Positions 1 to 64,000 of a stretch of DNA of 64,000 bases are shown one piece after another. The position numbers were made by a program, and so were the translations under genes. Below the pieces are notes generated by a model. It had not been told where the DNA came from. It saw only the letters and a list, made by a program, of their open reading frames with translations, and did not search any database. The stretch's first letter is position 1. Every line of letters begins with the position of its first letter. The stretch comes from Natrinema sp. DC36 (GTDB taxonomy: Archaea > Halobacteriota > Halobacteria > Halobacteriales > Natrialbaceae): assembly GCF_020405225.1 (NCBI RefSeq), contig NZ_CP084472.1:2728001-2792000 (forward strand). Direction: 5' to 3'.

Positions 1-110
1 TCGTGTCCCGCCGCGAATGGAATGAGATGGGTAAATCCCGCGAGATACAGACTGTCTCCGTCGTCAACGGCGTCCTCGATCGCTGACGCCATCGTCGTCA
101 CTTGTGCCAT
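1..110 (-). CDS. CoA-transferase subunit A, N-terminal part (runs off window)
   Basis: Reading leftward from an ATG at 110, the 36 visible residues include DGDSLYLAGF, THLIPFAAGH and an N-terminal MASAIEDAVDD helix. This matches the start of family I CoA-transferase alpha subunits (glutaconate/3-oxoacid type), which move CoA between carboxylic acids during acid or aromatic catabolism. The rest lies beyond the left edge, so substrate and subunit B cannot be seen. A TATA-like CTTATACG lies about 35 nt before the ATG on the minus strand. The gene is divergent from the IclR regulator at 287, a common arrangement for a regulated catabolic operon. Confidence 0.72.
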   Translation of the reverse strand, partial: MAQVTTMASAIEDAVDDGDSLYLAGFTHLIPFAAGH

Positions 111-286
111 CGGTTCTAGACGCACCCACCGCGGGCAATCGTATAAGCGCACCTCTTTCCGAGCGCCGTCGACGGAGCGATCCTCGAACCGATACCGACA
201 GCCGCCCCTATCGGACAGCGAAATCGTTCGCCGATTCGTTTCTCATCGGTGAACCTTTTAAGGCTTCGTGCGCTATACAGTACGTC

Positions 287-1078
287 ATGTCCCGAAACGA
301 CGCCGGGAATCAGGACCGCGGACCGGGCTCCCCGACCATCAAGAGCGTCGAAACCTCGCTCGCGATCGTCGACGAGTTGCAGGCTCGAGACGGGGGCGGG
401 GTTTCGGAGTTGGCCGACGCGACGGGGAAATCGAAGGGGACGGTCCACAAACACCTGATCACCCTTCTCAAACACGATTACGTCGTCAAGGAGGGCGACA
501 CCTATCGGATCGGCCTGCGATTCCTTGACGTTGGCGGGTACGCTCTCCATCAGATCGAGGGGCTGCAGTACATCGAGCCGAAGATCCGGGAGCTGGCCGA
601 TCTCACGGGGGAAACGGTTCAGTTCTCGATCGAGCAGCGCGGCCGATCCGTCGTCCTCGACCGAAAGGCCGGGCAGAAAGGCGTCTTCAGCCGCGCTCGG
701 ATCGGCAAGCGGTTCTATATGCATCAGGTCGCCGGGGGCAAGGTAATTCTGGCGAACCTACCCGACGAGCGCGTCCGCGAGATCGTCGCCCGCCACGGGC
801 TGCCGCCCGCGACCGACGAGACGATCACGACCGAAGCCGACCTGTTCGACGAACTCGAGGCGGTCCGCGAACGTGGATACGCGTTCAACATCGACGAGAG
901 CACGCAGGGATTACACGCCGTCGCCGTCCCGCTGACGAGTCCCGAGGGCGGGGTCCTCGGTGCGTTCGCCGTCGCCGGCCCGAGCCACCGGATGCGCGGC
1001 GAGCGGTTCGAAGACGAGATTCCGGATATGACTCGCAGTATCGTGAACGAGCTCGAGCTGAACCTCGCCCACTCTTGA
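287..1078 (+). CDS. IclR-family transcriptional regulator
   Basis: This is a 263-residue protein. An N-terminal winged helix-turn-helix spans roughly residues 17-78 (SVETSLAIVDEL, then SELADATGKSKGTVHKHL). The IclR effector-binding domain spans roughly 85-260 (YIEPKIRELADLTGETVQ, YAFNIDESTQGLHAVAVPL). IclR proteins are usually cytoplasmic and bind small organic acids or aromatics. The reading frame is open further upstream, but I chose the ATG at 287 because homology begins there and a TTTTAAGG box ends about 25 nt before it, which fits a leaderless transcript. It is divergent from a CoA-transferase gene, which it may control; that is inference. Confidence 0.93.
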   Translation: MSRNDAGNQDRGPGSPTIKSVETSLAIVDELQARDGGGVSELADATGKSKGTVHKHLITLLKHDYVVKEGDTYRIGLRFLDVGGYALHQIEGLQYIEPKIRELADLTGETVQFSIEQRGRSVVLDRKAGQKGVFSRARIGKRFYMHQVAGGKVILANLPDERVREIVARHGLPPATDETITTEADLFDELEAVRERGYAFNIDESTQGLHAVAVPLTSPEGGVLGAFAVAGPSHRMRGERFEDEIPDMTRSIVNELELNLAHS

Positions 1079-1711
1079 GACCGGTCCCGTGACCGCCGTT
1101 CAAGGAGGAGTTGACCCGTTCTGGGACCAGCTACCGAGTACAGTGACGGCCGCTGACGGACTCCTCTGACTGCGCGACTCTCCGGAGGTCCGCTGCGTCG
1201 CGACCGTTTTCCGAAGACCAACCAATAAGACATTATACCAGTTAGAAATACATTTTTTAGCCATCATGTTCGACACGGATCCTCTTTCTGGAAACGTATC
1301 GGGGGCAAATATGCGTTTTTACGGGCTGAAAGGAGCTAATTCTGGCACCACTCTCTCCTAGTTGGACGTGCACCGCCGAGATCGACACCGGTTCGAACCA
1401 CGTTCTAATTAATTCCGATATCGCCTCTTAGAGGGTGCAATAGCGGCACTGATACCGTTTTTCGATAAGCGAGGCTGTATCCAACGGTTTAGACGCTACT
1501 CTGACTATATCGACAATACATATATTTTCAAATGATTTTTATCGGCGCTCGAGCCGACCCGGACTCGAGCACCGCGCGGATCGAAGATTCGCCGTGCCGA
1601 CTGCGTCGGTCCCACGACTGATCCCCCGGTCCGTCGGCTCCGACTCGGAATGCGCTCTCGAGCGGATTCGGTTCGACAATTCTTATAGTGGTTCCCGCGT
1701 ACGATTATGGT
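1079..1711. other. intergenic region, no gene seen
   Basis: About 630 nt without a convincing gene. The part from 1220 to 1550 is AT-rich for this genome, with several A/T runs (around 1248, 1315, 1460 and 1520). Possible short frames are under 35 codons and look random. The last part holds the promoter of the CBS protein: a TTATAG box at 1683-1688, about 25 nt before the ATG at 1712. Confidence 0.6.
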
Positions 1712-2116
1712 ATGGAGGATATTTTCGTCGCTCGAGTCATGTCCACGGCGGTACGAACGGTGGCTCCGGACACGCTCGTCGAGGATGCCGCCAACACGAT
1801 GCTCGAGAACGGAATCGGATCGGTCGTCGTCGTCGACGACGAGAACCAACTCGAGGGGATCCTGACGACCACGGACTTCGTTCGAATCGTCGCCGAGCGG
1901 CAGCCGAAGGATCGGACGCCGGTCTCGGAGTACATGAGCACGGACGTCGTCACGGCATCGGCCCAGGACAGTATCCGCGACGCCGCGGACGTGATGGTCG
2001 AGCACGACTTCCACCACATCCCCGTCATCGACGAGGACGAAGGCGTCATCGGCATGGTCACGACGACGGACCTGGCGGGGTACGTCTCGCGCGTGCAGTC
2101 GCCCAGTCCGGAGTGA
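1712..2116 (+). CDS. two-CBS-domain protein
   Basis: This 134-residue cytoplasmic protein consists almost only of two CBS repeats. The first covers about residues 8-62 (VMSTAVRTVAPDTLVEDAA, then LEGILTTTDFVRI) and the second about 72-128 (YMSTDVVTASAQDSIRDAA, then VIGMVTTTDLAGYV). CBS pairs bind adenine nucleotides or similar ligands and act as energy or ligand sensors; the partner is unknown here. A longer frame starts at a GTG at 1688, but the TATA-like box overlaps that site, so the ATG at 1712 is preferred. The gene stands alone. Confidence 0.93.
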   Translation: MEDIFVARVMSTAVRTVAPDTLVEDAANTMLENGIGSVVVVDDENQLEGILTTTDFVRIVAERQPKDRTPVSEYMSTDVVTASAQDSIRDAADVMVEHDFHHIPVIDEDEGVIGMVTTTDLAGYVSRVQSPSPE

Positions 2117-2256
2117 TCGACTGCCCCCGCCTGAACGGGTACTCTTGCTATCGATAGCTCGAGAGATCAACGCCTCGAGACCGAAAGGATCGGCCAGCGT
2201 CGGCCGAGTCCGGCCCGAACTGCCACGTTTTCGGCCGAATGGAAACCTGTAACCGA

Positions 2257-3265
2257 CTAGTTGTCGGCGTTACTGTGAGTGCTCCCGGCTTCTTCGTGGG
2301 TGTGTAGCAGCGACATCTCCTTGCGGAGATCGACCCCGTTCGTGGCCGCCGATCGGACCCGATAGCGGTACCCGACCGAGGTGACGATCAGGAGGACGAA
2401 CATGACGAGCAGTGCCGATGGCGCACTCGCCGCGACGAGCAGCATGAACACGAAGGAAACGACGACGTTCCCCACCGCGACCGCCTTGAGCACCGGCAAC
2501 GGGAGCTTGTAGATCGAGTCCGCGTAGCGCTGTGGGAACACCGATGGGAGGTTCCACAGCGCGACGCCGCCGATCATAAAGGAAAGGAAGATGCCGGTGA
2601 CGATGAGGACGACCAGCCAGTCGAGGAACGCGGCCCCGGTCAGCTCGTCGAAAACGTCGACGAACGGCGCCGCGATCAGGGGCGGAACGCCCATAAAGAT
2701 CACCGCTCGGTGGGGGGTGTCGAATCGGTCGTGGATCCCCGCGAAGAACCCGGGGAGGAGTTTGTCGCGCGAGGCACGCATGACCGTCCGGGAGTAGGAC
2801 GTGTACAGCGTGTTGATAGTCGTCGCGGCCGCAATCAGCGCCGCGACGGCGATGAACGCGAGCGCCGCATCCGGCAGCGTGCCGAACTCACCCGCGACGG
2901 CCGCGAGCGCGCCGTCGACCGCCTCGCCGTCCTCGCCAACGGCCGCCCGCCACGAGGCCCCGCCGACGAGCGCGACGACGATGCCGACCGAGAGCACCGC
3001 GACGAACGACATCCCGATCGCGAGCACGCGCGGGATGTTCTTGACGGGATTCTCGAGTTCCGTCCGGATAGTCCCGCGGCGGGCCGATCTCGAGGTCGGT
3101 TTCCCCGCGCGTAACGCCCACTCGGACGCGCTCGGAGTGCTCGAGGTCGAACGAGTCCGTTCGGGCCTCCTCGATCGGCGTCGGTTCCTCGCGAGGTGTG
3201 GGTTCCTCTGGCATAGGTGACGGTTGGCCGGCGGTCGCCTTGGTTGTACTCGAAGCCAATTCCAT
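2257..3265 (-). pseudogene. truncated amino-acid permease (APC family), C-terminal half
   Basis: From about 3063 down to the stop at 2257, some 267 residues match the second half of an APC-superfamily amino-acid transporter. They begin at the conserved ELENPVKNIPR loop and continue through about six hydrophobic segments (GMSFVAVLSVGIVVALVGG, AALAFIAVAALIAAATTINT and others). The first half, about five or six membrane segments, is missing. Upstream is an unrelated-looking, Pro/Glu-rich N-terminus starting near 3265 (MELASSTTKATAGQPSPMPE) in another frame, which runs out of frame at the permease junction near 3060-3075. This looks like a deletion remnant rather than a working transporter. The 5' piece could be the start of a different protein; I do not recognise it. 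Confidence 0.75.
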
Positions 3266-3360
3266 CGGGGCACGGTATCAGACGGGCTGCTCTCCGTCAG
3301 TTCCGGTGCACCCGCGACCCGCCAGACGGGTGCGCCGATACACCGATACAGTAGGCCGTC

Positions 3361-3780
3361 TCAGTCGACGACGAACGTCTCGTCGTCGATGGACGCGCCA
3401 CCGACCCAGCACTCGCGGGCGAACCACGCGAAGTAGCCGACCACGCCGACCGTGAGGACGACCTCGAGCGAGCCGAGCCCGGTGATGGTCTCGCCCGCGA
3501 GGAGGCCCGCGACGCTGACCGCGGCCCAGCCGATCGCCAGCAGCGCGATGGCGATCGCGGCGACGCGAGGCCAGCCGAGGGTGGTCGATCCGATCGACAC
3601 CCGTTCTCGGCGTCCGGCGACGATCATCGCACTCCCGACGACGCCGAGCCACGAGACGAGCAGGAGTAGCGAGGGGGTCGTCGGCACGCCTAACACGGCG
3701 ACGAAACTGGCGGCCAGGAGGAGCGTCGCGACGCCGCCGCCGGTCAGTCCGCGACGGATAATCGCCTTTCGCCTGTTCAT
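3361..3780 (-). CDS. small four-helix membrane protein, function unknown
   Basis: This 139-residue protein has four hydrophobic segments at roughly residues 15-34, 37-56, 72-92 and 103-121. It has an Arg/Lys-rich N-terminus (MNRRKAIIRRG) and an acidic C-terminal tail (GASIDDETFVVD). No family motif is recognised. It lies between the decayed permease and uvrA on the same strand, with about 100 nt on each side, so it may have its own promoter. The start is the only ATG that gives the basic N-terminus ahead of the first helix. Confidence 0.8.
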   Translation of the reverse strand: MNRRKAIIRRGLTGGGVATLLLAASFVAVLGVPTTPSLLLLVSWLGVVGSAMIVAGRRERVSIGSTTLGWPRVAAIAIALLAIGWAAVSVAGLLAGETITGLGSLEVVLTVGVVGYFAWFARECWVGGASIDDETFVVD

Positions 3781-3880
3781 GCGACGATAGTCGCCGGCTC
3801 CCGCCGTTAACGATTCGGATCGCGCGCGGTACCGGCCGACGGTTTTCGCCGTCGACGCGAGACGCGATTCGGCCCGCCGA

Positions 3881-6844
3881 TCAGTCGTCGTCCATCGGCG
3901 CGCTCACGGGTTCGACGCGCTCGCCGCGCGGACCGTCGAGGTCCACTTTCGGCAGCAGGTCCCGCAGGTAGCGACCGGTGTGGGAGTCCTCGAGGCGAGC
4001 CACGTCCTCCGGCGTCCCGGTCGCGACGATTTCGCCGCCGTTCTCACCGCCCTCGGGGCCGAGGTCGATGACGTGATCGGCGTTTTTGACGAGGTCGAGT
4101 TCGTGCTCGATGACGGCGACGGTGTTGCCGTTGTCGGTCAGCCGGTGGAGCACGTCGATGAGTTTGCGCTCGTCCGCCGAGTGGAGGCCGGTCGTCGGCT
4201 CGTCCAGCAGGTACAGGGTTTCGCCCGAGTCCTTCTTCCCTAACTCTTCGGCGAGCTTGACCCGCTGGGCCTCGCCGCCCGAGAGGGTGGTGGACGGCTG
4301 ACCGAGCGTCATGTAGCCGAGGCCGACGTCCTGCAGCAGTTCGAGTCGCCGGCGGATCTGGGAGTTGGACTCGAAGAAGTCGGCGGCCTCCTCGACTTCC
4401 ATCTCGAGGACGTCGGCGATGGTCTTCCCCTTGTAGGTGACGTCGAGCGTGGCGTCGTTGTAGCGCGCGCCGTCACACTCCTCGCAGGGGACGTAGACGT
4501 CACTCAGGAAGTTCATCTCGATTTTCACCGTTCCTTGCCCGCCACACTCCTCGCAGCGGCCGCCCTTGACGTTGAAGGAGAAGCGCCCCTTCTCGTAGCC
4601 CCGCTGTTTCGAGAGCGACGTCGAGGCGAACAGCTCCCGGACGTAGTCGAAGACGCCGGTGTACGTCGCGGGATTGGAACGGGGCGTGCGGCCGATCGGT
4701 GACTGATCGATCAGGCGCACGGTTTCGATCTCCTCGAGCCCCTCGAGGGCGTCGTGGTCGCCGGGAATCACGCTCGTGTTGTCGTTCATCTGGCGAGCGA
4801 GCCCCTTGTAGAACACGTCGTGCATCAGGGTGGACTTTCCGGAGCCCGAAACGCCCGTAATGGCGGTAAAGCACCCGATCGGGATGTCCACGTCGAGATC
4901 CTTGAGGTTGTGCTGGCGCGCGCCGCGGATCGTCAGCGCACCGTCGGGATCCCGGCGCTCGTCCGGGACCGGGATCTGCTTGCGACCGGAGAGGTAGTCG
5001 CCGGTGATCGATCCCTCGGTCGCTTTGACTTCGTCGACGGACCCGTTGGCGACGACCTCGCCGCCGCGCTTGCCGGGGCCGGGACCCATATCGATGACGG
5101 CGTCCGCCCGCCGCATCGTCTCCTCGTCGTGTTCGACCACGAGCAGGGTGTTGCCGAGGTCGCGCAGTTCTTCTAGGGTGTCCAGCAGCCGGTCGTTGTC
5201 CCGCTGGTGGAGCCCGATCGAGGGCTCGTCGAGCACGTAGAGGACCCCGACGAGACCGGAGCCGATCTGCGTGGCCAGCCGGATGCGCTGGCTCTCACCG
5301 CCGGAAAGCGTCGAGGCCTCGCGGTCGAGCGTGATGTAGTCGAGGCCGACCTCGCACATGAATCCGAGCCGCGCCCGGATCTCTTTGAGGATCTCCTCGG
5401 CGATCACCTTCTCGCGCTCGGTGAGGTCGGCTTCCATCGACTCGAAGTGCTCGCGGGCGTCGCCGATGCTCATCGCGTTGATCTCGGTGATCGAACTGTC
5501 GTCGACCAGCACGGCGCGACTCGCGGGCTTCAGCCGAGTGCCGTCACAGGCCGGACACGCCGTTGCCGACATGTAGTCCTCGATGTGCTCCCGCGTCGAG
5601 TCGGAGTCGGTCTCGAGGTAGCGCCGCTCGAGGTTGGGGATGACGCCCTCGAAGCGCTTTTTCTTCCGGCGGGTGCCGTTCTTGGTACGACGCTTGAACA
5701 GCACCTCGTCGTCGGTACCGTAGAGGAACGCCTGCTGGATATCCGTCTCGAGGTCCTCGAACGGCGTCGACAGCGAGAGGCCGAAGTGCTCCGCGACGGC
5801 GTCGAGGCGGGTCTGGTAGTACGACCGGTTGTAGCTCCAGGGCTCGAAAACGTGCTTGAGCGGCTTGGACTCGTCCTGCAGGACGAGGTCCTCGTCGATC
5901 TCCTTGGTCTCGCCTAAGCCCTCGCACTCGGGACAGGCACCGTGGGGCGAGTTGAAGGAGAACGAACGGGTCTCGATCTCGGGAATGTCGATCCCGCAGT
6001 GCGTGCAGGCGAGATCTTTCGAGAACTCGACGACGAAGCGGTCGTTCTCCTCGGTTTCCTCGCCGAGCGCGCCGGTCCGGCGGGCCTCTTCGCCGAGATC
6101 CGCGGCGACTTCCGCGGACGCGTCCGGCAGGATCACCTTCAGGACGCCCTCGGCCTCATCGAGCGCCGTCTCGACGCTGTCGATGATCCGCGGCCGGCCC
6201 TCGGCGCTGACCTTCACGCGGTCGACGATCACGTCGACGGTGTGATCGAAGTTCTCGTCGAGGTCGGGGTCGTCCGTCGTGAGGTCGTACTCCTCGCCGT
6301 CGATCTCGACGCGGGCGTACCCCTCCGAGACGAGTTCCTCGAAGAGGTCCTCGAAGGCTCCCTTCTGGTCGCGAACCACCGGCGCCGCGAGTTTGACCCT
6401 GGTTCCCTCGGGGAGCTCGAGGATGCGCTCGACCATGTTCTGGGCCGACTGCTCGCCGACTTCGCGACCGCAGTCGGGACAGTGGGGCGTGCCGACGCGG
6501 GCGTAGAGCAGTCGCAGGTAGTCGTGGAGTTCCGTGACCGTTCCCACCGTGGAACGGGGGTTGTTCGCGGCGTTCTTCTGATCGATCGAGATGGCCGGCG
6601 AGAGGCCCTCGACAGTCTCGACCTGGGGCTTGTCCATCTGGCCGAGGAAATTTCGAGCGTAGGCCGAGAGGCTCTCGATGTATCGGCGCTGCCCTTCGGC
6701 GTAGACCGTCTGGAACGCGAGCGAGGACTTGCCCGAGCCCGAGAGACCGGTGACGACGGTAAAGGCCTCGCGCGGGATCGAGACATCGATGTCCTTGAGG
6801 TTGTGCTCCTCCGCACCGCGTACTTCGATGGTGTCCTTGCTCAT
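3881..6844 (-). CDS. uvrA: UvrA, excinuclease ABC subunit A
   Basis: This 987-residue protein is the damage-recognition ATPase of bacterial-type nucleotide excision repair, which haloarchaea also carry. It has two ABC-type ATPase halves. The first Walker A is GLSGSGKS (residues 33-40), and the second is GVSGSGKST in the C-terminal half. Signature motifs LSGGESQRI and LSGGEAQRV are both present. Zinc-binding cysteine pairs are visible ([22 protein letters not shown]). Length is slightly above the bacterial norm (about 940) and the C-terminus is acidic. uvrB and uvrC are not in the window. Nothing suggests damage to the gene. Confidence 0.97.
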
Positions 6845-7084
6845 CGTTCGATCGCAGAGAGGGACTGTCTGTCCTGTCGATACGGTTCCAGATTCATTGT
6901 ATCTGAGTCAGTAGCCGGAAGGCCTTAACGAGTCTGAAAGCCCAATGCCGTGCTACTAATTGGCAAGACGTGTTCGGCCGTTTCGGAATCATCGTCAATC
7001 GATCGCAATCAGCATGCGATACGTAACGGGAACCGGGTCCCGCTTCTCTCCTATTTTTATGAACACTGAGCCAGAAGGGGACGT

Positions 7085-7318
7085 ATGGACGACGTCGACT
7101 TCGACGAACTCGTGGCCTCGGTAACGCTTCGTGAGGAAAACCAGGCGATCAAGAGCTATCAGAACACGGTGGCGATCTCCTGCCCGGCCTGTGGCTCCCA
7201 GTTCGACGACCTCATCGTTTGCAAGGAAAACCCGACGAGCCTCAACCTCTCGAAACAGCTGGATTTGTGCGTGGGATCGGCGGACGATCAGGCGGTCATC
7301 TTCACGCACAAGAGATAG
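7085..7318 (+). CDS. small Cys-containing haloarchaeal protein (resembles DUF7385)
   Basis: This 77-residue protein has a CPACG motif at residues 37-41 (VAISCPACGSQFDDLIVC) followed by two more cysteines, a possible small zinc site. It resembles the haloarchaeal family sometimes annotated 'flagella cluster protein' (DUF7385); this comes from memory of the family and was not tested. It is 15 kb from the archaellum genes here. The ATG at 7085 lies about 28 nt after an A/T-rich box (TATTTTTATG), consistent with a leaderless message. It is divergent from uvrA across 240 nt. Confidence 0.75.
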   Translation: MDDVDFDELVASVTLREENQAIKSYQNTVAISCPACGSQFDDLIVCKENPTSLNLSKQLDLCVGSADDQAVIFTHKR

Positions 7319-7420
7319 CGTTCCGGTTCCGTTGAAACCTTTTTTCAGTTATTTTCGATCAATAGTTCGTTCGCTACAGATGCAGAAGTACCTTTTTCCG
7401 CCTCGGGATTCCTCGTGGTT

Positions 7421-7441
7421 CGAGAAACCGTAGGTTTCTCG
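7421..7441. repeat. perfect hairpin, 9-bp stem with 3-nt loop
   Basis: CGAGAAACC, loop GTA, then GGTTTCTCG form a perfect 9-bp stem-loop in the gap between the 77-residue protein and the DUF2182 gene. The same design (8-10 bp perfect stem, 3-nt loop) recurs five times at 14536-14699. The rest of the 7319-7544 gap shows nothing further. It may be an extragenic repeat unit or a terminator; the lack of a T-run argues against a simple terminator. Confidence 0.6.
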
Positions 7442-7544
7442 TAGCAAACTGCTCACTTCGTTCGCAGATGCTCGTCGCGGTAACTCCTTCCCCTGTACTG
7501 AACGATGGCTACGTGTGCATGCGTATCAAACCCGAAAAGCTGTT

Positions 7545-8342
7545 CTAGATCAGTGAGACCACGATAACGACACTGCCGCTAATACCAGCAAGAGTACCGA
7601 CCCCACGTGCCAGTCGCTCACCCCACGCAACCGTCCGTTCGAGCGAGAGCACAACCGCGATGAGTGCCATCCAGACGATATTCATCGAACCCACGATCAC
7701 CATAAATGCGAACAGCGCCCAACAACACCCGACACAGAAGACGCTGAACTGCCAGCTCATCCGGACGGCACCACGCACACCCGGCCGGTAGTGGCCCAGA
7801 AGGAAACCGAGCGGTGACCGACAATACCGCAGACATCGGTATTTGTAGGGTGAGAGCTGGTACCCCGATAAGAGTAGCAACGACCCACCCACCAAGAGCC
7901 CGCCGTGGGCGTTCGCAAGAGTGACGATCGGCACCAGCGCATTGACAACAAGCGGGACAACTCCTGTTAACGTCCAAACGAGTGCGTACGTCCCGATAAA
8001 CGCCCCGACTCGCGTTGCTTTGCCTGCGGCCGTCGTCCCCTCAAGCGTCTCGGCGTATAGCCGAAAGAGCGGGACCGACGACGGGTACATCATGGCGACC
8101 ATCATCACCCCCCACATGAGCAGGTACAGGCTGATACCAGTCACCCCGTTCGAGAGCGCCATCGCCTCCGGTGCTCCCGGGTCGGACATGTGCATTTGCA
8201 TACCCATCTGTCCGCCAGGCATCGGGAGCCAGCGACCAATGACTGCTGCCCACGCGAGCAGCGCGATTGCGTAGGTAATGAGCACGACAATCGGGATGCG
8301 CCGGTGGGTGATTCGATCCCGGAATGAGTCATGAGTCCCCAT
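7545..8342 (-). CDS. DUF2182 multipass membrane protein, putative metal-binding
   Basis: This 265-residue protein has about six or seven membrane segments. DUF2182 hallmarks are visible: MWGVMMVAMMYPS (residues 76-88), the YKYRCLRYC loop (166-174) and CVGCCWAL (203-210). Between the first two helices is a Met-rich stretch with Met at 41, 46, 48, 50 and 52 and His at 51, which suggests a soft-metal (copper-like) ligand; this is inference. The family has no established biochemical role. A longer frame reaches 8432, but it overlaps the DUF1326 gene and homology starts at the ATG at 8342. It lies 32 nt after the DUF1326 gene on the same strand, a likely operon. Base composition is less GC-rich than the neighbours. 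Confidence 0.9.
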   Translation of the reverse strand: MGTHDSFRDRITHRRIPIVVLITYAIALLAWAAVIGRWLPMPGGQMGMQMHMSDPGAPEAMALSNGVTGISLYLLMWGVMMVAMMYPSSVPLFRLYAETLEGTTAAGKATRVGAFIGTYALVWTLTGVVPLVVNALVPIVTLANAHGGLLVGGSLLLLSGYQLSPYKYRCLRYCRSPLGFLLGHYRPGVRGAVRMSWQFSVFCVGCCWALFAFMVIVGSMNIVWMALIAVVLSLERTVAWGERLARGVGTLAGISGSVVIVVSLI

Positions 8343-8374
8343 GATCGTTTGACTATATCGCTGTCCGACCGCCC

Positions 8375-8986
8375 TCAGGAGTTCGCCAATTCGAAGTCGC
8401 CGAGGTAGGCGTTGTTTCCGGAGACGTCCCACGTGAACTGGTCATCGTAGGAGACCGTGGCCGTGGTTGACTTCCCGGTCTGTACCTCCGTACTCTTCGT
8501 CAGTGGGTGGGGTGAGATCGTACCGACTTCCTCGTTGAACCCGACCGCACCGCTCGCGTCCATTTCGATGGCATCCCCGATCTCAACGGAGAAGTCCGCC
8601 CCGTCCCGCGAGAAGCTGATCGGAACGGTTGTCACGTCGGCGGATCGGACGTGTGTGTCAGCGACGGGCGCCCAGATGCCACCGGCGCGCCCGGAGTAGA
8701 TGTCCTCGAGTGCCTCACGCTGATCGTCGTTGGCTGTCTCGTCGATGAGTAACACGATGTCCCACTCCGTCTCGGGAGCGAACATGACCCCCTCATCGGT
8801 CGAAATGAGCATGCCGACATCTACCCCACTTAGGTCGACATCGCCGTAGCTTCCCTCCTCGATATGCCACGCCAGTGAGACGGTACAGACGTCATCGTCC
8901 GGTGATTCCATCCATACGCACTGGCATGCAACATCGCAGTTGCAGGCTTCAACGTAGTCTCCCTCGATGGTCCATTCTTGTGCCAT
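8375..8986 (-). CDS. DUF1326 Cys-rich protein, partner of the DUF2182 gene
   Basis: This 203-residue protein has no membrane segment. The N-terminus carries a cysteine cluster CNCDVACQC (Cys 15, 17, 21, 23), Cys34, and an AWHIEEGSYGDV block (residues 39-50), which together are typical of DUF1326. The rest is beta-rich and acidic (residues 50-203). The family frequently sits beside DUF2182, as here, implying joint function, possibly metal or thiol chemistry at the membrane; no activity is established. It is the first gene of the pair, transcribed leftward from about 9000. Codon use is less GC-biased than in flanking genes, which may indicate acquisition. Confidence 0.9.
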   Translation of the reverse strand: MAQEWTIEGDYVEACNCDVACQCVWMESPDDDVCTVSLAWHIEEGSYGDVDLSGVDVGMLISTDEGVMFAPETEWDIVLLIDETANDDQREALEDIYSGRAGGIWAPVADTHVRSADVTTVPISFSRDGADFSVEIGDAIEMDASGAVGFNEEVGTISPHPLTKSTEVQTGKSTTATVSYDDQFTWDVSGNNAYLGDFELANS

Positions 8987-9485
8987 TGATGAACACCGTG
9001 CGATACGCCAGCAAGCACCACGATAAAGCTATCTAGTGAAAAGATACCACCTGATGAAACCGTTGGGGTGACCTTCCTATTCACCTGTAAATGCATCTTA
9101 GTAGTAAACAGCCGCGCACGTTATCTCGTCGTCCCGTAGTGAGCGATTCGGCCCACCCAATGATGGAAGAGAGACCGTGCTGCATTCGCGCCCTGTATCC
9201 AGCAGACGACTGTTGATAGATGTCAGAGAAGTCAATAGCCGATCTGGGAACTGGTTCGCCTTTACCGACCGAATCGGTCCGTTCCGAGTACAAACTCGCC
9301 GTCAAGTGATAGCTAGCGAAGAGCAACGTTGGCACTCATCTCCGAATTATCCGCTTTGCGTCTCGACTCTCGTGATACCGAATCGACTGTCCGCCGCCCG
9401 ACCCGTAATCGGCGCGGCCCGACCTCGAGTCCGGGAGTCAGTACCCGGACCAAAGTGACTTCGGCCGGCAGCCCCAAGGGAGCCC
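8987..9485. other. intergenic region, no gene supported
   Basis: About 500 nt of moderate GC. It must hold the leftward promoter of the DUF1326 operon and the rightward promoter of the gene at 9486. Short open frames are present on both strands, but their translations are Arg/Ser-rich or irregular and do not resemble halophilic proteins. I looked for transposase remnants and could not support one. Confidence 0.5.
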
Positions 9486-9989
9486 ATGAGCGACGACGCC
9501 GGGGACGCACTCGCGGTCGACGAGTTCGTCGAGTACTGCCGGACCCAGGCCGGCCTGCTCTCGGGACGCGTCGAGACGATGGGCGAAGAGGCCGACAAAC
9601 TGCTCGATGAGATCGACCGCGAGATGGCCGAAATCCGATCGCGGCTCGAGGCCTTGCCGGACGAGGTACCCGCGACCGAAACGCCGTCGACGGCGGACGT
9701 CCCGGTCACGAACGAGGTCGACGTCGCGGCGATCGAGGAGTTACAGGAGAAACTCGAGGAGAAGCAGCTCCTCGTCGAGGCCAAACAGGCTCGAATGCAG
9801 GCGTTCCAGGAGCTGGCCGCCGACTACACCGAACTGGCGGAAACGCTCCCTTCCGAGGCGGCGGACGGGCAGGAAGCCCTGACCAGTATCGTCGAATTCG
9901 AGGCCGACGCCGACGCGCCGGCGTACTTCGACGAGCGGGAGACGATGGTCGAAGCAGCGGCTTCGTCGGCCGATTCGGAGACCGAATAG
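9486..9989 (+). CDS. acidic coiled-coil protein, function unknown
   Basis: This 167-residue acidic protein is mostly helical. Two heptad-rich stretches are visible at about residues 25-57 (VETMGEEADKLLDEIDREMA) and 79-120 (IEELQEKLEEKQLLVEAKQA), separated by a Pro/Thr/Val linker. The tail is Ala/Ser/Glu-rich. There is no membrane segment or catalytic motif. It looks like a conserved haloarchaeal protein, but I cannot name a family. The ATG at 9486 is the first in frame. The next gene starts 117 nt downstream on the same strand. Confidence 0.8.
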   Translation: MSDDAGDALAVDEFVEYCRTQAGLLSGRVETMGEEADKLLDEIDREMAEIRSRLEALPDEVPATETPSTADVPVTNEVDVAAIEELQEKLEEKQLLVEAKQARMQAFQELAADYTELAETLPSEAADGQEALTSIVEFEADADAPAYFDERETMVEAAASSADSETE

Positions 9990-10106
9990 TCGGCTCGATC
10001 GCACGGACACGGAACGGATCGATCGCCGTGCTACCGCTCGTTCGTGACTGGTCACACGTGATACCCATCCGAACGTTCATCTGTCGTTGTAATGTGGTGT
10101 CAACAC

Positions 10107-11036
10107 ATGCCAATCGACTACAGCGAGCGCGAGAAGTCCTACGAACTCTATCGAAAGGGCAAACGGGAGGGGACGTGGGACCCCGACGACTACGACCTCG
10201 AGGGGGACCGGGCCGACTGGAACCGATTCTCCGAGTCCGAACAGCATCGATTTCTCGCGACGTGCTCGGGATTTTACGACGGCGAAGAGGACGTCACGCG
10301 AACGCTCGCGCCGTACATGATGGCGCTGGACGCGCTGCCGAACGACGAGATGTCCTTCAACACCGTTCAGGAGGAGATGTTCCTGGCCCAGCAGGTCTAC
10401 GAGGAAGCCAAACACACCGACTTCTTCAGCCGCTACTTCGAGGAGGTCTTCGACACGCAGGAGACGGCGCCGTACCGCGAGGGCGGCTATCAGGAGCAGG
10501 GGTACAGCACGGACGATCTCTACGACACCGCGGACGACCTGCTGGCGGCGGTCAACGGCGGCGATCGCACCGAACTCGTCTACGCGCTCGGCGAGGCCTA
10601 CCTGAACTACATGGGCATCGTCGAGGCGCAACTCGCCCGCGGCGGCTACCTCAGCTTCGACCAGATGATCGAACTGAAAGCCGAGGAAATGGGGCGTGAC
10701 GTCGTCCTCGAATCGTTCCAGACGGCCATCGGCAAGGTCCGCCAGGACGAGACCCGACACATCGAGAACGGGCGCTGGGTCATGAAGCGATTGGCCGAGA
10801 CAGAACCCGACATCGTCGCGGACGTCTACGAGCCGCGCATCGAGGAGTACGTCGAAAATCGATTGCTTGGAGACCCGCTCTACGACGAACAGCCGTTCGA
10901 GGGCTACGACCAGCGCAAGATCGGCAAACGGGTTACCCAGTACCTGCAGGACACGATCGACTACATCGGTGCCGACCGATTCGGACAGTACGGCGACGTT
11001 CGAGCCGTCCTCGAGCAGCGCCGGGCCGCCGACTGA
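10107..11036 (+). CDS. R2-like ligand-binding oxidase (R2lox), ferritin-like di-metal protein
   Basis: This 309-residue protein has the ribonucleotide-reductase R2 fold. Metal ligands fit the R2lox pattern: Glu60 (in GEEDV), Glu100 and His103 (EEAKH), Glu173 (YMGIVE), Glu215 and His218 (DETRH). Val63 and Tyr168 occupy the positions that form the Val-Tyr ether crosslink in mycobacterial R2lox (Glu-x-x-Val and Tyr five residues before Glu). R2lox proteins bind a Mn/Fe centre and a long-chain ligand; the physiological reaction is unknown. Databases often label such proteins 'ribonucleotide reductase beta', but no alpha subunit is nearby. The ATG at 10107 is preferred to an in-frame ATG at 10092. 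The gene converges with the next one, leaving 17 nt. Confidence 0.87.
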   Translation: MPIDYSEREKSYELYRKGKREGTWDPDDYDLEGDRADWNRFSESEQHRFLATCSGFYDGEEDVTRTLAPYMMALDALPNDEMSFNTVQEEMFLAQQVYEEAKHTDFFSRYFEEVFDTQETAPYREGGYQEQGYSTDDLYDTADDLLAAVNGGDRTELVYALGEAYLNYMGIVEAQLARGGYLSFDQMIELKAEEMGRDVVLESFQTAIGKVRQDETRHIENGRWVMKRLAETEPDIVADVYEPRIEEYVENRLLGDPLYDEQPFEGYDQRKIGKRVTQYLQDTIDYIGADRFGQYGDVRAVLEQRRAAD

Positions 11037-11053
11037 AGCAGACCCGACGACCG

Positions 11054-12178
11054 TCAGAACTCGGCCTCGAGCGCCTCGAGCAGCGCATCCACGTCGGCTC
11101 GGCTGTTGAACGCGTGGATGGACGCGCGAATCGCGTCCGGTTTCGGGAGGGACCTGACGACGAGTTCTCGGTCGGCGAGTCGCTCGACGGTCCGCTCGGG
11201 GTCGTCGACGGCGATCGTCACCAGTCCGGACTCGTAGGAGCGGGGACTCAGTAGTCGGTCGTTCGGAACGCCCGCTTTGAGTCGATCGGTGAGGCGTTCG
11301 ATTCGCCGTTGGATCGTTTCGAGTCCGATCTCCGTCAAGACCGTGATCGCCTCCGTCAGTCCGGCGTACGGTGCGGGGCTCGCAGTGCCGACCTCGAAGC
11401 GCCGCGCTCCCGCCGCGTACCGATAGTCGGTCGCGTTCGCATCCTCGACGCTCCGGTAGCCGATCGCCGCGGGGACGAGCTCCCGCTCGATGCCGTCGCG
11501 GACGAACAGAAAACCGGCACCAAAGGGGCCGAGCAGCCACTTGTGGCCCGCCGCGACGACGAAGTCGGCACCCCACTCGCGGACGTCGACCGGAACCTGC
11601 CCGGGCGACTGGACGGCGTCGACCACCACCAGCGCGCCGGCGTCGTGAGCGATGTCGACGATCGCTTCGATCGGTAACTGCGTCCCGTGGGTCCAGGTGA
11701 GCGAGCTCACGCAGAACAGCGTCGCGTCTTCGGCCGCTGCCGTCACCGACTCGAGGCCGCCGGCGAGCCGTCCGCCCTCCGTCTCGAGCACGCGAACCTC
11801 GACGCCGTGCTCGCGCTCGAGGCGCTGCCACGGCAGGATCCCCGCGGAGTGCTCGAGGTCGGTTCGGACGACGACGTCGTTCTCGTTCCAGTTCAGCGCG
11901 CCCGCGACGCGGTTGATCCCGTCGGTCGTGCTCTGGGTGAGCGCGATTTCGCTCGGCTCGGCACCGAGCAGGTTGGCGACGGCCGCTCGCGCCTCGTCGT
12001 AGACCGCGAACGCTGCGGGATACATCCCTTCCGCCGCGGGGGCCTCGTACTCGTGGTTCTCGAGCGCCGATTCGGCCGCCTCGACGACTCGACGGGGGCT
12101 CGGCCCGCCGGCACCCCAGTTGCAGTAGACGGACGACTCGAGGGCCGGCATCGTCTCGCGCAGATCGGTCGGTTCCAT
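11054..12178 (-). CDS. class-V (cysteine-desulfurase-type) PLP-dependent aminotransferase
   Basis: This 374-residue protein has the fold-type I PLP enzyme layout: TQSTTDGIN phosphate-binding region near residue 81, VVVDAVQSPG with Asp187 and Gln190 contacting the cofactor, and the PLP lysine Lys213 in AAGHKWLLGP. It falls in the large SufS/NifS/isopenicillin-epimerase-like group, acting on cysteine or another amino acid. I do not see a flexible loop with a conserved catalytic cysteine, so desulfurase activity is uncertain. No Fe-S assembly genes are adjacent. Start and length are normal for the family. Confidence 0.9.
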   Translation of the reverse strand: MEPTDLRETMPALESSVYCNWGAGGPSPRRVVEAAESALENHEYEAPAAEGMYPAAFAVYDEARAAVANLLGAEPSEIALTQSTTDGINRVAGALNWNENDVVVRTDLEHSAGILPWQRLEREHGVEVRVLETEGGRLAGGLESVTAAAEDATLFCVSSLTWTHGTQLPIEAIVDIAHDAGALVVVDAVQSPGQVPVDVREWGADFVVAAGHKWLLGPFGAGFLFVRDGIERELVPAAIGYRSVEDANATDYRYAAGARRFEVGTASPAPYAGLTEAITVLTEIGLETIQRRIERLTDRLKAGVPNDRLLSPRSYESGLVTIAVDDPERTVERLADRELVVRSLPKPDAIRASIHAFNSRADVDALLEALEAEF

Positions 12179-12458
12179 AGGTCGACTGTGGATCGGCGTC
12201 GGGTTCGTTCTGCCGGTCGCTCTCGAGGAAAACCCCGAAGTCTACGACGAGGATCCGTGACCGGGAGCGGCCCCACTGACGAGACTCCACTTTTCTTTCG
12301 TTCCCGCTTCCGTCTGGAAGACCGTCTCTCGCTCGAGGACGCTCCAAGTCGTTCGTGAGTCCGCCGCTCGAGGCGACACACCAGCCTCCCCGTGGCTTCC
12401 CGAACGGCGGTAACCGAGGGTATCCTTATACCGGTTCGGTGGGCAGGTACACGCATTC

Positions 12459-13247
12459 ATGCTTACCCCGAGTTCATCGATCACGTTCGATGCCGGCGAT
12501 CCGGCGACGACGGTCGCGATCGGCCGACTGTTCGCGTATATCGCGATCGGTATCGCCGCGGTGATACTCCTGTACTACGCGATCGTCTACGTCCGAGAGG
12601 TCCTCGCGGTCGAGGCGCGCGCCGAACAGTGGTATCTCACGATCGGGATCGGGGCGGCGATCGTCTACGCCGTCGCCGGCGTCGCCTCGATACTGCTCGA
12701 GCCCGCGTTGATCCGCCGGTTCGTCGACGGCGCGGTCCTCTTTTTCATCCTCTTTCTGGCGCTGGCGATCCGCGCCGTGTACCACGATCAGCCCGCCGCG
12801 GGCGATCGCACTCGGCTGTTACCCGCGTGGGCGGACTCCGCCGTCATCGCCGGCTTCGTCGCCGCCTGGTGGGGAACCTTCCTCGTCGAGAGTTCTTCGA
12901 CGCGGCTGGTCGTCGCCGCGGGCTGGATCGTCACCTCCGCGTGGGCGGTGCTCTACGGCGTTCGCGCCGTTAGCGTCCACGAGGGGACGACGTTCGCCGC
13001 ACTGACCCGACACCTGCTGCCGGCGATCGTCTGCGTCGCCGCGGTCGTCTTCGTCGACCTCGTGACGAGCTATCTGAACGGCTACGGCGCGCTCGCCGAC
13101 GCCGCGTGGATCGTCGGAACGACGCTGGTCGCCGCCTTCCTCTTCGACACCGCCGTCGCCATCCGCCAGCAGGGCGGCGAACTCGAGCGGCTCTACGACT
13201 GGACGACCTGGCGCGAGCAGTCGTTCGACGACCGCTCCGCGGAGTAG
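12459..13247 (+). CDS. multipass membrane protein, function unknown
   Basis: This 262-residue protein has about seven hydrophobic segments (roughly residues 24-45, 62-85, 90-107, 122-140, 146-165, 185-207 and 212-235) and an Arg/Glu-rich C-terminal tail. No family motif is recognised. A CCTTATACC box lies about 28 nt before the ATG at 12459, consistent with a leaderless transcript. It converges with the PRC-barrel-like gene at 13290. Confidence 0.82.
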   Translation: MLTPSSSITFDAGDPATTVAIGRLFAYIAIGIAAVILLYYAIVYVREVLAVEARAEQWYLTIGIGAAIVYAVAGVASILLEPALIRRFVDGAVLFFILFLALAIRAVYHDQPAAGDRTRLLPAWADSAVIAGFVAAWWGTFLVESSSTRLVVAAGWIVTSAWAVLYGVRAVSVHEGTTFAALTRHLLPAIVCVAAVVFVDLVTSYLNGYGALADAAWIVGTTLVAAFLFDTAVAIRQQGGELERLYDWTTWREQSFDDRSAE

Positions 13248-13289
13248 GCACCCCCGTCCGGGTTCGACCCGTCGATCGAGGCGGACGAC

Positions 13290-13529
13290 CTACAGTTCGC
13301 CGCGCAGGACGACCTCGTTGTCGACCCGCTCGAGCATGTCCTCGGTGACGACGTAGTCCTCGTCGTCCTCGCCTTCCCAGCCGACCGACGCGAGTACCTG
13401 TTCCGCCACGCTGGGGTCGGGATCGACGGCGGCCCTGTTCCCGTCGACTTTGGCGACGATTCCCAGTTCCTTGCCCTCGACGTCGACGACGGTCTTTCCG
13501 ACATCATCGTCAGTCAGTGGTGCTGTCAT
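13290..13529 (-). CDS. small PRC-barrel-like protein
   Basis: This 79-residue acidic protein begins DDDVGKTVVDVEGKELGIVAK, a beta pattern like the PRC-barrel fold found in RNA-processing and photosynthetic reaction-centre proteins. The remainder (VDGNRAAVDPDPSVAEQ, then VVTEDMLERVDNEVVLRGEL) fits the same small beta-barrel. Role unknown; haloarchaea have many such single-domain proteins. It stands alone on the minus strand between two plus-strand genes. Confidence 0.78.
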   Translation of the reverse strand: MTAPLTDDDVGKTVVDVEGKELGIVAKVDGNRAAVDPDPSVAEQVLASVGWEGEDDEDYVVTEDMLERVDNEVVLRGEL

Positions 13530-13725
13530 ATCCGTCGCTACGAGGACCGGCCGGGTAAGTGAACGGCCGTCCCGTGCCGGTTCGGTGATCGAGCCGGCGG
13601 CTCGATCGGGCTACTAATACCACTTGCGTATGCCCGCCAGAGAAAGCTATCACTGCGCCTCCGGAGTAGTTGACGCCGGCCGTCGATACGCCGACCGACG
13701 CGGACTCATCGTACTCCCACTACCC

Positions 13726-13875
13726 ATGACACAGACACTCGAGATCAGCGACGACCTCTCGGAACGACTCGACAACCACTGCGAGGAGGGCCAATCACCC
13801 GAGGAACTCATCGAGGAACTGGTGTCGATGTACGAGACCGAGGGCACCTTCCTGCAGGAGGGCTATTCGGAGTGA
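13726..13875 (+). CDS. small ribbon-helix-helix-like protein
   Basis: This 49-residue protein (MTQTLEISDDLSERLDNHCE, then SPEELIEELVSMYE) looks like a strand followed by two helices, as in ribbon-helix-helix DNA-binding or antitoxin proteins; haloarchaeal DUF7557 members look similar. No toxin gene follows. The frame is open to 13624, but that upstream translation is not protein-like and the ATG at 13726 begins the conserved part. Confidence 0.7.
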   Translation: MTQTLEISDDLSERLDNHCEEGQSPEELIEELVSMYETEGTFLQEGYSE

Positions 13876-13987
13876 GGCAACGAGTCGCGTTGCCACCCCG
13901 TTTTTCGATGCGACCGGCCGATGAACGGCCGTCCACGGCGTGTGAGTGATGATGACACTCAAGTAGGCCGTCCACGTACGACGAAGT

Positions 13988-14404
13988 ATGCACCTGCTAG
14001 TCGCCCTCGAGGACTCGGAGCCGGGGTGGGCGGCACTCGAGTTCGCATGTACGGAACACACCGACGACGAGATCACGGTCATCCACGCCGTCGACCCCAC
14101 GGACAGCGGCTACGGTGAGGTCGCACACCTCGGACCGGAGACGCTGCTCGAGCGCCAGCGCGAGGAGGCGGAGGAACTGCTCGCGGACGCCGACGCTCGC
14201 GCGGCCGAGCACGGCCGTTCGATCGACACGGCGGTCGGCGTCGGGCAGCCGGCGGACGCCATCGTCGACTACGCGACGGAGAACGCGATCGACCTGATCA
14301 TCGTCGGCAGCCACGGTCGGACCGGCTTCTCGAGGGTCCTGCTCGGCAGCGTCGCGGAACGGGTCGCTCGGCAGGCTCCCGTGCCCGTGACGATCGTTCG
14401 ATGA
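13988..14404 (+). CDS. universal stress protein (UspA family), ATP-binding type
   Basis: This 138-residue protein is a single Usp domain: N-terminal MHLLVALEDSEPGWAALEFA, and a C-terminal nucleotide-binding signature GSHGRTGFSRVLLGSVAERV (Gly-2x-Gly-9x-Gly-Ser) at about residues 106-125. Cytoplasmic, stress or energy related; the exact role is unknown. First of four Usp-family genes within 4.7 kb. The end lies just before the hairpin-rich extragenic element at 14480. Confidence 0.93.
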   Translation: MHLLVALEDSEPGWAALEFACTEHTDDEITVIHAVDPTDSGYGEVAHLGPETLLERQREEAEELLADADARAAEHGRSIDTAVGVGQPADAIVDYATENAIDLIIVGSHGRTGFSRVLLGSVAERVARQAPVPVTIVR

Positions 14405-14479
14405 GAGTTGGGGTCGTTCAATTCGCAGTGAATGGAACAGTGGGCTAGTGAGAACAAGTGAAACGAAGCGTCCTACTAT

Positions 14480-14761
14480 CGTGGCAACAGGGAATCGCCA
14501 CGCCCTCCCCAGCCGATTTCTCCTCACGGGCGCTGCGAGGCGGTGAAACCGCCTCGACGGTCGCGGCGCGTAGCGCCGCGCTCTGCCCGTTCGGATGGTT
14601 CGCGGGACCTCCGGTCCCGCGCTATTCGCTTTCGAGGCGCTCCCGTCGTCTTCGCGCGGCGACGCCGCGCGAATGGTCTGCGAGACCTCCGGTCTCGCAC
14701 TAGTCGCGCCTCGCCGACAGCGCGCGCCACCGCACGTGGGTTGGCCGGCCCGGAGTGAAAC
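14480..14761 (+). repeat. extragenic modular repeat, copy A, with five perfect hairpins
   Basis: Conserved left block 14480-14518 matches 37 of 39 bases of 20228-20266 on the other strand. Conserved right block 14713-14761 matches 42 of 49 bases of 20108-20156. Between them lie five perfect stem-loops, each with a 3-nt loop: 14536-14556 (9 bp), 14562-14580 (8 bp), 14601-14621 (9 bp), 14651-14673 (10 bp) and 14679-14699 (9 bp). No protein-like frame crosses it. No target duplication or terminal inverted repeat is obvious. It could be a miniature mobile element or a structured transcript. Confidence 0.75.
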
Positions 14762-14875
14762 GTAGTTCCCCCACTACTGAACGATTGGTACGGGAACTCA
14801 CGTTAGAACGCGCCAATAGCGCTACTACCGGAGCAAAACGGGGAATATCGAACCGGACCCGGTTCGAATCGATCG

Positions 14876-16300
14876 TCAGTGATCGTGATCGTGGTCGTGC
14901 GAGTGGTTGCTCGGCTCACCGCCGTCACTGGCCGCGTCGAGGTCCCCGCCGGCGACGAGCGCGTCGTGGTCGCCGTCCATCATGTCCATGTTCTTCAGGG
15001 TGTCGCGCTCTTCGAACTCCTCGACGGCGTCGAGGAGGTCTTCCTGCGTCAGCGTCGTGCGGTCCTCGGTCAGCGCCTCGAGGACGGCCTCTCGGAGCAC
15101 CATTCGGAGGTCGCTTCCGGTCAGCCCCTCGGTCACCTCTGCGATGAGGTGGGGATCGAACTCGTCGATGTCCATCGTTCGAGTAATGAGACCGAGGATG
15201 TCCGCCCGCATGCCGGAGTCGGGCTTCGGGAAATTGATAATCTCGTCGAAGCGCCGCCAGGCGGCGTCGTCTAACTGGTCGGGGTGATTAGTCGCCCCGA
15301 TGAGCAGGACGTCGTCATCGATGAGCGAGATGTTATCGATGCTCTTGAGGAGCGTGTTGACGGCGCGTTTGAGCGCGGCGTGTTCGTCGCTGCGCCGGGT
15401 CTTGGCGACGAAGTCGAACTCGTCGATGAAGAGGATACACGGCGAGAGCCGTTTGGCGACCTCGAAGGTCTTGTCGACGTTCTTGGCCGTCTCGCCGAGA
15501 TACTGCGAGGTGATCATCGAGAGCTTGACCTCGACGAAGGGGAGGTCCATGTCCCGGGCCAGCGCCTGCGCCGTCGAGGTCTTCCCGGTCCCCGGCGGGC
15601 CGACGAACAGCAGTTTGCCGATCTCGCGCAGGCCGATATCCGCGAGGTAGTCTCGGTGTTCGATCGCCTTCGAGATCTTGTCGAGTTCGTTCTCCTGATC
15701 CTGGGTGAGGACGAGGTCGTCGAGCGTGATCTCGACCTCCTCGGGGGCGCGGACTTCCACGAGGTCGAGCATCTCCTCGTCGTCGTCCTCGTTGAAGTAC
15801 TCGTCGAGGAGCCCGTCGATCCAGACTCGATCGGCCTGAATCGGCCGGTTTTGATCGCGAGCTACCTCGTGGGTGACGTCGACGTCGTACGTCTCGTGCT
15901 CCGCGAAGTGTTTCGCCAGCGTCGGGTTCTCGAGCAGGCGCTCGTCGTCGACGCGTTCGACGAACCACTCCTCGGCCATGTCCCGCTGGGCGAGGGTGAT
16001 CGTCCCGGAGAACTCGTCGCGTTCGGTGAACATCAGATCGGCGACGGCGTCCCACGGCTGACCGACGCCGGTCGCCTCGCGAGCCGTGCTGGTCGTCACC
16101 GACAGCGGGCGACTGATTCCGGCCGGTTTCCGGGTGCTTCCCCCGCTCCCGTCGTCACTCTCGCTCTCGTCGTCGACGCCGCCGGTCCAGTAAACACGGC
16201 GAAACGACGGGGGGAGATCGTTCTCGTCTAGCGTCCGGTCGTCCGAATACACGCTCGTCGTGAGCAGAAACTCCACGACATCGAGCGCCGCATCACTCAT
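14876..16300 (-). CDS. AAA-family ATPase with His/Asp-rich tail
   Basis: This 474-residue protein has a single AAA module: Walker A GPPGTGKT (234-241), Walker B ILFIDE (289-294), then sensor 1 in LLIGATNHP and an arginine-finger-like DDAAWRRFDE. The N-terminal 200 residues are acidic and family-specific. The C-terminus ends in alternating His/Asp (HSHDHDHDH), a possible metal-binding tail. AAA proteins of this type remodel or unfold partners; the substrate is unknown. The frame extends to 16681, but the ATG at 16300 follows a TTAAGAAC box by about 25 nt and starts a normal acidic protein. Confidence 0.9.
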   Translation of the reverse strand: MSDAALDVVEFLLTTSVYSDDRTLDENDLPPSFRRVYWTGGVDDESESDDGSGGSTRKPAGISRPLSVTTSTAREATGVGQPWDAVADLMFTERDEFSGTITLAQRDMAEEWFVERVDDERLLENPTLAKHFAEHETYDVDVTHEVARDQNRPIQADRVWIDGLLDEYFNEDDDEEMLDLVEVRAPEEVEITLDDLVLTQDQENELDKISKAIEHRDYLADIGLREIGKLLFVGPPGTGKTSTAQALARDMDLPFVEVKLSMITSQYLGETAKNVDKTFEVAKRLSPCILFIDEFDFVAKTRRSDEHAALKRAVNTLLKSIDNISLIDDDVLLIGATNHPDQLDDAAWRRFDEIINFPKPDSGMRADILGLITRTMDIDEFDPHLIAEVTEGLTGSDLRMVLREAVLEALTEDRTTLTQEDLLDAVEEFEERDTLKNMDMMDGDHDALVAGGDLDAASDGGEPSNHSHDHDHDH

Positions 16301-16445
16301 TCCGTGAACGTACTCACTACACGTTCTTAACAGCGTCGTCACGCGCAACGTATGCGAAACAGTTCCACCCGAAACGTCCCGCGGCCGCGTTTCGAACCCG
16401 GAAATCAGCACAACCGTTTTCGTGTATCGGCTCACAGTCACCCGT

Positions 16446-16817
16446 ATGAACGTGTTGCTGGGTCTCGGCGGCAGCGACGAGTCGGTGAAGACGCTCCGGC
16501 GGACCATCGAGCGAACCCAGGATGTCGGCGACGACCTCACCGTCGTCATCGTCGACAAGCCCGAGTCGAAACGCTCGCAAGACGAGACGTACCAGATGGC
16601 CGTCGACCGCCTCAAGGACGTCGGGCTCGACGAGATCACAGTCGAGAAACTCGAGGGAGATCCAGGGAGCGCGCTCGTCAATTACGCCGAACAGGGCGAG
16701 TTCGATCAGCTGGTCATCGGCGGCGGTACCCTGAGCCCGATGGGGAAGATCCAGCTCGGCCCGATCACGGAGTTCGTCCTATTGAACGCCCCGACGACGG
16801 TCAAGCTGGTGCGATAA
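16446..16817 (+). CDS. universal-stress-like protein, degenerate nucleotide motif
   Basis: This 123-residue Usp-fold protein begins MNVLLGLGGSDESVKTLRRT. The C-terminal motif region reads GGGTLSPMGKIQLGPITEFV, where the usual Gly-Ser/Thr of the ATP-binding type is altered, so ATP binding is doubtful. The stop lies 2 nt before the ATG of the acetyltransferase at 16820, so the two are almost certainly cotranscribed. An in-frame ATG at 16422 would add eight residues not typical of the family. Confidence 0.88.
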   Translation: MNVLLGLGGSDESVKTLRRTIERTQDVGDDLTVVIVDKPESKRSQDETYQMAVDRLKDVGLDEITVEKLEGDPGSALVNYAEQGEFDQLVIGGGTLSPMGKIQLGPITEFVLLNAPTTVKLVR

Positions 16818-16819
16818 CC

Positions 16820-17395
16820 ATGGTCGGAACGCGACAGTATCCGGACGAACCGTCCGGTCCGTTCCCCTCGCCGCCGACGACCGTCGAGGACCGCGAGGGT
16901 CGGTCGATCGAGGTCCGCGCACCGGCCGAGTTCGCGGCCGAGGCGCTCGGCGACGTCGTCGACATGTACGTCGAGTTCGATCCCTCCGATCGAGCCCAGG
17001 GGATTCCGCCGACCGGCGAGGATCGCATCCGCAGCTGGCTCGAGACGATCGGCGATGACAGCGTTAACGTCGTCGCCCGCCACGACGGCGACGCGATCGG
17101 CCACGCGATGCTCGTCCCCGACTCCGACGACCCGGCGGCGATCGAGCAGAAGGGGGGAATCGAGTGGGAGCTGGCGATATTCGTCCTGCAGGCCTACCAG
17201 CGGGCCGGCATCGGCACGCTCTTGCTCGAGAACCTGCTGGGTCACGCCAGCGACATCGGGATCAGTCGCGTCTGGCTGACCGTCGAACGCTGGAACAATC
17301 CGGCGATCGCCCTCTACGAACGGGTCGGTTTCGAAGCGACCGGGACCGAGAGCTTCGAACAGGAGATGGCAATCCTGCTCGAGGGAGCGGACTGA
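16820..17395 (+). CDS. GNAT-family N-acetyltransferase
   Basis: This 191-residue protein has a GNAT domain over about residues 33-185. The acetyl-CoA pyrophosphate loop is visible as QRAGIGTLLLENL (Q-R-x-G-I-G), followed by the C-terminal WNNPAIALYERVGFE typical of the family. Substrate is unknown. It is tightly coupled to the upstream Usp gene (2-nt gap), recalling bacterial proteins in which Usp or cyclic-nucleotide domains regulate acetyltransferases; here the link is only genomic. The frame is open far upstream, but homology begins after the ATG at 16820. Confidence 0.9.
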   Translation: MVGTRQYPDEPSGPFPSPPTTVEDREGRSIEVRAPAEFAAEALGDVVDMYVEFDPSDRAQGIPPTGEDRIRSWLETIGDDSVNVVARHDGDAIGHAMLVPDSDDPAAIEQKGGIEWELAIFVLQAYQRAGIGTLLLENLLGHASDIGISRVWLTVERWNNPAIALYERVGFEATGTESFEQEMAILLEGAD

Positions 17396-17525
17396 AACGA
17401 ATCGCTGTCAGACTGAGACGGACTACCGTCAGTCGGCTTCGGCGCGCCCGCAAGACGATCGCAGTTGCGTCGGGAACCCGGTACAGGGATCCGTCCGCGG
17501 CCCGCTCGATCGCCGAGCCGTCCGG

Positions 17526-17984
17526 CTACACCGAGAGAACCGGCTGGCTCGCGTAGGAGAGGACGTATTCGGCCGCCTTCTCGAGGACTTCCGCCTCGGC
17601 TCTGGTCACCGGTTCGCGCGGGAGCACGATGAAGTCGGCATCGATGTCGTCGGCGGTGTCGAGGACGACGTTGCCGGGGTGGCGCGTCTTCCGCGTCTGC
17701 GAGAAGCCGTCGTCGACGGACGTGGTGATCGGAACACCAGCGTCCTCGGCGATGTCGCCGATGTCGTCGAAGAACCCCTGCGTATTCTCCGCGATGTCGG
17801 TCTCGTCGACCGTGCCGACGTCTAATCCCCGAACGACGCCCCGTCCGAGAACGAACAGCGCGTGCACGGTGGCATCGTAGCGATCGGCGACGGCGATGGC
17901 GTACTCGACGGCGGTGGCAGACTCGTCGCTGCCGTCGACCGGGGCGAGAACGGTATCGACGGTAAACAGCTCGCTGGCGTCCAT
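17526..17984 (-). CDS. universal-stress-like protein without the ATP motif
   Basis: This 152-residue protein starts MDASELFTVDTVLAPVDGSD and keeps the Usp layout (EYAIAVADRYDATVHALFVL), but the C-terminal region (LPREPVTRAEAEVLEKAAEY) lacks the glycine-rich nucleotide signature. Probably a non-ATP-binding Usp. It is divergent from the Usp gene at 18190, sharing a 205-nt promoter region. A T-rich element (CTTTTTT) lies about 25 nt before the ATG at 17984. Confidence 0.87.
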   Translation of the reverse strand: MDASELFTVDTVLAPVDGSDESATAVEYAIAVADRYDATVHALFVLGRGVVRGLDVGTVDETDIAENTQGFFDDIGDIAEDAGVPITTSVDDGFSQTRKTRHPGNVVLDTADDIDADFIVLPREPVTRAEAEVLEKAAEYVLSYASQPVLSV

Positions 17985-18189
17985 ACGCGGCAGTGGGTGT
18001 TCCGTCACAAAAAAGCCACCCCACCGAATGCCGCTTCGATCCGCTCGAAAGATACCCAGGTCCCACCGAACGCTCCCCGATCCATCGGGTTTGGGACGCA
18101 CGGAAACAGTGCGGGTCGATTCACCTCGCTCGGACGAACTCGCTGCCCGAACAGGGACGTTTAAGCGAGCGCGAGCGCAATTCATTGAT

Positions 18190-18663
18190 ATGTTCGACAC
18201 GGTCGTGGTCGCCACCGACGGCTCCGAGAGCGTGAAACGAGCCGTCGACGTCGCGCTCGATCTCGCGGACCGCTTCGGGGCCGACGTTCACGCCCTCTCG
18301 GTGGTCGACGCCAGCGAGGTCGACGCCTCGCCCCAGCAGCTCCGGGACGAGCTCCGCACCGCCCTCGAGACGACCGCCGACGCCGCGATCGCTACGGTCG
18401 AGGAGCGAGCCGAGGGAGCAGTGACGACCGAGATCCGCGAAGGGCGTCCCGCCATCGAGATCTGCGAGTACGCCCGCGAGGTCGACGCCGACGTGGTCGC
18501 GACCGGGACCCGCGGTCGTCACGGCGAGAACCGCCTCCTGCTCGGCAGCGTCGCCGAGCGGATCGTCCGGACCTCGCCCGTCCCCGTGTTGACGGTGCGC
18601 CAACTCGAGCCGACGGACGACGGTGCCGACGCCGACGGCGAGGAAGTAGCCGCAGACGCCTGA
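18190..18663 (+). CDS. universal stress protein (UspA family), ATP-binding type
   Basis: This 157-residue Usp domain starts MFDTVVVATDGSESVKRAVD and has the ATP signature GTRGRHGENRLLLGSVAERI followed by SPVPVLTVR. A 20-residue acidic tail follows. A GTTTAAGC box lies about 27 nt before the ATG at 18190, consistent with leaderless transcription, so the longer upstream frame is rejected. Divergent from the degenerate Usp gene at 17984. Confidence 0.93.
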   Translation: MFDTVVVATDGSESVKRAVDVALDLADRFGADVHALSVVDASEVDASPQQLRDELRTALETTADAAIATVEERAEGAVTTEIREGRPAIEICEYAREVDADVVATGTRGRHGENRLLLGSVAERIVRTSPVPVLTVRQLEPTDDGADADGEEVAADA

Positions 18664-18740
18664 TCCGAGCGACGGCGGTCGCTGGCCCGCCATCTCGCGA
18701 CATCGGCGGTTACTTCCCCGCCGGTCACGCAGCACGTACC

Positions 18741-20024
18741 ATGTACGACGAACTCATTCAGAGCGGCGATCTGTCGCTCGCCCGGAAATCGGTGCTGCCG
18801 GGAACCGGTTTCTTCCTGCCTGATACGCTCGAGGAGGACCTCGAGGACCAGCAGACCGCAGCCGCCCTCGAGGGAGCCGAGGTCGCGGTCATCGCGGACC
18901 CGGACGCCGACGGGCTTGCCTGCGTCGCGCTCATCCGAGAGGCCTACGACGACGTACAGAACGTGCCCGAGCCCGACGAGGATGCGGCCGAAGATGATGA
19001 CGACGGGAACCGGCCGGAGCCGGTCGCCGACGCGACAGACGACGCCGACGAACAGAACGTCGTCATCGAGGCCGCCGACGCCGAGGAGCCGCTCGAGGAG
19101 CCCGAACCGACGCCCCACGAAGTCGCGCTCATCCCCGCGAGCCCCCACAACGTCGAGGACGCGCTGGCTCGCGTCGCGGAGTACGGCGACGAGGGGATCG
19201 ATATCTTCGTCTGCGACCTGGCGCCGGACCGGTACGAGTACGTCGAGACGGAGCTCGCCGCGGCACTCGAGACCGCCGATAGCGTCGCGTGGTACGACCA
19301 CCACCAGTGGGGCGACGACGTGGCGCAGGCGGTCCGAGACGCCGGCGTCGACCTCGTGGTCGGCGACTCCGACGAGGAGTGTAGCGCCGACGTGGTCTAC
19401 CGCTCGCTCGAGTACGAGTTCGATCCGATGTACGAGGAACTCGCGGCCGTCACCCGGGATCACGACCTCTGGCTGCGCGAGGACACGCGCAGCGACGACC
19501 TCGCCGACTACGCCTACTGGACCGATCCCGCGGAGTACGTCGAGGTCGTCCGCGAGTACGGCGTCGACCTGCCCGAGTGGGTCACCGACTACATCGCCGA
19601 GCGCCGCGTCGAGAAGGAGGCGCTCATCGAACAGGCGGTCGGCCGCGCGGAGCTTCGCGAGATCGGCGGCTACACGGTCGGCATTACCTACGGCCGCTGT
19701 TCGCAAAACGAGGTCGCCGAAGCGATGCGCGAGCAGGGAGCCGACGCCTCGGTGATCGTCAAACCAGCCGGCTCGGCCTCCATTCGGGGCACCGACGAGT
19801 TCGAACTGTGCCACGAGGTCGCGGGGAAGGTCAACGGCGGCGGCCACCCCAAGGCCGCGGGCTGCAAACCCGACATCTACGACGACATGCTGGACTACGC
19901 GAACCACTGGACGACCCGCGGGGCCGTGACGAAACGCGTCATCCTCGACGCGTTCCGAGACGTCGTCGCGGAAGCGGACGAGGATGCCGACGGCGACGCG
20001 GACACGGACGCGAGCGAGGACTGA
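18741..20024 (+). CDS. DHH-family phosphoesterase, RecJ-like
   Basis: This 427-residue protein has the DHH/DHHA1 architecture: motif DPDADG (residues 53-58), later motif YDHHQWGDD, and C-terminal GGGHPKAAGCK of the DHHA1 domain. Such proteins are Mn-dependent phosphoesterases acting on single-stranded nucleic acid or small nucleotides; archaeal RecJ-like proteins can associate with the replicative helicase. A highly acidic insertion (about residues 75-120) separates the first two motifs, and the C-terminus is a run of Asp/Ala/Glu. The specific activity is not assignable. Confidence 0.9.
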   Translation: MYDELIQSGDLSLARKSVLPGTGFFLPDTLEEDLEDQQTAAALEGAEVAVIADPDADGLACVALIREAYDDVQNVPEPDEDAAEDDDDGNRPEPVADATDDADEQNVVIEAADAEEPLEEPEPTPHEVALIPASPHNVEDALARVAEYGDEGIDIFVCDLAPDRYEYVETELAAALETADSVAWYDHHQWGDDVAQAVRDAGVDLVVGDSDEECSADVVYRSLEYEFDPMYEELAAVTRDHDLWLREDTRSDDLADYAYWTDPAEYVEVVREYGVDLPEWVTDYIAERRVEKEALIEQAVGRAELREIGGYTVGITYGRCSQNEVAEAMREQGADASVIVKPAGSASIRGTDEFELCHEVAGKVNGGGHPKAAGCKPDIYDDMLDYANHWTTRGAVTKRVILDAFRDVVAEADEDADGDADTDASED

Positions 20025-20107
20025 TCGGCTCGAGGATCCGTCGAATCGTTTTTGACTCTATCACGGAATTCACGACCGTCAGTGAACGGTCAATAGAGCC
20101 AATCTAT

Positions 20108-20266
20108 GTCTCACTTCGGACTGGTCAACCGGCGTGCGGTGGCGCGCGCTGTCGGCCGACCGAGTAGTAGCGAGGGCGGCCGACGATATTGCGCGAGGGA
20201 TGAGTGAGCGAGTACAACGAGCGAACGAATCGGCTGGGGAGGGCGTGGTGATTCCCCGTTGCCACG
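20108..20266 (-). repeat. extragenic modular repeat, copy B (inverted relative to copy A)
   Basis: Blocks 20228-20266 and 20108-20156 are, on the minus strand, the same two conserved ends as copy A at 14480-14761, in the same order. The core here is 71 nt instead of 194 nt; it has one long-loop hairpin from GTCGGCCG to CGGCCGAC rather than five short-loop hairpins. It fills most of the 20025-20424 gap; I see nothing else there. The two copies face each other about 5.3 kb apart. Confidence 0.7.
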
Positions 20267-20424
20267 GTGGCAGGGCGCTTCTTTCATCGAACTCACTACC
20301 GAGCATCCTGCTCAGAAACAGAAGATAGTGAGCGTCAGTTACCCGCTGTTTCTCGAGGTGGTCCGTCCAGAATCGGTCTCGGCTCGAGCGAACCGAGAGG
20401 AACGCTCGAGCAAACCAATTAAAA

Positions 20425-21120
20425 TCACCCTCGCGATGCGAAGTACCGCATCACCAGCTGCAACACGTGAACGAAGACGCCGGCGACGGCGATGTAGACG
20501 CCGATCGTCTGAAGCGCGACCGACGCGCTGCGCTGGTCGCGCACCTTCCAGATCTCCCAGCCCAGGCGGAGCAGGAAGCCGAGGAAGATGAGGACGAAGC
20601 CGACGAGCAACACCGGCGCGACGAAGGTCCCGATCAGAATCGCGACGATGCCGCCGATGAACGCGTAGTTGGCGTACGATCCCCAGTGCTCGAACGTCTT
20701 CGATCGCGCGTAAACGTAGGCGGAGATGACGGCCGTCAACAGCGCCACGACGACCGCCGTCACGGCGAGGATCGTTAGCTGGGACTCTCGAGGCGCGAAG
20801 CGAAGCACGCCGGCTCCGAAGACCCCGAAGGCCAATTGCAGAATGACCATCCCGACGAACGCGATTCCCATGTCTCCGCCCGTGACGCCACGCTCGGCGA
20901 CTACCTGTCCGGCCATGATGGCCGCGCCGTAGGCGAGCGCGCCGATGATCGGAAACGAGAACAGGTAGTCGTTGACGCTCGCGAGCGGCGTCACCACGAG
21001 GACGTACATCAACGCCACGTTGATCGCCATCAGGGCGCTCGCACCGCCGATCACGCGCGCTTCGCGACTCGAGAGACCGAACCCGCGGCCGGTCTCGTAC
21101 GGGGTTTCGGTCGAGCTCAT
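20425..21120 (-). CDS. multipass membrane protein, possibly Bax-inhibitor-1-like
   Basis: This 231-residue protein has about seven hydrophobic helices beginning near residue 25 (IGGASALMAINVALMYVLVV) and ending with QTIGVYIAVAGVFVHVLQLV. Length and helix number fit the Bax inhibitor-1/YccA group, but I do not see enough signature residues to be sure. It is alone on the minus strand, separated from the repeat copy B by about 160 nt. Confidence 0.78.
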   Translation of the reverse strand: MSSTETPYETGRGFGLSSREARVIGGASALMAINVALMYVLVVTPLASVNDYLFSFPIIGALAYGAAIMAGQVVAERGVTGGDMGIAFVGMVILQLAFGVFGAGVLRFAPRESQLTILAVTAVVVALLTAVISAYVYARSKTFEHWGSYANYAFIGGIVAILIGTFVAPVLLVGFVLIFLGFLLRLGWEIWKVRDQRSASVALQTIGVYIAVAGVFVHVLQLVMRYFASRG

Positions 21121-21211
21121 TACGTCTCACTACGCCGCTGAGCCGCAAAAGACTGCGGCCTACTACTGACTATCCGCGTCTGCCACGTCTGCGGTTCGCC
21201 CTCCGACGTCG

Positions 21212-21646
21212 CTAGCCGTCCGTCTCGCCCACGTTCCATCGATCCGAGAACGCCGTCCCGCACGTACACTGGGCGTAGGCGTGGACGACGTCCCCATCCG
21301 CGTAGATGCCGCCGACCTCCTCGTTTTGCGCCTCGGCGAACGCGAAGACGAACTGAATCTCGTGCTCCTCGTCACCCGCTTCGTCGGGGCAGTGCCCACC
21401 CGTCAGATCGTCGTCGATCTCCCCCTCGGTGCTCATCGCGGACTTGGCGAACTCCATCGCTCCGGTGCCGGTCGCCGCCTGAAAGGCGTTCCGCCCGCGC
21501 TCGCCGTCGATCACGATCAGCGTCCCGTCGTCGACGCGCTCGCCGAACTCCTCGAGGCGCTCGTCCGACACGTAGGACTCTGCCAGGAACAGCGCCACGT
21601 CCTCGAGTCGCTCGCCCGCCAGAAACGCCTCGCGTTGGTCACTCAT
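21212..21646 (-). CDS. DUF5807-like acidic protein
   Basis: This 144-residue soluble acidic protein starts MSDQREAFLAGERLEDVALF. It has a GGHCPDEAGDEEHEIQFVFA segment and a C-terminal AYAQCTCGTAFSDRW with Cys-x-Cys. From memory it matches the conserved haloarchaeal DUF5807 family, whose function is unknown. The three cysteines could bind a metal. It lies upstream of the archaellum block on the minus strand, separated from the next gene by 255 nt. Confidence 0.82.
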   Translation of the reverse strand: MSDQREAFLAGERLEDVALFLAESYVSDERLEEFGERVDDGTLIVIDGERGRNAFQAATGTGAMEFAKSAMSTEGEIDDDLTGGHCPDEAGDEEHEIQFVFAFAEAQNEEVGGIYADGDVVHAYAQCTCGTAFSDRWNVGETDG

Positions 21647-21901
21647 GGTGTCGGATTCACGCTCGAGGTGGAAAAAGGGAGGTATTCGGATTTCCGGCCG
21701 GGCTCGAGGGCGTCGACCGGGGCTCCAGTCGTCACTGGGGGTATTGATCCGGATAAAAATGTACCGCCGCGGTACTCCCTGACAGCGGACTCGCGACCTG
21801 TCGTTCGCGAGTGATTCGACGGGCGATCGAAGCCGCTGAAACGATGCGCCCGGTTGCGACGGCCGCGTCCGGGACGCGTCGTTTCAGTGGCCTCGAAGGT
21901 C

Positions 21902-22351
21902 TCAGACCTCGAGATCTGACGCGGCCAGCATGACCTGCAGCGCCTCGCTGGGCGACATGTCGTCGTCGAGCTGGCCGGCATACCATGTCAGTAGGTCCAC
22001 GAACACATCGCGGACGTCGTGTGACGCCGCGCTGTAGTGTGCGACCACCCCGTCAGTTTTCAGCGTGATGTCGACCCCGTGCGGTTCGGGCGCGTCGGCG
22101 AGTGTGTGATCGCGTGCGTGTGTGCGATCGTGATCGTCGCGCTCGCTGCGAGCGTCCCCTGCGGGCCCGTCGCCCGCCGGTAGTGCGTCCGCGACCTCGC
22201 TGGCCGCCGACATCGCCGCGCGGTTCGAACCGGACCCCTCCGATCGAACGAGATAGCGGTTCTCGCCCAACTCGTCGACGTGATCGTCGTCTAACTGTAG
22301 CTCGTCGGGGGAGAGAACGCCGTCGTCTTGCTCGAGCGGATCGGAGGTCAT
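21902..22351 (-). CDS. archaellin-operon accessory protein (resembles DUF7500)
   Basis: This 149-residue acidic protein has an N-terminal block DDGVLSPDELQLDDDHVDEL, a disordered Asp/Arg/His-rich middle and a conserved C-terminal helix region (GVDITLKTDGVVAHYSA, DLLTWYAGQLDDDMSPSEAL). It lies 25 nt downstream of the second archaellin gene on the same strand, so it is probably cotranscribed. It resembles a haloarchaeal family found near archaellum genes; the DUF name is from memory. Role in motility is inferred from position only. Confidence 0.75.
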   Translation of the reverse strand: MTSDPLEQDDGVLSPDELQLDDDHVDELGENRYLVRSEGSGSNRAAMSAASEVADALPAGDGPAGDARSERDDHDRTHARDHTLADAPEPHGVDITLKTDGVVAHYSAASHDVRDVFVDLLTWYAGQLDDDMSPSEALQVMLAASDLEV

Positions 22352-22376
22352 TGTATATCAGTCGTAAGTGAGGTGA

Positions 22377-23030
22377 TTAGACCTCGACGATGCTCTTGTC
22401 ACCGAATGTGTTCGGTAAACTCACACCGTAGGTGTACTGCGCACCGGACTGGTCGATGAGTTTGATCGTCACACTCTCACCAGCGGGAAGTCCAACAGGT
22501 TGACCAGTACCACTACTATCTTCCACGTTATCTTCAATCGCGCCAGTGTCGATTTCTAGCTTGACTCGCTCTTCAGTGTTGGTAAGCGATTCATTAGAGC
22601 TATCAGTGATTGAATGTGTGGTGAAGTTTTCAGCGTTAGCGCCCGAAACACTGCCGTCATCGTACGTGAGTGAGACGTCCTCCTTATTACTCGTGTACTG
22701 GACGGTCATCGATGTAAGATCGATTGCTTCAGATCCAGCAGACTTCTTGATTGTCATATTAACTGTATCGACGTAGGAGTTATTAAGTGCGTCTTCGCCT
22801 GAGGCGCCTTCATACACAGCACCAACAGCGTGAATGACATCGATCTGATTCGCGACCTCCTGTTGAGTCTCGGAGCCAGTGTCAGATGCCTGACTTTGCA
22901 AAACACCAGCCGTGTTAATCAGCACCCCTGCTGCGATCGCTGCGACGAGAACCATAGCGATGAAGACAATTAGCGTACCGATACCAACCTGACCGCGAGT
23001 GTCATCGTCGACCTGAAGTCGTTCGAACAT
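22377..23030 (-). CDS. arlA: archaellin (archaellum filament subunit), second gene
   Basis: This 217-residue preprotein has a type-IV-pilin-like (class III) signal: short charged leader [14 protein letters not shown], with expected cleavage before the hydrophobic [18 protein letters not shown] helix. The C-terminal half is a beta-rich outer domain. Potential N-glycosylation sequons include NNS, NMT, NFT and NES. N- and C-termini are nearly identical to the archaellin encoded just upstream (3-nt gap). GC content is lower than in surrounding genes, as is common for archaellins. The filament is assembled outside the cell by ArlI/ArlJ after prepilin peptidase processing; no peptidase gene is in the window. 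Confidence 0.95.
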
Positions 23031-23033
23031 CGA

Positions 23034-23654
23034 TTAGACCTCCACCACTTCTTTATCTCCAAAGGTGTTCGGAATACTCACACCGTAGGTGTATTGCGCA
23101 CCGGACTGGTCGATGAGTTTGAGTGTTGCGCTGTCTCCACCGTCAAGCCCGTCACCGCCTTCGATATCAGCTGTATCGATGGTGAGTCTGATACGATGTT
23201 CAGTATTGGTCAACGACTCGTCGTCGTAGCCATTGATTTTGGACGTGGTGAAATTCCCAGCATCCGCTGAATCTAATACTTTCTCGCTTGCAGTCGTATC
23301 TGTCTGGTTGTACGTTAGTGCAACATCGGTGTCGTCACTCGTGTACTGAACCGTCATCGAGGTGATGTCGATCGCATCGGATCCTGCCGACTTCTTGATA
23401 GTCAGATTCAAGTGATCGACAGCATCGTTAGCCGAAACGTTACCGACTGCGTGAACCACGTCGATCTGGTTTGCGACCTCCTGCTGGGTCTCGGAGCCAG
23501 TATTGGACGCCTGACTCTGCAAAACACCAGCCGTGTTAATCAGTACTCCTGCTGCAATCGCCGCGACCAGGACCATCGCGATAAACACGATGAGCGTCCC
23601 GATCCCGACCTGACCGCGGTCGTCGTTATCGTAGTCTGTTATTGCTTCGAACAT
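23034..23654 (-). CDS. arlA: archaellin (archaellum filament subunit), first gene
   Basis: This 206-residue archaellin has a leader ending DDRGQ, then the [18 protein letters not shown] helix. Sequons NLT, NQT and NFT suit the N-glycosylation known for haloarchaeal archaellins. It leads the leftward operon 23034-22377-21902. No clear TATA box sits close to the ATG; AT-rich DNA around 23870-23900 could hold a distant promoter with a leader of about 200 nt. The middle domain differs from its paralogue while both ends are conserved, so filament composition could vary. Confidence 0.95.
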
Positions 23655-23995
23655 TATGTGTACACCCTGCGTGCCGTCCTCGTCCGCATCGTGTCATCGT
23701 CATCGCGACACGAGCCGTCCGCGCGGACACCATCTGCCAGCTCGACGGGCCGAGCCCGTCGCTCCCACCGCGAGACTGACGACGGAACACAATCGGTGTC
23801 CCGTCGAAGGCAGACGTGTGACGAGGTCGTTGGCATCACAGATTCTGGGGATGTACCCCGGCGAAGACAACGAATAGATAGACTATCAAGCTCTGTATCA
23901 CTTCAGTCGACGTATCGAAACTCGACTCACGACTCGAAACGCGGGACGAACTCGAGCGTACACCTTTAGGACCGCCCTCGCTACTGGGGAGTAGT

Positions 23996-24070
23996 ATGAC
24001 CGTATCGTCCGACGGAGAAGACCGCTTCCGCCGGCAGGTAACGAGCCGAGTGACGGGCTCGCGGAGCTAA
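23996..24070 (+). CDS. possible 24-residue upstream peptide of arlCE
   Basis: An ATG at 23996 opens a 24-codon frame (MTVSSDGEDRFRRQVTSRVT, then GSRS) ending in TAA at 24068-24070, one nucleotide before the arlCE ATG at 24072. A CTTTAGG element lies about 30 nt before the ATG, the usual distance for a leaderless haloarchaeal start. This would make it the first frame on the archaellum mRNA, with translation coupled to arlCE. It could equally be an untranslated leader; there is no homology support. Confidence 0.35.
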   Translation: MTVSSDGEDRFRRQVTSRVTGSRS

Positions 24071-24071
24071 G

Positions 24072-25193
24072 ATGGATTTCGGACTCGCCTCCCTGCGGAG
24101 CCTCATCGAAGACTTCCTCAGCGACAGCGGCGGCCGTCGGGGACGCGAGCGCGAGCAACAACGCCAACAGCGTGACGGCGACACCGACGACGCTGGAGGG
24201 GCGACCGCGCAAGCGGGAGGCGATTCCGACGCGGAATCAACGGACGACGAGGAACCGAGCGAGTCCGACGGCGGCGAGAAACGCGGCGGCGGACTGTTCG
24301 GTCGCGGGAAGGGCTCGAGCGGCGACGACGAGGATCTCGACGACCTCTTCTATCGGATCGAGGAACTCGAGGAGGAACTCGAGAACAAGGAGTCGACGCT
24401 GGGGACGGTCCAGGACTCCCAGCAACAGGTTGCGGACCAGGTCGAGGAGATGAACGAGACGGTTCGTCAACTGCTCGGCGTGTACGATATGTTGACCGAC
24501 GACGTGAACCCGTTTACCGGCGCTGGCGAGGAGCGAAAGGGGTTCGGCGTCTTCGGCGAGGACGAGGCGACGACCGACGGCGGAAGCGATTCGATGGCCG
24601 GACTCCGGGCCGAAATGGACTCGTCGGGGCGCGAGGAAACGGTCTCCTTCGACGACCTCAAGGGAGTCATCGAGGATGCGGCGGCGGCCCAGTCCGATGG
24701 TGCCGACGAGACCGGCGGTGAGACGATCACGTTCGACGAGGACGAGGGCGACGACGATACGCGGGTCGAAGTACAGGCGACCGAGAGCGTCGACGAGCCT
24801 GATTCGGAACTGGGTGCGGACGCCGACGGGGCGGACGCGGATGGGGCAGTCGACGACGACTCGGACGTCACCCTCGAGTCGCTCGCGGACACGTACGCGA
24901 CGGATATCATCGTCCTCGAGTGGCTGACCGAACTGGTCCGGACGGCCGGGCCGGCGGCGACGCTGCGTGCGATTTCGTACTACGCCGAGATCGGCTGGAT
25001 CGACGACGAGGTCAAAGACCACCTCGAGGCGATGTTGAGCGGCCCCGACCTCGACATTCACGTCGACCCGGAGATGACGCCGGAGGAACTGACCGCCGAG
25101 GATCACGCCGATAGCTACACGTACATCATGAAGCTCCAGGAGATCCACGAGACGAAACGGGAAGTCGGCCCGGATACCGGACGGGGGCAGTAG
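24072..25193 (+). CDS. arlCE: ArlCE (FlaCE) fusion, archaellum cytosolic ring component
   Basis: This 373-residue protein has a disordered acidic/Gln-rich N-terminus, a coiled-coil FlaC-like section (about residues 95-150, DDLFYRIEELEEELENKEST and QVADQVEEMNETVRQLLGVY), another acidic linker, and a C-terminal FlaD/E domain (about 270-355, IIVLEWLTELVRTAGPAATL and ISYYAEIGWID). Haloarchaeal ArlCE and ArlD link the chemotaxis adaptor CheF/CheY to the motor. First full-length gene of the rightward arl operon; divergent from the archaellins over 417 nt, in which I see only promoters and the small frame above. Confidence 0.92.
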   Translation: MDFGLASLRSLIEDFLSDSGGRRGREREQQRQQRDGDTDDAGGATAQAGGDSDAESTDDEEPSESDGGEKRGGGLFGRGKGSSGDDEDLDDLFYRIEELEEELENKESTLGTVQDSQQQVADQVEEMNETVRQLLGVYDMLTDDVNPFTGAGEERKGFGVFGEDEATTDGGSDSMAGLRAEMDSSGREETVSFDDLKGVIEDAAAAQSDGADETGGETITFDEDEGDDDTRVEVQATESVDEPDSELGADADGADADGAVDDDSDVTLESLADTYATDIIVLEWLTELVRTAGPAATLRAISYYAEIGWIDDEVKDHLEAMLSGPDLDIHVDPEMTPEELTAEDHADSYTYIMKLQEIHETKREVGPDTGRGQ

Positions 25194-25231
25194 CCATGCG
25201 CCGGGGCACCGAGGGAGGACGGTGATCGCGC

Positions 25232-25681
25232 GTGGGGTTCAGTACCAGTGGCGCGACGGCGATCATCTTCGTCGGCGTGCTGGTCGCCGCGGGGATCGCC
25301 TATCCGGTCTTTCACTCGGCACAGGAGGAGCGACGGACGGCGATTCAGGACCGCGACGATCGGACGCTGTCGATGCGAAACACGGCGATCGCGGTCGACT
25401 CGTGGAGCTACAACGAGAGCGGCACAAACGACTTTACCATGAGCGTGAACAACACCGGCTCGACGACGCTCTCGGTCACCGAGACGGATCTGCTGGTCGA
25501 CGGCGTCTACCAGACGCGGGACTCGTACACCACGAGCGTCGAGAGCAGCGCCGAACGCGAGCTGTGGCAACCCGGCGAGACGCTGCACGTGACGGTAGCC
25601 AACAGGACGCCCGAACCGGACAGGGTGAAACTGGTAACCGAACACGGGATCGCCGAGACGGTAACGGAGGTCGGAGGGTGA
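25232..25681 (+). CDS. arlF: ArlF (FlaF), archaellum stator-type protein
   Basis: This 149-residue protein has a single N-terminal membrane helix (ATAIIFVGVLVAAGIAYPVF, residues 8-27) and an extracellular beta-sandwich domain, as expected for FlaF, which anchors the motor to the S-layer. It starts with GTG at 25232; no ATG precedes the helix. A purine-rich GAGGGAGGA lies just upstream at about 25211. It is followed after 3 nt by arlG. Confidence 0.92.
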   Translation: MGFSTSGATAIIFVGVLVAAGIAYPVFHSAQEERRTAIQDRDDRTLSMRNTAIAVDSWSYNESGTNDFTMSVNNTGSTTLSVTETDLLVDGVYQTRDSYTTSVESSAERELWQPGETLHVTVANRTPEPDRVKLVTEHGIAETVTEVGG

Positions 25682-25684
25682 GCC

Positions 25685-26155
25685 ATGGCCGGTGACTCCG
25701 TTTCGACGCTGATCCTGTTCATCGCCGCGATGTTGGTCGCCGCCGGCGTCGCCGGCACGCTGGTGACCAACGTCAACGACCTGAGTAATTCGGTCGACAG
25801 TCAGAGCGGCGACATGACGGACAAGATCGATACCGACATCGAGATCATTAGCGATCCGGGGAGCGACGCGGTGTACAACTCGAGCGGTGCGGAGAACGTC
25901 ACGCTCCTCGTGAAAAACACCGGCCGAAAGACGCTCACGGCCGACAGCACCGAACTCGACGTGCTGGTCGACGGCTCGTACGTCTCGAACGACGCGTTCA
26001 CGGTCACGGTACGGGACGGCGGCGGCCCCTGGCGGGACGGAACGGTCGCCGAACTCGAGATAGCTCTCGAGCAGCCGTTCGATCCGGAGACGGAACACCG
26101 GATCAGCGTGACCGTCAACGGTGCGGAGGAGGTGTTCGAATTCTACGTCCCATGA
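25685..26155 (+). CDS. arlG: ArlG (FlaG), archaellum stator-type protein
   Basis: This 156-residue protein has an N-terminal membrane helix (TLILFIAAMLVAAGVAGTLV, residues 7-26) followed by an extracellular beta-rich domain with ENVTLLVKNTGRKTLTADST. It pairs with ArlF in the external part of the motor. Its stop overlaps the arlH start by 4 nt (ATGA), implying translational coupling. Confidence 0.93.
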   Translation: MAGDSVSTLILFIAAMLVAAGVAGTLVTNVNDLSNSVDSQSGDMTDKIDTDIEIISDPGSDAVYNSSGAENVTLLVKNTGRKTLTADSTELDVLVDGSYVSNDAFTVTVRDGGGPWRDGTVAELEIALEQPFDPETEHRISVTVNGAEEVFEFYVP

Positions 26156-26880
26156 CAGACTACTATTCCATCGGACTGACCGATCAAGATCGGGTAAACA
26201 CCGCCATCGGGGGCGGGATTCCAGCCGGGAGCATCATGCTCATCGAAGGCCAAGACGGCGCGGGCAAGAGCGCCCTCTCCCAGCGCTTTTCCTACGGGAT
26301 CGCCTCCGAGGACGTCTACGTCACCTACATCTCGACGGAACTCGAGTCCTGGGAGTTCGTCCAGCAGATGCACTCGCTGTCCTACGACGTGGTCGATCTG
26401 CTGTTGGACGAACAGTTGCTGTTCTTGCACGCGAACATCGACACGCACGACGAGGGCCGGAAACGCCAGCTCCTCGCGCGACTCGCGAGCGCGGAGACGC
26501 TCTGGAAGGCCGACGTCGTCTTCGTCGATACCCTCTCGGCGCTGTTGCGGAACGATCCCAACTACGAGGGCGTCATCGAAGCGGGGGACGAGGACCACGT
26601 CATTCAACGGCTCGTCACGTTCCTGCGCCAGATGACGATGAAGGACAAATCGGTCGTGCTGACGGTCGATCCGACGAGCGTCCGTGACGACGCGTTGCGA
26701 CCGCTGCGGAACATGGCCGACATCTACTTTCAGATCGAGACGAACACGGTCGGTCAGGAGATCAGACGAAAGGTTCTGGTCCGGCGGTTTCAGAACATGA
26801 AGAGTCCGGTCGACGACTCCATCGGGTTCACCGTCCAACAGGGACGGGGGATCTCGATCGTCAGCAGAACGGTGGCCTAA
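26152..26880 (+). CDS. arlH: ArlH (FlaH), KaiC-like ATP-binding motor protein
   Basis: This 242-residue RecA/KaiC-like protein has Walker A GQDGAGKS (residues 33-40) and Walker B VVFVDTLSAL near residue 121. ArlH binds ATP and forms a ring with ArlI and ArlCE/D at the base of the archaellum. Normal length. It overlaps arlG by 4 nt and abuts arlI directly. Confidence 0.95.
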   Translation: MTDYYSIGLTDQDRVNTAIGGGIPAGSIMLIEGQDGAGKSALSQRFSYGIASEDVYVTYISTELESWEFVQQMHSLSYDVVDLLLDEQLLFLHANIDTHDEGRKRQLLARLASAETLWKADVVFVDTLSALLRNDPNYEGVIEAGDEDHVIQRLVTFLRQMTMKDKSVVLTVDPTSVRDDALRPLRNMADIYFQIETNTVGQEIRRKVLVRRFQNMKSPVDDSIGFTVQQGRGISIVSRTVA

Positions 26881-28560
26881 ATGTCAGACTTCGGAAGCGC
26901 ACGACTCGAGAACGAACTCGACGCACTGGCCGACGAGCACCCGCACCTGCGGGAACACCTCGAGTGGTTCCACGAGGAGTACGGCGAGTATCCGAAACTC
27001 ATCGACGAACCGTCCGAGGAGTGGGAGTCGAAACGGCCGAACGTCATCTACGAAGCCGAGGCACCGATCTTCTGTCACGTCTACGGCGATATGGGGATCG
27101 ACACCACCTACTACTGCGTCGAGCCGACCCTCGAGGACGAGGACAAGGCGCTGTACGACCAGATCCGACAGCGAATCCTCGACAAGAGCGTGACTCGACC
27201 GGCACCGGGCGACAACGAGGAGTTCGAGGAGCACCTGGACGAACTCTTGGACGAAGTCGTCGAAATCACGTCCGGGATCACCGGCCAGTCGATCGGTCGG
27301 CTCAAGTCCTTCGGCACGAGCAAGGTCTCGCTCTCGCAGGATCAGTTCACCCGATTGCGCTACCAGCTCCAGCGCGACATCGTCGGCCTCGGCCCGCTGG
27401 AACCGGTGATGGCCGACACGGCCAACGAGGACATCCACGTCATCGGTCCGAAGCAGTGTTACCTCGATCACGGCACGTACGGCATGATCTCGGCCACCGT
27501 CGACTTCGGGACGCCCGAGGAGTTCGAGCAGTGGCTCCGGAACATGGGCGAACGGATGAACCACCCGATCAGCGACTCCGATCCGATCATCGACGCGACG
27601 CTGCCCGGCGGCTCGCGTATCAACATCATCTACTCCGACGACGTCTCCGTCCAGGGGCCCTCGATGACCATCCGACAGGGCGAGGAGATCCCGCTGTCGG
27701 TCTTCCAGATCACGAAGTGGGGGACGATTTCCCCGGAACTGGCCGCGTACCTCTGGCTCTGTCTCGAGAACGAGCAGACCGTGTTCGTCGTCGGTGAGAC
27801 GGCCTCGGGAAAGACGACGACGCTGAACGCGGCGCTGTCGTTCATTCCGCGCGACGCGAAGATCTACACAGCGGAGGACACCTCTGAGGTCATTCCGCCG
27901 CACAACACCTGGCAGCAACTGCTCACTCGCGAGGGATCCGGCGACGAGTCGGCCGACGTGGACATGTTCGACCTGGTCGCGGCGGCCCTCCGATCGCGTC
28001 CGGACTACATCATCGTGGGCGAGGTCCGCGGGGCGGAGGGGCAGATGGCGTTCCAAGCGGCACAGACCGGTCACCCCGTCATGCTGACCTTCCACGCCAG
28101 CGACATCGTCTCGATGATTCAGCGCTTTACCGGGGCACCGATCAACGTCCCCGAGACGTTCATGGACAACTGCGACGTCGCGCTGTTCCAGAACCGGGTC
28201 AAGCAGGGCGACGACGTCCTCCGGCGAGTCACGTCGGTCCAGGAGATCGAGGGCTACTCCGACTACGAGGGCGGCGTCGTCACCCGCCAGGCGTTCAAGT
28301 GGGACCCCCGCGACGACGAGGTCGCCTTTACGGGTCGCAACAACTCCTTCGTTCTCGAGGAGCAGATCGCGACGCTGCTGGGCTACCAGGACACCCGGAA
28401 GATCTACGACGAGCTCGACCGTCGGGCGGAGATCATCCGCCAGCTCATCGACGCCGACGTGCTGGGCTACCACGAGGTCAACGACGCGATCGCCGGCTTC
28501 CATCGCGACGGCCTCGAGGGATTACCCATCCGGATCAGCGGCATCGACCAGTTCGCCTGA
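26881..28560 (+). CDS. arlI: ArlI (FlaI), archaellum motor ATPase
   Basis: This 559-residue type-II/IV secretion ATPase powers assembly and rotation of the filament. The Walker A motif GETASGKT is at residues 305-312; the Asp box TAEDTSEVIPPHNTW follows; Walker B YIIVGEVRGAE is around residue 375-385; the His box HPVMLTFHASD comes next. The N-terminal extension of about 150 acidic residues is usual in haloarchaea. The ATG directly follows the arlH stop codon. No damage is seen. Confidence 0.97.
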   Translation: MSDFGSARLENELDALADEHPHLREHLEWFHEEYGEYPKLIDEPSEEWESKRPNVIYEAEAPIFCHVYGDMGIDTTYYCVEPTLEDEDKALYDQIRQRILDKSVTRPAPGDNEEFEEHLDELLDEVVEITSGITGQSIGRLKSFGTSKVSLSQDQFTRLRYQLQRDIVGLGPLEPVMADTANEDIHVIGPKQCYLDHGTYGMISATVDFGTPEEFEQWLRNMGERMNHPISDSDPIIDATLPGGSRINIIYSDDVSVQGPSMTIRQGEEIPLSVFQITKWGTISPELAAYLWLCLENEQTVFVVGETASGKTTTLNAALSFIPRDAKIYTAEDTSEVIPPHNTWQQLLTREGSGDESADVDMFDLVAAALRSRPDYIIVGEVRGAEGQMAFQAAQTGHPVMLTFHASDIVSMIQRFTGAPINVPETFMDNCDVALFQNRVKQGDDVLRRVTSVQEIEGYSDYEGGVVTRQAFKWDPRDDEVAFTGRNNSFVLEEQIATLLGYQDTRKIYDELDRRAEIIRQLIDADVLGYHEVNDAIAGFHRDGLEGLPIRISGIDQFA

Positions 28561-28566
28561 GATACT

Positions 28567-30294
28567 ATGTCAACAGACTCCCAGTCCGCGCCCGACATGA
28601 GCACTCGATCGGCCCTCGAGTCGCTCAACAGGGCGTACGCGAACATGGAGATGGGTGCCTCGCGGTATCTCCTGCTCGTCATCGCGCCCGCGTTCGCGTT
28701 CTTCATCGGGAGCGGCGTCGTGGTCGTCGTGCTCGGACTCTCGCTGCTGATCGGCCTCCCGGTCGTCCTCCTGGGACTGCTGGCGATGGTCGTCGCGATC
28801 ATCTACCCCAAGCTGGCCCAGGACCGAAAGCGCAAGCAGATTCGCCAGCGCTTTCACCTCTTCTTGACCCACATCACCGTCCTCTCGATGACGAACATCA
28901 ACCGCGTCGAGATCTTCCGTACCCTCGCGGAGGAAGACGAGTACGACGCCTTGGCCGAGGAGATGGGACACCTCGTCGCGATGGTCGACACCTGGAACCA
29001 GAGCCTCGACGACGCCTGCCGGCTCCGCGCCAAACAGACGACGAGTCCGCTCCTGACCGATTTCCTCGAGCGGCTGGCGTACACGGTCGGCGGCGGCCAG
29101 CAGATCAGCGAGTTCCTGATCGACGAACAGGACACGATCATCCAGCAGTTCGTCACCCGGTACGAGGCGGACCTGGGGAAACTCGACGTGATGAAAGAGC
29201 TGTACATGTCGATGATGCTGTCGGTAGCGTTCATCCTCGTGTTCGCGATCGTTCTGCCGATCCTGACCGGAACGAGCCCGACGCTGTTGATCGGCGGCAC
29301 CATCGCCATGTTCACGATCGTGCAGGTTGCGTTCATCTACGCGGTCCACGTCATCTCGCCGTACGATCCCCTCTGGTATATCGAGGAGACGGAAGGGACC
29401 GGCCCGCTCACCCGGATTCCGCGAGCGCTCGCGATCGGTATCGGCTGTAGCATCCTCCTCGCCGTCGTGATGGGACTAGCCCTCTTCGGGATCGTGCCGG
29501 GGATCGCCAGCCGCGTCCCGCTGCCGATCATGGTCGCGATCCCCGTGACACCACTGCTCCTCCCCGGGTGGCGGATGCGACAGGAAGAACAAAAGGTCAA
29601 GGTCCGCGACGGGGAGTTCCCCAGCTTCATCCGCGCGCTCGGTGCCGTCGAGAGCGTCAAACAGACCTCGACCGGGAGCGTCCTCGAGAGCCTGCGGCGC
29701 AAGGACTTCGGGGCGTTAACCGACAACGTCGACGCGCTGTACAAGCGGCTCAACATGCGGATCGACGACATCCGCTCGTGGCGGCTGTTCGCGGCGGAGA
29801 CCGGCTCCTATCTCATCCAGAAGTTCGGCGACATGTACGTCGTCGGTCGCCAGATGGGGGGCGATCCGAAGGTCCTCGGGCAGGTCATCAGCGAGAACCA
29901 GAACGAAGTGCTCAAAGTCCGCGAGCAACGCGATCAGGCGACGATGACCCTGATCGGCGTCCTCTACGGCATCACCGCCGCGGCCGTCTTCTCGTTTTTC
30001 GTCGGCCTCGAGGTCGTCGAAATCATGATGGAGATCACGGGCGAGATGGACCTCCAAGAACAGAGCAGCTTCACCGGGGGGTTGCTCAGCACCGAGCAGT
30101 ACGACATTCAGGTCATCGAGTATCTATTGCTTCTGACGATCGTCATCAATGCCGCGCTCTCGGCGATCATGATTCGACTCACCGACCGCGGCCACATTAT
30201 CAGCGCGCTGGTTCACTTCGTCTTCCTGACGTGGCTCGGTGCCGTAATCGCGGTCATCACGGAGTACGTCGTCGGGATAGCTATCAGCGTGTAG
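28567..30294 (+). CDS. arlJ: ArlJ (FlaJ), archaellum membrane platform protein
   Basis: This 575-residue polytopic protein has paired helices at about residues 36-80, 215-260, 280-330 and 465-575, around two cytoplasmic domains, the arrangement known for FlaJ/TadC-type platforms. The first domain contains FLTHITVLSMTNINRVEIFR. It starts 6 nt after the arlI stop. It anchors ArlI and forms the base through which archaellins are inserted. Confidence 0.96.
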   Translation: MSTDSQSAPDMSTRSALESLNRAYANMEMGASRYLLLVIAPAFAFFIGSGVVVVVLGLSLLIGLPVVLLGLLAMVVAIIYPKLAQDRKRKQIRQRFHLFLTHITVLSMTNINRVEIFRTLAEEDEYDALAEEMGHLVAMVDTWNQSLDDACRLRAKQTTSPLLTDFLERLAYTVGGGQQISEFLIDEQDTIIQQFVTRYEADLGKLDVMKELYMSMMLSVAFILVFAIVLPILTGTSPTLLIGGTIAMFTIVQVAFIYAVHVISPYDPLWYIEETEGTGPLTRIPRALAIGIGCSILLAVVMGLALFGIVPGIASRVPLPIMVAIPVTPLLLPGWRMRQEEQKVKVRDGEFPSFIRALGAVESVKQTSTGSVLESLRRKDFGALTDNVDALYKRLNMRIDDIRSWRLFAAETGSYLIQKFGDMYVVGRQMGGDPKVLGQVISENQNEVLKVREQRDQATMTLIGVLYGITAAAVFSFFVGLEVVEIMMEITGEMDLQEQSSFTGGLLSTEQYDIQVIEYLLLLTIVINAALSAIMIRLTDRGHIISALVHFVFLTWLGAVIAVITEYVVGIAISV

Positions 30295-30469
30295 CGGCGT
30301 TCGGACTCGTCACCCCGACGGCCGACCGGCCATCGATCGACTCACCCCGATCGCTCGCAATCCAGCAGCCTTCGATCCGGTAGCGACGACGACTCACCGT
30401 TCGTAATGACGTGAATGTTCTTGAGTAGCGGACGACTGAATTACAGTAGACCGGCGACACCAGCCATCC

Positions 30470-30931
30470 ATGCCAGATCAAAAACCATATCTTCAGACGC
30501 TCGAGCGATCGGCCGGGCGAACCAACGCCACCATCCAGTGGGCGCGCTTTCTCGGCGAGACCTTCGGCACGACGGGCGCGCTGAACTGCCTGCGGTACTA
30601 CGAGGACCTGGGCTGGATCAGCCCGCTCGTCCGCGAGCAGATGACCTCGTACCTTCGCGGGCTCTCCCTCGGGGAGATCCACAACAAACGCTACGACGAA
30701 CCGACGACGCTCGAGTATCCGCTCGAGTCCCTGAGCGGGACGCTCTTCAGCGCCCACGCCCAGACCCTCGAGTACATCGCGAAGATTCGAGGCGACGACC
30801 TCGAGGAACACGTGATGATCGCACGGATGGCCGAGCGGCGGGTCGAACGACGAATCGATGACGACGAGGACGACGGCGACGAACCGAACGAGATGGTAAG
30901 CATCATCCGAGACGGTCCATCTCAGCACTGA
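30470..30931 (+). CDS. arlD: ArlD (FlaD/E-domain protein)
   Basis: This 153-residue protein consists of the FlaD/E domain: ARFLGETFGTTGALNCLRYY and EDLGWISPLVREQM parallel the C-terminus of ArlCE (WLTELVRTAGPAATLRAISY and AEIGWID), and SAHAQTLEYIAKI matches YTYIMKLQEI. It is separated from arlJ by 175 nt, so it may have its own promoter. In haloarchaea ArlD works with ArlCE as the switch-complex docking site. Acidic C-terminal tail. Confidence 0.88.
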   Translation: MPDQKPYLQTLERSAGRTNATIQWARFLGETFGTTGALNCLRYYEDLGWISPLVREQMTSYLRGLSLGEIHNKRYDEPTTLEYPLESLSGTLFSAHAQTLEYIAKIRGDDLEEHVMIARMAERRVERRIDDDEDDGDEPNEMVSIIRDGPSQH

Positions 30932-31271
30932 GCATATATTCGGCTTTTGGCCATAACACTTATCATCGATTTCGAACTGGCGGCTATAAATTCACATTTA
31001 AATGAGTTATACAGAAATTTATGTTCAAATGTTTTGTTTTGTCCCCTCACACAGACTAGTATCCGAAGAGTCCATAAGTGAATGTTTATTGTATCATTCA
31101 CGGAATCTTGATTTATCTATATTCGATACCATTCACTTCCCTGTCTCTTAATACGGGTCGGTGTCAGGAACTCAGTAGTCGTGAGTGGGACCGTCACCGA
31201 TCATCCGGCGACAGTGCGTGGTCGACGGCTGCGGAACGGTTCACATCACGTCCCCCCATAGGTGATCGTCA
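30932..31271. other. AT-rich intergenic region downstream of arlD
   Basis: This 340-nt gap is markedly more AT-rich than the rest of the window, with stretches such as TTTAAATGAG and AAATTTATG around 30998-31030. There is no convincing frame on either strand. It must contain the promoter of the PadR-type gene at 31272 and probably the end of the archaellum transcript. High AT content in such a GC-rich genome could reflect a binding region for the regulator or recently acquired DNA. Confidence 0.5.
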
Positions 31272-31772
31272 ATGCGTGAGGACACTCCAAATACCGAATC
31301 CGTGCTCGACGAACTGTCGAGGGCGGCGACTGCGGACAACCAGTCGGAATCGTACGATATCTCGCTCGGATCGACCGACGATGCGACCAGAGACGTCGAA
31401 CGCGAACTCGACGAACTGATGGCGCAGGTAAACAGCGCGCTCCCGACCGACGAGGTCCAGTTCGACGAGGCTATCATCAAGGAGAACTTGGACGAAATCC
31501 TCCTGATGCTCATCGCGCTCCACGAAGAAACACACGGGAAAGAGCTCCTCTCGGACCTGACCCACCTCTTCGGAGCCCAGCTCAGTCCGGGCACCGTCTA
31601 TCCGAGTCTCCACAACCTGGAGGAAGAGGACGTGCTCTCGATGCACGCCAAGGTCAGAACCAAGGAGTACTCGATCGCCGACGAAGAGTACGTCCGCGCG
31701 ACCGTCGAGCGGACGATGGTACAGCACCTCGCCTTCGGCCTGCTGCTGTACGCATTTCTGCCGCGACTCTAA
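31272..31772 (+). CDS. PadR-family transcriptional regulator
   Basis: This 166-residue protein has an acidic N-terminal extension of about 75 residues, then a PadR winged helix (ILLMLIALHEETHGKELLSD, LSPGTVYPSLHNLEEEDVLS). The C-terminal part (VRATVERTMVQHLAFGLLLY) may dimerise. PadR proteins are usually repressors. Next to the archaellum genes it is a candidate motility regulator, but nothing in the sequence proves that. Start chosen at the ATG at 31272. Confidence 0.85.
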   Translation: MREDTPNTESVLDELSRAATADNQSESYDISLGSTDDATRDVERELDELMAQVNSALPTDEVQFDEAIIKENLDEILLMLIALHEETHGKELLSDLTHLFGAQLSPGTVYPSLHNLEEEDVLSMHAKVRTKEYSIADEEYVRATVERTMVQHLAFGLLLYAFLPRL

Positions 31773-31934
31773 GGCACTCCCGTTTTCCGCGCTCGAGTTA
31801 CGGGCGACCGCGTTTTCGAACCCGAAGTCACCCGGCACTGACAGGCTCGAGTCGACGGAGCCGCGTCGGTCCGGTCGTGACAACGCTATTTCCCGGCCAA
31901 AGCTCGGCTACCGCCGAGATCGGGGGCTCGCGAA

Positions 31935-32372
31935 TCAGTGGTCCTCGAGATCCTTCGCGATCTCGCTCAGACTATCGCTCGGCGGCGCTCGCGCGTCGTA
32001 ATAGGTCGTCTCGCCGGGTGCGCGAAGGCCGTAGAGGAACTCGGATTCGACGACGTCGACCAGCACCGATCCCCCCGCCGGAATATCGCGCTCGGCGGTC
32101 CACTCCGAGAGTCGGTCGGTCGCGCCGCTGGGGTCTCGGGCCTCGTCCGGCGTCTCGTAGACGCCCGGAACCGACAGGTCATCGCCCGTCAGCGCCCGCT
32201 CGACTCGCGCGAACAGTTCCTCGCCGTCGAGGACGACTCGGACGACCTCGTCGGTCGAAAACGCATCGCGTTCGTCGGCCGGCACCTCGAGTTTGACGCC
32301 GGTCGCCGTCTCTATACACGTCGACCGGACCGTCTCTACCGAAGGATGGTCGCTCGCAACTCTGTCTCCCAT
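31935..32372 (-). CDS. DUF7112-like conserved haloarchaeal protein
   Basis: This 145-residue soluble acidic protein is rich in beta strands: VEVPADERDAF-type segment (here KLEVPADERDAFSTDEVVRV), VRVVLDGEELFARVERAL, then VLVDVVESEFLYGLRAPGET. From memory it fits DUF7112, a haloarchaeal family without known function. The frame runs to 32537, but that part overlaps rps6e out of frame; the ATG at 32372, 28 nt after the rps6e stop, begins the conserved region. Probably cotranscribed with rps6e. Confidence 0.8.
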   Translation of the reverse strand: MGDRVASDHPSVETVRSTCIETATGVKLEVPADERDAFSTDEVVRVVLDGEELFARVERALTGDDLSVPGVYETPDEARDPSGATDRLSEWTAERDIPAGGSVLVDVVESEFLYGLRAPGETTYYDARAPPSDSLSEIAKDLEDH

Positions 32373-32400
32373 AAAAACGAATCGAATGTATCGTTGCGAT

Positions 32401-32799
32401 TTACTCGTCGTCGCCGCCCTCGCCGAGGAGGTCGTCGACGTCGGTGCTCCCGCGTTCGGCGATCGAGGCGTTGACCTGCGCGACGGCGTCGGAAATCTCG
32501 CGACCGCGAACCGTGATCCGGCGACGCTCGCCGTCACGGTCCGGACGGTAGCCCGTCTGTCGGCCGTTCATCAGCACTTCCGTCAGATTCGGCCCGGAGA
32601 CCTCGCCGTTGAGTGGACGGCCCGCCTTGTCGGAGCCGCCGGTGATCTCGAGCGTGTAGCCGTCGAGGCCGACCGAGCCGCCGTCGACCTCCTCGCCGAT
32701 CGACTTGCCCATGAATCGGTTCGCGTCCTGTTCCTCCGCCTCGAGCTGATAGGACGACCCGGATTCGGGGTCGCCGACAACGACAGTGAAACTTGCCAT
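32401..32799 (-). CDS. rps6e: 30S ribosomal protein S6e
   Basis: This 132-residue protein is recognised as archaeal S6e by [20 protein letters not shown], then [40 protein letters not shown] and the [11 protein letters not shown] segment. S6e is a small-subunit ribosomal protein shared with eukaryotes. An in-frame ATG nine codons upstream at 32826 is less likely, since the conserved N-terminus is MASF. The acidic C-terminal tail is typical of haloarchaea. Confidence 0.96.
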
Positions 32800-32845
32800 G
32801 CCCGACGGAAGACGGCCGTCGCTCAAAAGATCATCGATCGGGACC

Positions 32846-33054
32846 GACCTTTTGCCGAGCGACCGAACGAAGTGAGGGAGCGCAGCGCAAAAGGTCGATC
32901 AAAAGCACTCCTCCTTCCCCGCCAGCCGCGCCAAGCGCGGCTTCTGGGTCAGTCGTCGGCCCGCTCGCTCACCCTTCGGGTTCGCTCGCGGTCATACCGA
33001 GTGACCACCTGCCCTCCCCCGAGTTGGACGGCTCTCGCGTTGCTCGAGCCGTCC
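32846..33054. repeat. hairpin-rich intergenic segment
   Basis: Three perfect inverted repeats lie in the 333-nt gap: GACCTTTTGC at 32846-32855 with its complement at 32887-32896 (10-bp stem, 31-nt interior); 32924-32942 (8-bp stem, 3-nt loop CAA); and 33026-33054 (9-bp stem, 11-nt loop). Between them are runs rich in GAGCG/CGCTC. No gene is seen. It resembles the modular elements elsewhere in the window but lacks the two conserved end blocks. Confidence 0.6.
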
Positions 33055-33132
33055 GCCCGGCCACTCGACCCAGCGGCGTTTCAGCGTTCGACCGCTCGAA
33101 CAGTCAAGTACCCCGACCCCCAACGAGTAGCC

Positions 33133-33411
33133 GTGTTCATCGATCCCGGACGACTCGAGATCCGCCTGCGCGAGGAGTTCGGCGGAACGATGGGGCAGTC
33201 GCGCGTCGTCGTTCGGCAGGCCGTCGATCTCGCGGATTCCAACCAGTACGAGGGAGATGTGGGTGTGACGCTGACGAACGATATCGTCATCGACGAACTC
33301 TCTGACGCCCCCGACGGAACCCCACCCGAGCGATGGAACTGGTGGATCGGCTCGCTCGAGGTTGCATACGGCGGCTACGGCCGGTTCGGGATCCGTCAGT
33401 ATCGGAAATAA
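33133..33411 (+). CDS. small conserved-looking protein, function unknown
   Basis: Starting at a GTG at 33133, a 92-residue protein (MFIDPGRLEIRLREEFGGTM, QSRVVVRQAVDLADSNQYEG, ERWNWWIGSLEVAYGGYGRF) has normal halophilic composition. Upstream in-frame sequence passes through the hairpin segment and reads as Arg-rich noise, so the GTG is the best start. No family recognised; predicted mainly beta with no membrane helix. Confidence 0.68.
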   Translation: MFIDPGRLEIRLREEFGGTMGQSRVVVRQAVDLADSNQYEGDVGVTLTNDIVIDELSDAPDGTPPERWNWWIGSLEVAYGGYGRFGIRQYRK

Positions 33412-33465
33412 CCGCTCGGTCGAAAGGACAACACGGATTATCTTCCACGACGTAAGTGGCTCTCA

Positions 33466-33810
33466 ATGAGCGAGCTGTCACGACCGGTCTGGCCGGCGTA
33501 TCCGCTGTCAGCGCTCGTGGCCGGCCTCGGCCACTGTTACCTCGGTCGGTGGAAACGCGCCGGGATCTGGTTCGTCTGCTACGGCCTCGCGCTCGCGTTC
33601 CTGAGCGCGCGATCGCTGTCGGGCGCGTTCGAACCGGGCGACCCGTTCGTCGTGACGGCGCTGCAGTTCGACGCGGTGCGCTTCACCGACGTCGCCGTAC
33701 CGCTCGCGATCCTGTTGATCTGTCTCCTCGACGTCTATCTCATCGGGCTGACCGAACGGGCCGACGCCCGGCGGGCCGATGCGAACGACCTTCGATCGAA
33801 CAGTTCCTGA
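33466..33810 (+). CDS. small membrane protein, function unknown
   Basis: This 114-residue protein has three hydrophobic segments (about residues 12-25, 32-48 and 75-93). GLGHCYLGRWKRAGIWFVCY resembles small TM2-like or double-glycine membrane proteins. The C-terminal tail is Arg/Asp-rich. An A/T-rich GATTATC box precedes the ATG at 33466 by about 28 nt. It is followed by another membrane protein on the same strand after about 100 nt. Confidence 0.75.
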   Translation: MSELSRPVWPAYPLSALVAGLGHCYLGRWKRAGIWFVCYGLALAFLSARSLSGAFEPGDPFVVTALQFDAVRFTDVAVPLAILLICLLDVYLIGLTERADARRADANDLRSNSS

Positions 33811-33906
33811 CGCCGCTACAAAGAGCCGTCCACTCGAGAGAGGGTCACTATACGCAGAATATCGCCGTCTACGGCCCGCGTGATTTTTGTGCACATCGGA
33901 CGAACG

Positions 33907-34335
33907 ATGCGTATGGGACGTCTCAGTTCCGTCCTGCTGCAGGGAATCGGCGTACTCGTACTCGCGCTCATCGCGTTGAGCGTCGTCGGAACGATCGTCG
34001 GTATCGCGCTCTCCCTCGTCGTCGCCGTCCTCTCGATGATCGTCTCGCTCGCCGTCCTGAGCCTGTTCGTCCTGGCGATCGTCGGGCTGTTTTCAGTGTT
34101 CAGTGGCGATTCAGCCGCCGGAGACGACGCGCGTCCGCCACAGCGGTCCGACGACCGGACCGCTCCCGAGGACCGAGTTCGCTCTCGGTACGTCGACGGC
34201 GAACTCGACGACGACGAGTTCGAACGAGAACTCGAGCGGGTCCTCGAACCGGACGAGGGACGCGGTCGAACGGACTTCGATCGCTCGAGTTCCCGACGGC
34301 CCTCGAATGACCGACATCGACTCCGGGATCACTGA
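33907..34335 (+). CDS. membrane protein with C-terminal SHOCT domain
   Basis: About 142 residues. Two adjacent hydrophobic segments (about residues 10-32 and 36-62) are followed by a charged linker and a SHOCT motif (RSRYVDGELDDDEFERELER), a short oligomerisation domain common in haloarchaeal membrane proteins. Function unknown. The ATG at 33907 or the one at 33913 could be used; an A/T-rich GATTTTT box about 25-30 nt upstream suits either. The C-terminus ends before the beta-CASP gene. Confidence 0.78.
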   Translation: MRMGRLSSVLLQGIGVLVLALIALSVVGTIVGIALSLVVAVLSMIVSLAVLSLFVLAIVGLFSVFSGDSAAGDDARPPQRSDDRTAPEDRVRSRYVDGELDDDEFERELERVLEPDEGRGRTDFDRSSSRRPSNDRHRLRDH

Positions 34336-34471
34336 TACCGGCTCCGGACTCGCTGGCACCGGTCCCGTGATCGCTACGTCCAGTTCTCGTTCTCGGATGC
34401 GGACGACGAGTTGCTCGACCGGAATCCGCGAACCAACGGAAGCAAACCGGGTGAGGTGCAAGGGACTCGTA

Positions 34472-35710
34472 ATGGACGTCCAGTTGCTGGGTGGCGCGCG
34501 CGAGATTGGCCGGAGCGCGATCCTCATCGACGACACGCTCTTGCTCGATTTCGGAATGGATTCGGGGAACCCGCCGGCGTTTCCGATCGGCGACGTCGAT
34601 CCCGACGCCGTCGTCGTCAGTCACGGCCACCTCGATCACGTCGGCTCCGTCCCGACACTCCTGTCGGGCGACGCGCGGCCGCCTATCCACTGGACGCAAC
34701 CGACGTACGACCTCGCCACGGTCCTCGCGCGGGACACGCTGAAGCTCCACGGCGGGAGCTACGACTGTCCGTTCACCGAGGCGGAACTGGCTCGCGTCGC
34801 GGAAGTCTCCGAGACCCACGGCTACGAGAGTGCCTTCGAGGCCGCCGGGTACGAAGTCACCTTTTTCGACGCCGGCCACGTTCCCGGTAGCGCCCACGTG
34901 CTCGTCGATGACGGCGAGACGAGACTGCTCTACACCGGCGACTTCCACACCGAGGAACAGCGGTTACTCGAGGGCACCACCGCGCGGCCCGACGCCGACG
35001 TGGTCCTCTGTGAAAGCACCTACTCGGACGTGACGCGACCGCCGCGGCCCGAGATCGAACGCGAGTTCGCCGAGAGTCTTCGAACGACGATCTGGGAGGG
35101 CGGCACCGTCGTCGTCCCCGCCTTCGGCATCGGCCGCACGCAGGAGGTGCTCTGCATCTGCGAGGAATACGACCTCGAGTGCTACGTCGACGGGATGGGC
35201 AAACGAGTCACGGAACTCTTTCTCCGGGATGCGAACCGAGGGTTTCTGCGCGATCCGGACCTGCTGCGCCGGGCGAAGGGCAACGCGCGATTCGTCAACG
35301 GCCGCGACGGCCAGCGCAAACGGATCGCCGAACAGAATACCGTGATCGTCACGACCAGCGGGATGCTCCACGGCGGCCCCGCGATGACCTACGTGCCCGC
35401 GATCCGCTCCCACCCGACGAACAAGATCGCCATGACGGGCTATCAGGTCGAGGGGACGCCCGGCCGCGACCTGCTCGAGACCGGGAGCGCCGAGATCGAC
35501 GGCCGGATGATGCCGGTCAGCGCGCAGGTCGAACAGTACGATTTCTCCGCGCACGCGGATCGAGATGGGGTTCGTACGTTCCTCGAGTCCTACGCGGACG
35601 CGACGGTACTGATCAACCACGGCGATCGCTGCGAGGCGTTCGCGGCGGCGTTGCGCGCCGACGGCTACGACGCGACGGCACCCGAACTGGGCGAGCGAAT
35701 TGGAGTCTAA
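34472..35710 (+). CDS. beta-CASP metallo-beta-lactamase-fold ribonuclease
   Basis: This 412-residue protein has metal-binding motifs SHGHLDHVG, FDAGHVPGSAH and LYTGDFH, and beta-CASP motifs A (Asp/Glu in CESTYSD), B (TTSGMLHGGPAM) and C (FSAHADRDG). This is the CPSF/RNase J superfamily, with endo- or exonuclease action on RNA. It is shorter than archaeal aCPSF1 (no KH domains), closer to aCPSF2 or short RNase J-like proteins. The frame is open to 34103, but the MDVQLLGGAREIG start at 34472 is the conserved one. Confidence 0.93.
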   Translation: MDVQLLGGAREIGRSAILIDDTLLLDFGMDSGNPPAFPIGDVDPDAVVVSHGHLDHVGSVPTLLSGDARPPIHWTQPTYDLATVLARDTLKLHGGSYDCPFTEAELARVAEVSETHGYESAFEAAGYEVTFFDAGHVPGSAHVLVDDGETRLLYTGDFHTEEQRLLEGTTARPDADVVLCESTYSDVTRPPRPEIEREFAESLRTTIWEGGTVVVPAFGIGRTQEVLCICEEYDLECYVDGMGKRVTELFLRDANRGFLRDPDLLRRAKGNARFVNGRDGQRKRIAEQNTVIVTTSGMLHGGPAMTYVPAIRSHPTNKIAMTGYQVEGTPGRDLLETGSAEIDGRMMPVSAQVEQYDFSAHADRDGVRTFLESYADATVLINHGDRCEAFAAALRADGYDATAPELGERIGV

Positions 35711-35776
35711 GCGCTCGGGCGACGTCGCCGGTGGCCTTCGCATGGTTTAAGCCCGCGCTGCCTGCATGTCGACACA

Positions 35777-37258
35777 ATGAGCGACGAGAGTCAAGAACTC
35801 GGGATCACCGAGTCGAAATCGCACAAGCCCGGGGAGTGGTACGCCGAGGTCGTCCAGAAGGCGAACCTCGCGGACTACGCCCCGATGGGCGGGTTCATCG
35901 TCACGAAACCTCGCGGCTACGCCCTCTGGGAGGCCATTCAGGACTCGCTGGACGGCTGGTTCAAGGAGACCGGCGTCGACAACGTCTACTTCCCGATGTT
36001 CATCCCCGAGAGCTACCTCGAGCGCGAAAAGGACATCGTCGAAGGGTTCGACCCCGAGGTCGCGTGGGTGACCCAGGGCGGCCACGAGGAACTCGAGGAG
36101 CGTCTCGCCGTCCGTCCCACGAGCGAATCGATCATCGCGCCCTTCATGGCCGAGTGGACCCGCAGCCACCGCGATCTGCCGATGCGCCTCAACCAGTGGT
36201 GTTCGGTCGTACGATGGGAGGCGACGGAGACGAAGCCGTTCTTCCGGACGAAGGAGTTCATGTGGCAGGAGGGCCACACCGCCCACGCGAGCAACGAGGG
36301 CGCGTGGGAGGAGGTCTGGACCCGTCTCGGCCAGTACGAGCGCGTCTACGAGGACGTGCTGGCGATTCCGGTGCTGCGGGGTAAGAAGCCCGAACACGAC
36401 AAGTTCCCCGGCGCGGATACGACGACGACCGTCGAGGCGCTGATGCCCGACGGCAAGTCCGTCCAGGGAGCGACGAGCCACAACCTCGGCCAGAGCTTCG
36501 CCGAGGCGTTCGACATCACCTTCGCGGACGAGGACGAGGCCGAACAGACGGCCTACACCACCTCGTGGGGGCTCTCCTGGCGAGCGATCGGGGCGCTCAT
36601 CATGACCCACTCCGACGATCAGGGGCTCGTGCTTCCGCCGACGGTCGCGCCGACACAGGTCGTCATCGTCCCCATCTGGCAGGAGGATACCAAGGACGAT
36701 GTCCTCGAGTACTCCGAGGGGATCGCAGCGGACCTCGAGGACGCCGGGTTCCGCGTCGAACTCGACGACCGCGACGAGCGCAATCCCGGCTTCAAGTTCA
36801 ACGAACACGAGCTCAACGGGATCCCGCTGCGACTCGAGATCGGTCCCCACGAGGTCGACGACGGGGAAGTCACGCTGGTCCACCGGCCGGACAACGAGCA
36901 GTCCGTCGCCGAGCGCGACGAGATCGTCGACGCCGTCGACGAGCACCTCGACGAGATCTACGACAAGCTGTACGAGGCAGCCGAGGAGAACCTCGAGGAG
37001 AACGTCCGAGAGGCCCACAGTCCGGAGGAGATCCTCGGGACGATCGGTAAACACGGCGGCTACGTGAAGACGGCGTGGTGTGGCGACGAGGCCTGCGAGG
37101 AGGCCATCAAGGAGAAGATCGCCGCCGAGATCGTCATGCAGCCCCTGGCCGACGAGGGCGGGACGACGGCCGGCGAAGTACCCGAACCCGACCGCGACGA
37201 GTGCGGCGTCTGTGGCGATCCCGCCGACGAGATCGCCTACTTCGCGAAGTCGTACTAG
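35777..37258 (+). CDS. proS: prolyl-tRNA synthetase
   Basis: This 493-residue class-II aminoacyl-tRNA synthetase is of the archaeal/eukaryotic type. It shows motif 2 (MRLNQWCSVVRWEATETKPF, with FFRTKEFMWQEGHTAHAS following), RPTSESIIAPFM, the anticodon-binding domain (PTQVVIVPIWQ) and a C-terminal zinc-type domain with Cys residues in TAWCGDEACEE and ECGVCGDPADE, ending in the conserved AKSY tyrosine. Normal length. It starts 66 nt after the nuclease gene. Confidence 0.97.
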   Translation: MSDESQELGITESKSHKPGEWYAEVVQKANLADYAPMGGFIVTKPRGYALWEAIQDSLDGWFKETGVDNVYFPMFIPESYLEREKDIVEGFDPEVAWVTQGGHEELEERLAVRPTSESIIAPFMAEWTRSHRDLPMRLNQWCSVVRWEATETKPFFRTKEFMWQEGHTAHASNEGAWEEVWTRLGQYERVYEDVLAIPVLRGKKPEHDKFPGADTTTTVEALMPDGKSVQGATSHNLGQSFAEAFDITFADEDEAEQTAYTTSWGLSWRAIGALIMTHSDDQGLVLPPTVAPTQVVIVPIWQEDTKDDVLEYSEGIAADLEDAGFRVELDDRDERNPGFKFNEHELNGIPLRLEIGPHEVDDGEVTLVHRPDNEQSVAERDEIVDAVDEHLDEIYDKLYEAAEENLEENVREAHSPEEILGTIGKHGGYVKTAWCGDEACEEAIKEKIAAEIVMQPLADEGGTTAGEVPEPDRDECGVCGDPADEIAYFAKSY

Positions 37259-37281
37259 CGCGGTTACTCGACGGGAGCAGG

Positions 37282-37319
37282 CCCGTTCGGCGGTAACACG
37301 CCCGCTCGGCGGTAACACG
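37282..37319. repeat. 19-bp tandem duplication after proS
   Basis: Two adjacent 19-nt units (37282-37300 and 37301-37319) differ at a single base and share the core CGGCGGTAACACG. They begin 23 nt after the proS stop codon. Likely a local duplication; function unknown. Confidence 0.6.
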
Positions 37320-37907
37320 TCGACTCGTCGTTACTCACTCGAGCCGAGAATCGAACCAGCTATTTTCCGATATTTCGCTGCCGGCAGCAGCGACTCCGGA
37401 TTCGGCGTCGTCTTCGGCGGAGCTCTCGTCCCAGCGGGATGCGCGAAACGGTGTGATGGGTCGTCGGTTCCAAGTGTCAAGGCGGACACCCCACGCGAAA
37501 CGGCCGACCTCCCTTCGGGAACTGACTCGAACGGTCACCGCGACGAATCGTTGGTTCTACTGTCACATGGACCTAACTCTTTAACCCAATAGTGCTTACC
37601 GGAGGCGAGTAACTAGAGACTGTGGTGTTCACTCTGGTGGGTGAACACTACGTGCCTCTGACAATTCACCCCGCTGTCGGGAAGCGCCGCTTCCCGGAAG
37701 GGGGTTCGAACAGTGCCGCCCTAGATCTCAACCCCAGAGCGGTAGCTCGATCCGAAAGCAGTAGCAACTGCGGCGAGAAGGCGCGTGAACGGCGACGATG
37801 CGCCCCTATAAGGGACCCACAAACACCTTATATTGCACCATATGTGTTTATAATACACTTAGCCATAATGGGTTAGCCTCTTATATCTGTTTCCGCTAGG
37901 GAGGGCT
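37320..37907. other. long upstream region of gltB with inverted repeats
   Basis: About 590 nt without a supported gene. It contains two perfect hairpins: 37625-37632 pairing with 37641-37648 (GTGTTCAC/GTGAACAC), and 37678-37696 (8-bp stem, 3-nt loop GCC). The last 90 nt are AT-rich (37815-37890), including the palindrome CACCATATGTG and a TTATAT box at about 37882-37887, some 25 nt before the gltB ATG at 37908. The length suggests a regulatory region for nitrogen control of gltB, which is inference. Confidence 0.55.
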
Positions 37908-40900
37908 ATGCCACAGCCACATATAGCGTCATCCGCCGAGCGTTCACAGGGGCTCGCCGACCCCGCGGACGCGCGGTCGAACTGCGGCGTCGGCGTCGTC
38001 ATGGATCTCGATGGGGATGGGGGCCACGACGTCGTCGCCGACGGACTCGAACTACTCGTCAATCTCGAGCACCGAGGGACGACCGGGGCGGAGAAAGACA
38101 CCGGCGACGGGGCCGGCATCATGCTCCAGACGCCCGATTCGTTCTTCCGAGACGTGCTCGACGTCGAACTTCCGGACACGTACGCCGTCGGTTCGCTCTT
38201 TTTGCCTCAGGACGACGCGGCCCGCAACGCGCTCGTCTCGCTGGTCGAGGAAACCGTCGCTACCTACGATCTCTCGGTCCTCGAGTGGCGCGACGTGCCG
38301 ACGAACAACGACGACCTCGGGCAGACGGCCGTCGACTCCGAGCCCGATGTCCGGCAGGTCGTCGTCGCACCCGACGACGATATCTCCGGCGACGACTTCG
38401 ACCGCCGTCTCTACGTCGCCCGACGCGCTCTCGAGAACGCCGTCGAAAGCGCCGATATCGAGAACAAAGAGCGCTTCTACGTCGTCTCTCTCGACTCGAA
38501 GACGGTCGTCTACAAGGGACTGCTGAAAGGCGTTCAGGTCCCCGCCTACTATCCCGATCTCACCGACGAGCGGATGGAATCGACGTTCGCGATGGTCCAC
38601 GAGCGGTTCTCGACGAACACGCTCGGCGCCTGGCACCTCGCCCACCCCTACCGGAACATCATCCACAACGGCGAGTTCAACACCATTCAGGGGAACATCA
38701 ACTGGATGCGCGCCCGCGAGACCGACATCGAGAGTGAGGTCTTAGAGGATCTCGAGGCGGTCAAGCCGATCATCGACGACCCCGACCAATCCGACACGGC
38801 GAGCGTCGACAACGCCCTCGAACTCCTCATGCAGGGCGGCCGGGACCTCGAACACGCCCTGCGGATGCTCGTTCCCGAGGCCTGGCGCGGCGACGACGCG
38901 ATGGACCCCGATCGGAGAGACTGGTACGACTTCCACGCCTCGCTCGTCGAGCCGTGGGACGGTCCCGCGCTCGTCGCGGCGACCGACGGCGAACGCGTCG
39001 GTGCCGTCCTCGACCGCAACGGACTGCGCCCCTGCCGGTACGACGTGACGACGGACAATCAACTGATCATGGCCAGCGAGGCCGGCGCGCTCGAGACCGA
39101 TCCCGAGAACATCGAAGAGCGCGGCCGTCTCAAGCCCGGACAGCTGTTCCTCGCCGACCCCAACGAGGGGCGCGTCATTCCTGACGAGGAGGTCTTCGAG
39201 GACCTCACCGACGACCGCTACGGCGAGTGGGTCGCCCAGGAGCAGGTCCATCTCGACGATATCCGCACCACGAACGACCGCTCGCCACAGCAGGCGGTCT
39301 CGGGGCTGCGCGACTATCAGGCCGCGTTCGGGTACACGCACGACGAACTCGAGAACATGATCGAGCCGATGACCCAGAAGGGGAAAGACCCCGTCGGCTC
39401 GATGGGCGACGACACGCCGCTGTCGGTGCTCACCGAGTTCAACCGACCGCTCTTTTCCTACTTCAAGCAGCTGTTCGCGCAGGTCACGAACCCGCCGCTG
39501 GACTACATCCGCGAGGAACTGGTCACCTCGATGGAGAGCCGGCTGGGCTTCCAGCGCAACCTGCTCGACGAGTCGCCCGAACACGCCCGCCAGCTCGTGC
39601 TCGACTCGCCGATTCTGACGGACGCCGAACTCGGCTCGATCCGCGACTGTTCGACCAACGGGATCACCGCCGCGACGATCGACATCACCTACGAACCCGA
39701 AAGCGAGGAGCCGGGCGACGACCTTGAAGCCGCCATCGAGCGCGTCCGTGAGGACGTCGTCGAAGCCATCGAGGACGGCGATCACGATGTCATCGTCCTC
39801 TCCGACCGGGCCGTCGACGACGACCGGGTCGCGATCCCGAGCCTCCTGGCGACCGGCGGCGTCCACCATCACCTCGTTCGTAACGGGCTGCGCAACCACG
39901 TCGGCCTCGTCGTCGAGTCCGCCGATCCGCGCACCGTCCACCACTTCGCGACGCTGGTCGGCTACGGCGCGGGTGCGGTCAACCCGTATCTGGCCTACCA
40001 GACGATCGAAGACATCACCGCCGGCCCCGACGGCGCGGACACCGAAGTCGCCATCGACGCCTACGTCGGCGCGGTCGAGGACGGCCTGCTGAAGATCATG
40101 GCCAAGATGGGCATCTCGACGGTCGAGAGCTATCAGGGCGCCCAGATCTTCGAGGCCGTCGGCCTCGACTCGGGACTGGTCGGCGAGTACTTCGAAGGCA
40201 CCGAGAACCGCACCGAGGGGATCGGTCTCGCGGAAATAGAGGAGGATCTTCGCGAGCGCCACGCCACCGCCTTCGACGGCAACGACGAGGACGCCGACCT
40301 CGACCGCCACGGCGAGTTCGAACACCGCTCGGACGGGATCTACCACCAGTGGAACCCCCAGACCGTCGGCGCGCTCCAGCAGGCGGTCCGCTCGAACGAT
40401 TACGAGCGCTACCAGGAGTTCGCCGAGCAGATCAACGACCAGCAACAGAACCTCCAGACGCTTCGGGGCTTACTCGAGTTCGAGTCGGATCGCGATCCGG
40501 TTCCGATCGAGGACGTCGAGCCGATCAAGGACATCGTCCAGCGGTTCTCGACGGCCGCGATGAGTCTCGGAAGCCTCTCGCCGGAGGCCCACGAGAACAA
40601 CTCGATCGCGATGAACCGGCTGGGCGCCAAGTCCAACTCCGGCGAGGGCGGCGAACCGCCCGAGCGGTTCAACACCGAGCGCGAGTGTAACGTCAAACAG
40701 GTGGCGTCGGGTCGCTTCGGCGTCACCTCGACGTACCTCTCGAACGCCGACGAGCTGCAGATCAAGATGGCACAGGGCTCGAAGCCCGGCGAGGGCGGCC
40801 ACCTCCCCGGCTCGAAGGTCAACGAGATGATCGCCCACGTCCGCAAGTCGACGCCCGGCGTGGGGCTGATCTCCCCGCCGCCGCTGCACGACATCTACTC

Positions 40901-42467
40901 GATCGAGGACCTCAAGCAGCTGATCTTCGACCTGAAGGCAGCGAACGAGACGGCGGACATCAACGTCAAACTCGTCTCCGAGGCCGGCATCGGCACGGTC
41001 GCCGCCGGCGTCGCGAAAGCCAACGCCGACGTGGTCCACATCTCGGGTCACGACGGCGGCACCGGTGCCTCGCCGCGCACCTCGATCAAGAGCGCCGGTC
41101 TCCCCTGGGAACTCGGCCTCGCCGAGGCCAACCAGATGCTCTGTGCGACCGGCCTCCGCGATCGCATCCGCGTCTCGACCGACGGCGGGATGAAAACCGG
41201 GCGCGACGTCGCCGTCGCCGCCCTCCTCGGCGCTGAAGAGTACATCTTCGGCACCGCCTCGCTGGTCACCGGCGGCTGCGTGATGGCCCGACAGTGTCAC
41301 AAGAACACCTGTCCGGTCGGCGTCGCCACCCAGCGCGAGGACCTGCGCAAGCGCTTCCCCGGCGAGCCCGAACACGTCATCAACTACATGACGTTCATCG
41401 CCCAGGAGCTGCGCGAGATCATGGCCGAGCTCGGTTACGAGACCATCGACGAGATGATCGGGCAGGTTGGCGTCCTGGAACAGCGCACCGACGTCGACCA
41501 CCCGAAGGCCCGCAAGGTCGACCTCTCGGAAGTGCTGGCGGATCCGGGCGGCGACGTCCGCCGCAAGATCCGCGAACAGGACCACGAGCTCGAGGACCAG
41601 CTCGACCGCGACCTCATCGAGGCCGCGGCCGACGCCATCGAGAATCAGGACCCGGTCTCGCTCGAGACGGACGTCACGAACGTCGACCGGACCGTCGGCG
41701 CGATGCTCTCGAACCGCATTACGGACCGCTACGGCGAATCCGGCCTCCCGGAGGATACGATCACCATCGACGCGGCGGGGACCGCCGGCCAGAGCTTCGG
41801 TGCGTTCCTCGCCAGCGGCGTCTCGATGCACCTCGACGGCAGTGCGAACGACTACGTCGGCAAGGGGCTCTCCGGCGGCAAACTCACGATCCGCACGCCC
41901 GAGACCGCAAGCTACGATCCCACCGAGAACGTCTCGATCGGCAACGTTGCGCTTTATGGTGCGACCGACGGTCAGCTGTACGTCAACGGCGTCGCCGGCG
42001 AGCGCTTCGCCGTCCGCAACTCCGGAGCCAAGGCCGTCGTCGAGGGCGTCGGCGACCACGGCTGCGAGTACATGACCGGCGGCGTCGTCGCCGTCCTCGG
42101 CGAGACCGGGAAGAACTTCGCCGCCGGCATGTCCGGCGGCGTCGCGTACGTCTACGACCCCGACGACGAGTTCGCGGCGAAGGCCAACACCGGCATGGTC
42201 TCGCTTCACGACGACCTCGAGGAGAAAGACGAACGGATGCTCCGTCGGCTCGTCGAGAACCACGTCGCGTACACCGGCTCCGAGCGCGGCCAGCACCTCC
42301 TCGAGAACTGGGAGCGCGCGCTCGAGTCCTTCGTGAAGGTCATGCCCGAGGCCTACTACGAGGCGATCACCGAGCAGGGGAGCGACGACGTCCGCAACGA
42401 ACTGCCCGGTGCGCCCGAGGTGGCAGCCGAATCCGAATCGGCCAGTTTCGCGGCGAGCGACGACTGA
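37908..42467 (+). CDS. gltB: glutamate synthase, large subunit
   Basis: This 1519-residue protein makes glutamate from glutamine and 2-oxoglutarate. The class-II glutaminase domain has its nucleophile at Cys26 (RSNCGVGVV), exposed after removal of a 25-residue propeptide. The central and FMN-binding synthase domains follow (SLGSLSPEAHENNSIAMNRL; GHDGGTGASPRTSIKSAGLP). The 3Fe-4S cluster cysteines are Cys1124, Cys1130 and Cys1135. The C-terminal beta-helix (GXXGXXXG-type) domain is complete. No gltD small subunit is adjacent, as is common in haloarchaea, where ferredoxin may be the donor. Acidic insertions fit a halophile. Confidence 0.97.
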   Translation: MPQPHIASSAERSQGLADPADARSNCGVGVVMDLDGDGGHDVVADGLELLVNLEHRGTTGAEKDTGDGAGIMLQTPDSFFRDVLDVELPDTYAVGSLFLPQDDAARNALVSLVEETVATYDLSVLEWRDVPTNNDDLGQTAVDSEPDVRQVVVAPDDDISGDDFDRRLYVARRALENAVESADIENKERFYVVSLDSKTVVYKGLLKGVQVPAYYPDLTDERMESTFAMVHERFSTNTLGAWHLAHPYRNIIHNGEFNTIQGNINWMRARETDIESEVLEDLEAVKPIIDDPDQSDTASVDNALELLMQGGRDLEHALRMLVPEAWRGDDAMDPDRRDWYDFHASLVEPWDGPALVAATDGERVGAVLDRNGLRPCRYDVTTDNQLIMASEAGALETDPENIEERGRLKPGQLFLADPNEGRVIPDEEVFEDLTDDRYGEWVAQEQVHLDDIRTTNDRSPQQAVSGLRDYQAAFGYTHDELENMIEPMTQKGKDPVGSMGDDTPLSVLTEFNRPLFSYFKQLFAQVTNPPLDYIREELVTSMESRLGFQRNLLDESPEHARQLVLDSPILTDAELGSIRDCSTNGITAATIDITYEPESEEPGDDLEAAIERVREDVVEAIEDGDHDVIVLSDRAVDDDRVAIPSLLATGGVHHHLVRNGLRNHVGLVVESADPRTVHHFATLVGYGAGAVNPYLAYQTIEDITAGPDGADTEVAIDAYVGAVEDGLLKIMAKMGISTVESYQGAQIFEAVGLDSGLVGEYFEGTENRTEGIGLAEIEEDLRERHATAFDGNDEDADLDRHGEFEHRSDGIYHQWNPQTVGALQQAVRSNDYERYQEFAEQINDQQQNLQTLRGLLEFESDRDPVPIEDVEPIKDIVQRFSTAAMSLGSLSPEAHENNSIAMNRLGAKSNSGEGGEPPERFNTERECNVKQVASGRFGVTSTYLSNADELQIKMAQGSKPGEGGHLPGSKVNEMIAHVRKSTPGVGLISPPPLHDIYSIEDLKQLIFDLKAANETADINVKLVSEAGIGTVAAGVAKANADVVHISGHDGGTGASPRTSIKSAGLPWELGLAEANQMLCATGLRDRIRVSTDGGMKTGRDVAVAALLGAEEYIFGTASLVTGGCVMARQCHKNTCPVGVATQREDLRKRFPGEPEHVINYMTFIAQELREIMAELGYETIDEMIGQVGVLEQRTDVDHPKARKVDLSEVLADPGGDVRRKIREQDHELEDQLDRDLIEAAADAIENQDPVSLETDVTNVDRTVGAMLSNRITDRYGESGLPEDTITIDAAGTAGQSFGAFLASGVSMHLDGSANDYVGKGLSGGKLTIRTPETASYDPTENVSIGNVALYGATDGQLYVNGVAGERFAVRNSGAKAVVEGVGDHGCEYMTGGVVAVLGETGKNFAAGMSGGVAYVYDPDDEFAAKANTGMVSLHDDLEEKDERMLRRLVENHVAYTGSERGQHLLENWERALESFVKVMPEAYYEAITEQGSDDVRNELPGAPEVAAESESASFAASDD

Positions 42468-42600
42468 CGGCCGTTCGTCTCGAGCGGTCGCGATCCGGTT
42501 TCGTTTCTGTCCGTCGTTTCGACACCCGATAGCGGAGGCGGTCGCGATCCGACCGGCCACTGGAGTCCGAAATGGAGGAGAACGGGGCGGAGTTCGCTCT

Positions 42601-43215
42601 TCACTCGCGACCGAGCGTGTGGAACTCGTCGTTCGGTCGCATCTCGGCGAACGTGGCCATTCGATTGCTCATGTTGTAGTAGGCCGTGACGGCAGCGATG
42701 TCCCAGATCGCTTCCTCGCTGAAGCCGGCGTCGCGTAGCGCCTCGAGATCGGCCGGTTCGACCTCTGTCGGCCGTTCAGTGAGCGTGACCGCGATGTCGA
42801 GCATCGTCCGGTGAGCGTCGCTAATATCCGCCGTCCGGTAGTTCGCGATGAGTTGGTCGGCCAGCGTCGGATCGTCGGCGTAAATTCGAACGAGCGCCCC
42901 GTGGGCGACGTTGCAGTAGTAGCAGTGGTTGACACCGGAAACGGCGACGATAATCATCTCGATCTCCTCGCGCTCGAGGGCCGTATCCTCGACGAGTGCG
43001 TCGTGATACTGGAAGAACGCCCGGAAGTGGGAGGGCTTGTACGCGAACGCGGAGAACACGTTCGGGGTGAACCCGGCGCGGTCGGTTTCCTCCGCGATTC
43101 GATCCCGGAGATCTTCGGGGAGGTCGTCGAATTCCGGAACGGAGAACCGTGCCATCGCGTCGTCGCTGAGTTCGGGGTCGGTCGCTGATTCGGCGTCGGA
43201 ACCTGAGTTGGCCAT
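42601..43215 (-). CDS. peroxidase-related protein (AhpD/carboxymuconolactone decarboxylase fold)
   Basis: This 204-residue protein has an AhpD-like active-site motif CYYCNVAHG (Cys-x-x-Cys-x3-His) in VSGVNHCYYCNVAHGALVRI. It matches the 'peroxidase-related enzyme' branch, which uses redox-active cysteines against peroxides; substrate and reductant are unknown. An N-terminal acidic extension of about 20 residues precedes the fold. Convergent with gltB (133 nt apart). Confidence 0.9.
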   Translation of the reverse strand: MANSGSDAESATDPELSDDAMARFSVPEFDDLPEDLRDRIAEETDRAGFTPNVFSAFAYKPSHFRAFFQYHDALVEDTALEREEIEMIIVAVSGVNHCYYCNVAHGALVRIYADDPTLADQLIANYRTADISDAHRTMLDIAVTLTERPTEVEPADLEALRDAGFSEEAIWDIAAVTAYYNMSNRMATFAEMRPNDEFHTLGRE

Positions 43216-43265
43216 AGCTACCGTTTCACATGCACCCCTAATAACTCAGGGGCGAACGGCGAACG

Positions 43266-43690
43266 CTAGCTGTCGACGATGCCGCCCGCGTCGGCCGCTA
43301 CCTCGAGAACGGAGTCGTCGACCGAGACCTCGAGGAGGTGCGAGCCGCAGTCACAGTCCGACGCCCCGAAGTCGGGAACCGGCGTTCCGGGAAGCGGCCC
43401 CGCGAGCTCACACTCCCGGTCAGCGCCCGGGAACGTGATCGCGGTCTCGAGTCGGGTTGCGGAATTCCCGAGCAGGTAATCGATGTGCCAGTGGCGTTCT
43501 CGCGAGCGAAGCGAGTGGGAGCTTGACGGAGCTTGCTCCGACGGCGGTCAATGCGACTGAATCCACCGGGGCCGAACGCGCTCCCGACGTAGGCGTACGT
43601 GCCTGCGGTGAACTCCCGGTCCCCGAGCGCACCGACCTCGATGATCGTCGTCTCCATCAGATCGATCACGAGGACGTCCGTCCCGCTCAT
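43266..43690 (-). pseudogene. DUF123 (GIY-YIG-like) gene with internal frameshift
   Basis: From the ATG at 43690 the protein reads MSGTDVLVIDLMETTIIEVG and then AGTYAYVGSAFGPGGFSRID, the start of DUF123, a small nuclease-like fold. The remainder continues in another frame: RHWHIDYLLGNSATRLETAI, then GASDCDCGSHLLEV, ending at TAG 43266. The frames part inside 43502-43548, a stretch of 47 nt (not a multiple of 3) containing small inverted repeats (CGGAGC/GCTCCG) and GAGCG-type repeats. Total length is 425 nt. Either the gene is inactivated by a short hairpin-like insertion or there is a sequencing error. Confidence 0.8.
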
Positions 43691-43833
43691 ACGGAGCAGT
43701 CGGAGCAGCGGCGGCAAAAACGAGGGTAGTTTCGATCGGTGCTCGCCGGCGATCTCCGAAACTCGCGTCTCGCAGTACGCGACGGTTCCGTACGACTGCA
43801 GATTGTTCGAGGAGTTGTTCTACAGGTTCAGTC

Positions 43834-43971
43834 TCAGCGGAGAACCATGCTGACGATGCGCTCGAGGGTTTCCGTAAACGAGTCGGTCGGCGTTCCGGGC
43901 ATGTAGACCGGGGTATCGGGTCGTTCGATCGAAACACCAGTAATTGGATCTCTGCGTTCGGGTGCGTCCAT
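43834..43971 (-). CDS. possible 45-residue protein, function unknown
   Basis: An ATG at 43971 opens a 45-codon frame (MDAPERRDPITGVSIERPDT, PTDSFTETLERIVSMVLR) ending in TGA at 43834. The composition is acidic and ends in an amphipathic helix, unlike the Arg-rich translations of the other frames here. AT-rich DNA upstream (43995-44035) could supply a promoter. No family is recognised. Confidence 0.5.
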   Translation of the reverse strand: MDAPERRDPITGVSIERPDTPVYMPGTPTDSFTETLERIVSMVLR

Positions 43972-44181
43972 GTCTCAGTTTTGAGTCGAGGGTATTTACG
44001 CATTGCCAAGTATAGTTTTTGAATAGAAAATTAATTATTGTTATCGAGTGGTAGTCACACGGTACTGTCAGTCGAGGCCAATCGGCGCTTTAGGATGGAC
44101 TGCCGGTGGTCGCGAGGGTTTCGTTCCCGTGGAAACGTCCTCGTCCGCCACAGTTTTCTCCCGCAATCGTGACGGCCACAC

Positions 44182-45171
44182 ATGGACAGCGCACTCGTTA
44201 TCGGCGGCACGCGATTCATCGGCCGCCACCTCGTCGACGATCTGCTCGAGCACGACTACGACGTCACACTGTTCACCCGCGGAAACAGCGCGAACCCGTT
44301 CGCGGACGACGACCGCGTCGCCCACGTCGAGGGCGACCGAACGAACGACACGGCCCTCGAGGCGGCCGCGACGACGGTCGACCCCGACGCGGTCTTCGAC
44401 TGCATCGCCTATCATCCGAAGGACGTCCACGCCGCGACGACCATTTTCGCAGACTGCGACGCGTACGTCTACGTCTCGAGCGGGGCAGCCTACGGCCGCG
44501 AGGAGATCCCCAAGCGGGAGGGCGAGACGCCGCTGTACGAGTGTACGCCCGAACAGGCGACCGACGATTCGTTCGAGACTTACGGAAATCGGAAGGCCGA
44601 GGGCGACCGCGCCGTCTTCACGGCGGCTGAGGACGGCGTCCGCGCCATGGCCGTCCGGCCGCCGATCGTCTACGGACCCCACGACCACACCGAGCGCCTC
44701 GACTGGTGGATCGACCGCGTGAACCGCTTCGATCGCGTCGTCGTGCCCGGCGACGGGACGAACCTCCGCCACCGCGTCTACGTCGAAGACGTCGCGAGCG
44801 CGCTCCGGATCGTCGCCGAACGCGGCGCGGCCGGCGAGGCCTACAACGTCGGCGACCGACGGCTCGTCACGCTCGAGGAGATGATCGATCTGATCGCCGA
44901 ATGCCTCGAGACCGACGTGGAACTCGTCCACGCCGGCCCCCGCGAACTCGCGGCCGGCGACATCGAACTCGACGAGTACCCACTCTACCGGACGTATCCG
45001 CACGTCCTCTCGACGGCGAAACTCGCCACGCTGGGCTGGGAGTCGACGCCGCTCGAGACGGCGATGGATCGCTCGGTTGCGGACCACCTCGAGAGCGATC
45101 GGGACGGGAGCGAGAACGGGCCGAAACGGGAGGCCGAGGAGCGCGTGCTGGGGATCCTCGAGACGCTCTGA
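44182..45171 (+). CDS. NAD-dependent epimerase/dehydratase (extended/atypical SDR)
   Basis: This 329-residue protein has a Rossmann fold with GGTRFIG (residues 8-14), VYVSSGAAYG (97-105) and catalytic YGNRK (Tyr134, Lys138). RPPIVYGPHD follows, as in sugar-nucleotide epimerases and dehydratases. The substrate cannot be told. The stop codon is immediately followed by the convergent stop of the M48-like gene (45171/45172), so the two transcripts probably overlap. Confidence 0.92.
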   Translation: MDSALVIGGTRFIGRHLVDDLLEHDYDVTLFTRGNSANPFADDDRVAHVEGDRTNDTALEAAATTVDPDAVFDCIAYHPKDVHAATTIFADCDAYVYVSSGAAYGREEIPKREGETPLYECTPEQATDDSFETYGNRKAEGDRAVFTAAEDGVRAMAVRPPIVYGPHDHTERLDWWIDRVNRFDRVVVPGDGTNLRHRVYVEDVASALRIVAERGAAGEAYNVGDRRLVTLEEMIDLIAECLETDVELVHAGPRELAAGDIELDEYPLYRTYPHVLSTAKLATLGWESTPLETAMDRSVADHLESDRDGSENGPKREAEERVLGILETL

Positions 45172-46254
45172 TCAGGAGTCGAGTTGTTCAAGTCGCTCGA
45201 GCCGTCGCGCTCGCGATGGTGTCGACGAGAGCCACTCGCTGAGCCGACCCCGGTCGTCGGACAGGTCGGAGCCGGTCTCGATAGCGGACGCGAGGGGCGC
45301 GGCTCCGACGGCTCGAGCGGCGCGGCGATCGGCGGTGAACTCGAACCGCCGGTAATACCGGAGAAGAAGCGGCGCGGTGATCGCAACGCTACCCACCATG
45401 AGGAGAAGCGATGTCCAGACGGTCAGCGTCACGACCAGTCCGAAGAGAAGCGCCAGCACTAGCGACCGCCGCTCGAGGAGCCGCAACTCGTCGCCGGCGT
45501 CCGCACGCGCACAGAGCGCAGTCAACGCCTCGTCGTCGAGGGCGTCGAGAGCGTAGTCCGTGGCGTACACCCGCCGATTCCAGAACGGTCCGTCGAGGTA
45601 GAGCCTGGCAACCTCGGTTTCGCGAGCCGGGATCACGCCGGCGACCGTCGCGGTCAGGCCGGCTCGGTCGGCAGCGTTCTCGAGTCGCTGGCGCTGTTCG
45701 GCCGTCGTCTCGGTGACTGTCTGTGAGAGGCGAATGCCGTACTGCAACCAGGCGTAGACCACGGCGATGAGGACGACGAACGAGAGCGGAATCAACACCG
45801 GATCGGGATCCGACGCGCTGACGAGCGCAACGAGGGGAACGAGTGCCCCCAGGCAGAGCATCGTGATCGCCACGAGATATTTCGCGAGCCGACCGACCGC
45901 CGTCGCGGCGCTGATCTCGAGGTCGCGGCGTTCGCGAGCGTACGGAAAGACGCCGAGATACGCGACGAGCGTCGCGACGATCGCACCGCCGAGCACGGGA
46001 AGCCAGGCGAGCGTCGCTCCGGTCCCGCCCGCCAGCGCTGGATGGACACTCGAGAGGGTGTTTTCAGTCGCCTCGGGGAGGCCGGATAACGCGAGGACGA
46101 TCCCAGTCCCGAAGCCGACGACGGCGAGAAGGCGATACGTGCCGAGCGATCGCCGGCCGTCCGGGCGGCGTCGAAGCGTGTACCGTCCGTACAGCCTGGC
46201 GCCGGCGTAACCCGCGCCGAGCAGTCCGAGCCAGAGCGCGGCCGCTGCAATCAT
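45172..46254 (-). CDS. M48-peptidase-like membrane protein lacking the zinc motif
   Basis: This 360-residue protein has about six hydrophobic segments and the M48/HtpX-like layout: four N-terminal helices, a soluble part with ARLYLDGPFWNRRVYATDYA, and a late RRFEFTADRRAARAVGAAPL resembling the conserved ADRxAA region. Where M48 enzymes carry HExxH, this reads LDDEALTALCARADAGDEL, so zinc-dependent proteolysis is not expected. Probably an inactive homologue with a structural or regulatory role. The ATG at 46254 is chosen because a perfect TTATATAA box (46277-46284) sits about 26 nt upstream; an ATG at 46287 would precede the box. Confidence 0.8.
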   Translation of the reverse strand: MIAAAALWLGLLGAGYAGARLYGRYTLRRRPDGRRSLGTYRLLAVVGFGTGIVLALSGLPEATENTLSSVHPALAGGTGATLAWLPVLGGAIVATLVAYLGVFPYARERRDLEISAATAVGRLAKYLVAITMLCLGALVPLVALVSASDPDPVLIPLSFVVLIAVVYAWLQYGIRLSQTVTETTAEQRQRLENAADRAGLTATVAGVIPARETEVARLYLDGPFWNRRVYATDYALDALDDEALTALCARADAGDELRLLERRSLVLALLFGLVVTLTVWTSLLLMVGSVAITAPLLLRYYRRFEFTADRRAARAVGAAPLASAIETGSDLSDDRGRLSEWLSSTPSRARRLERLEQLDS

Positions 46255-46427
46255 ATACGCTCGTTGTAGTTGGAAATTATATAACATCGCCGATCGATCC
46301 GACGGATCGGCTCAAGGTTGACGGCCGACTGCCGCAATCGGCTCGCCGGTTCGACCCCGACAGTGGTCGCCCCGAACGACGCGCCGACGAGGAAAAACAC
46401 ATGACCCGGGGGTGTGTCAGGAACGGT

Positions 46428-47489
46428 ATGTTCGAGAAGTCGACGTGGATCCGCCTGCCGCGAAACGTCGTCGTCGGCCACGGCGTTCGCGACGAGGTCC
46501 TCGACGTGATCGACGACCTCCACTTGCAGGGACGGCCGCTGTTCGTCACGAGTCCAACGCCTCGAAAGGTCGCCGCGGACCCCATCGCGGCCGACTTCGA
46601 GGCCGCCGGAATCGAGCCCGCGATCGTCACAATCGAGAGAGCGACCTTCGAGGCCGTCGAACGGGTGATCGAGGTCGCCGAGACCGAGGACGTCTCCTAT
46701 CTGGTCGGCATCGGCGGCGGAAAGGCCATCGATATCGCGAAACTGGCCAGTCATCACCTCGAGATGGGCTTCCTCTCCGTACCGACGGCGGCCAGCCACG
46801 ACGGGATCGTCAGCAATCGCGGCTCCGTCCCGGACGGAGATTCCCGCCACAGCGTCGCCGCGGAGCCGCCGCTCGCGGTCGTCGCCGACACCGGAATTCT
46901 CGCCGAGGCGCCGTGGGAGCTGACGACCGCCGGCTGCGCCGACATCATTTCCAACTACACCGCCGTGATGGACTGGCGGCTCGCTCAGCGGCTCAAAGAC
47001 GTCGAGTACTCCGAGTACGCCGCCGCACTTTCGGAGATGACCGCCGAAATCCTCGTCGACAACGCCGATCTCATCCGGCCGGGGCTCGAGGAATCGGCCT
47101 GGGTCGTCACCAAGGCGCTCATGTCCTCGGGCGTCGCGATGAGCATCGCCGGCTCCTCGCGGCCGGCCAGCGGCGCGGAACACCTCTTTTCGCACCAGCT
47201 CGACCGGCTGGCCCCCGACGCGGCCCTCCACGGCCATCAGGTCGGCGTCGGCTCGATCATGACCGCCTACCTTCACCAGGGAGAGGACGGTATCTGGCGC
47301 GACATTCGCGACGCGCTCTCGAGCATCGACGCGCCGACGACCGCGGCCGAACTGGGAATCGACGACGAGACCGTTATCGAGGCGTTGACGACCTGCCACG
47401 AGATCCGTGACCGGTACACCATTCTCGGCAACGGGATGAACGAGCGAGCCGCTCGAGATGTAGCGCGAAAAACGGGAATCATCGACTGA
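46428..47489 (+). CDS. egsA: sn-glycerol-1-phosphate dehydrogenase
   Basis: This 353-residue enzyme makes the glycerol-1-phosphate backbone of archaeal ether lipids from dihydroxyacetone phosphate using NAD(P)H. It has the iron-containing-dehydrogenase fold with GGGKAIDIAKLAS, VPTAASHDGIVSNRGSV, metal ligands in SGAEHLFSHQLD and LHGHQVGVG, and a C-terminal RYTILGNGMNERAA. The frame opens at 46401, but MFEKSTWIRLP at 46428 is the conserved start. Convergent with the ABC transporter genes. Confidence 0.96.
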   Translation: MFEKSTWIRLPRNVVVGHGVRDEVLDVIDDLHLQGRPLFVTSPTPRKVAADPIAADFEAAGIEPAIVTIERATFEAVERVIEVAETEDVSYLVGIGGGKAIDIAKLASHHLEMGFLSVPTAASHDGIVSNRGSVPDGDSRHSVAAEPPLAVVADTGILAEAPWELTTAGCADIISNYTAVMDWRLAQRLKDVEYSEYAAALSEMTAEILVDNADLIRPGLEESAWVVTKALMSSGVAMSIAGSSRPASGAEHLFSHQLDRLAPDAALHGHQVGVGSIMTAYLHQGEDGIWRDIRDALSSIDAPTTAAELGIDDETVIEALTTCHEIRDRYTILGNGMNERAARDVARKTGIID

Positions 47490-47528
47490 TCAGCGACGGC
47501 GGTCGCGGTCGTCGGCGCGAACCGTTCG

Positions 47529-48368
47529 TTAGCCGAGATCCGTTCGCCGGAACTGCCACGCGCCCAGTAACAGCGGAACGACGATCCAGCCGGCGAGGAT
47601 CACGAGCATGAACCAGCCCTGAATGTAGAACGGATCGCTACTGGCCGTGGTGGCCTGCAGGGCGGTGAAATCGTCCGGAAAGACGAGTTTCATCCCGTTG
47701 AGGTAGGCCCCGGTCGGGCTGAGGCTGAAGATGAGGTCTAGCAGGGCGTCGCTGTAATCGACGCCGAGTTCCTCGAAGACGAACTCGGCCATCCGGACGG
47801 GGCTGACCGGCAGGAAGTTCCACGCGAGGTTGAACACGAAGAAGAAGCCGATCGCACCGCTCATCGCCCGCGAGCGACTCGCGGTGGCCGCCGAGATTGC
47901 GACGGCGACGGCGACGTACGCCAGCGCGTACAGCAGCGTCAGCGCGACGAAGGCGGCGTAGCCGTCGTACTCGAGGGTCATATCCGGAACGAGGACCTGT
48001 GCGGCGACGATCCCGACGGCGAACGCGATCAGCAGCGACGCCGCGACGACGCCGGTGCGGGCCAGTAGTTTGCCGACGACCACGTCCGACCGCGAGACCG
48101 GGAGGCTCAGCTGATAGCGGATGCTGCCCGACTCGCGCTCGCCGGCGATCGAGAGGTACGCCGCGACGATCGCGACCAGCGGGATGACCAGCGCCCCGCC
48201 GATCCCGGCCAGGCTCCACAGGACCATGTAGAAGTCCGGCTCCGGGCGGCTGCTCTGGCCCCAGTAGAAGACGAGCATGAACAGGGCGTACAGCAGGGCG
48301 GGGATCCAGACGAGTTTGGCTCGTCGGACGTCCAAGAAGTCCCGCTTGGCGACGGAGAGCGCGCTCAT
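47529..48368 (-). CDS. ABC transporter permease, ABC-2 type
   Basis: This 279-residue protein has six membrane segments, starting LVWIPALLYALFMLVFYWGQ and ending MLVILAGWIVVPLLLGAWQF. GERESGSIRYQLSLPVSRSD is the coupling-region signature of NatB/NosY-type ABC-2 permeases. It overlaps the ATPase gene by 4 nt. The substrate is unknown; such pairs export ions, drugs or lipids. Confidence 0.92.
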   Translation of the reverse strand: MSALSVAKRDFLDVRRAKLVWIPALLYALFMLVFYWGQSSRPEPDFYMVLWSLAGIGGALVIPLVAIVAAYLSIAGERESGSIRYQLSLPVSRSDVVVGKLLARTGVVAASLLIAFAVGIVAAQVLVPDMTLEYDGYAAFVALTLLYALAYVAVAVAISAATASRSRAMSGAIGFFFVFNLAWNFLPVSPVRMAEFVFEELGVDYSDALLDLIFSLSPTGAYLNGMKLVFPDDFTALQATTASSDPFYIQGWFMLVILAGWIVVPLLLGAWQFRRTDLG

Positions 48369-49333
48369 GCGGACACCTCCCGTTCCCGTCGCTCCTCGGC
48401 CGGCGCGACCGATCCCTCGCCCGCGCTCTCGGCCCCGGTGTACTGGTTGAACAGTTCTTCGAGCGAGGTGTCCGTCGAGAGGATATCGGTCACGGTCGCC
48501 CGCTCGTCGATGTGGCGGACGACGTCGACCTTGACGGCGGGGTCGTCACAGACCGCAGTGACGGTATCGTCGTCCGCGGTAACCCGCTGTACCCCCTCGA
48601 TCGAGCCGACGTCGAGGGCGGCCGGATCGGCCGTCGAGGCGAGTTCGACGTCGATCGTCGCCGCGCCGGTCGACTCGTCCCGGAGGTTCTCGATGCTGTC
48701 GAGGGCGACGAGTCGGCCCTCGTTCATGATGCCGACGCGATCACAGACCGCCTCGACCTCAGAGAGGATGTGACTCGAGAAGAAGACGGTCGTCCCCGAG
48801 TCGGCCTCCGTTCGCAGCAGTTCCCGCATGTCTTGGATCCCCGTCGGGTCGAGTCCGGAGGAGGGCTCGTCGAGGAGCAGCAGGTCGGGATCGCCGACCA
48901 GCGCCATCCCGAGACCGAGCCGCTGGCGCATCCCCTTCGAGAAGCCGCCGGCCGCCCGGTCGGCGTCCTCGAGGATCCCGACGCGCTCTAACAGCGCGTC
49001 GATGTCGGTGTCGACGCCCTTGGTATCGGCGACCCACTCGACGTGCTCGCGGGCGGTCAGGCGCTCGTAGAGGGTCGCGCCCTCCGGGAGGACGCCGATC
49101 CGCTCGCGGATCTCCCCGGTTTCGTCCTGTGCGTCGTACCCCAGCACCGTCGCGCTCCCGTCGGTGGGCCGGACGAAGTCCAGTAACATGTTGATCGTCG
49201 TCGACTTCCCGGCACCGTTCGGACCGAGGAAGCCGAAGATCTCTCCCTCCTCGACGGACAGGTTGAGGTCGTCGACGGCGAGGACCGATTCACCGTACCG
49301 CTTGGTGAGCGAGGTCGTTTCGATGGCGGCCAT
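48365..49333 (-). CDS. ABC transporter ATP-binding protein
   Basis: This 322-residue ATPase has Walker A GPNGAGKST (residues 37-45), signature FSKGMRQRLGLG, and Walker B LLLLDEPSSGLDP. The C-terminal 100 residues form the accessory domain seen in ABC-2 exporters of the CcmA/NatA class. It is the first gene of the two-gene operon with the permease at 47529. An A/T-rich promoter (around 49350-49375) precedes it. Confidence 0.94.
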   Translation of the reverse strand: MAAIETTSLTKRYGESVLAVDDLNLSVEEGEIFGFLGPNGAGKSTTINMLLDFVRPTDGSATVLGYDAQDETGEIRERIGVLPEGATLYERLTAREHVEWVADTKGVDTDIDALLERVGILEDADRAAGGFSKGMRQRLGLGMALVGDPDLLLLDEPSSGLDPTGIQDMRELLRTEADSGTTVFFSSHILSEVEAVCDRVGIMNEGRLVALDSIENLRDESTGAATIDVELASTADPAALDVGSIEGVQRVTADDDTVTAVCDDPAVKVDVVRHIDERATVTDILSTDTSLEELFNQYTGAESAGEGSVAPAEERREREVSA

Positions 49334-49408
49334 ACCCGATAGTCTACGACACTGTCATGTATATGTTTTGTAATAAGTTCGCGAACGGGTTCGACGGCGA
49401 GGGATCGA

Positions 49409-51229
49409 TCAGACGTGTTCGTCGAGGAAGTCCGCGATCTCGGAGTAGGCCTCGATGCGGTTCTCGAGCTTCGAAAAACCGTGCCCCTCGTCTTCGAAGA
49501 TGAGCTTTCGGACCGGGACGCCCTGTTCGGCCGCTTTCTCGGCGATCTGTTCGGCCTCGCCGACCGGGACGCGAGGATCGTTCTCGCCGTGGAGAACGAA
49601 CAGCGGGGCCTCGATCCGCTCGACATTGTTGATCGGGGAGATTTCCTCGAGGAACTCGCGATCCTCCGCGAGCGAGCCGTACTCGGCCTCGCGGAGTTCG
49701 CGCCGCCAGTCGCCGGTGTTCTCGAGGAACGTGACGAAATTCGCGATGCCGACCACGTCGACGCCGGCGGCCCAGAGGTCGGGGTACTCGGTCAGCGCGG
49801 CCAGCACCATAAAGCCGCCGTAGGAGCCGCCCTTGGCGGCGATCCGATCGGGGTCGATCGCGGGATGATCCTGAAGCCACTCGACGCAGGCTCGAATGTC
49901 GGCGACCGAGTCCATCCGCTTTTCGACGTCGTCGAGGGCGGCGTACTCGGCACCATAACCCGACGAGCCGCGGACGTTCGGCTCGAAGTAGGCGTAGCCC
50001 CGGTCGAGGAAGTACTGCTTGACGCTCGAGAAGGAGGGACGACGCTGACTCTCGGGGCCGCCGTGGATGTCGACGATGACGGGCGTTTCGCCGTTCTCGT
50101 TGGTGTCCGGTAACGTGAGGAAACCCGGTACCTCGAGTCCATCAAAGCTCTCCACGTCGACCAGATCGGAGTCGTCGAACGATTCCGGGGGAATGCCGGC
50201 GGTCGGCGCGCTGGTCCACTGCTCAGTCTCACCGCTCTCGAGATCGACCACGAAGACGTTCGTGTTGACCGCGTCGCCGGTGGTCGACAGCGCGAACCGT
50301 TCCGCGTCGGGGTCGAAGCTCACGCCACCGGAGATGCCGCCCGGCAGGTCGGGTTGGGGGAACCTCTCGAACGCGGTCGGCTCGTCGGCGTCGAACTCGC
50401 CGACGGTCAGTTCGGTGTAGCCCTCGACGTTCTGCGAGCAGACGAACCGGCCGGTCTCGTCGTCGAGCGCGATACCGCCGACGTTCCATCCGTCCCCGTC
50501 GATGACGGTTTCAAGCTCCTTTCGCTCTCCGTCGAGGTAGGCCAGATAGAGCGTGTCGGCCTCGCCCTCGTCGGTAACGAGGTAGATCCCCTCGCCGTCG
50601 GGCCCCCAGCTGGCGCTCTGGTAGCGAACGTCGCCCTCGTGGGGCGTGAGGTGCTCGAGTTCTCGCTCGTCGGCTTCGAGATCGAGCACGTACAGGTCCT
50701 GATCGAAGTTGGAGTAGGCCTGCGAGACGAGCAGGCGGGAGTCGTCGGGGCTCCAGCCGGCCAGCGAGAGCCAGCCGTCGCCCTCGCAGACGAGGGTCGC
50801 ATCGTCTCCCCGCTCGTCGCGCTCTTGCACGTAGACGTCGAAGACGGACTCGTCGCGGCGGTTCGAGGTGAACGCGAATCGCTCACCGTCGTGGCTCCAG
50901 CCCCCCCATCGGTGTTTGGCGTCGGGCATCGCCGTCAGATTCTCGATCTCGCCCGTCTCGGCGTCGAGCCGAAACAGCTGGGCTCGCTCGTTGCCGCCCT
51001 CGTCCATCCCGAAGATCAGCTCCGGCCGCTCGGGCGACCACGAGGCGAAGGTCACCCGCTCGTCGTAGAACGTTCGCTGTTCCGGCCAGGATCGGGCGTT
51101 CTCGAGCGTCCAGATCTGTGGCGTGCCGGTCGTGTTCATCAGGAAAGAGAGGCGGTCGCCGTCGGGACCGAACGACGCGCCGTAGGCGCTGCGGACGTTG
51201 AGATAGCGCTCGATATCGTAGCTTCCCAT
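49409..51229 (-). CDS. S9-family serine peptidase (prolyl oligopeptidase/acylaminoacyl peptidase type)
   Basis: This 606-residue protein has an N-terminal beta-propeller of TolB-like repeats (SWSPERPELIFGMDE, GWSPDDSRLLVSQ, SWGPDGEGIYLV) and a C-terminal alpha/beta hydrolase domain. Catalytic residues are Ser in GGSYGG (about residue 469), Asp in HGENDPRVP and His in EGHGFSK. It degrades short peptides or removes acylated amino acids, probably in the cytoplasm since no signal peptide is seen. The ATG at 51229 starts MGSYDIERYLNVRSAYGASF, preferred to the upstream extension. Confidence 0.94.
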   Translation of the reverse strand: MGSYDIERYLNVRSAYGASFGPDGDRLSFLMNTTGTPQIWTLENARSWPEQRTFYDERVTFASWSPERPELIFGMDEGGNERAQLFRLDAETGEIENLTAMPDAKHRWGGWSHDGERFAFTSNRRDESVFDVYVQERDERGDDATLVCEGDGWLSLAGWSPDDSRLLVSQAYSNFDQDLYVLDLEADERELEHLTPHEGDVRYQSASWGPDGEGIYLVTDEGEADTLYLAYLDGERKELETVIDGDGWNVGGIALDDETGRFVCSQNVEGYTELTVGEFDADEPTAFERFPQPDLPGGISGGVSFDPDAERFALSTTGDAVNTNVFVVDLESGETEQWTSAPTAGIPPESFDDSDLVDVESFDGLEVPGFLTLPDTNENGETPVIVDIHGGPESQRRPSFSSVKQYFLDRGYAYFEPNVRGSSGYGAEYAALDDVEKRMDSVADIRACVEWLQDHPAIDPDRIAAKGGSYGGFMVLAALTEYPDLWAAGVDVVGIANFVTFLENTGDWRRELREAEYGSLAEDREFLEEISPINNVERIEAPLFVLHGENDPRVPVGEAEQIAEKAAEQGVPVRKLIFEDEGHGFSKLENRIEAYSEIADFLDEHV

Positions 51230-51463
51230 GGCAGGGCCGTACGGACTCGAGCGGGTAGTCGTTTCGGTCAGGGCGGACTCGATTCGTTCGGGACGGACTC
51301 GATGCGGCGAACACACCCCGGTAAGGGGCGGTTATCCCCACTCGTCACCGGCCGCGATGAGTCGAGCACTCGAGCGACGAGCACCCGGTGGGCTGCCGTG
51401 ACGACGGCTCGCTCCGCTGATGGCTGCGCTTAACAATACCGTTTCCCGTGCCGAACACGGTCG

Positions 51464-52201
51464 ATGGCAGGTGAGACCGACTCGTCGTCGATCGGGACCG
51501 TCCTCGTGACGACCGTGATCATCCTCGCAGCGTTCGGGCTGACCGTCGCGGCCGTCGGCCCGGAGCTGTTCGTGGGCGAGTTGGATGAAACGCCCGAAGC
51601 CGACGGCGAAACGGAACCGCTGGGGGGACAGGATACCGAGAGCGACGAGACGGGAGCTGACGACTCCGAGGACGAGAGCGGAGATTCCGGGGATAGCGAA
51701 TCGGCGGACGATTCGCCCGAGGAAGGCGGAACTGAGGGTAGTGACGACGGGACCGACGGTGGGGACGAGATCAACGAAAGCGACGAGGCCGACGATGACG
51801 AAACGGACGATGGCAACGAGACCGAGAGCGACGAGACTGAAGACGGAGACGAGACCGAGGGCGACGAGTCCGTGGGTGACGAAACCGAAGACGAAGCGCG
51901 GGAGGTCGAGGACGGTGACGACACGGACGAAGAGACCGTCGACGATCCGGAATCGGGAACGAGTGAGGACGAGAGCGACGACGATACGGCGACCGAAGAC
52001 GGCGACGATGGTGGCAGTGACAGCGAATCGGCCGCCGACGGTGACGAGACCGACGACGGCACGAGCGACGGCGACGGTACGGACGGCGACAGTACGGACG
52101 ACGACGATTCGGACGACACCGACGGCGGCTTCTTCGAGGGGGTCGGGTCGTTCTTCGAGGACCTTCTTCCCGGCGACGAGAGCGATGAGAGCGACGAGTG
52201 A
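51464..52201 (+). CDS. single-pass membrane protein with long acidic low-complexity domain
   Basis: This 245-residue protein has one hydrophobic segment (about residues 10-33, GTVLVTTVIILAAFGLTVAA), followed by about 185 residues made almost only of Asp, Glu, Ser, Thr and Gly in loose DETE/DGDE repeats. It ends in a short amphipathic patch (GGFFEGVGSFFEDLLPGDES). Likely a membrane-anchored disordered surface or periplasmic tail; function unknown. The repeats are codon-level, not a DNA array. Confidence 0.75.
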   Translation: MAGETDSSSIGTVLVTTVIILAAFGLTVAAVGPELFVGELDETPEADGETEPLGGQDTESDETGADDSEDESGDSGDSESADDSPEEGGTEGSDDGTDGGDEINESDEADDDETDDGNETESDETEDGDETEGDESVGDETEDEAREVEDGDDTDEETVDDPESGTSEDESDDDTATEDGDDGGSDSESAADGDETDDGTSDGDGTDGDSTDDDDSDDTDGGFFEGVGSFFEDLLPGDESDESDE

Positions 52202-52361
52202 TCGATTCGGTCCCGAATCCGTCTAGCGCGGCCGAAAACGGCCACCGATCGTCACCTGTCCTCGGTTTCAGGCGGCGATTTCGGACGAAACTGCGACCCT
52301 CGAGCCGACGAATCGGACGAAAAAAGTGACTTTATAGCCCGGGGCTACGTGGCGGCCGAAT

Positions 52362-53423
52362 ATGCGAATCGCGTTCGTCTCGTTCGAAACGGTCTATCAC
52401 CGCGATACCGAGACGAACCAGCGCTTTCGAACCGTCTGCGAGCTGTTCGCGGCACGCGGCCACGACGTCCACTGTTACTGCGCCGGGTTCTGGGCCGGCG
52501 AGGAGTCCGCATTCGAGCGCAACGGCGTCACCTATCACGCGGTCTCGAGCGGCACCGAGGCCCGGAGCTCGTTCCTCCTGCGGCTGCCGTTCGTCCTCGC
52601 GGCCGCGAGTCCGGACGTGATCCACGCCAGCGCACAGCCGTCGAGTCAAGTGCTCGCGGCCAGTTGGGGATCGACGCTCGCTCGCGCGCCGCTCGTCCTC
52701 GAGTGGTACGGCGACGACGGCGTGAGCGACACGCGATGGACCCGTCTGGCGACGGGCCGACCGGGTCGGATCGTCACGCCCTCCGAACTCGTCGGGACGT
52801 GGGTCCGAGAGATCGGAGCCGACGGTGATATCGTCGAAACCGTCCCGAACCCGATCGATTGCGACCGAATTCAGCGCGTTGAGCCGGGCGAGGACGTCGA
52901 CGTGATCTACGCCCGCAGACTCGACGAGGGGGCCAACCTCGAGAGCCTGCTGTTGGGACTGGCCGAACTCCGCGGCCGCGACTGGCAGGCCAACGTCATC
53001 GGCGACGGCCCCGAACGGGAGACCTACGAGCGCCTCGCGCGAGATCTCCGGATCGAAGAGCGCGTGACGTTCGTCGGTGAGCTCGATCTCGAGGAGCGGA
53101 TCGCGGCCTACCGCGGGGCGCACGTCTTCGCCCAGACCGCAGATCACTGCGTTTTCCCGACGGAGATGCTGTGGGCGCTCGCCGCGGGCTGTGTCGGCAT
53201 CGTCGAGTACCACGCGAACTCGAGCGCCCACGAACTCGTCGAAGGGTGGGACAGGGGGTTCCGGACCACCAGCGAGGACGAGCTGGCCGAAGCGATCCTC
53301 GCGGCGGGCAACCTCGAGCACCGCGCGTACGACGAGGCGTTCGCGGAGTACGATCGGTCGGCGGTGGCCGATCGGTATCTCGAGCTGTATCGAACGCTAC
53401 AGGACGAACACGGTCTCCTGTAG
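52362..53423 (+). CDS. GT4-family glycosyltransferase
   Basis: This 353-residue protein has a GT-B fold. The acceptor half begins MRIAFVSFETVYHRDTETNQ; the donor half has VIGDGPERETYERLA and VTFVGELDLEERIAAYRGAH, and the E-x7-E type motif lies in CVFPTEMLWALAAGCVGIVE. It transfers sugars to a glycan or lipid; substrate unknown. A TTTATAG box lies about 27 nt before the ATG at 52362. It could act in surface glycosylation, but the neighbours are not a recognisable glycan cluster. Confidence 0.91.
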   Translation: MRIAFVSFETVYHRDTETNQRFRTVCELFAARGHDVHCYCAGFWAGEESAFERNGVTYHAVSSGTEARSSFLLRLPFVLAAASPDVIHASAQPSSQVLAASWGSTLARAPLVLEWYGDDGVSDTRWTRLATGRPGRIVTPSELVGTWVREIGADGDIVETVPNPIDCDRIQRVEPGEDVDVIYARRLDEGANLESLLLGLAELRGRDWQANVIGDGPERETYERLARDLRIEERVTFVGELDLEERIAAYRGAHVFAQTADHCVFPTEMLWALAAGCVGIVEYHANSSAHELVEGWDRGFRTTSEDELAEAILAAGNLEHRAYDEAFAEYDRSAVADRYLELYRTLQDEHGLL

Positions 53424-53501
53424 GAGTCCATTCGTGTCGAACGCTGACGGGCGACCGTCGGACGGAGACACCTATATGTCGATTCGGGAGAACGTTCGAC
53501 C

Positions 53502-53913
53502 ATGCACGACGACTGCGAGTTCTGTCAGATCCACAGCGGTGATCGATCGGCGCGCGTGCTCTACGAAGACGAGCGAACGATCGCGTTTCTCGACCGGAAT
53601 CCGGCCGCTCGCGGACACAGTCATCGTTATTCCGCGCGCCCACGAGGAGGACGTACTGACGATCGACGAATCGGTCTCGACGGCCGTCTTCAATACAGTC
53701 CGAATCGTTTCGACCGCGCTGGAGGCGGCACTCGAGCCGAGCGGGTTCAGCGTCTTTCACACCAGCGGGCCGCTAGTCGGAACCGTCGACCACGCCCACG
53801 TCCACCTCGTGCCTCGCTTCGCGGACGACGACGTGGCGCTGTCGCTGCCGCGGGATCGGCTCGATCCCGACGAGGCAACACACCTGCGGGATCGCGTTCG
53901 AGCACACCTGTGA
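53502..53913 (+). pseudogene. HIT-family protein gene with a one-base frameshift
   Basis: The start at 53502 reads MHDDCEFCQIHSGDRSARVL and YEDERTIAFLDRNPAARGHS, the usual HIT N-terminus with its CxxC. The frame then shifts near 53620. The rest continues one base over as VIVIPRAHEEDVLTIDESV, through the HIT triad HAHVHLVPR, to a stop at 53913. The 412-nt total is one base more than a whole number of codons. Either a recent inactivating insertion or a sequencing error. HIT proteins are nucleotide hydrolases or transferases. Confidence 0.85.
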
Positions 53914-53967
53914 CGGAGTCGGTCACTCGAGTGCCGAACTGACGCTCGCCGCGCTCGGAGTCGACGC

Positions 53968-55140
53968 TCAGAGATCGAACTGCGCCGCCGCCGTCTCCAT
54001 GTCCTTGTCGCCTCGGCCCGAGAGATTGACGAGGATCGTCTCGTGGTCGCCCTCCTCCGCGAGTTCGATCGCGCGAGCGATCGCGTGGCTGGACTCGAGC
54101 GCGGGGATTATTCCCTCGGTCTCGCTCAGTTCGCGGAAGGCCGCGAGCGCTTCGTCGTCGGTGACCCCCGTGTATTCACAGCGGCCGACGGCCCGGAACA
54201 TGGCGTGTTCGGGGCCGACGCCGGGGTAGTCAAGCCCCGCGGACACGGAGTGAACGTCGACGTCGTCGTCGATGACGCGCGTCTTCATGCCGTGCAGGAC
54301 GTCGTCCGTTCCCTTCGCGAGCGGGGCCGCGTGCCGGCTCGAGTCCGATCCCTCCCCGCCGCCCTCGGCGCCGTAGAAGTCGACGGGATCCTCTCGGAAG
54401 GCGTGGAAGAGGCCGATCGCGTTCGAGCCGCCGCCGACGCAGGCGACCGCCGCGTCGGGGAGGTCGCCGGTTCGCTCCCGAATCTGTTCGCGGGCCTCCC
54501 GGCCGATGACGCTCTGGAAGTCCCGGACCATCCGCGGGAACGGATCGGGACCCACGACGCTGCCCACCAGGTAGTGGGTGTCGTCGACGTTTTCGGCGAA
54601 GTCCTCGAGCGCGGCGTCGACGGCGTCCGCGAGACCCTCGTCGCCCCGGGTGACTTCGTTGACCTCGGCACCCATCAGTCGCATCCGGAAGACGTTCATC
54701 TCCTGGCGTTCGATGTCCTTTTTCCCCATGTAGATCTCCGTCTCGAGGCCCAACAGCGCGCCGACCATCGCGGTCGCGGTGCCGTGCTGGCCGGCACCGG
54801 TCTCGGCGATCAGCCGCTCCCGGCCGGCCCGTTTGGCGAGCAGGGCCTGCCCGAGACAGTTGTTGATCTTGTGCGCACCGCCGTGGAGCAGGTCCTCGCG
54901 CTTGAGGTAGATCTCGGCGTCGTAGCGATCGCTCAGGTTTCGCGCGTAGTACAGCGGCGTCGGCCGGCCGGCGAACTCCTCGAGCAGACCGCGCAACTCG
55001 GACCGGAACTCGTCGGTGTTCGCGACGTCGTCGTACGCCGCGGCGAGTTGCTCGAGCGGCTCTCGAAGCGGTTCCGGCACGTGTCGACCCCCGTATCCAT
55101 CGAATTCTCCGTTTTCCATGCTGATTGATTTCGGGCTCAT
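53968..55140 (-). CDS. trpB: tryptophan synthase beta chain
   Basis: This 390-residue PLP enzyme joins indole and serine to make tryptophan. The PLP lysine is Lys91 in [21 protein letters not shown] contains the catalytic Glu; the phosphate loop is [10 protein letters not shown]. Length fits TrpB1 rather than the longer TrpB2. trpA and other trp genes are absent on both sides, so the usual trpCBA order is not present here. The start could be 55140 (MSPKSIS) or 55119 (MENGEF); the former follows a possible GGTG site. Confidence 0.95.
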
Positions 55141-55238
55141 CACCAAGTATGTTCCGCGGTGACGCGCGGCCTCCGCAGCCGGCGGCGGAAATATCACTAC
55201 GATCGTCGACGGGACGCTGTCGGATTCGGAGCCGGCCG

Positions 55239-56222
55239 TCAGAACAGTACCAGCAGCGCCGTCAGCGAGAGCGCACTACTGGCGAGCAGCGCCAGCAGAA
55301 CGACGAGAGCGGGCACCAATCCGGTCGCCCTGAGATTACCGAGTCGGATTTCGGTCCCCAGGCCGACGAACGCGAGCGCGAACAGCCAGTCGTAGGCGCG
55401 CTCGATCGACGCCTGCTGTGCCGCGGAGAAAAGACCGGCGCTCGCGACGAGGGCAACTGCGAAGAATCCGAGAACGAACGTCGGAAACTCGTCCCAGAGC
55501 GTCCGGAAGGACGGGCGACTGCCGCCCCCGGATCGACTGTAGTACCCCGCGTACGCGAGCACGACGACGCCGATCAGCGCGTTTCTCGAGAGCTTCGTCA
55601 TCGTCGCCCACTGTCCGGCCACCTCGGAGTGAGCGAAGCCGACCGCGACGACGGGGCCCGTCGAGAACATGCTGACGCCGGCCCAGATCCCGAAGACCGT
55701 CCCCGACAGGTCCAGCAGATCGCCGACGATCGGGTAGACGACGATCGTGATCGCGTCGAACAGCAGGACCGTCGCCGCCGCGTAGGCGATCTGATCCTCG
55801 CGCGCGCTGATAGCACCGGCGACCGCGACGACCGCGGAGACGCCGCAGATGCTGGCACCGGCCGCGAGCAGCGAGCCGAGTCGCTCGGTCAATCCGAAAA
55901 CGATTCGCGCGAGCAGTTCGACGAAGAGGAGCGAGAGCGCGGCCGCGACGATCACGAGGAGGAAGACTGGTCCGCCGACCGCGAGGACGGTGTCGACAGA
56001 TATCGACGCGCCCATGAGGACGATGCCGGCCCCCAGCCACAGGTTGTGCGTCGCGAGACCGGGCTCGAGTCGCGTCGGGATGCCGACGACGTTCGTCGCG
56101 GCGAACCCGAGCGCGATAGCGAGGAGCAGCCGGTTGAATCCGAGCGACTGCGCGAGCGCCCGCGCCAGCAACGCGCCGAGACAGAGGGCGACGAACCCCG
56201 GCAGGAGACGACGAACGACCAT
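55239..56222 (-). CDS. YeiH-family (UPF0324) membrane transporter
   Basis: This 327-residue protein has about nine or ten membrane helices and the family motif [17 protein letters not shown], with [15 protein letters not shown]. The family is annotated as putative sulfate or small-anion exporter; direct biochemical proof is limited. The start at 56222 is the first plausible ATG, 4 nt after the stop of a possible 45-residue membrane protein on the same strand, so the two may be translationally coupled. Confidence 0.88.
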
Positions 56223-56226
56223 CTCG

Positions 56227-56364
56227 TCACCGGGGGGCCTGCAGTTCGAGTGCGGCGACCAGTGCGACGATCGCTGCCCCGACGACGGTCTTCCAGCCAC
56301 GTTCCGGCGCCGACCGGCGGACCGTCCCGGTGTCGACGTTCGACCGCCATCCATCGATCGCCAT
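56227..56364 (-). CDS. possible 45-residue membrane protein upstream of the YeiH gene
   Basis: An ATG at 56364 opens a 45-codon frame ending in TGA at 56227. The translation has a basic N-terminal part (MAIDGWRSNVDTGTVRRSAP) and one hydrophobic segment (WKTVVGAAIVALVAALELQA). This is a plausible single-pass protein, clearly more protein-like than the other frames here, which are Arg-rich. Its stop is 4 nt before the YeiH-family ATG. Function unknown. Confidence 0.55.
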   Translation of the reverse strand: MAIDGWRSNVDTGTVRRSAPERGWKTVVGAAIVALVAALELQAPR

Positions 56365-56594
56365 GTGTCCGGTCTCCGGGCGCCGCCACAGTTAACAGTT
56401 GCCGATCGGTCGGTGATTCGGGCGCACGCTTCCGGTCCGGACGGCAGAGTCATGACGGCCGTACGTAGAGATGGGAGACGGCCACAAGCGACCGGGCCCC
56501 ACGATCAGTAGTGACGGACGTCCGCGATCGGTGACGGGGGCGCCGTCTCGTTCATCGAAATCGTTTATGTATCTCGTCGCCCGTAGCATGGAAC

Positions 56595-57530
56595 ATGTCT
56601 CGAGGGATCGGCTGGTTCGACGCGTTCCGCGAGGTCGCTCCCGAGTGGGCCGTCGTCCTGCTCGGAGTAGTGACCCAGCTCGGCGACGTGTGGTTTCTCG
56701 GGCTGCTCGTGGGGACACTCTACTGGCTCGCGACCGACGATCGGGCGGAGATCGCCGCCGTCTTCGGGCTGTTACTGGCCGGGCTCTCGCTCATTACGGC
56801 GCTGAAACACGTGTTCGCGCTTCCGCGGCCGGAGCGCGTACTCGTCGAGGTCGGGGCGCTCCCGGAGACGGTACATCCGCTCTATCAGGCGACGGCGACG
56901 GCGACCGGCTACGGCTTTCCGAGCGGCCACGCCGTGATGTCGACGATCGTGTACGTCAGTCTGGCCGAATACAGCTCTACCGGGACGCGCCGCCAGCGAT
57001 ACCTCGGTGCCGCTGGACTCGTGACGGCGGTCTGTCTCTCGCGCGTTGGCCTCGGCGTCCACTACCTCGTCGACGTCGTCGCCGGCGTCGCCGTCGGACT
57101 AACGTTTTTGCTCCTCGCGTGGGGGCTCTTGAAACGGTATTCGCTCCATCAAGGCACGCTCGGCTTCGGGATCGCGGTCGGCATCGCCGCCGTTGCGCTC
57201 GCCGTCAGTAGCGGGGACAGCGACGCCGTGCTCCTCGTCGGCGCATCGCTCGGCGCGTTCGCCGGCTGGCAACTCGCCCTCCTCGCTCGAGCGCTGGACG
57301 CCGGACACGGCCCGATCCAACGCAGCCGCGAACTCACTACGAGGGCCGTCGTCGTCGCCGCCGTGATCGCGTCACTCGTCGCCCTCTCGGGCTACTACTG
57401 GCCCGCGCTGGTGCTCGCCGGCAGCGGTGCTCTCGGAGTGATCGTCGCCGCGTTCGTCACCGCACCCGTGCTGTACCGTCTCGAACGCGTCGACAGTCTC
57501 CGAGAACGGTCGCCCTCGCGTTCGCGGTAG
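56595..57530 (+). CDS. PAP2-family membrane phosphatase
   Basis: This 311-residue polytopic protein has all three PAP2 motifs: K-x6-RP in KHVFALPRPERV, PSGH in YGFPSGHAVMS, and SR-x5-H-x3-D in SRVGLGVHYLVD. PAP2 enzymes dephosphorylate lipid phosphates such as polyprenyl diphosphate or phosphatidate-type lipids at the membrane. The C-terminal third adds further helices. An A/T-rich box (around 56567) lies about 28 nt before the ATG. Confidence 0.93.
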   Translation: MSRGIGWFDAFREVAPEWAVVLLGVVTQLGDVWFLGLLVGTLYWLATDDRAEIAAVFGLLLAGLSLITALKHVFALPRPERVLVEVGALPETVHPLYQATATATGYGFPSGHAVMSTIVYVSLAEYSSTGTRRQRYLGAAGLVTAVCLSRVGLGVHYLVDVVAGVAVGLTFLLLAWGLLKRYSLHQGTLGFGIAVGIAAVALAVSSGDSDAVLLVGASLGAFAGWQLALLARALDAGHGPIQRSRELTTRAVVVAAVIASLVALSGYYWPALVLAGSGALGVIVAAFVTAPVLYRLERVDSLRERSPSRSR

Positions 57531-57690
57531 CCCGACCGTCACCGCTGGCCCGCGCTTCGAAGCTACTGGCACGCGCTCTGCGGATAGTGACCTGGCCCAC
57601 CCCTGGGAAGCGAATCACTCGAGAAAGCCGCGATCAACCGCTCGAGCGGCGACCAGCACCGCTGGCACCAGTCGCGGCCGCGAGAGGCGG

Positions 57691-58485
57691 TTACCGCTCG
57701 CTGTCGTCCGACTCCGCCGCGTCCGCGCCGTCAGTCTCGTCCGTTTCCGAGTCCGACTCGTCCGCATCCGGCGGATCGACCTTCATGTGGGAGGCGTCGT
57801 CCGCGGGGCTCTCCTCCGGTTCGGTGTCCGCAGTCTGTGTCGGCTGCGCCTGCGTGGGATCCGGCCCCGTCGCCTCGCTGGTCTCGTCGGCCATCGCCGA
57901 GTCGGAGACATCGACCTCGACCCCGTCGGTATCGGTCTCGCGTCGGGGCTCTTCCTCGTCCGCCCCGAGGTCGGGTCGAGACCGGGACTCGTCCTCGTCG
58001 GGCGCGTCGGTGAAATCGACCTCGGAACTCGACTCTTCCGTATCGTCGATCCCCGGTTCCGCCGAGATTTCGCCGTCGGACTGGATCTCGGATTCCCGTC
58101 CCGAATCGACGCGTTCGGCGGCGGCGCCGGCTTCGTCCGAGGTCTCCTTTCCGTCGGTCCCCGCTTCGACATCCGGCACGCCGGTCTCGCTCCCGGACCC
58201 GCCGCTCGAGCGGCGGTTGCTGAGCCCGAAACCGACGAGCCCGGTGCCGACGATGGCGAGCGGAATCGCCCGCCGTCGCTTCGCGGCCATCGATCGGATC
58301 GCAGCCACTAGCGCGAGTCCGCCGCCGATCAGCGGGAGCGTCCCGCTCTCGAGCGCGTCGGCCGCCGCCGAGGCGGCATCGCCGACCGGGGAATCCAGTT
58401 CCTCGAGATCCTCGACGTCGTCGATGTCATCAAACGCGTCCATCAAATCGTCCGTCGCCGCGTCGTTTTCGTGATTTGTAGTCAT
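57691..58485 (-). CDS. acidic protein with short hydrophobic region, function unknown
   Basis: This 264-residue protein has an acidic N-terminus (TNHENDAATDDLMDAFDDID), two short hydrophobic segments (about residues 45-62 and 70-88; GTLPLIGGGLALVAAIRSMA, then IPLAIVGTGLVGFGLSNRR), and a long disordered Asp/Glu/Ser/Thr tail of about 170 residues. No family is recognised. The ATG at 58485 is preferred to one at 58506. Confidence 0.75.
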   Translation of the reverse strand: MTTNHENDAATDDLMDAFDDIDDVEDLEELDSPVGDAASAAADALESGTLPLIGGGLALVAAIRSMAAKRRRAIPLAIVGTGLVGFGLSNRRSSGGSGSETGVPDVEAGTDGKETSDEAGAAAERVDSGRESEIQSDGEISAEPGIDDTEESSSEVDFTDAPDEDESRSRPDLGADEEEPRRETDTDGVEVDVSDSAMADETSEATGPDPTQAQPTQTADTEPEESPADDASHMKVDPPDADESDSETDETDGADAAESDDSER

Positions 58486-58795
58486 CGGAAAGCCTCCGAG
58501 CGACAATGCTGGTGAGCCTCGATCGGTACATCGGCTCGCTGGCAGGCCGCTAGCCAGCCGGCGAGCCGCGGGTCACCAGTGATCCGCTCACGATACCTAC
58601 GGTGTCCGATCGGATGAATATTCGACCGGCAGATGAATACCCGCGTCGGGAGCGGTACTCTGCCCAGCGGGCAGCGGCGATATCGATCACGGCCGAAATC
58701 GACGGTTTCACCCGAAAAGCGGGCCGATATCTGCGAATATACCCCTGCATACTCCAGCCCGGTGACCTTCCCTGCTTGCCGTTGAGTAGTCATCC

Positions 58796-60421
58796 ATGTC
58801 GGACTCTAACGGACGTGATGCCGAGTCACATAGCACTGTGCGGAACGTCGTCCTCGTCGTTCTCGATACGGCCCGGGCGAAAAGCGTCGGAATGCAGCTG
58901 CTTCCGACCGATCGCCCCGATGCCGATACCGAGGACGGCGTAGCCGGCAGCGAGGCGGCCACGACCGAAGCCGATTCCGCCGGCGCACACCCGACGCCGA
59001 CGCTAACGCGGCTGGCCGACGAGGGATCCGCGTTCGAGAACGCGTTCGCGACCGCACCCTGGACGCTCCCCTCTCACGCGTCGTTTTTCACCGGGACGTA
59101 CCCTTCAGAACACGGCACGCACGGCGGCCACACGTATCTCGACGACGAGCTTCGAACCCTCCCCGAGGCCTTCGCCGACGCGGGGTTTCAGACGATCGGC
59201 GTCTCGAACAACACCTGGATCACCGAGGAGTTCGGCTTCGACCGCGGATTCGAAGACCTTCGCAAGGGCTGGCAGTACATCCAGTCCGACGCCGACATGG
59301 GCGCGGTCGTCCGCGGCGAGGACTTCCGGGAGAAACTGACCGCGACCCGCAACCGGCTCTTCGACGGCAACCCGGTCGTGAACGCCGCAAACATCCTCTA
59401 CAGCGAACTCCTGCAGCCCGCCGGCGACGACGGCGCCGACCGAGCGACCGACTGGATCGCCGACTGGCTCGAGAGTCGCGACGACGACCGGCCGTTCTTC
59501 CTGTTCTGTAACTTCATCGAGCCCCACGTCCAGTACGATCCGCCAAGGGAGTACGCCGAACAGTTCCTCCCCCGCGGTGCCAGCTACGAGGAAGCGACCG
59601 CGATCAGACAAGATCCCCGCGCCTACGACTGCGAGGACTACGACATCTCAGACCACGAATTCGCCCTCCTCCGCGGTCTGTATCGGGCGGAACTCGCCTA
59701 CGTCGACCAGCAGGTCGGGCAGCTTCGAACCGCGCTCGAGGAGAGCGGCGAGTGGGAGGACACCCTCTTCGTCGTCTGTGGCGACCACGGCGAACACATC
59801 GGCGAACACGGCTTCTTCGGCCACCAGTACAACCTCTACGACACCCTGCTCAACGTCCCGCTCGTGTTCCACGGCGGCCCCTTCACTGGCGACCACCGCG
59901 CCGGCGGCGGTCGACGACAAGAGCTCGTTCAACTGCTCGACCTCCCGGCCACGCTGCTCGAGACGGCCGGCATCGACGACCCCGAGCTCCGCGAGCAGTG
60001 GTCGAGTCGATCGCTCCATCCCGATTCGGCCGCCGAGCCCCGCGACGCCGTCTTCGCCGAGTACGTCGCCCCCCAGCCCTCGATCGAGCGCCTCGAGGCC
60101 CGCTTCGGTGATATTCCGGATCGCGTCCGGGCGTTCGATCGGCGGCTGCGGGCGGTCCGCACGGCCGAGTACAAGTACGTCCGCGGCGACGACGGCTTCG
60201 AGCGCTGCCACCGCGTCCGGACCGACCCGCTCGAGCGAACCGATATCAGCGACGACGAGCCCCAGCGCGTGCAAGCGCTTCGCCGGCGGCTCGAGGAGCG
60301 CTTCGAGCCGCTCGAGGAGACCGACGGGTTGGCGGATGACTCATCGGAGGACGGCGCGTCGGAAGAGGTCGAGATGCGAGCGGGGACGAAAGAGCGACTC
60401 GCGGATCTCGGCTATCTCTGA
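58796..60421 (+). CDS. sulfatase-fold enzyme with Thr at the nucleophile position
   Basis: This 541-residue member of the alkaline-phosphatase superfamily has an N-terminal metal Asp in VVLDTARAKS (Asp24), the active-site region TAPWTLPSHASFF with Thr90 where sulfatases have the Cys or Ser converted to formylglycine, and GDHGEHIGEHGFFGH with the C-terminal metal ligands. The Thr-x-Pro-Ser-His form suggests phosphodiester or phosphoglycerol-transferase-like chemistry rather than true sulfatase action; this is inference. No signal peptide is obvious. Confidence 0.88.
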   Translation: MSDSNGRDAESHSTVRNVVLVVLDTARAKSVGMQLLPTDRPDADTEDGVAGSEAATTEADSAGAHPTPTLTRLADEGSAFENAFATAPWTLPSHASFFTGTYPSEHGTHGGHTYLDDELRTLPEAFADAGFQTIGVSNNTWITEEFGFDRGFEDLRKGWQYIQSDADMGAVVRGEDFREKLTATRNRLFDGNPVVNAANILYSELLQPAGDDGADRATDWIADWLESRDDDRPFFLFCNFIEPHVQYDPPREYAEQFLPRGASYEEATAIRQDPRAYDCEDYDISDHEFALLRGLYRAELAYVDQQVGQLRTALEESGEWEDTLFVVCGDHGEHIGEHGFFGHQYNLYDTLLNVPLVFHGGPFTGDHRAGGGRRQELVQLLDLPATLLETAGIDDPELREQWSSRSLHPDSAAEPRDAVFAEYVAPQPSIERLEARFGDIPDRVRAFDRRLRAVRTAEYKYVRGDDGFERCHRVRTDPLERTDISDDEPQRVQALRRRLEERFEPLEETDGLADDSSEDGASEEVEMRAGTKERLADLGYL

Positions 60422-60582
60422 CGGAGTGCGTGGCAGTATGTGTCGTACTCGGACAGTTCCGAAGTCGAGAAGCTCTTTGAAGCGTGCTGATAGGAAGATG
60501 GGTTTCAGCAACGGGACCGTGACTATCAAACGCACAACTGTACACCCGGACCCGTTTCCGACCGTCGTCGGAACGTGGGCCC

Positions 60583-60879
60583 GTGTCCTCCGCTTCACCT
60601 CCCGAAACGACGTCGTTCCCGTACCCGACGCAGGTCGTCTACGACGGGCGGGCCGACGAGTTGCGCGTCGCCGTCGACGTCGCTCCGACGGCCCGCGAGG
60701 ACGTGACGGTCGAGGCCGGCGCGCGTCGCCTCCGGATCGCGGTCACTCGAGACGGCACCCTCGCCGAGCGAACCGTCACGCCCCTTCCCGCCGGCCACGT
60801 CTTCGGCGACGATCGCGAGGCCGTCTACAATCACGGCGTTCTCAGCGTGACCCTCGAGACCGTCGAACGCTGGCGGTAG
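60583..60879 (+). CDS. small Hsp20/alpha-crystallin-like protein
   Basis: This 98-residue protein is a short beta-sandwich with QVVYDGRADELRVAVDVAPT, TVEAGARRLRIAVTRDGTLA, ERTVTPLPAGHVFG and a final GVLSVTLETVERWR, which match the core and C-terminal Gly-Val-Leu-x-Val/Ile of Hsp20 domains. The usual N- and C-terminal extensions are missing. The GTG at 60583 is the best start. It may be a chaperone or simply share the fold. Confidence 0.7.
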   Translation: MSSASPPETTSFPYPTQVVYDGRADELRVAVDVAPTAREDVTVEAGARRLRIAVTRDGTLAERTVTPLPAGHVFGDDREAVYNHGVLSVTLETVERWR

Positions 60880-61114
60880 TCGGAGCCCGAACGGCCGTCC
60901 CCGCCGGTATTCGCTTGCCCCCGTTTGATTCCGCGGCCCGTCGAACGGCCTGTTACGTAATGAGCGACGACTATAGTAGCCACTGAAACGGTTTCGCGGA
61001 CGATCTCGAGGTCGACGAACGGGGCAGTTCGACCGAGAGACGCCGTCGCCGCCTGCCTGCAGCACGCTTTTGCTCGCCAGTCGGATAGGGAGACCTACGC
61101 TGCGAGATTCGATC

Positions 61115-62485
61115 ATGGCCACCCACGATTCGAGCGCCGGCGACGGCTTCGTCCCCTTCTTTCGCCGCTACGCGAAGTCGTGGGTTCACGCGGTCGCGGC
61201 GGCCGGCATGACCGCCTTCGGGACGCTGACGATCGTTCACCGCGGGTTCGCCGTGCTCGCGCTCGCCTCCTACGTCGTGCCGCCGATCCTGCTGTACGTG
61301 CTGCGGACGCCGATCGAGGGATCCGACGGGGACACCGCAACCGATCGCCAGCGTGACGCGGCAGCCGCGGATCGCGCGACGGATTCGGGATCCGAACCGC
61401 TCGAGCGTGCCGAAACCGAAGGCGACACCGAGGCAGCGTCCTTCACTGAGCCCGAGAGCAAGGGGGGCACCGAACCCGGCCGCGCACCCGGCAGCGCTAC
61501 TACTGTTTCGAAGGAACAGCGTCGCGACGCCGACCCGGCGGCTGACCGCGAGACCGCAGCCGACCGAGCGCCCCAGGCCGAGCGATCTCGGCGCTGGGAA
61601 CTCGTCGACGTCCCGACCGAGACGACGCTCCGGGACGTCTGCGTCACCGAGACGGGCGCGGTCTACGCCGTGGGTGACGACGGGCAGGTCCTCGCCGCGG
61701 GACCGACCGACGGTACCGACGCCGAACGAGCGTGGACGATCGCCCTCGAGGACGGCCCGGCCGCCGAGGGCGAGAACCTCAGCGGCGTCGACGCGACCGC
61801 GGGGGGAGCGGCCATCTGGATCGCGGGCGATAGCGGCGCGGTCGGCCGGCTCGAGACCGATACCCGACGTCACACCGACTATTCGGCTCCGGCGGGGATC
61901 ACGGATAACTGGCCGGGAGTCGCCGTCGCCGGCCCGAGCGGCGACGAGACGGTACTGCTGATCAACGGCTCCGGCGACGTTCTCCGCGGCCGCTATCGCG
62001 ACGGCGACCTCTCGTGGAACGAGCCCGTCACGCCCGGCAGCGGCTCGAGCCTGAGCGGAATCGCCCTCGCCGACGCGTCGATCGGCTACTGCTGCGATAC
62101 GAACGATGCCGTCTTCGAGACGACCGACGGCGGCGATTCATTCGATCGCATCGGGCCCGTCGGGGCCGGCGGGACGCTCGAGAACCTCGCGACGCTGGGT
62201 CGGGGCGACTGCCTGGTGAGCGCCGATGACGGCGTCGTCCACCGCTACGGCGGCTCGACGTGGACGCCCGAGCGGGTCGGCGAGGAAGCCATCTGTGGCA
62301 TCGCTCGCCGCGAGCGGGAAACGATCGTCTGCGACGCGGACGGAGTGATCCACGAGCGGACCGAGGCCGAGTGGGAACAGGTCGACACACGCGCACCAGA
62401 GTCGCTGCTGGCCGTCTCGGTCGATGCGGACGGCGAACGGGCGGTCGCGGTCGGCGAGGGCGGGACTGTCGTCGAGCGTCGGTGA
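61115..62485 (+). CDS. membrane-anchored beta-propeller (BNR/Ycf48-like) protein
   Basis: This 456-residue protein has two adjacent hydrophobic segments near the N-terminus (about residues 24-62, VHAVAAAGMTAFGTLTIVHR and GFAVLALASYVVPPILLYVL). A disordered acidic linker follows (about 65-165), then repeats of about 40 residues such as TLRDVCVTETGAVYAVGDDG, VFETTDGGDSFDRIGPVGAG and AVSVDADGERAVAVGEGGTV, typical of BNR/Ycf48 propellers. Function unknown. The ATG at 61115 removes an upstream extension that is not protein-like. Confidence 0.8.
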   Translation: MATHDSSAGDGFVPFFRRYAKSWVHAVAAAGMTAFGTLTIVHRGFAVLALASYVVPPILLYVLRTPIEGSDGDTATDRQRDAAAADRATDSGSEPLERAETEGDTEAASFTEPESKGGTEPGRAPGSATTVSKEQRRDADPAADRETAADRAPQAERSRRWELVDVPTETTLRDVCVTETGAVYAVGDDGQVLAAGPTDGTDAERAWTIALEDGPAAEGENLSGVDATAGGAAIWIAGDSGAVGRLETDTRRHTDYSAPAGITDNWPGVAVAGPSGDETVLLINGSGDVLRGRYRDGDLSWNEPVTPGSGSSLSGIALADASIGYCCDTNDAVFETTDGGDSFDRIGPVGAGGTLENLATLGRGDCLVSADDGVVHRYGGSTWTPERVGEEAICGIARRERETIVCDADGVIHERTEAEWEQVDTRAPESLLAVSVDADGERAVAVGEGGTVVERR

Positions 62486-62770
62486 GACCGATTGAGTAGC
62501 GCACGATCGATCGGAGTGCGATCGACGGAACGCCGACTCTCGAGACGGACGGAGCGACGATAGTATCGAGTTCTTGACCGGTCGAGGTCCGCCGTTGATC
62601 GGCTCGAGCGGACCGATTACTAGTCGAATTATCGAGTAATTCACGACCTGTCGGATCGGCGTATTCAAGGCAAACCACCATTCCACTCCGACGGGAATAG
62701 CAGACTATCACGACCGCATTGCGGGACATCTCTCGGTTGACCTGCAGACAGCCGTGAAACGGCCACCACC

Positions 62771-63901
62771 ATGAGTACACGCAAACGAACGGCGACGCGA
62801 TACACCGTCCGCGCGTTCGAATCCGATGACCGATCGGCGTTCCTGTCGCTGTACGAATCGGTGTTCGGCCACCAGCGGAACGCGGACTGGTTTCACTGGA
62901 AGTTCGACGAGAATCCGTACGTCGATCACGTCCCGATCCTCGTGGCGAGCGAGGGCGGCGACCCCGTCGGGTTTCGGTCGTTTTTCGCCCAGGAGATGCG
63001 CATCGGTGGAGCCGTCCGGACCGCGTTCCAGCCCTGCGATACGATGGTGCACCCGGATCATCGCGGGCGCGGGCTGTTCGGTCGCATGAACGAGCGGGCC
63101 ATCGAGCGCTACACCGACGGGGAGCCGTCGTTTTTCTTCAATTTCCCGAACGAGAACTCGAAGCCCGGCAACCTGGCACACGGCTGGCGCGAGATCGGGA
63201 CGGTGCCGGCGTACTACCGGCCGCAAAACCCCATTAGCGTCCTCGAGGACCGGATCAACGCCGGGCCGAGGAGAGACGTCACTGATGCCCAGCCGGCTGA
63301 CGACGGTCCGGCCACCGCCGTCACGGACACGCTCGAGGACGCCATTGCGACCTCCCAGCGGGCCGGCGATCGACTGCTCGTCGAATCCGACTCCGACCTC
63401 GCGGTGGAGTACTACGAGACGCCGCCGACAGAGACGCTCGCGTCGATCTATCGACGGTCGATTCCTGACGCGATCCACACGAACCGGACTGCGGCGTTCT
63501 ATCGCTGGCGGTTCGACAACCCTGTACACTCGTACGTGGCCTACGTCGCCCGGCGGGACGGCGACCCGATCGCCGCACTCGTCGTCTCAAGCGCGGACGA
63601 GTACGCCCGAATCGTCGACGCGCTCCCTCGAACGATCGGATCGGAGTCCGGGGCGCTCAACCGCCTGCTCGTCTCGGCGCTCGACGACTGCGCGGACCGG
63701 AGCTACGTCGAGGCGTTCGGGGAAACGCTGCCCGCGCCGCTCCGATTCCGGTTCTATCCCGATACCCGATTGCCGCTGTCCGCGCTGATCCGTCCGACCT
63801 CCCGGACGCTCCTCGCGCGGAATCTCGGGGAGGAGGTCGACCTCGAGTCGAGTTCGATCGCGTCGTGGACGTTCTCTCGGCTCGATCTGGACACGACCTG
63901 A
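62771..63901 (+). CDS. GNAT-family N-acetyltransferase
   Basis: This 376-residue protein has an N-terminal GNAT domain (TVRAFESDDRSAFLSLYESV; acetyl-CoA loop DHRGRGLFGRM) and a C-terminal half with a second, degenerate acetyltransferase-like region (AAFYRWRFDNPVHSYVAYVA), as in Eis-like double-domain enzymes. Substrate unknown. The 285-nt gap before it shows no gene. Start at the ATG at 62771. Confidence 0.86.
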   Translation: MSTRKRTATRYTVRAFESDDRSAFLSLYESVFGHQRNADWFHWKFDENPYVDHVPILVASEGGDPVGFRSFFAQEMRIGGAVRTAFQPCDTMVHPDHRGRGLFGRMNERAIERYTDGEPSFFFNFPNENSKPGNLAHGWREIGTVPAYYRPQNPISVLEDRINAGPRRDVTDAQPADDGPATAVTDTLEDAIATSQRAGDRLLVESDSDLAVEYYETPPTETLASIYRRSIPDAIHTNRTAAFYRWRFDNPVHSYVAYVARRDGDPIAALVVSSADEYARIVDALPRTIGSESGALNRLLVSALDDCADRSYVEAFGETLPAPLRFRFYPDTRLPLSALIRPTSRTLLARNLGEEVDLESSSIASWTFSRLDLDTT

Positions 63902-63978
63902 GCGAGGCGGGCCGCCGGGCGACGACGGGGCGGTCGGAATCGACCACCGTTATTGCCGTCGAACCCGCAGCCACTACC

Positions 63979-64000
63979 GTGAGCGATCGACGCGCGGGCG
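63979..64000 (+). CDS. possible start of the next gene (runs off window)
   Basis: A GTG at 63979 begins MSDRRAG and stays open to the end of the window. An A/T-rich TTATTG box lies about 28 nt upstream, the usual spacing for a leaderless haloarchaeal gene. Too short to identify. Confidence 0.3.

Follow-up and report, generated by a model that had tools for sequence, protein, structure and literature searches.

The window analysed here, a 64-kb stretch of the genome of Natrinema sp. DC36, raises the question of what kind of element can pack five perfect hairpins into one intergenic region, flanked by a UspA-like gene and an AAA-ATPase gene, and of how their stems stay perfect. An initial annotation had proposed an extragenic element in which two conserved end blocks enclose the hairpins. 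All five stem-loops are present, with stems of 8–10 bp and 3-nt loops, spanning exactly 164 nt, and the ACC-TCC-GGT apex said to be common to two of them is borne out by the sequence. In 500 base shuffles of the element, counting hairpins of at least 7 bp with loops of 3–5 nt and one mismatch allowed, the mean number expected by chance was 0.61 and the maximum 3. Moreover, 5 of the 15 perfect hairpins of the window with at least 8 bp and a 3-nt loop fall in this element, whose structural (folding) strand is the window minus strand. The features are as follows, in window coordinates.

14427–14785, minus strand: whole element, its extended and more variable flanks included (85 own-genome copies aligned there)
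14480–14518, plus strand: left conserved block CGTGGCAACAGGGAATCGCCACGCCCTCCCCAGCCGATT (on the structural strand ...AATCGGYTGGGGAGGGYGTGG...), defined by copies in the host and class genomes
14519–14623, plus strand: double-hairpin module M1 (TCTCCTCACGGG...GCGCTA) with its first apex expanded (presence/absence in L226 and L225)
14526–14590, plus strand: outer stem ACGGGC (14526–14531)/GCCCGT (14585–14590), with hairpins 1 and 2 nested at its apex (sequence and fold; related copies carry GGGCGCTG/CAGCGCCC there)
14536–14556, plus strand: hairpin 1, 9 bp, loop GAA (CGGGACGGC/GCCGTCCCG instead in other copies)
14562–14580, plus strand: hairpin 2, 8 bp, loop GTA (perfect-hairpin listing)
14601–14621, plus strand: hairpin 3, 9 bp, loop TCC (GGA on the structural strand), whose inner 6-bp arms covary between copies
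14651–14673, plus strand: hairpin 4, 10 bp, loop GAC (perfect-hairpin listing)
14679–14699, plus strand: hairpin 5, 9 bp, loop TCC, 79% alike to the hairpin 3 stretch
14718–14747, plus strand: right conserved block CAGCGCGCGCCACCGCACG...GGTTGGCC (5' end GTGCGGTGGCGCGCGCTG when read on the structural strand), supported by 26 matches to GCGCCACCGCACGTGGGTTGGC and by the right-end alignment
about 20113–20266, plus strand: second, ordinary copy in opposite orientation, its structural strand being window plus (match of model R1)

The proposed end blocks are conserved. With up to 3 mismatches, the left block has 82 copies in the host genome (reversed control 0) and the right block has its 26 matches there (control 0). 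A chance cluster is ruled out by these 82 copies against a control of 0 together with the shuffles (0.6 expected against five hairpins). Beyond the blocks, family similarity is weaker and reaches ~14427 and ~14785; in the alignment of the 85 own-genome copies, this similarity outside the core declines yet is real. A short direct repeat, AGTGAAACGAAG at 14457–14468 and AGTGAAACGTAG at 14754–14765, flanks the element and corresponds to GTGAGACG in the family consensus.

The search for further copies that the initial annotation had recommended revealed many. Of 391 Halobacteria genomes, 156 have the left block; Natrinema, Haloterrigena, Natronococcus, Haladaptatus, Halorussus, Halococcus, Halogranum and Haloarcula are among the named hosts. 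In this class search, genomes of the host genus have from 0 to 91 left-block hits (the host itself 91), and some relatives have none. All 82 host copies lie on the 4.11-Mb chromosome, whereas the six remaining contigs (0.99 Mb, ~16 expected) have none; likewise, every copy of two relatives (68/68 and 62/62) is on contig C1. The family is a non-coding dispersed repeat with tens to more than 100 chromosomal copies in many haloarchaea, as counted by pattern and model searches. Copies showed no replication-strand polarity, orientation autocorrelation being non-significant in three genomes. A gene cassette between close copy pairs was also considered and rejected, the intervening genes being ordinary.

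Tandem-GA fold of the ordinary core

The defining structure of the family is not the five hairpins but the tandem-GA hairpin core of the other copies, the one at 20.1 kb included. In most copies the middle is short and of one kind. These ordinary copies have in common a core of ~107 nt that folds on the strand opposite window plus, where it runs GGTGGCGCGCGCTG-[arm D]-CGYGCGAGGGATGA-[spacer hairpin B]-AATCGGYTGGGGAGGGYGTGG. It should be noted that the invariance of this core is partly circular through the extraction motifs, whereas the pairing tests are free of that circularity. Spacer B follows the grammar T-GA-nn-GA-nn-GA-nn-[NNN]-n'n'-GA-n'n'-GA-n'n'-GA-A, in which tandem GA stands opposite tandem GA every four nucleotides, with two free Watson-Crick pairs between and a 3-nt loop. 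Such a fold is possible on one strand only, because the opposite strand would have C.T mismatches.

Of the free dinucleotides, 88 of 96 were paired in the host genome, where shuffles averaged 52 and peaked at 66, and 145 of 156 in other genomes, where shuffles averaged 78 and peaked at 97. An independent pattern search that left the dinucleotides free gave 107 Watson-Crick pairs out of 124, based on 62 strings from Halobacteria, de-duplicated per genome. Over 30 aligned cores, pairing reached 96.7% of cells against 72.3% after shuffling, and covariation was 0.644 against 0.202 shuffled and at most 0.126 slid. The compensatory base changes for which an alignment of many copies had been suggested are therefore strong. 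The ordinary core folds on one strand, and its fold is conserved while the sequence changes; it is a covarying secondary structure of the kind found in structured ncRNA gene families.

Further regularities accompany the fold. On the structural strand, G.T wobbles outnumber A.C (26 against 4), YR dinucleotides next to GA are almost absent, 27 of 42 loops are GNA, and 41 of 52 distinct hairpins have 3-nt loops. Two conserved segments, GCGAGGGATGA and GGYTGGGGAGG, are predicted to be unpaired. A coding or background effect was rejected as the source of tandem-GA hairpins, since control searches with other dinucleotides yielded few fully paired hits or none (two for TC, which are these very hairpins seen from the opposite strand, and two for CG).

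One intergenic region of the window, 32853–33000, contains two tandem-GA hairpins outside the family, GACCGAACGAAGTGAGGGA near 32861 (plus strand) and GAGCGAACCCGAAGGGTGAGCGAG near 32966–32989 (minus strand); the hairpin grammar is therefore not confined to the family.

Hairpin modules, inherited positions and a sister family

How, then, does the focal copy relate to this core? Model R1, the covariance model built from ordinary cores, matches the second copy of the window at 20141–20248 with 110.8 bits (E 5e-17, this copy being itself among the 30 training sequences) but gives the focal copy only 18.7 bits (E 0.29). The focal copy is without GCGAGGGATGA, and its interior consists of M1, with two further hairpins at the first apex, plus a right half that is 95% common with a copy at 3.107 Mb. 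M1 directly follows CCCCARCCGATT in 33 copies and stands in other contexts in 7; several M1 copies sit at the apex of a tandem-GA hairpin, as seen directly at L057 and L064. At one locus of two sister genomes (L225 and L226), the sole difference is a 62-nt M1, a clean presence/absence. The inner arms of hairpin 3 occur as four matched variants (GGAACC/GGTTCC, GGGACC/GGTCCC, GAGACC/GGTCTC and GAAACC/GGTTTC), with 254 of 258 pairs being Watson-Crick over 43 copies. The five focal hairpins are thus exchangeable modules that replaced the lost core between the end blocks, and the matched arm variants and module exchange indicate that perfect stems reflect matched exchange or replacement rather than a fixed sequence.

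The comparison with a ~94% identical relative (G394) extends this picture to whole copies. Of 16 host copies compared in a 400-kb stretch, ~13 have a same-site counterpart, in which the interior and often one flank are replaced while the surrounding DNA is ~87–95% identical; at L036, the copy has shrunk to a right-end remnant. Copies mostly keep their positions between related species with their interiors replaced, which is the pattern of old inherited positions combined with ectopic recombination or conversion between copies. The initial annotation had rightly weighed gene conversion and structural constraint as explanations for the perfect stems, but the recent spread it also offered is unsupported in the host genome. 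Moreover, an inversion between the two genomes (own C1 2663235–2671410 against G394 C1 2157320–2165556) has its breakpoints in two inverted copies, L032 and L055, and is a case of element-mediated recombination.

Alongside singlets, 12 tight inverted doublets with spacers of 74–130 nt were found among model hits in several genomes, with the left blocks facing each other in all of them. In the host, all six pairs less than 3 kb apart in the pattern search are also left-block-facing. One host doublet lies at C1 2495968–2496277, further doublets are L302–L312, and the opposite arrangement was never seen. The two ends of single copies are unrelated. No clean pair of empty and occupied sites was found, and terminal inverted repeats or target duplications were not seen in the flank alignments, which include no clean empty site.

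All g30 genomes listed contain a sister motif, GGYTGGGGAGGYGTGAGG, in up to 176 copies; this genus is probably Halorubrum, because the best plasmid match of the sister family is from Halorubrum. Sister copies have the same block order, to which they add a 3' domain and more perfect hairpins with 3-nt loops. The two families are homologous, since the ordinary-core model matches sister loci of other genera with E values as good as 4e-8. Among the sampled genomes of genus g19, four have the sister family only, with at most two stray hits to the block of this family, and two have this family only. The g30 sister copies of L281–L285 (in G260) have long conserved upstream stretches with two TATA-like boxes, TATTTAAA and TTATAAA, and may represent a recent amplification.

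Nature of the fold, dispersal and known systems

Our best reading, on which we are evenly divided between belief and doubt, is that of an old, REPIN- and PATE-like, non-autonomous and non-coding chromosomal repeat, retained because of how one of its strands folds, of which the focal copy is a remodelled example. The structural strand, when single-stranded during replication, recombination or repair, would fold compactly into hairpins that have GNA triloops and tandem sheared G.A pairs. This fold may have been the handle for a recombinase, since lost or still to be found, that dispersed singlets and inverted doublets through single-stranded DNA hairpins, by analogy with REPs/REPINs and PATEs. 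Copies would afterwards have changed at their existing sites, through ectopic recombination or gene conversion and through the swapping of entire hairpin modules; we propose that stems stay perfect because such an exchange replaces each stem as a matched pair.

Does the fold act as DNA or as RNA? We rate single-stranded DNA somewhat higher, given the GNA triloops, the mostly 3-nt loops, the avoidance of YR next to GA, the inverted doublets and the apex-nested modules. GNA mini-hairpins are exceptionally stable in DNA (PMC4686876). Against this, standard DNA parameters do not predict tandem-GA hairpins, and the conserved segments predicted to be unpaired and the RNA energy model suit RNA at least equally.

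The strongest alternative, which we regard as possible but clearly less probable than the preferred reading, is a multi-copy structured ncRNA, in which the structural strand would be transcribed and the ~107-nt core with its optional hairpins would form an RNA or ribonucleoprotein scaffold. The strand-specific covariation, the G.U-type wobble and the conserved blocks predicted to be unpaired are consistent with it, as are RNA minimum energies of -6.9 kcal/mol for this strand and -2.9 kcal/mol for its complement, the structural strand having the lower value in 86 of 90 segments. RNA is further favoured by partial TATA-like boxes in g30, whose sister copies often have a TTTATAA-like box 10–20 nt upstream of the 5' end, and a haloarchaeal PATE, reported to be strongly transcribed in one direction, has been likened to an ncRNA (PMC10544981). 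However, the g30 box is too near for the 5' block to be transcribed if archaeal TATA spacing applies, and Natrinema-type copies have, isolated matches aside, no TATA-like box within 140 nt of their 5' end. In addition, interiors are wildly different, some copies (the focal one included) are without the core, some relatives are without copies, and Rfam 15 gave no covariance-model match above the gathering score, and hence no known RNA family, the best sub-threshold matches being chance-like.

A second alternative dispenses with selection: quasi-palindrome template-switch correction and gene conversion alone would have homogenised the stems. Haloarchaea are polyploid, with efficient gene conversion, and the plain hairpins are nearly always perfect, with rare wobble intermediates; the perfection of plain Watson-Crick stems could indeed come from palindrome-correcting mutation. 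We nevertheless consider homogenisation alone unlikely as an explanation, as it fails to predict the GNA loops, the 26:4 wobble excess and the invariant one-strand tandem G.A mismatches every 4 nt, which count against it because correction would remove mismatches.

The preferred reading of an old repeat also has to be set against current mobility. An active derivative of IS200/IS605 (a PATE proper), or a REP/REPIN moved by a resident Y1 (RAYT-like) transposase, would account for the palindromes, for single copies without terminal inverted repeats or visible target duplication, and for inverted doublets like those of REPINs; the apex-nested modules recall the SMR elements described inside PATEs (PMC3119063). 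Yet the Y1 transposase (PF01797) has no match in the host, despite 91 left-block hits, or in five other element-rich genomes (G107, G308, G234, G192 and G077, with 36–47 copies each), and none of the 11 TnpB-type matches of the host carries the element or its ends (best core E 0.46). Positions are mostly inherited, and the element is absent from host plasmids and from phage records. This alternative is improbable, and no more credible than homogenisation. Reverse transcriptase (PF00078/RVT_1) has no match in the host and is present in 5 of the 391 class genomes, and in no copy of the family do the blocks enclose a transposase ORF. There is thus no support for a known mobiliser active today, with Y1, reverse transcriptase and TnpB as the candidates considered: matches to the first two are absent from the host, its TnpB-type loci lack the element, and phage records lack a copy. 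Phage or plasmid origin is ruled against by the absence of phage records and the few plasmid records with the element. IMG/VR gave one hit, L209, which was put down to chance, since its phage-like genes are ordinary and nothing else in it points to the element.

A role as terminators of transcription or as 3'-UTR hairpins for the neighbouring genes is very improbable, for although these intergenic copies lie between convergent more often than divergent gene pairs (35 against 13), flanking genes show no strand preference (3' end towards the element for 56 left-hand and 50 right-hand genes), as expected if insertions merely avoid promoters, and no T-run follows the stems.

Among known systems, the old-repeat reading finds its closest likenesses in PATEs and REPINs. 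PATEs of Haloquadratum and other haloarchaea (PMC3119063) are also short, non-coding, high-copy and palindromic, with heterogeneous interiors and nested insertions; they show no terminal inverted repeats or target duplication, nor were any seen in the flank alignments here. Their palindromes, however, are near-terminal and related to IS605-type ends, whereas those of the present family fill the interior and host TnpB-type loci are without the element; the passages of PMC3119063 consulted make no mention of a tandem-GA hairpin grammar. The SMR-A of Haloquadratum sits inside the palindromes of another element, as M1 modules do, but SMRs are ~110 bp with terminal inverted repeats, whereas M1 is a 62-nt double hairpin without them. 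Bacterial REP/BIME/REPIN sequences (PMC2817692, PMC3116915) are similarly intergenic, palindromic, mosaic, chromosomal and patchy between relatives, with singlets and inverted doublets; the doublet as a unit is found here too. The REP/REPIN unit is 20–40 nt with a GTAG/CGTC tag, in contrast to a ~107-nt core without a tag, and its cognate Y1 (RAYT) is absent from the host and the five rich genomes. The family resembles REPINs and PATEs in its working, yet lacks what defines either (no RAYT-type gene; no IS605 relation found). Nor is it a classical MITE, which has terminal inverted repeats and a target-site duplication, the ends of single copies here being unrelated, or a retroelement-borne repeat, given the absence of a resident reverse transcriptase from the host. 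It is best described as a dispersed palindromic repeat whose structural grammar is undescribed in the open-access literature searched, which held no description of the family or its motifs either.

Fungal mitochondrial double-hairpin elements are small mobile units of two perfect hairpins that insert in intergenic DNA or in other hairpins; they resemble the present elements in this, but belong to another domain of life. As for the mismatches, Li, Zon and Wilson are said to have described in 1991 tandem sheared G.A duplexes in a pyrimidine-GA-purine context, a rule that matches the one found here. The loop rule likewise matches that of GNA-triloop DNA hairpins (PMC4686876). Both systems are laboratory oligonucleotides, whereas the pattern described here is genome-spread and covarying.

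With somewhat less confidence than in the old-repeat reading, we suggest a class-wide superfamily with a new architecture, namely tandem sheared G.A pairs every four nucleotides, covarying Watson-Crick dinucleotides and GNA triloops, with 20–170 copies in rich genomes, selected as single-stranded DNA or RNA folds and served by a dedicated binding or recombination protein yet to be found. If this is true, much haloarchaeal intergenic repeat DNA would be one structurally defined superfamily missed by annotation and Rfam, and would show tandem sheared G.A helices occurring naturally, with covariation, in a very salty cytoplasm. The dispersal of REP-like repeats without a resident RAYT transposase would become directly testable, and the family would mark sites of ectopic recombination, as at the inversion that ends at two inverted copies between the host and its closest relative. 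The hairpin grammar would also be searchable by rule instead of by sequence. Two loci of a genome of another genus in the same taxonomic family (L250 and L251; G032 C1:2000800–2002900 and 1527000–1528900) consist of 55/56-bp units repeated in tandem, every unit having a tandem-GA hairpin, and a few matches to the tandem-GA pattern lie outside Halobacteria, in G515, G523, G531, G587, G591 and G637 (family f13, same phylum).
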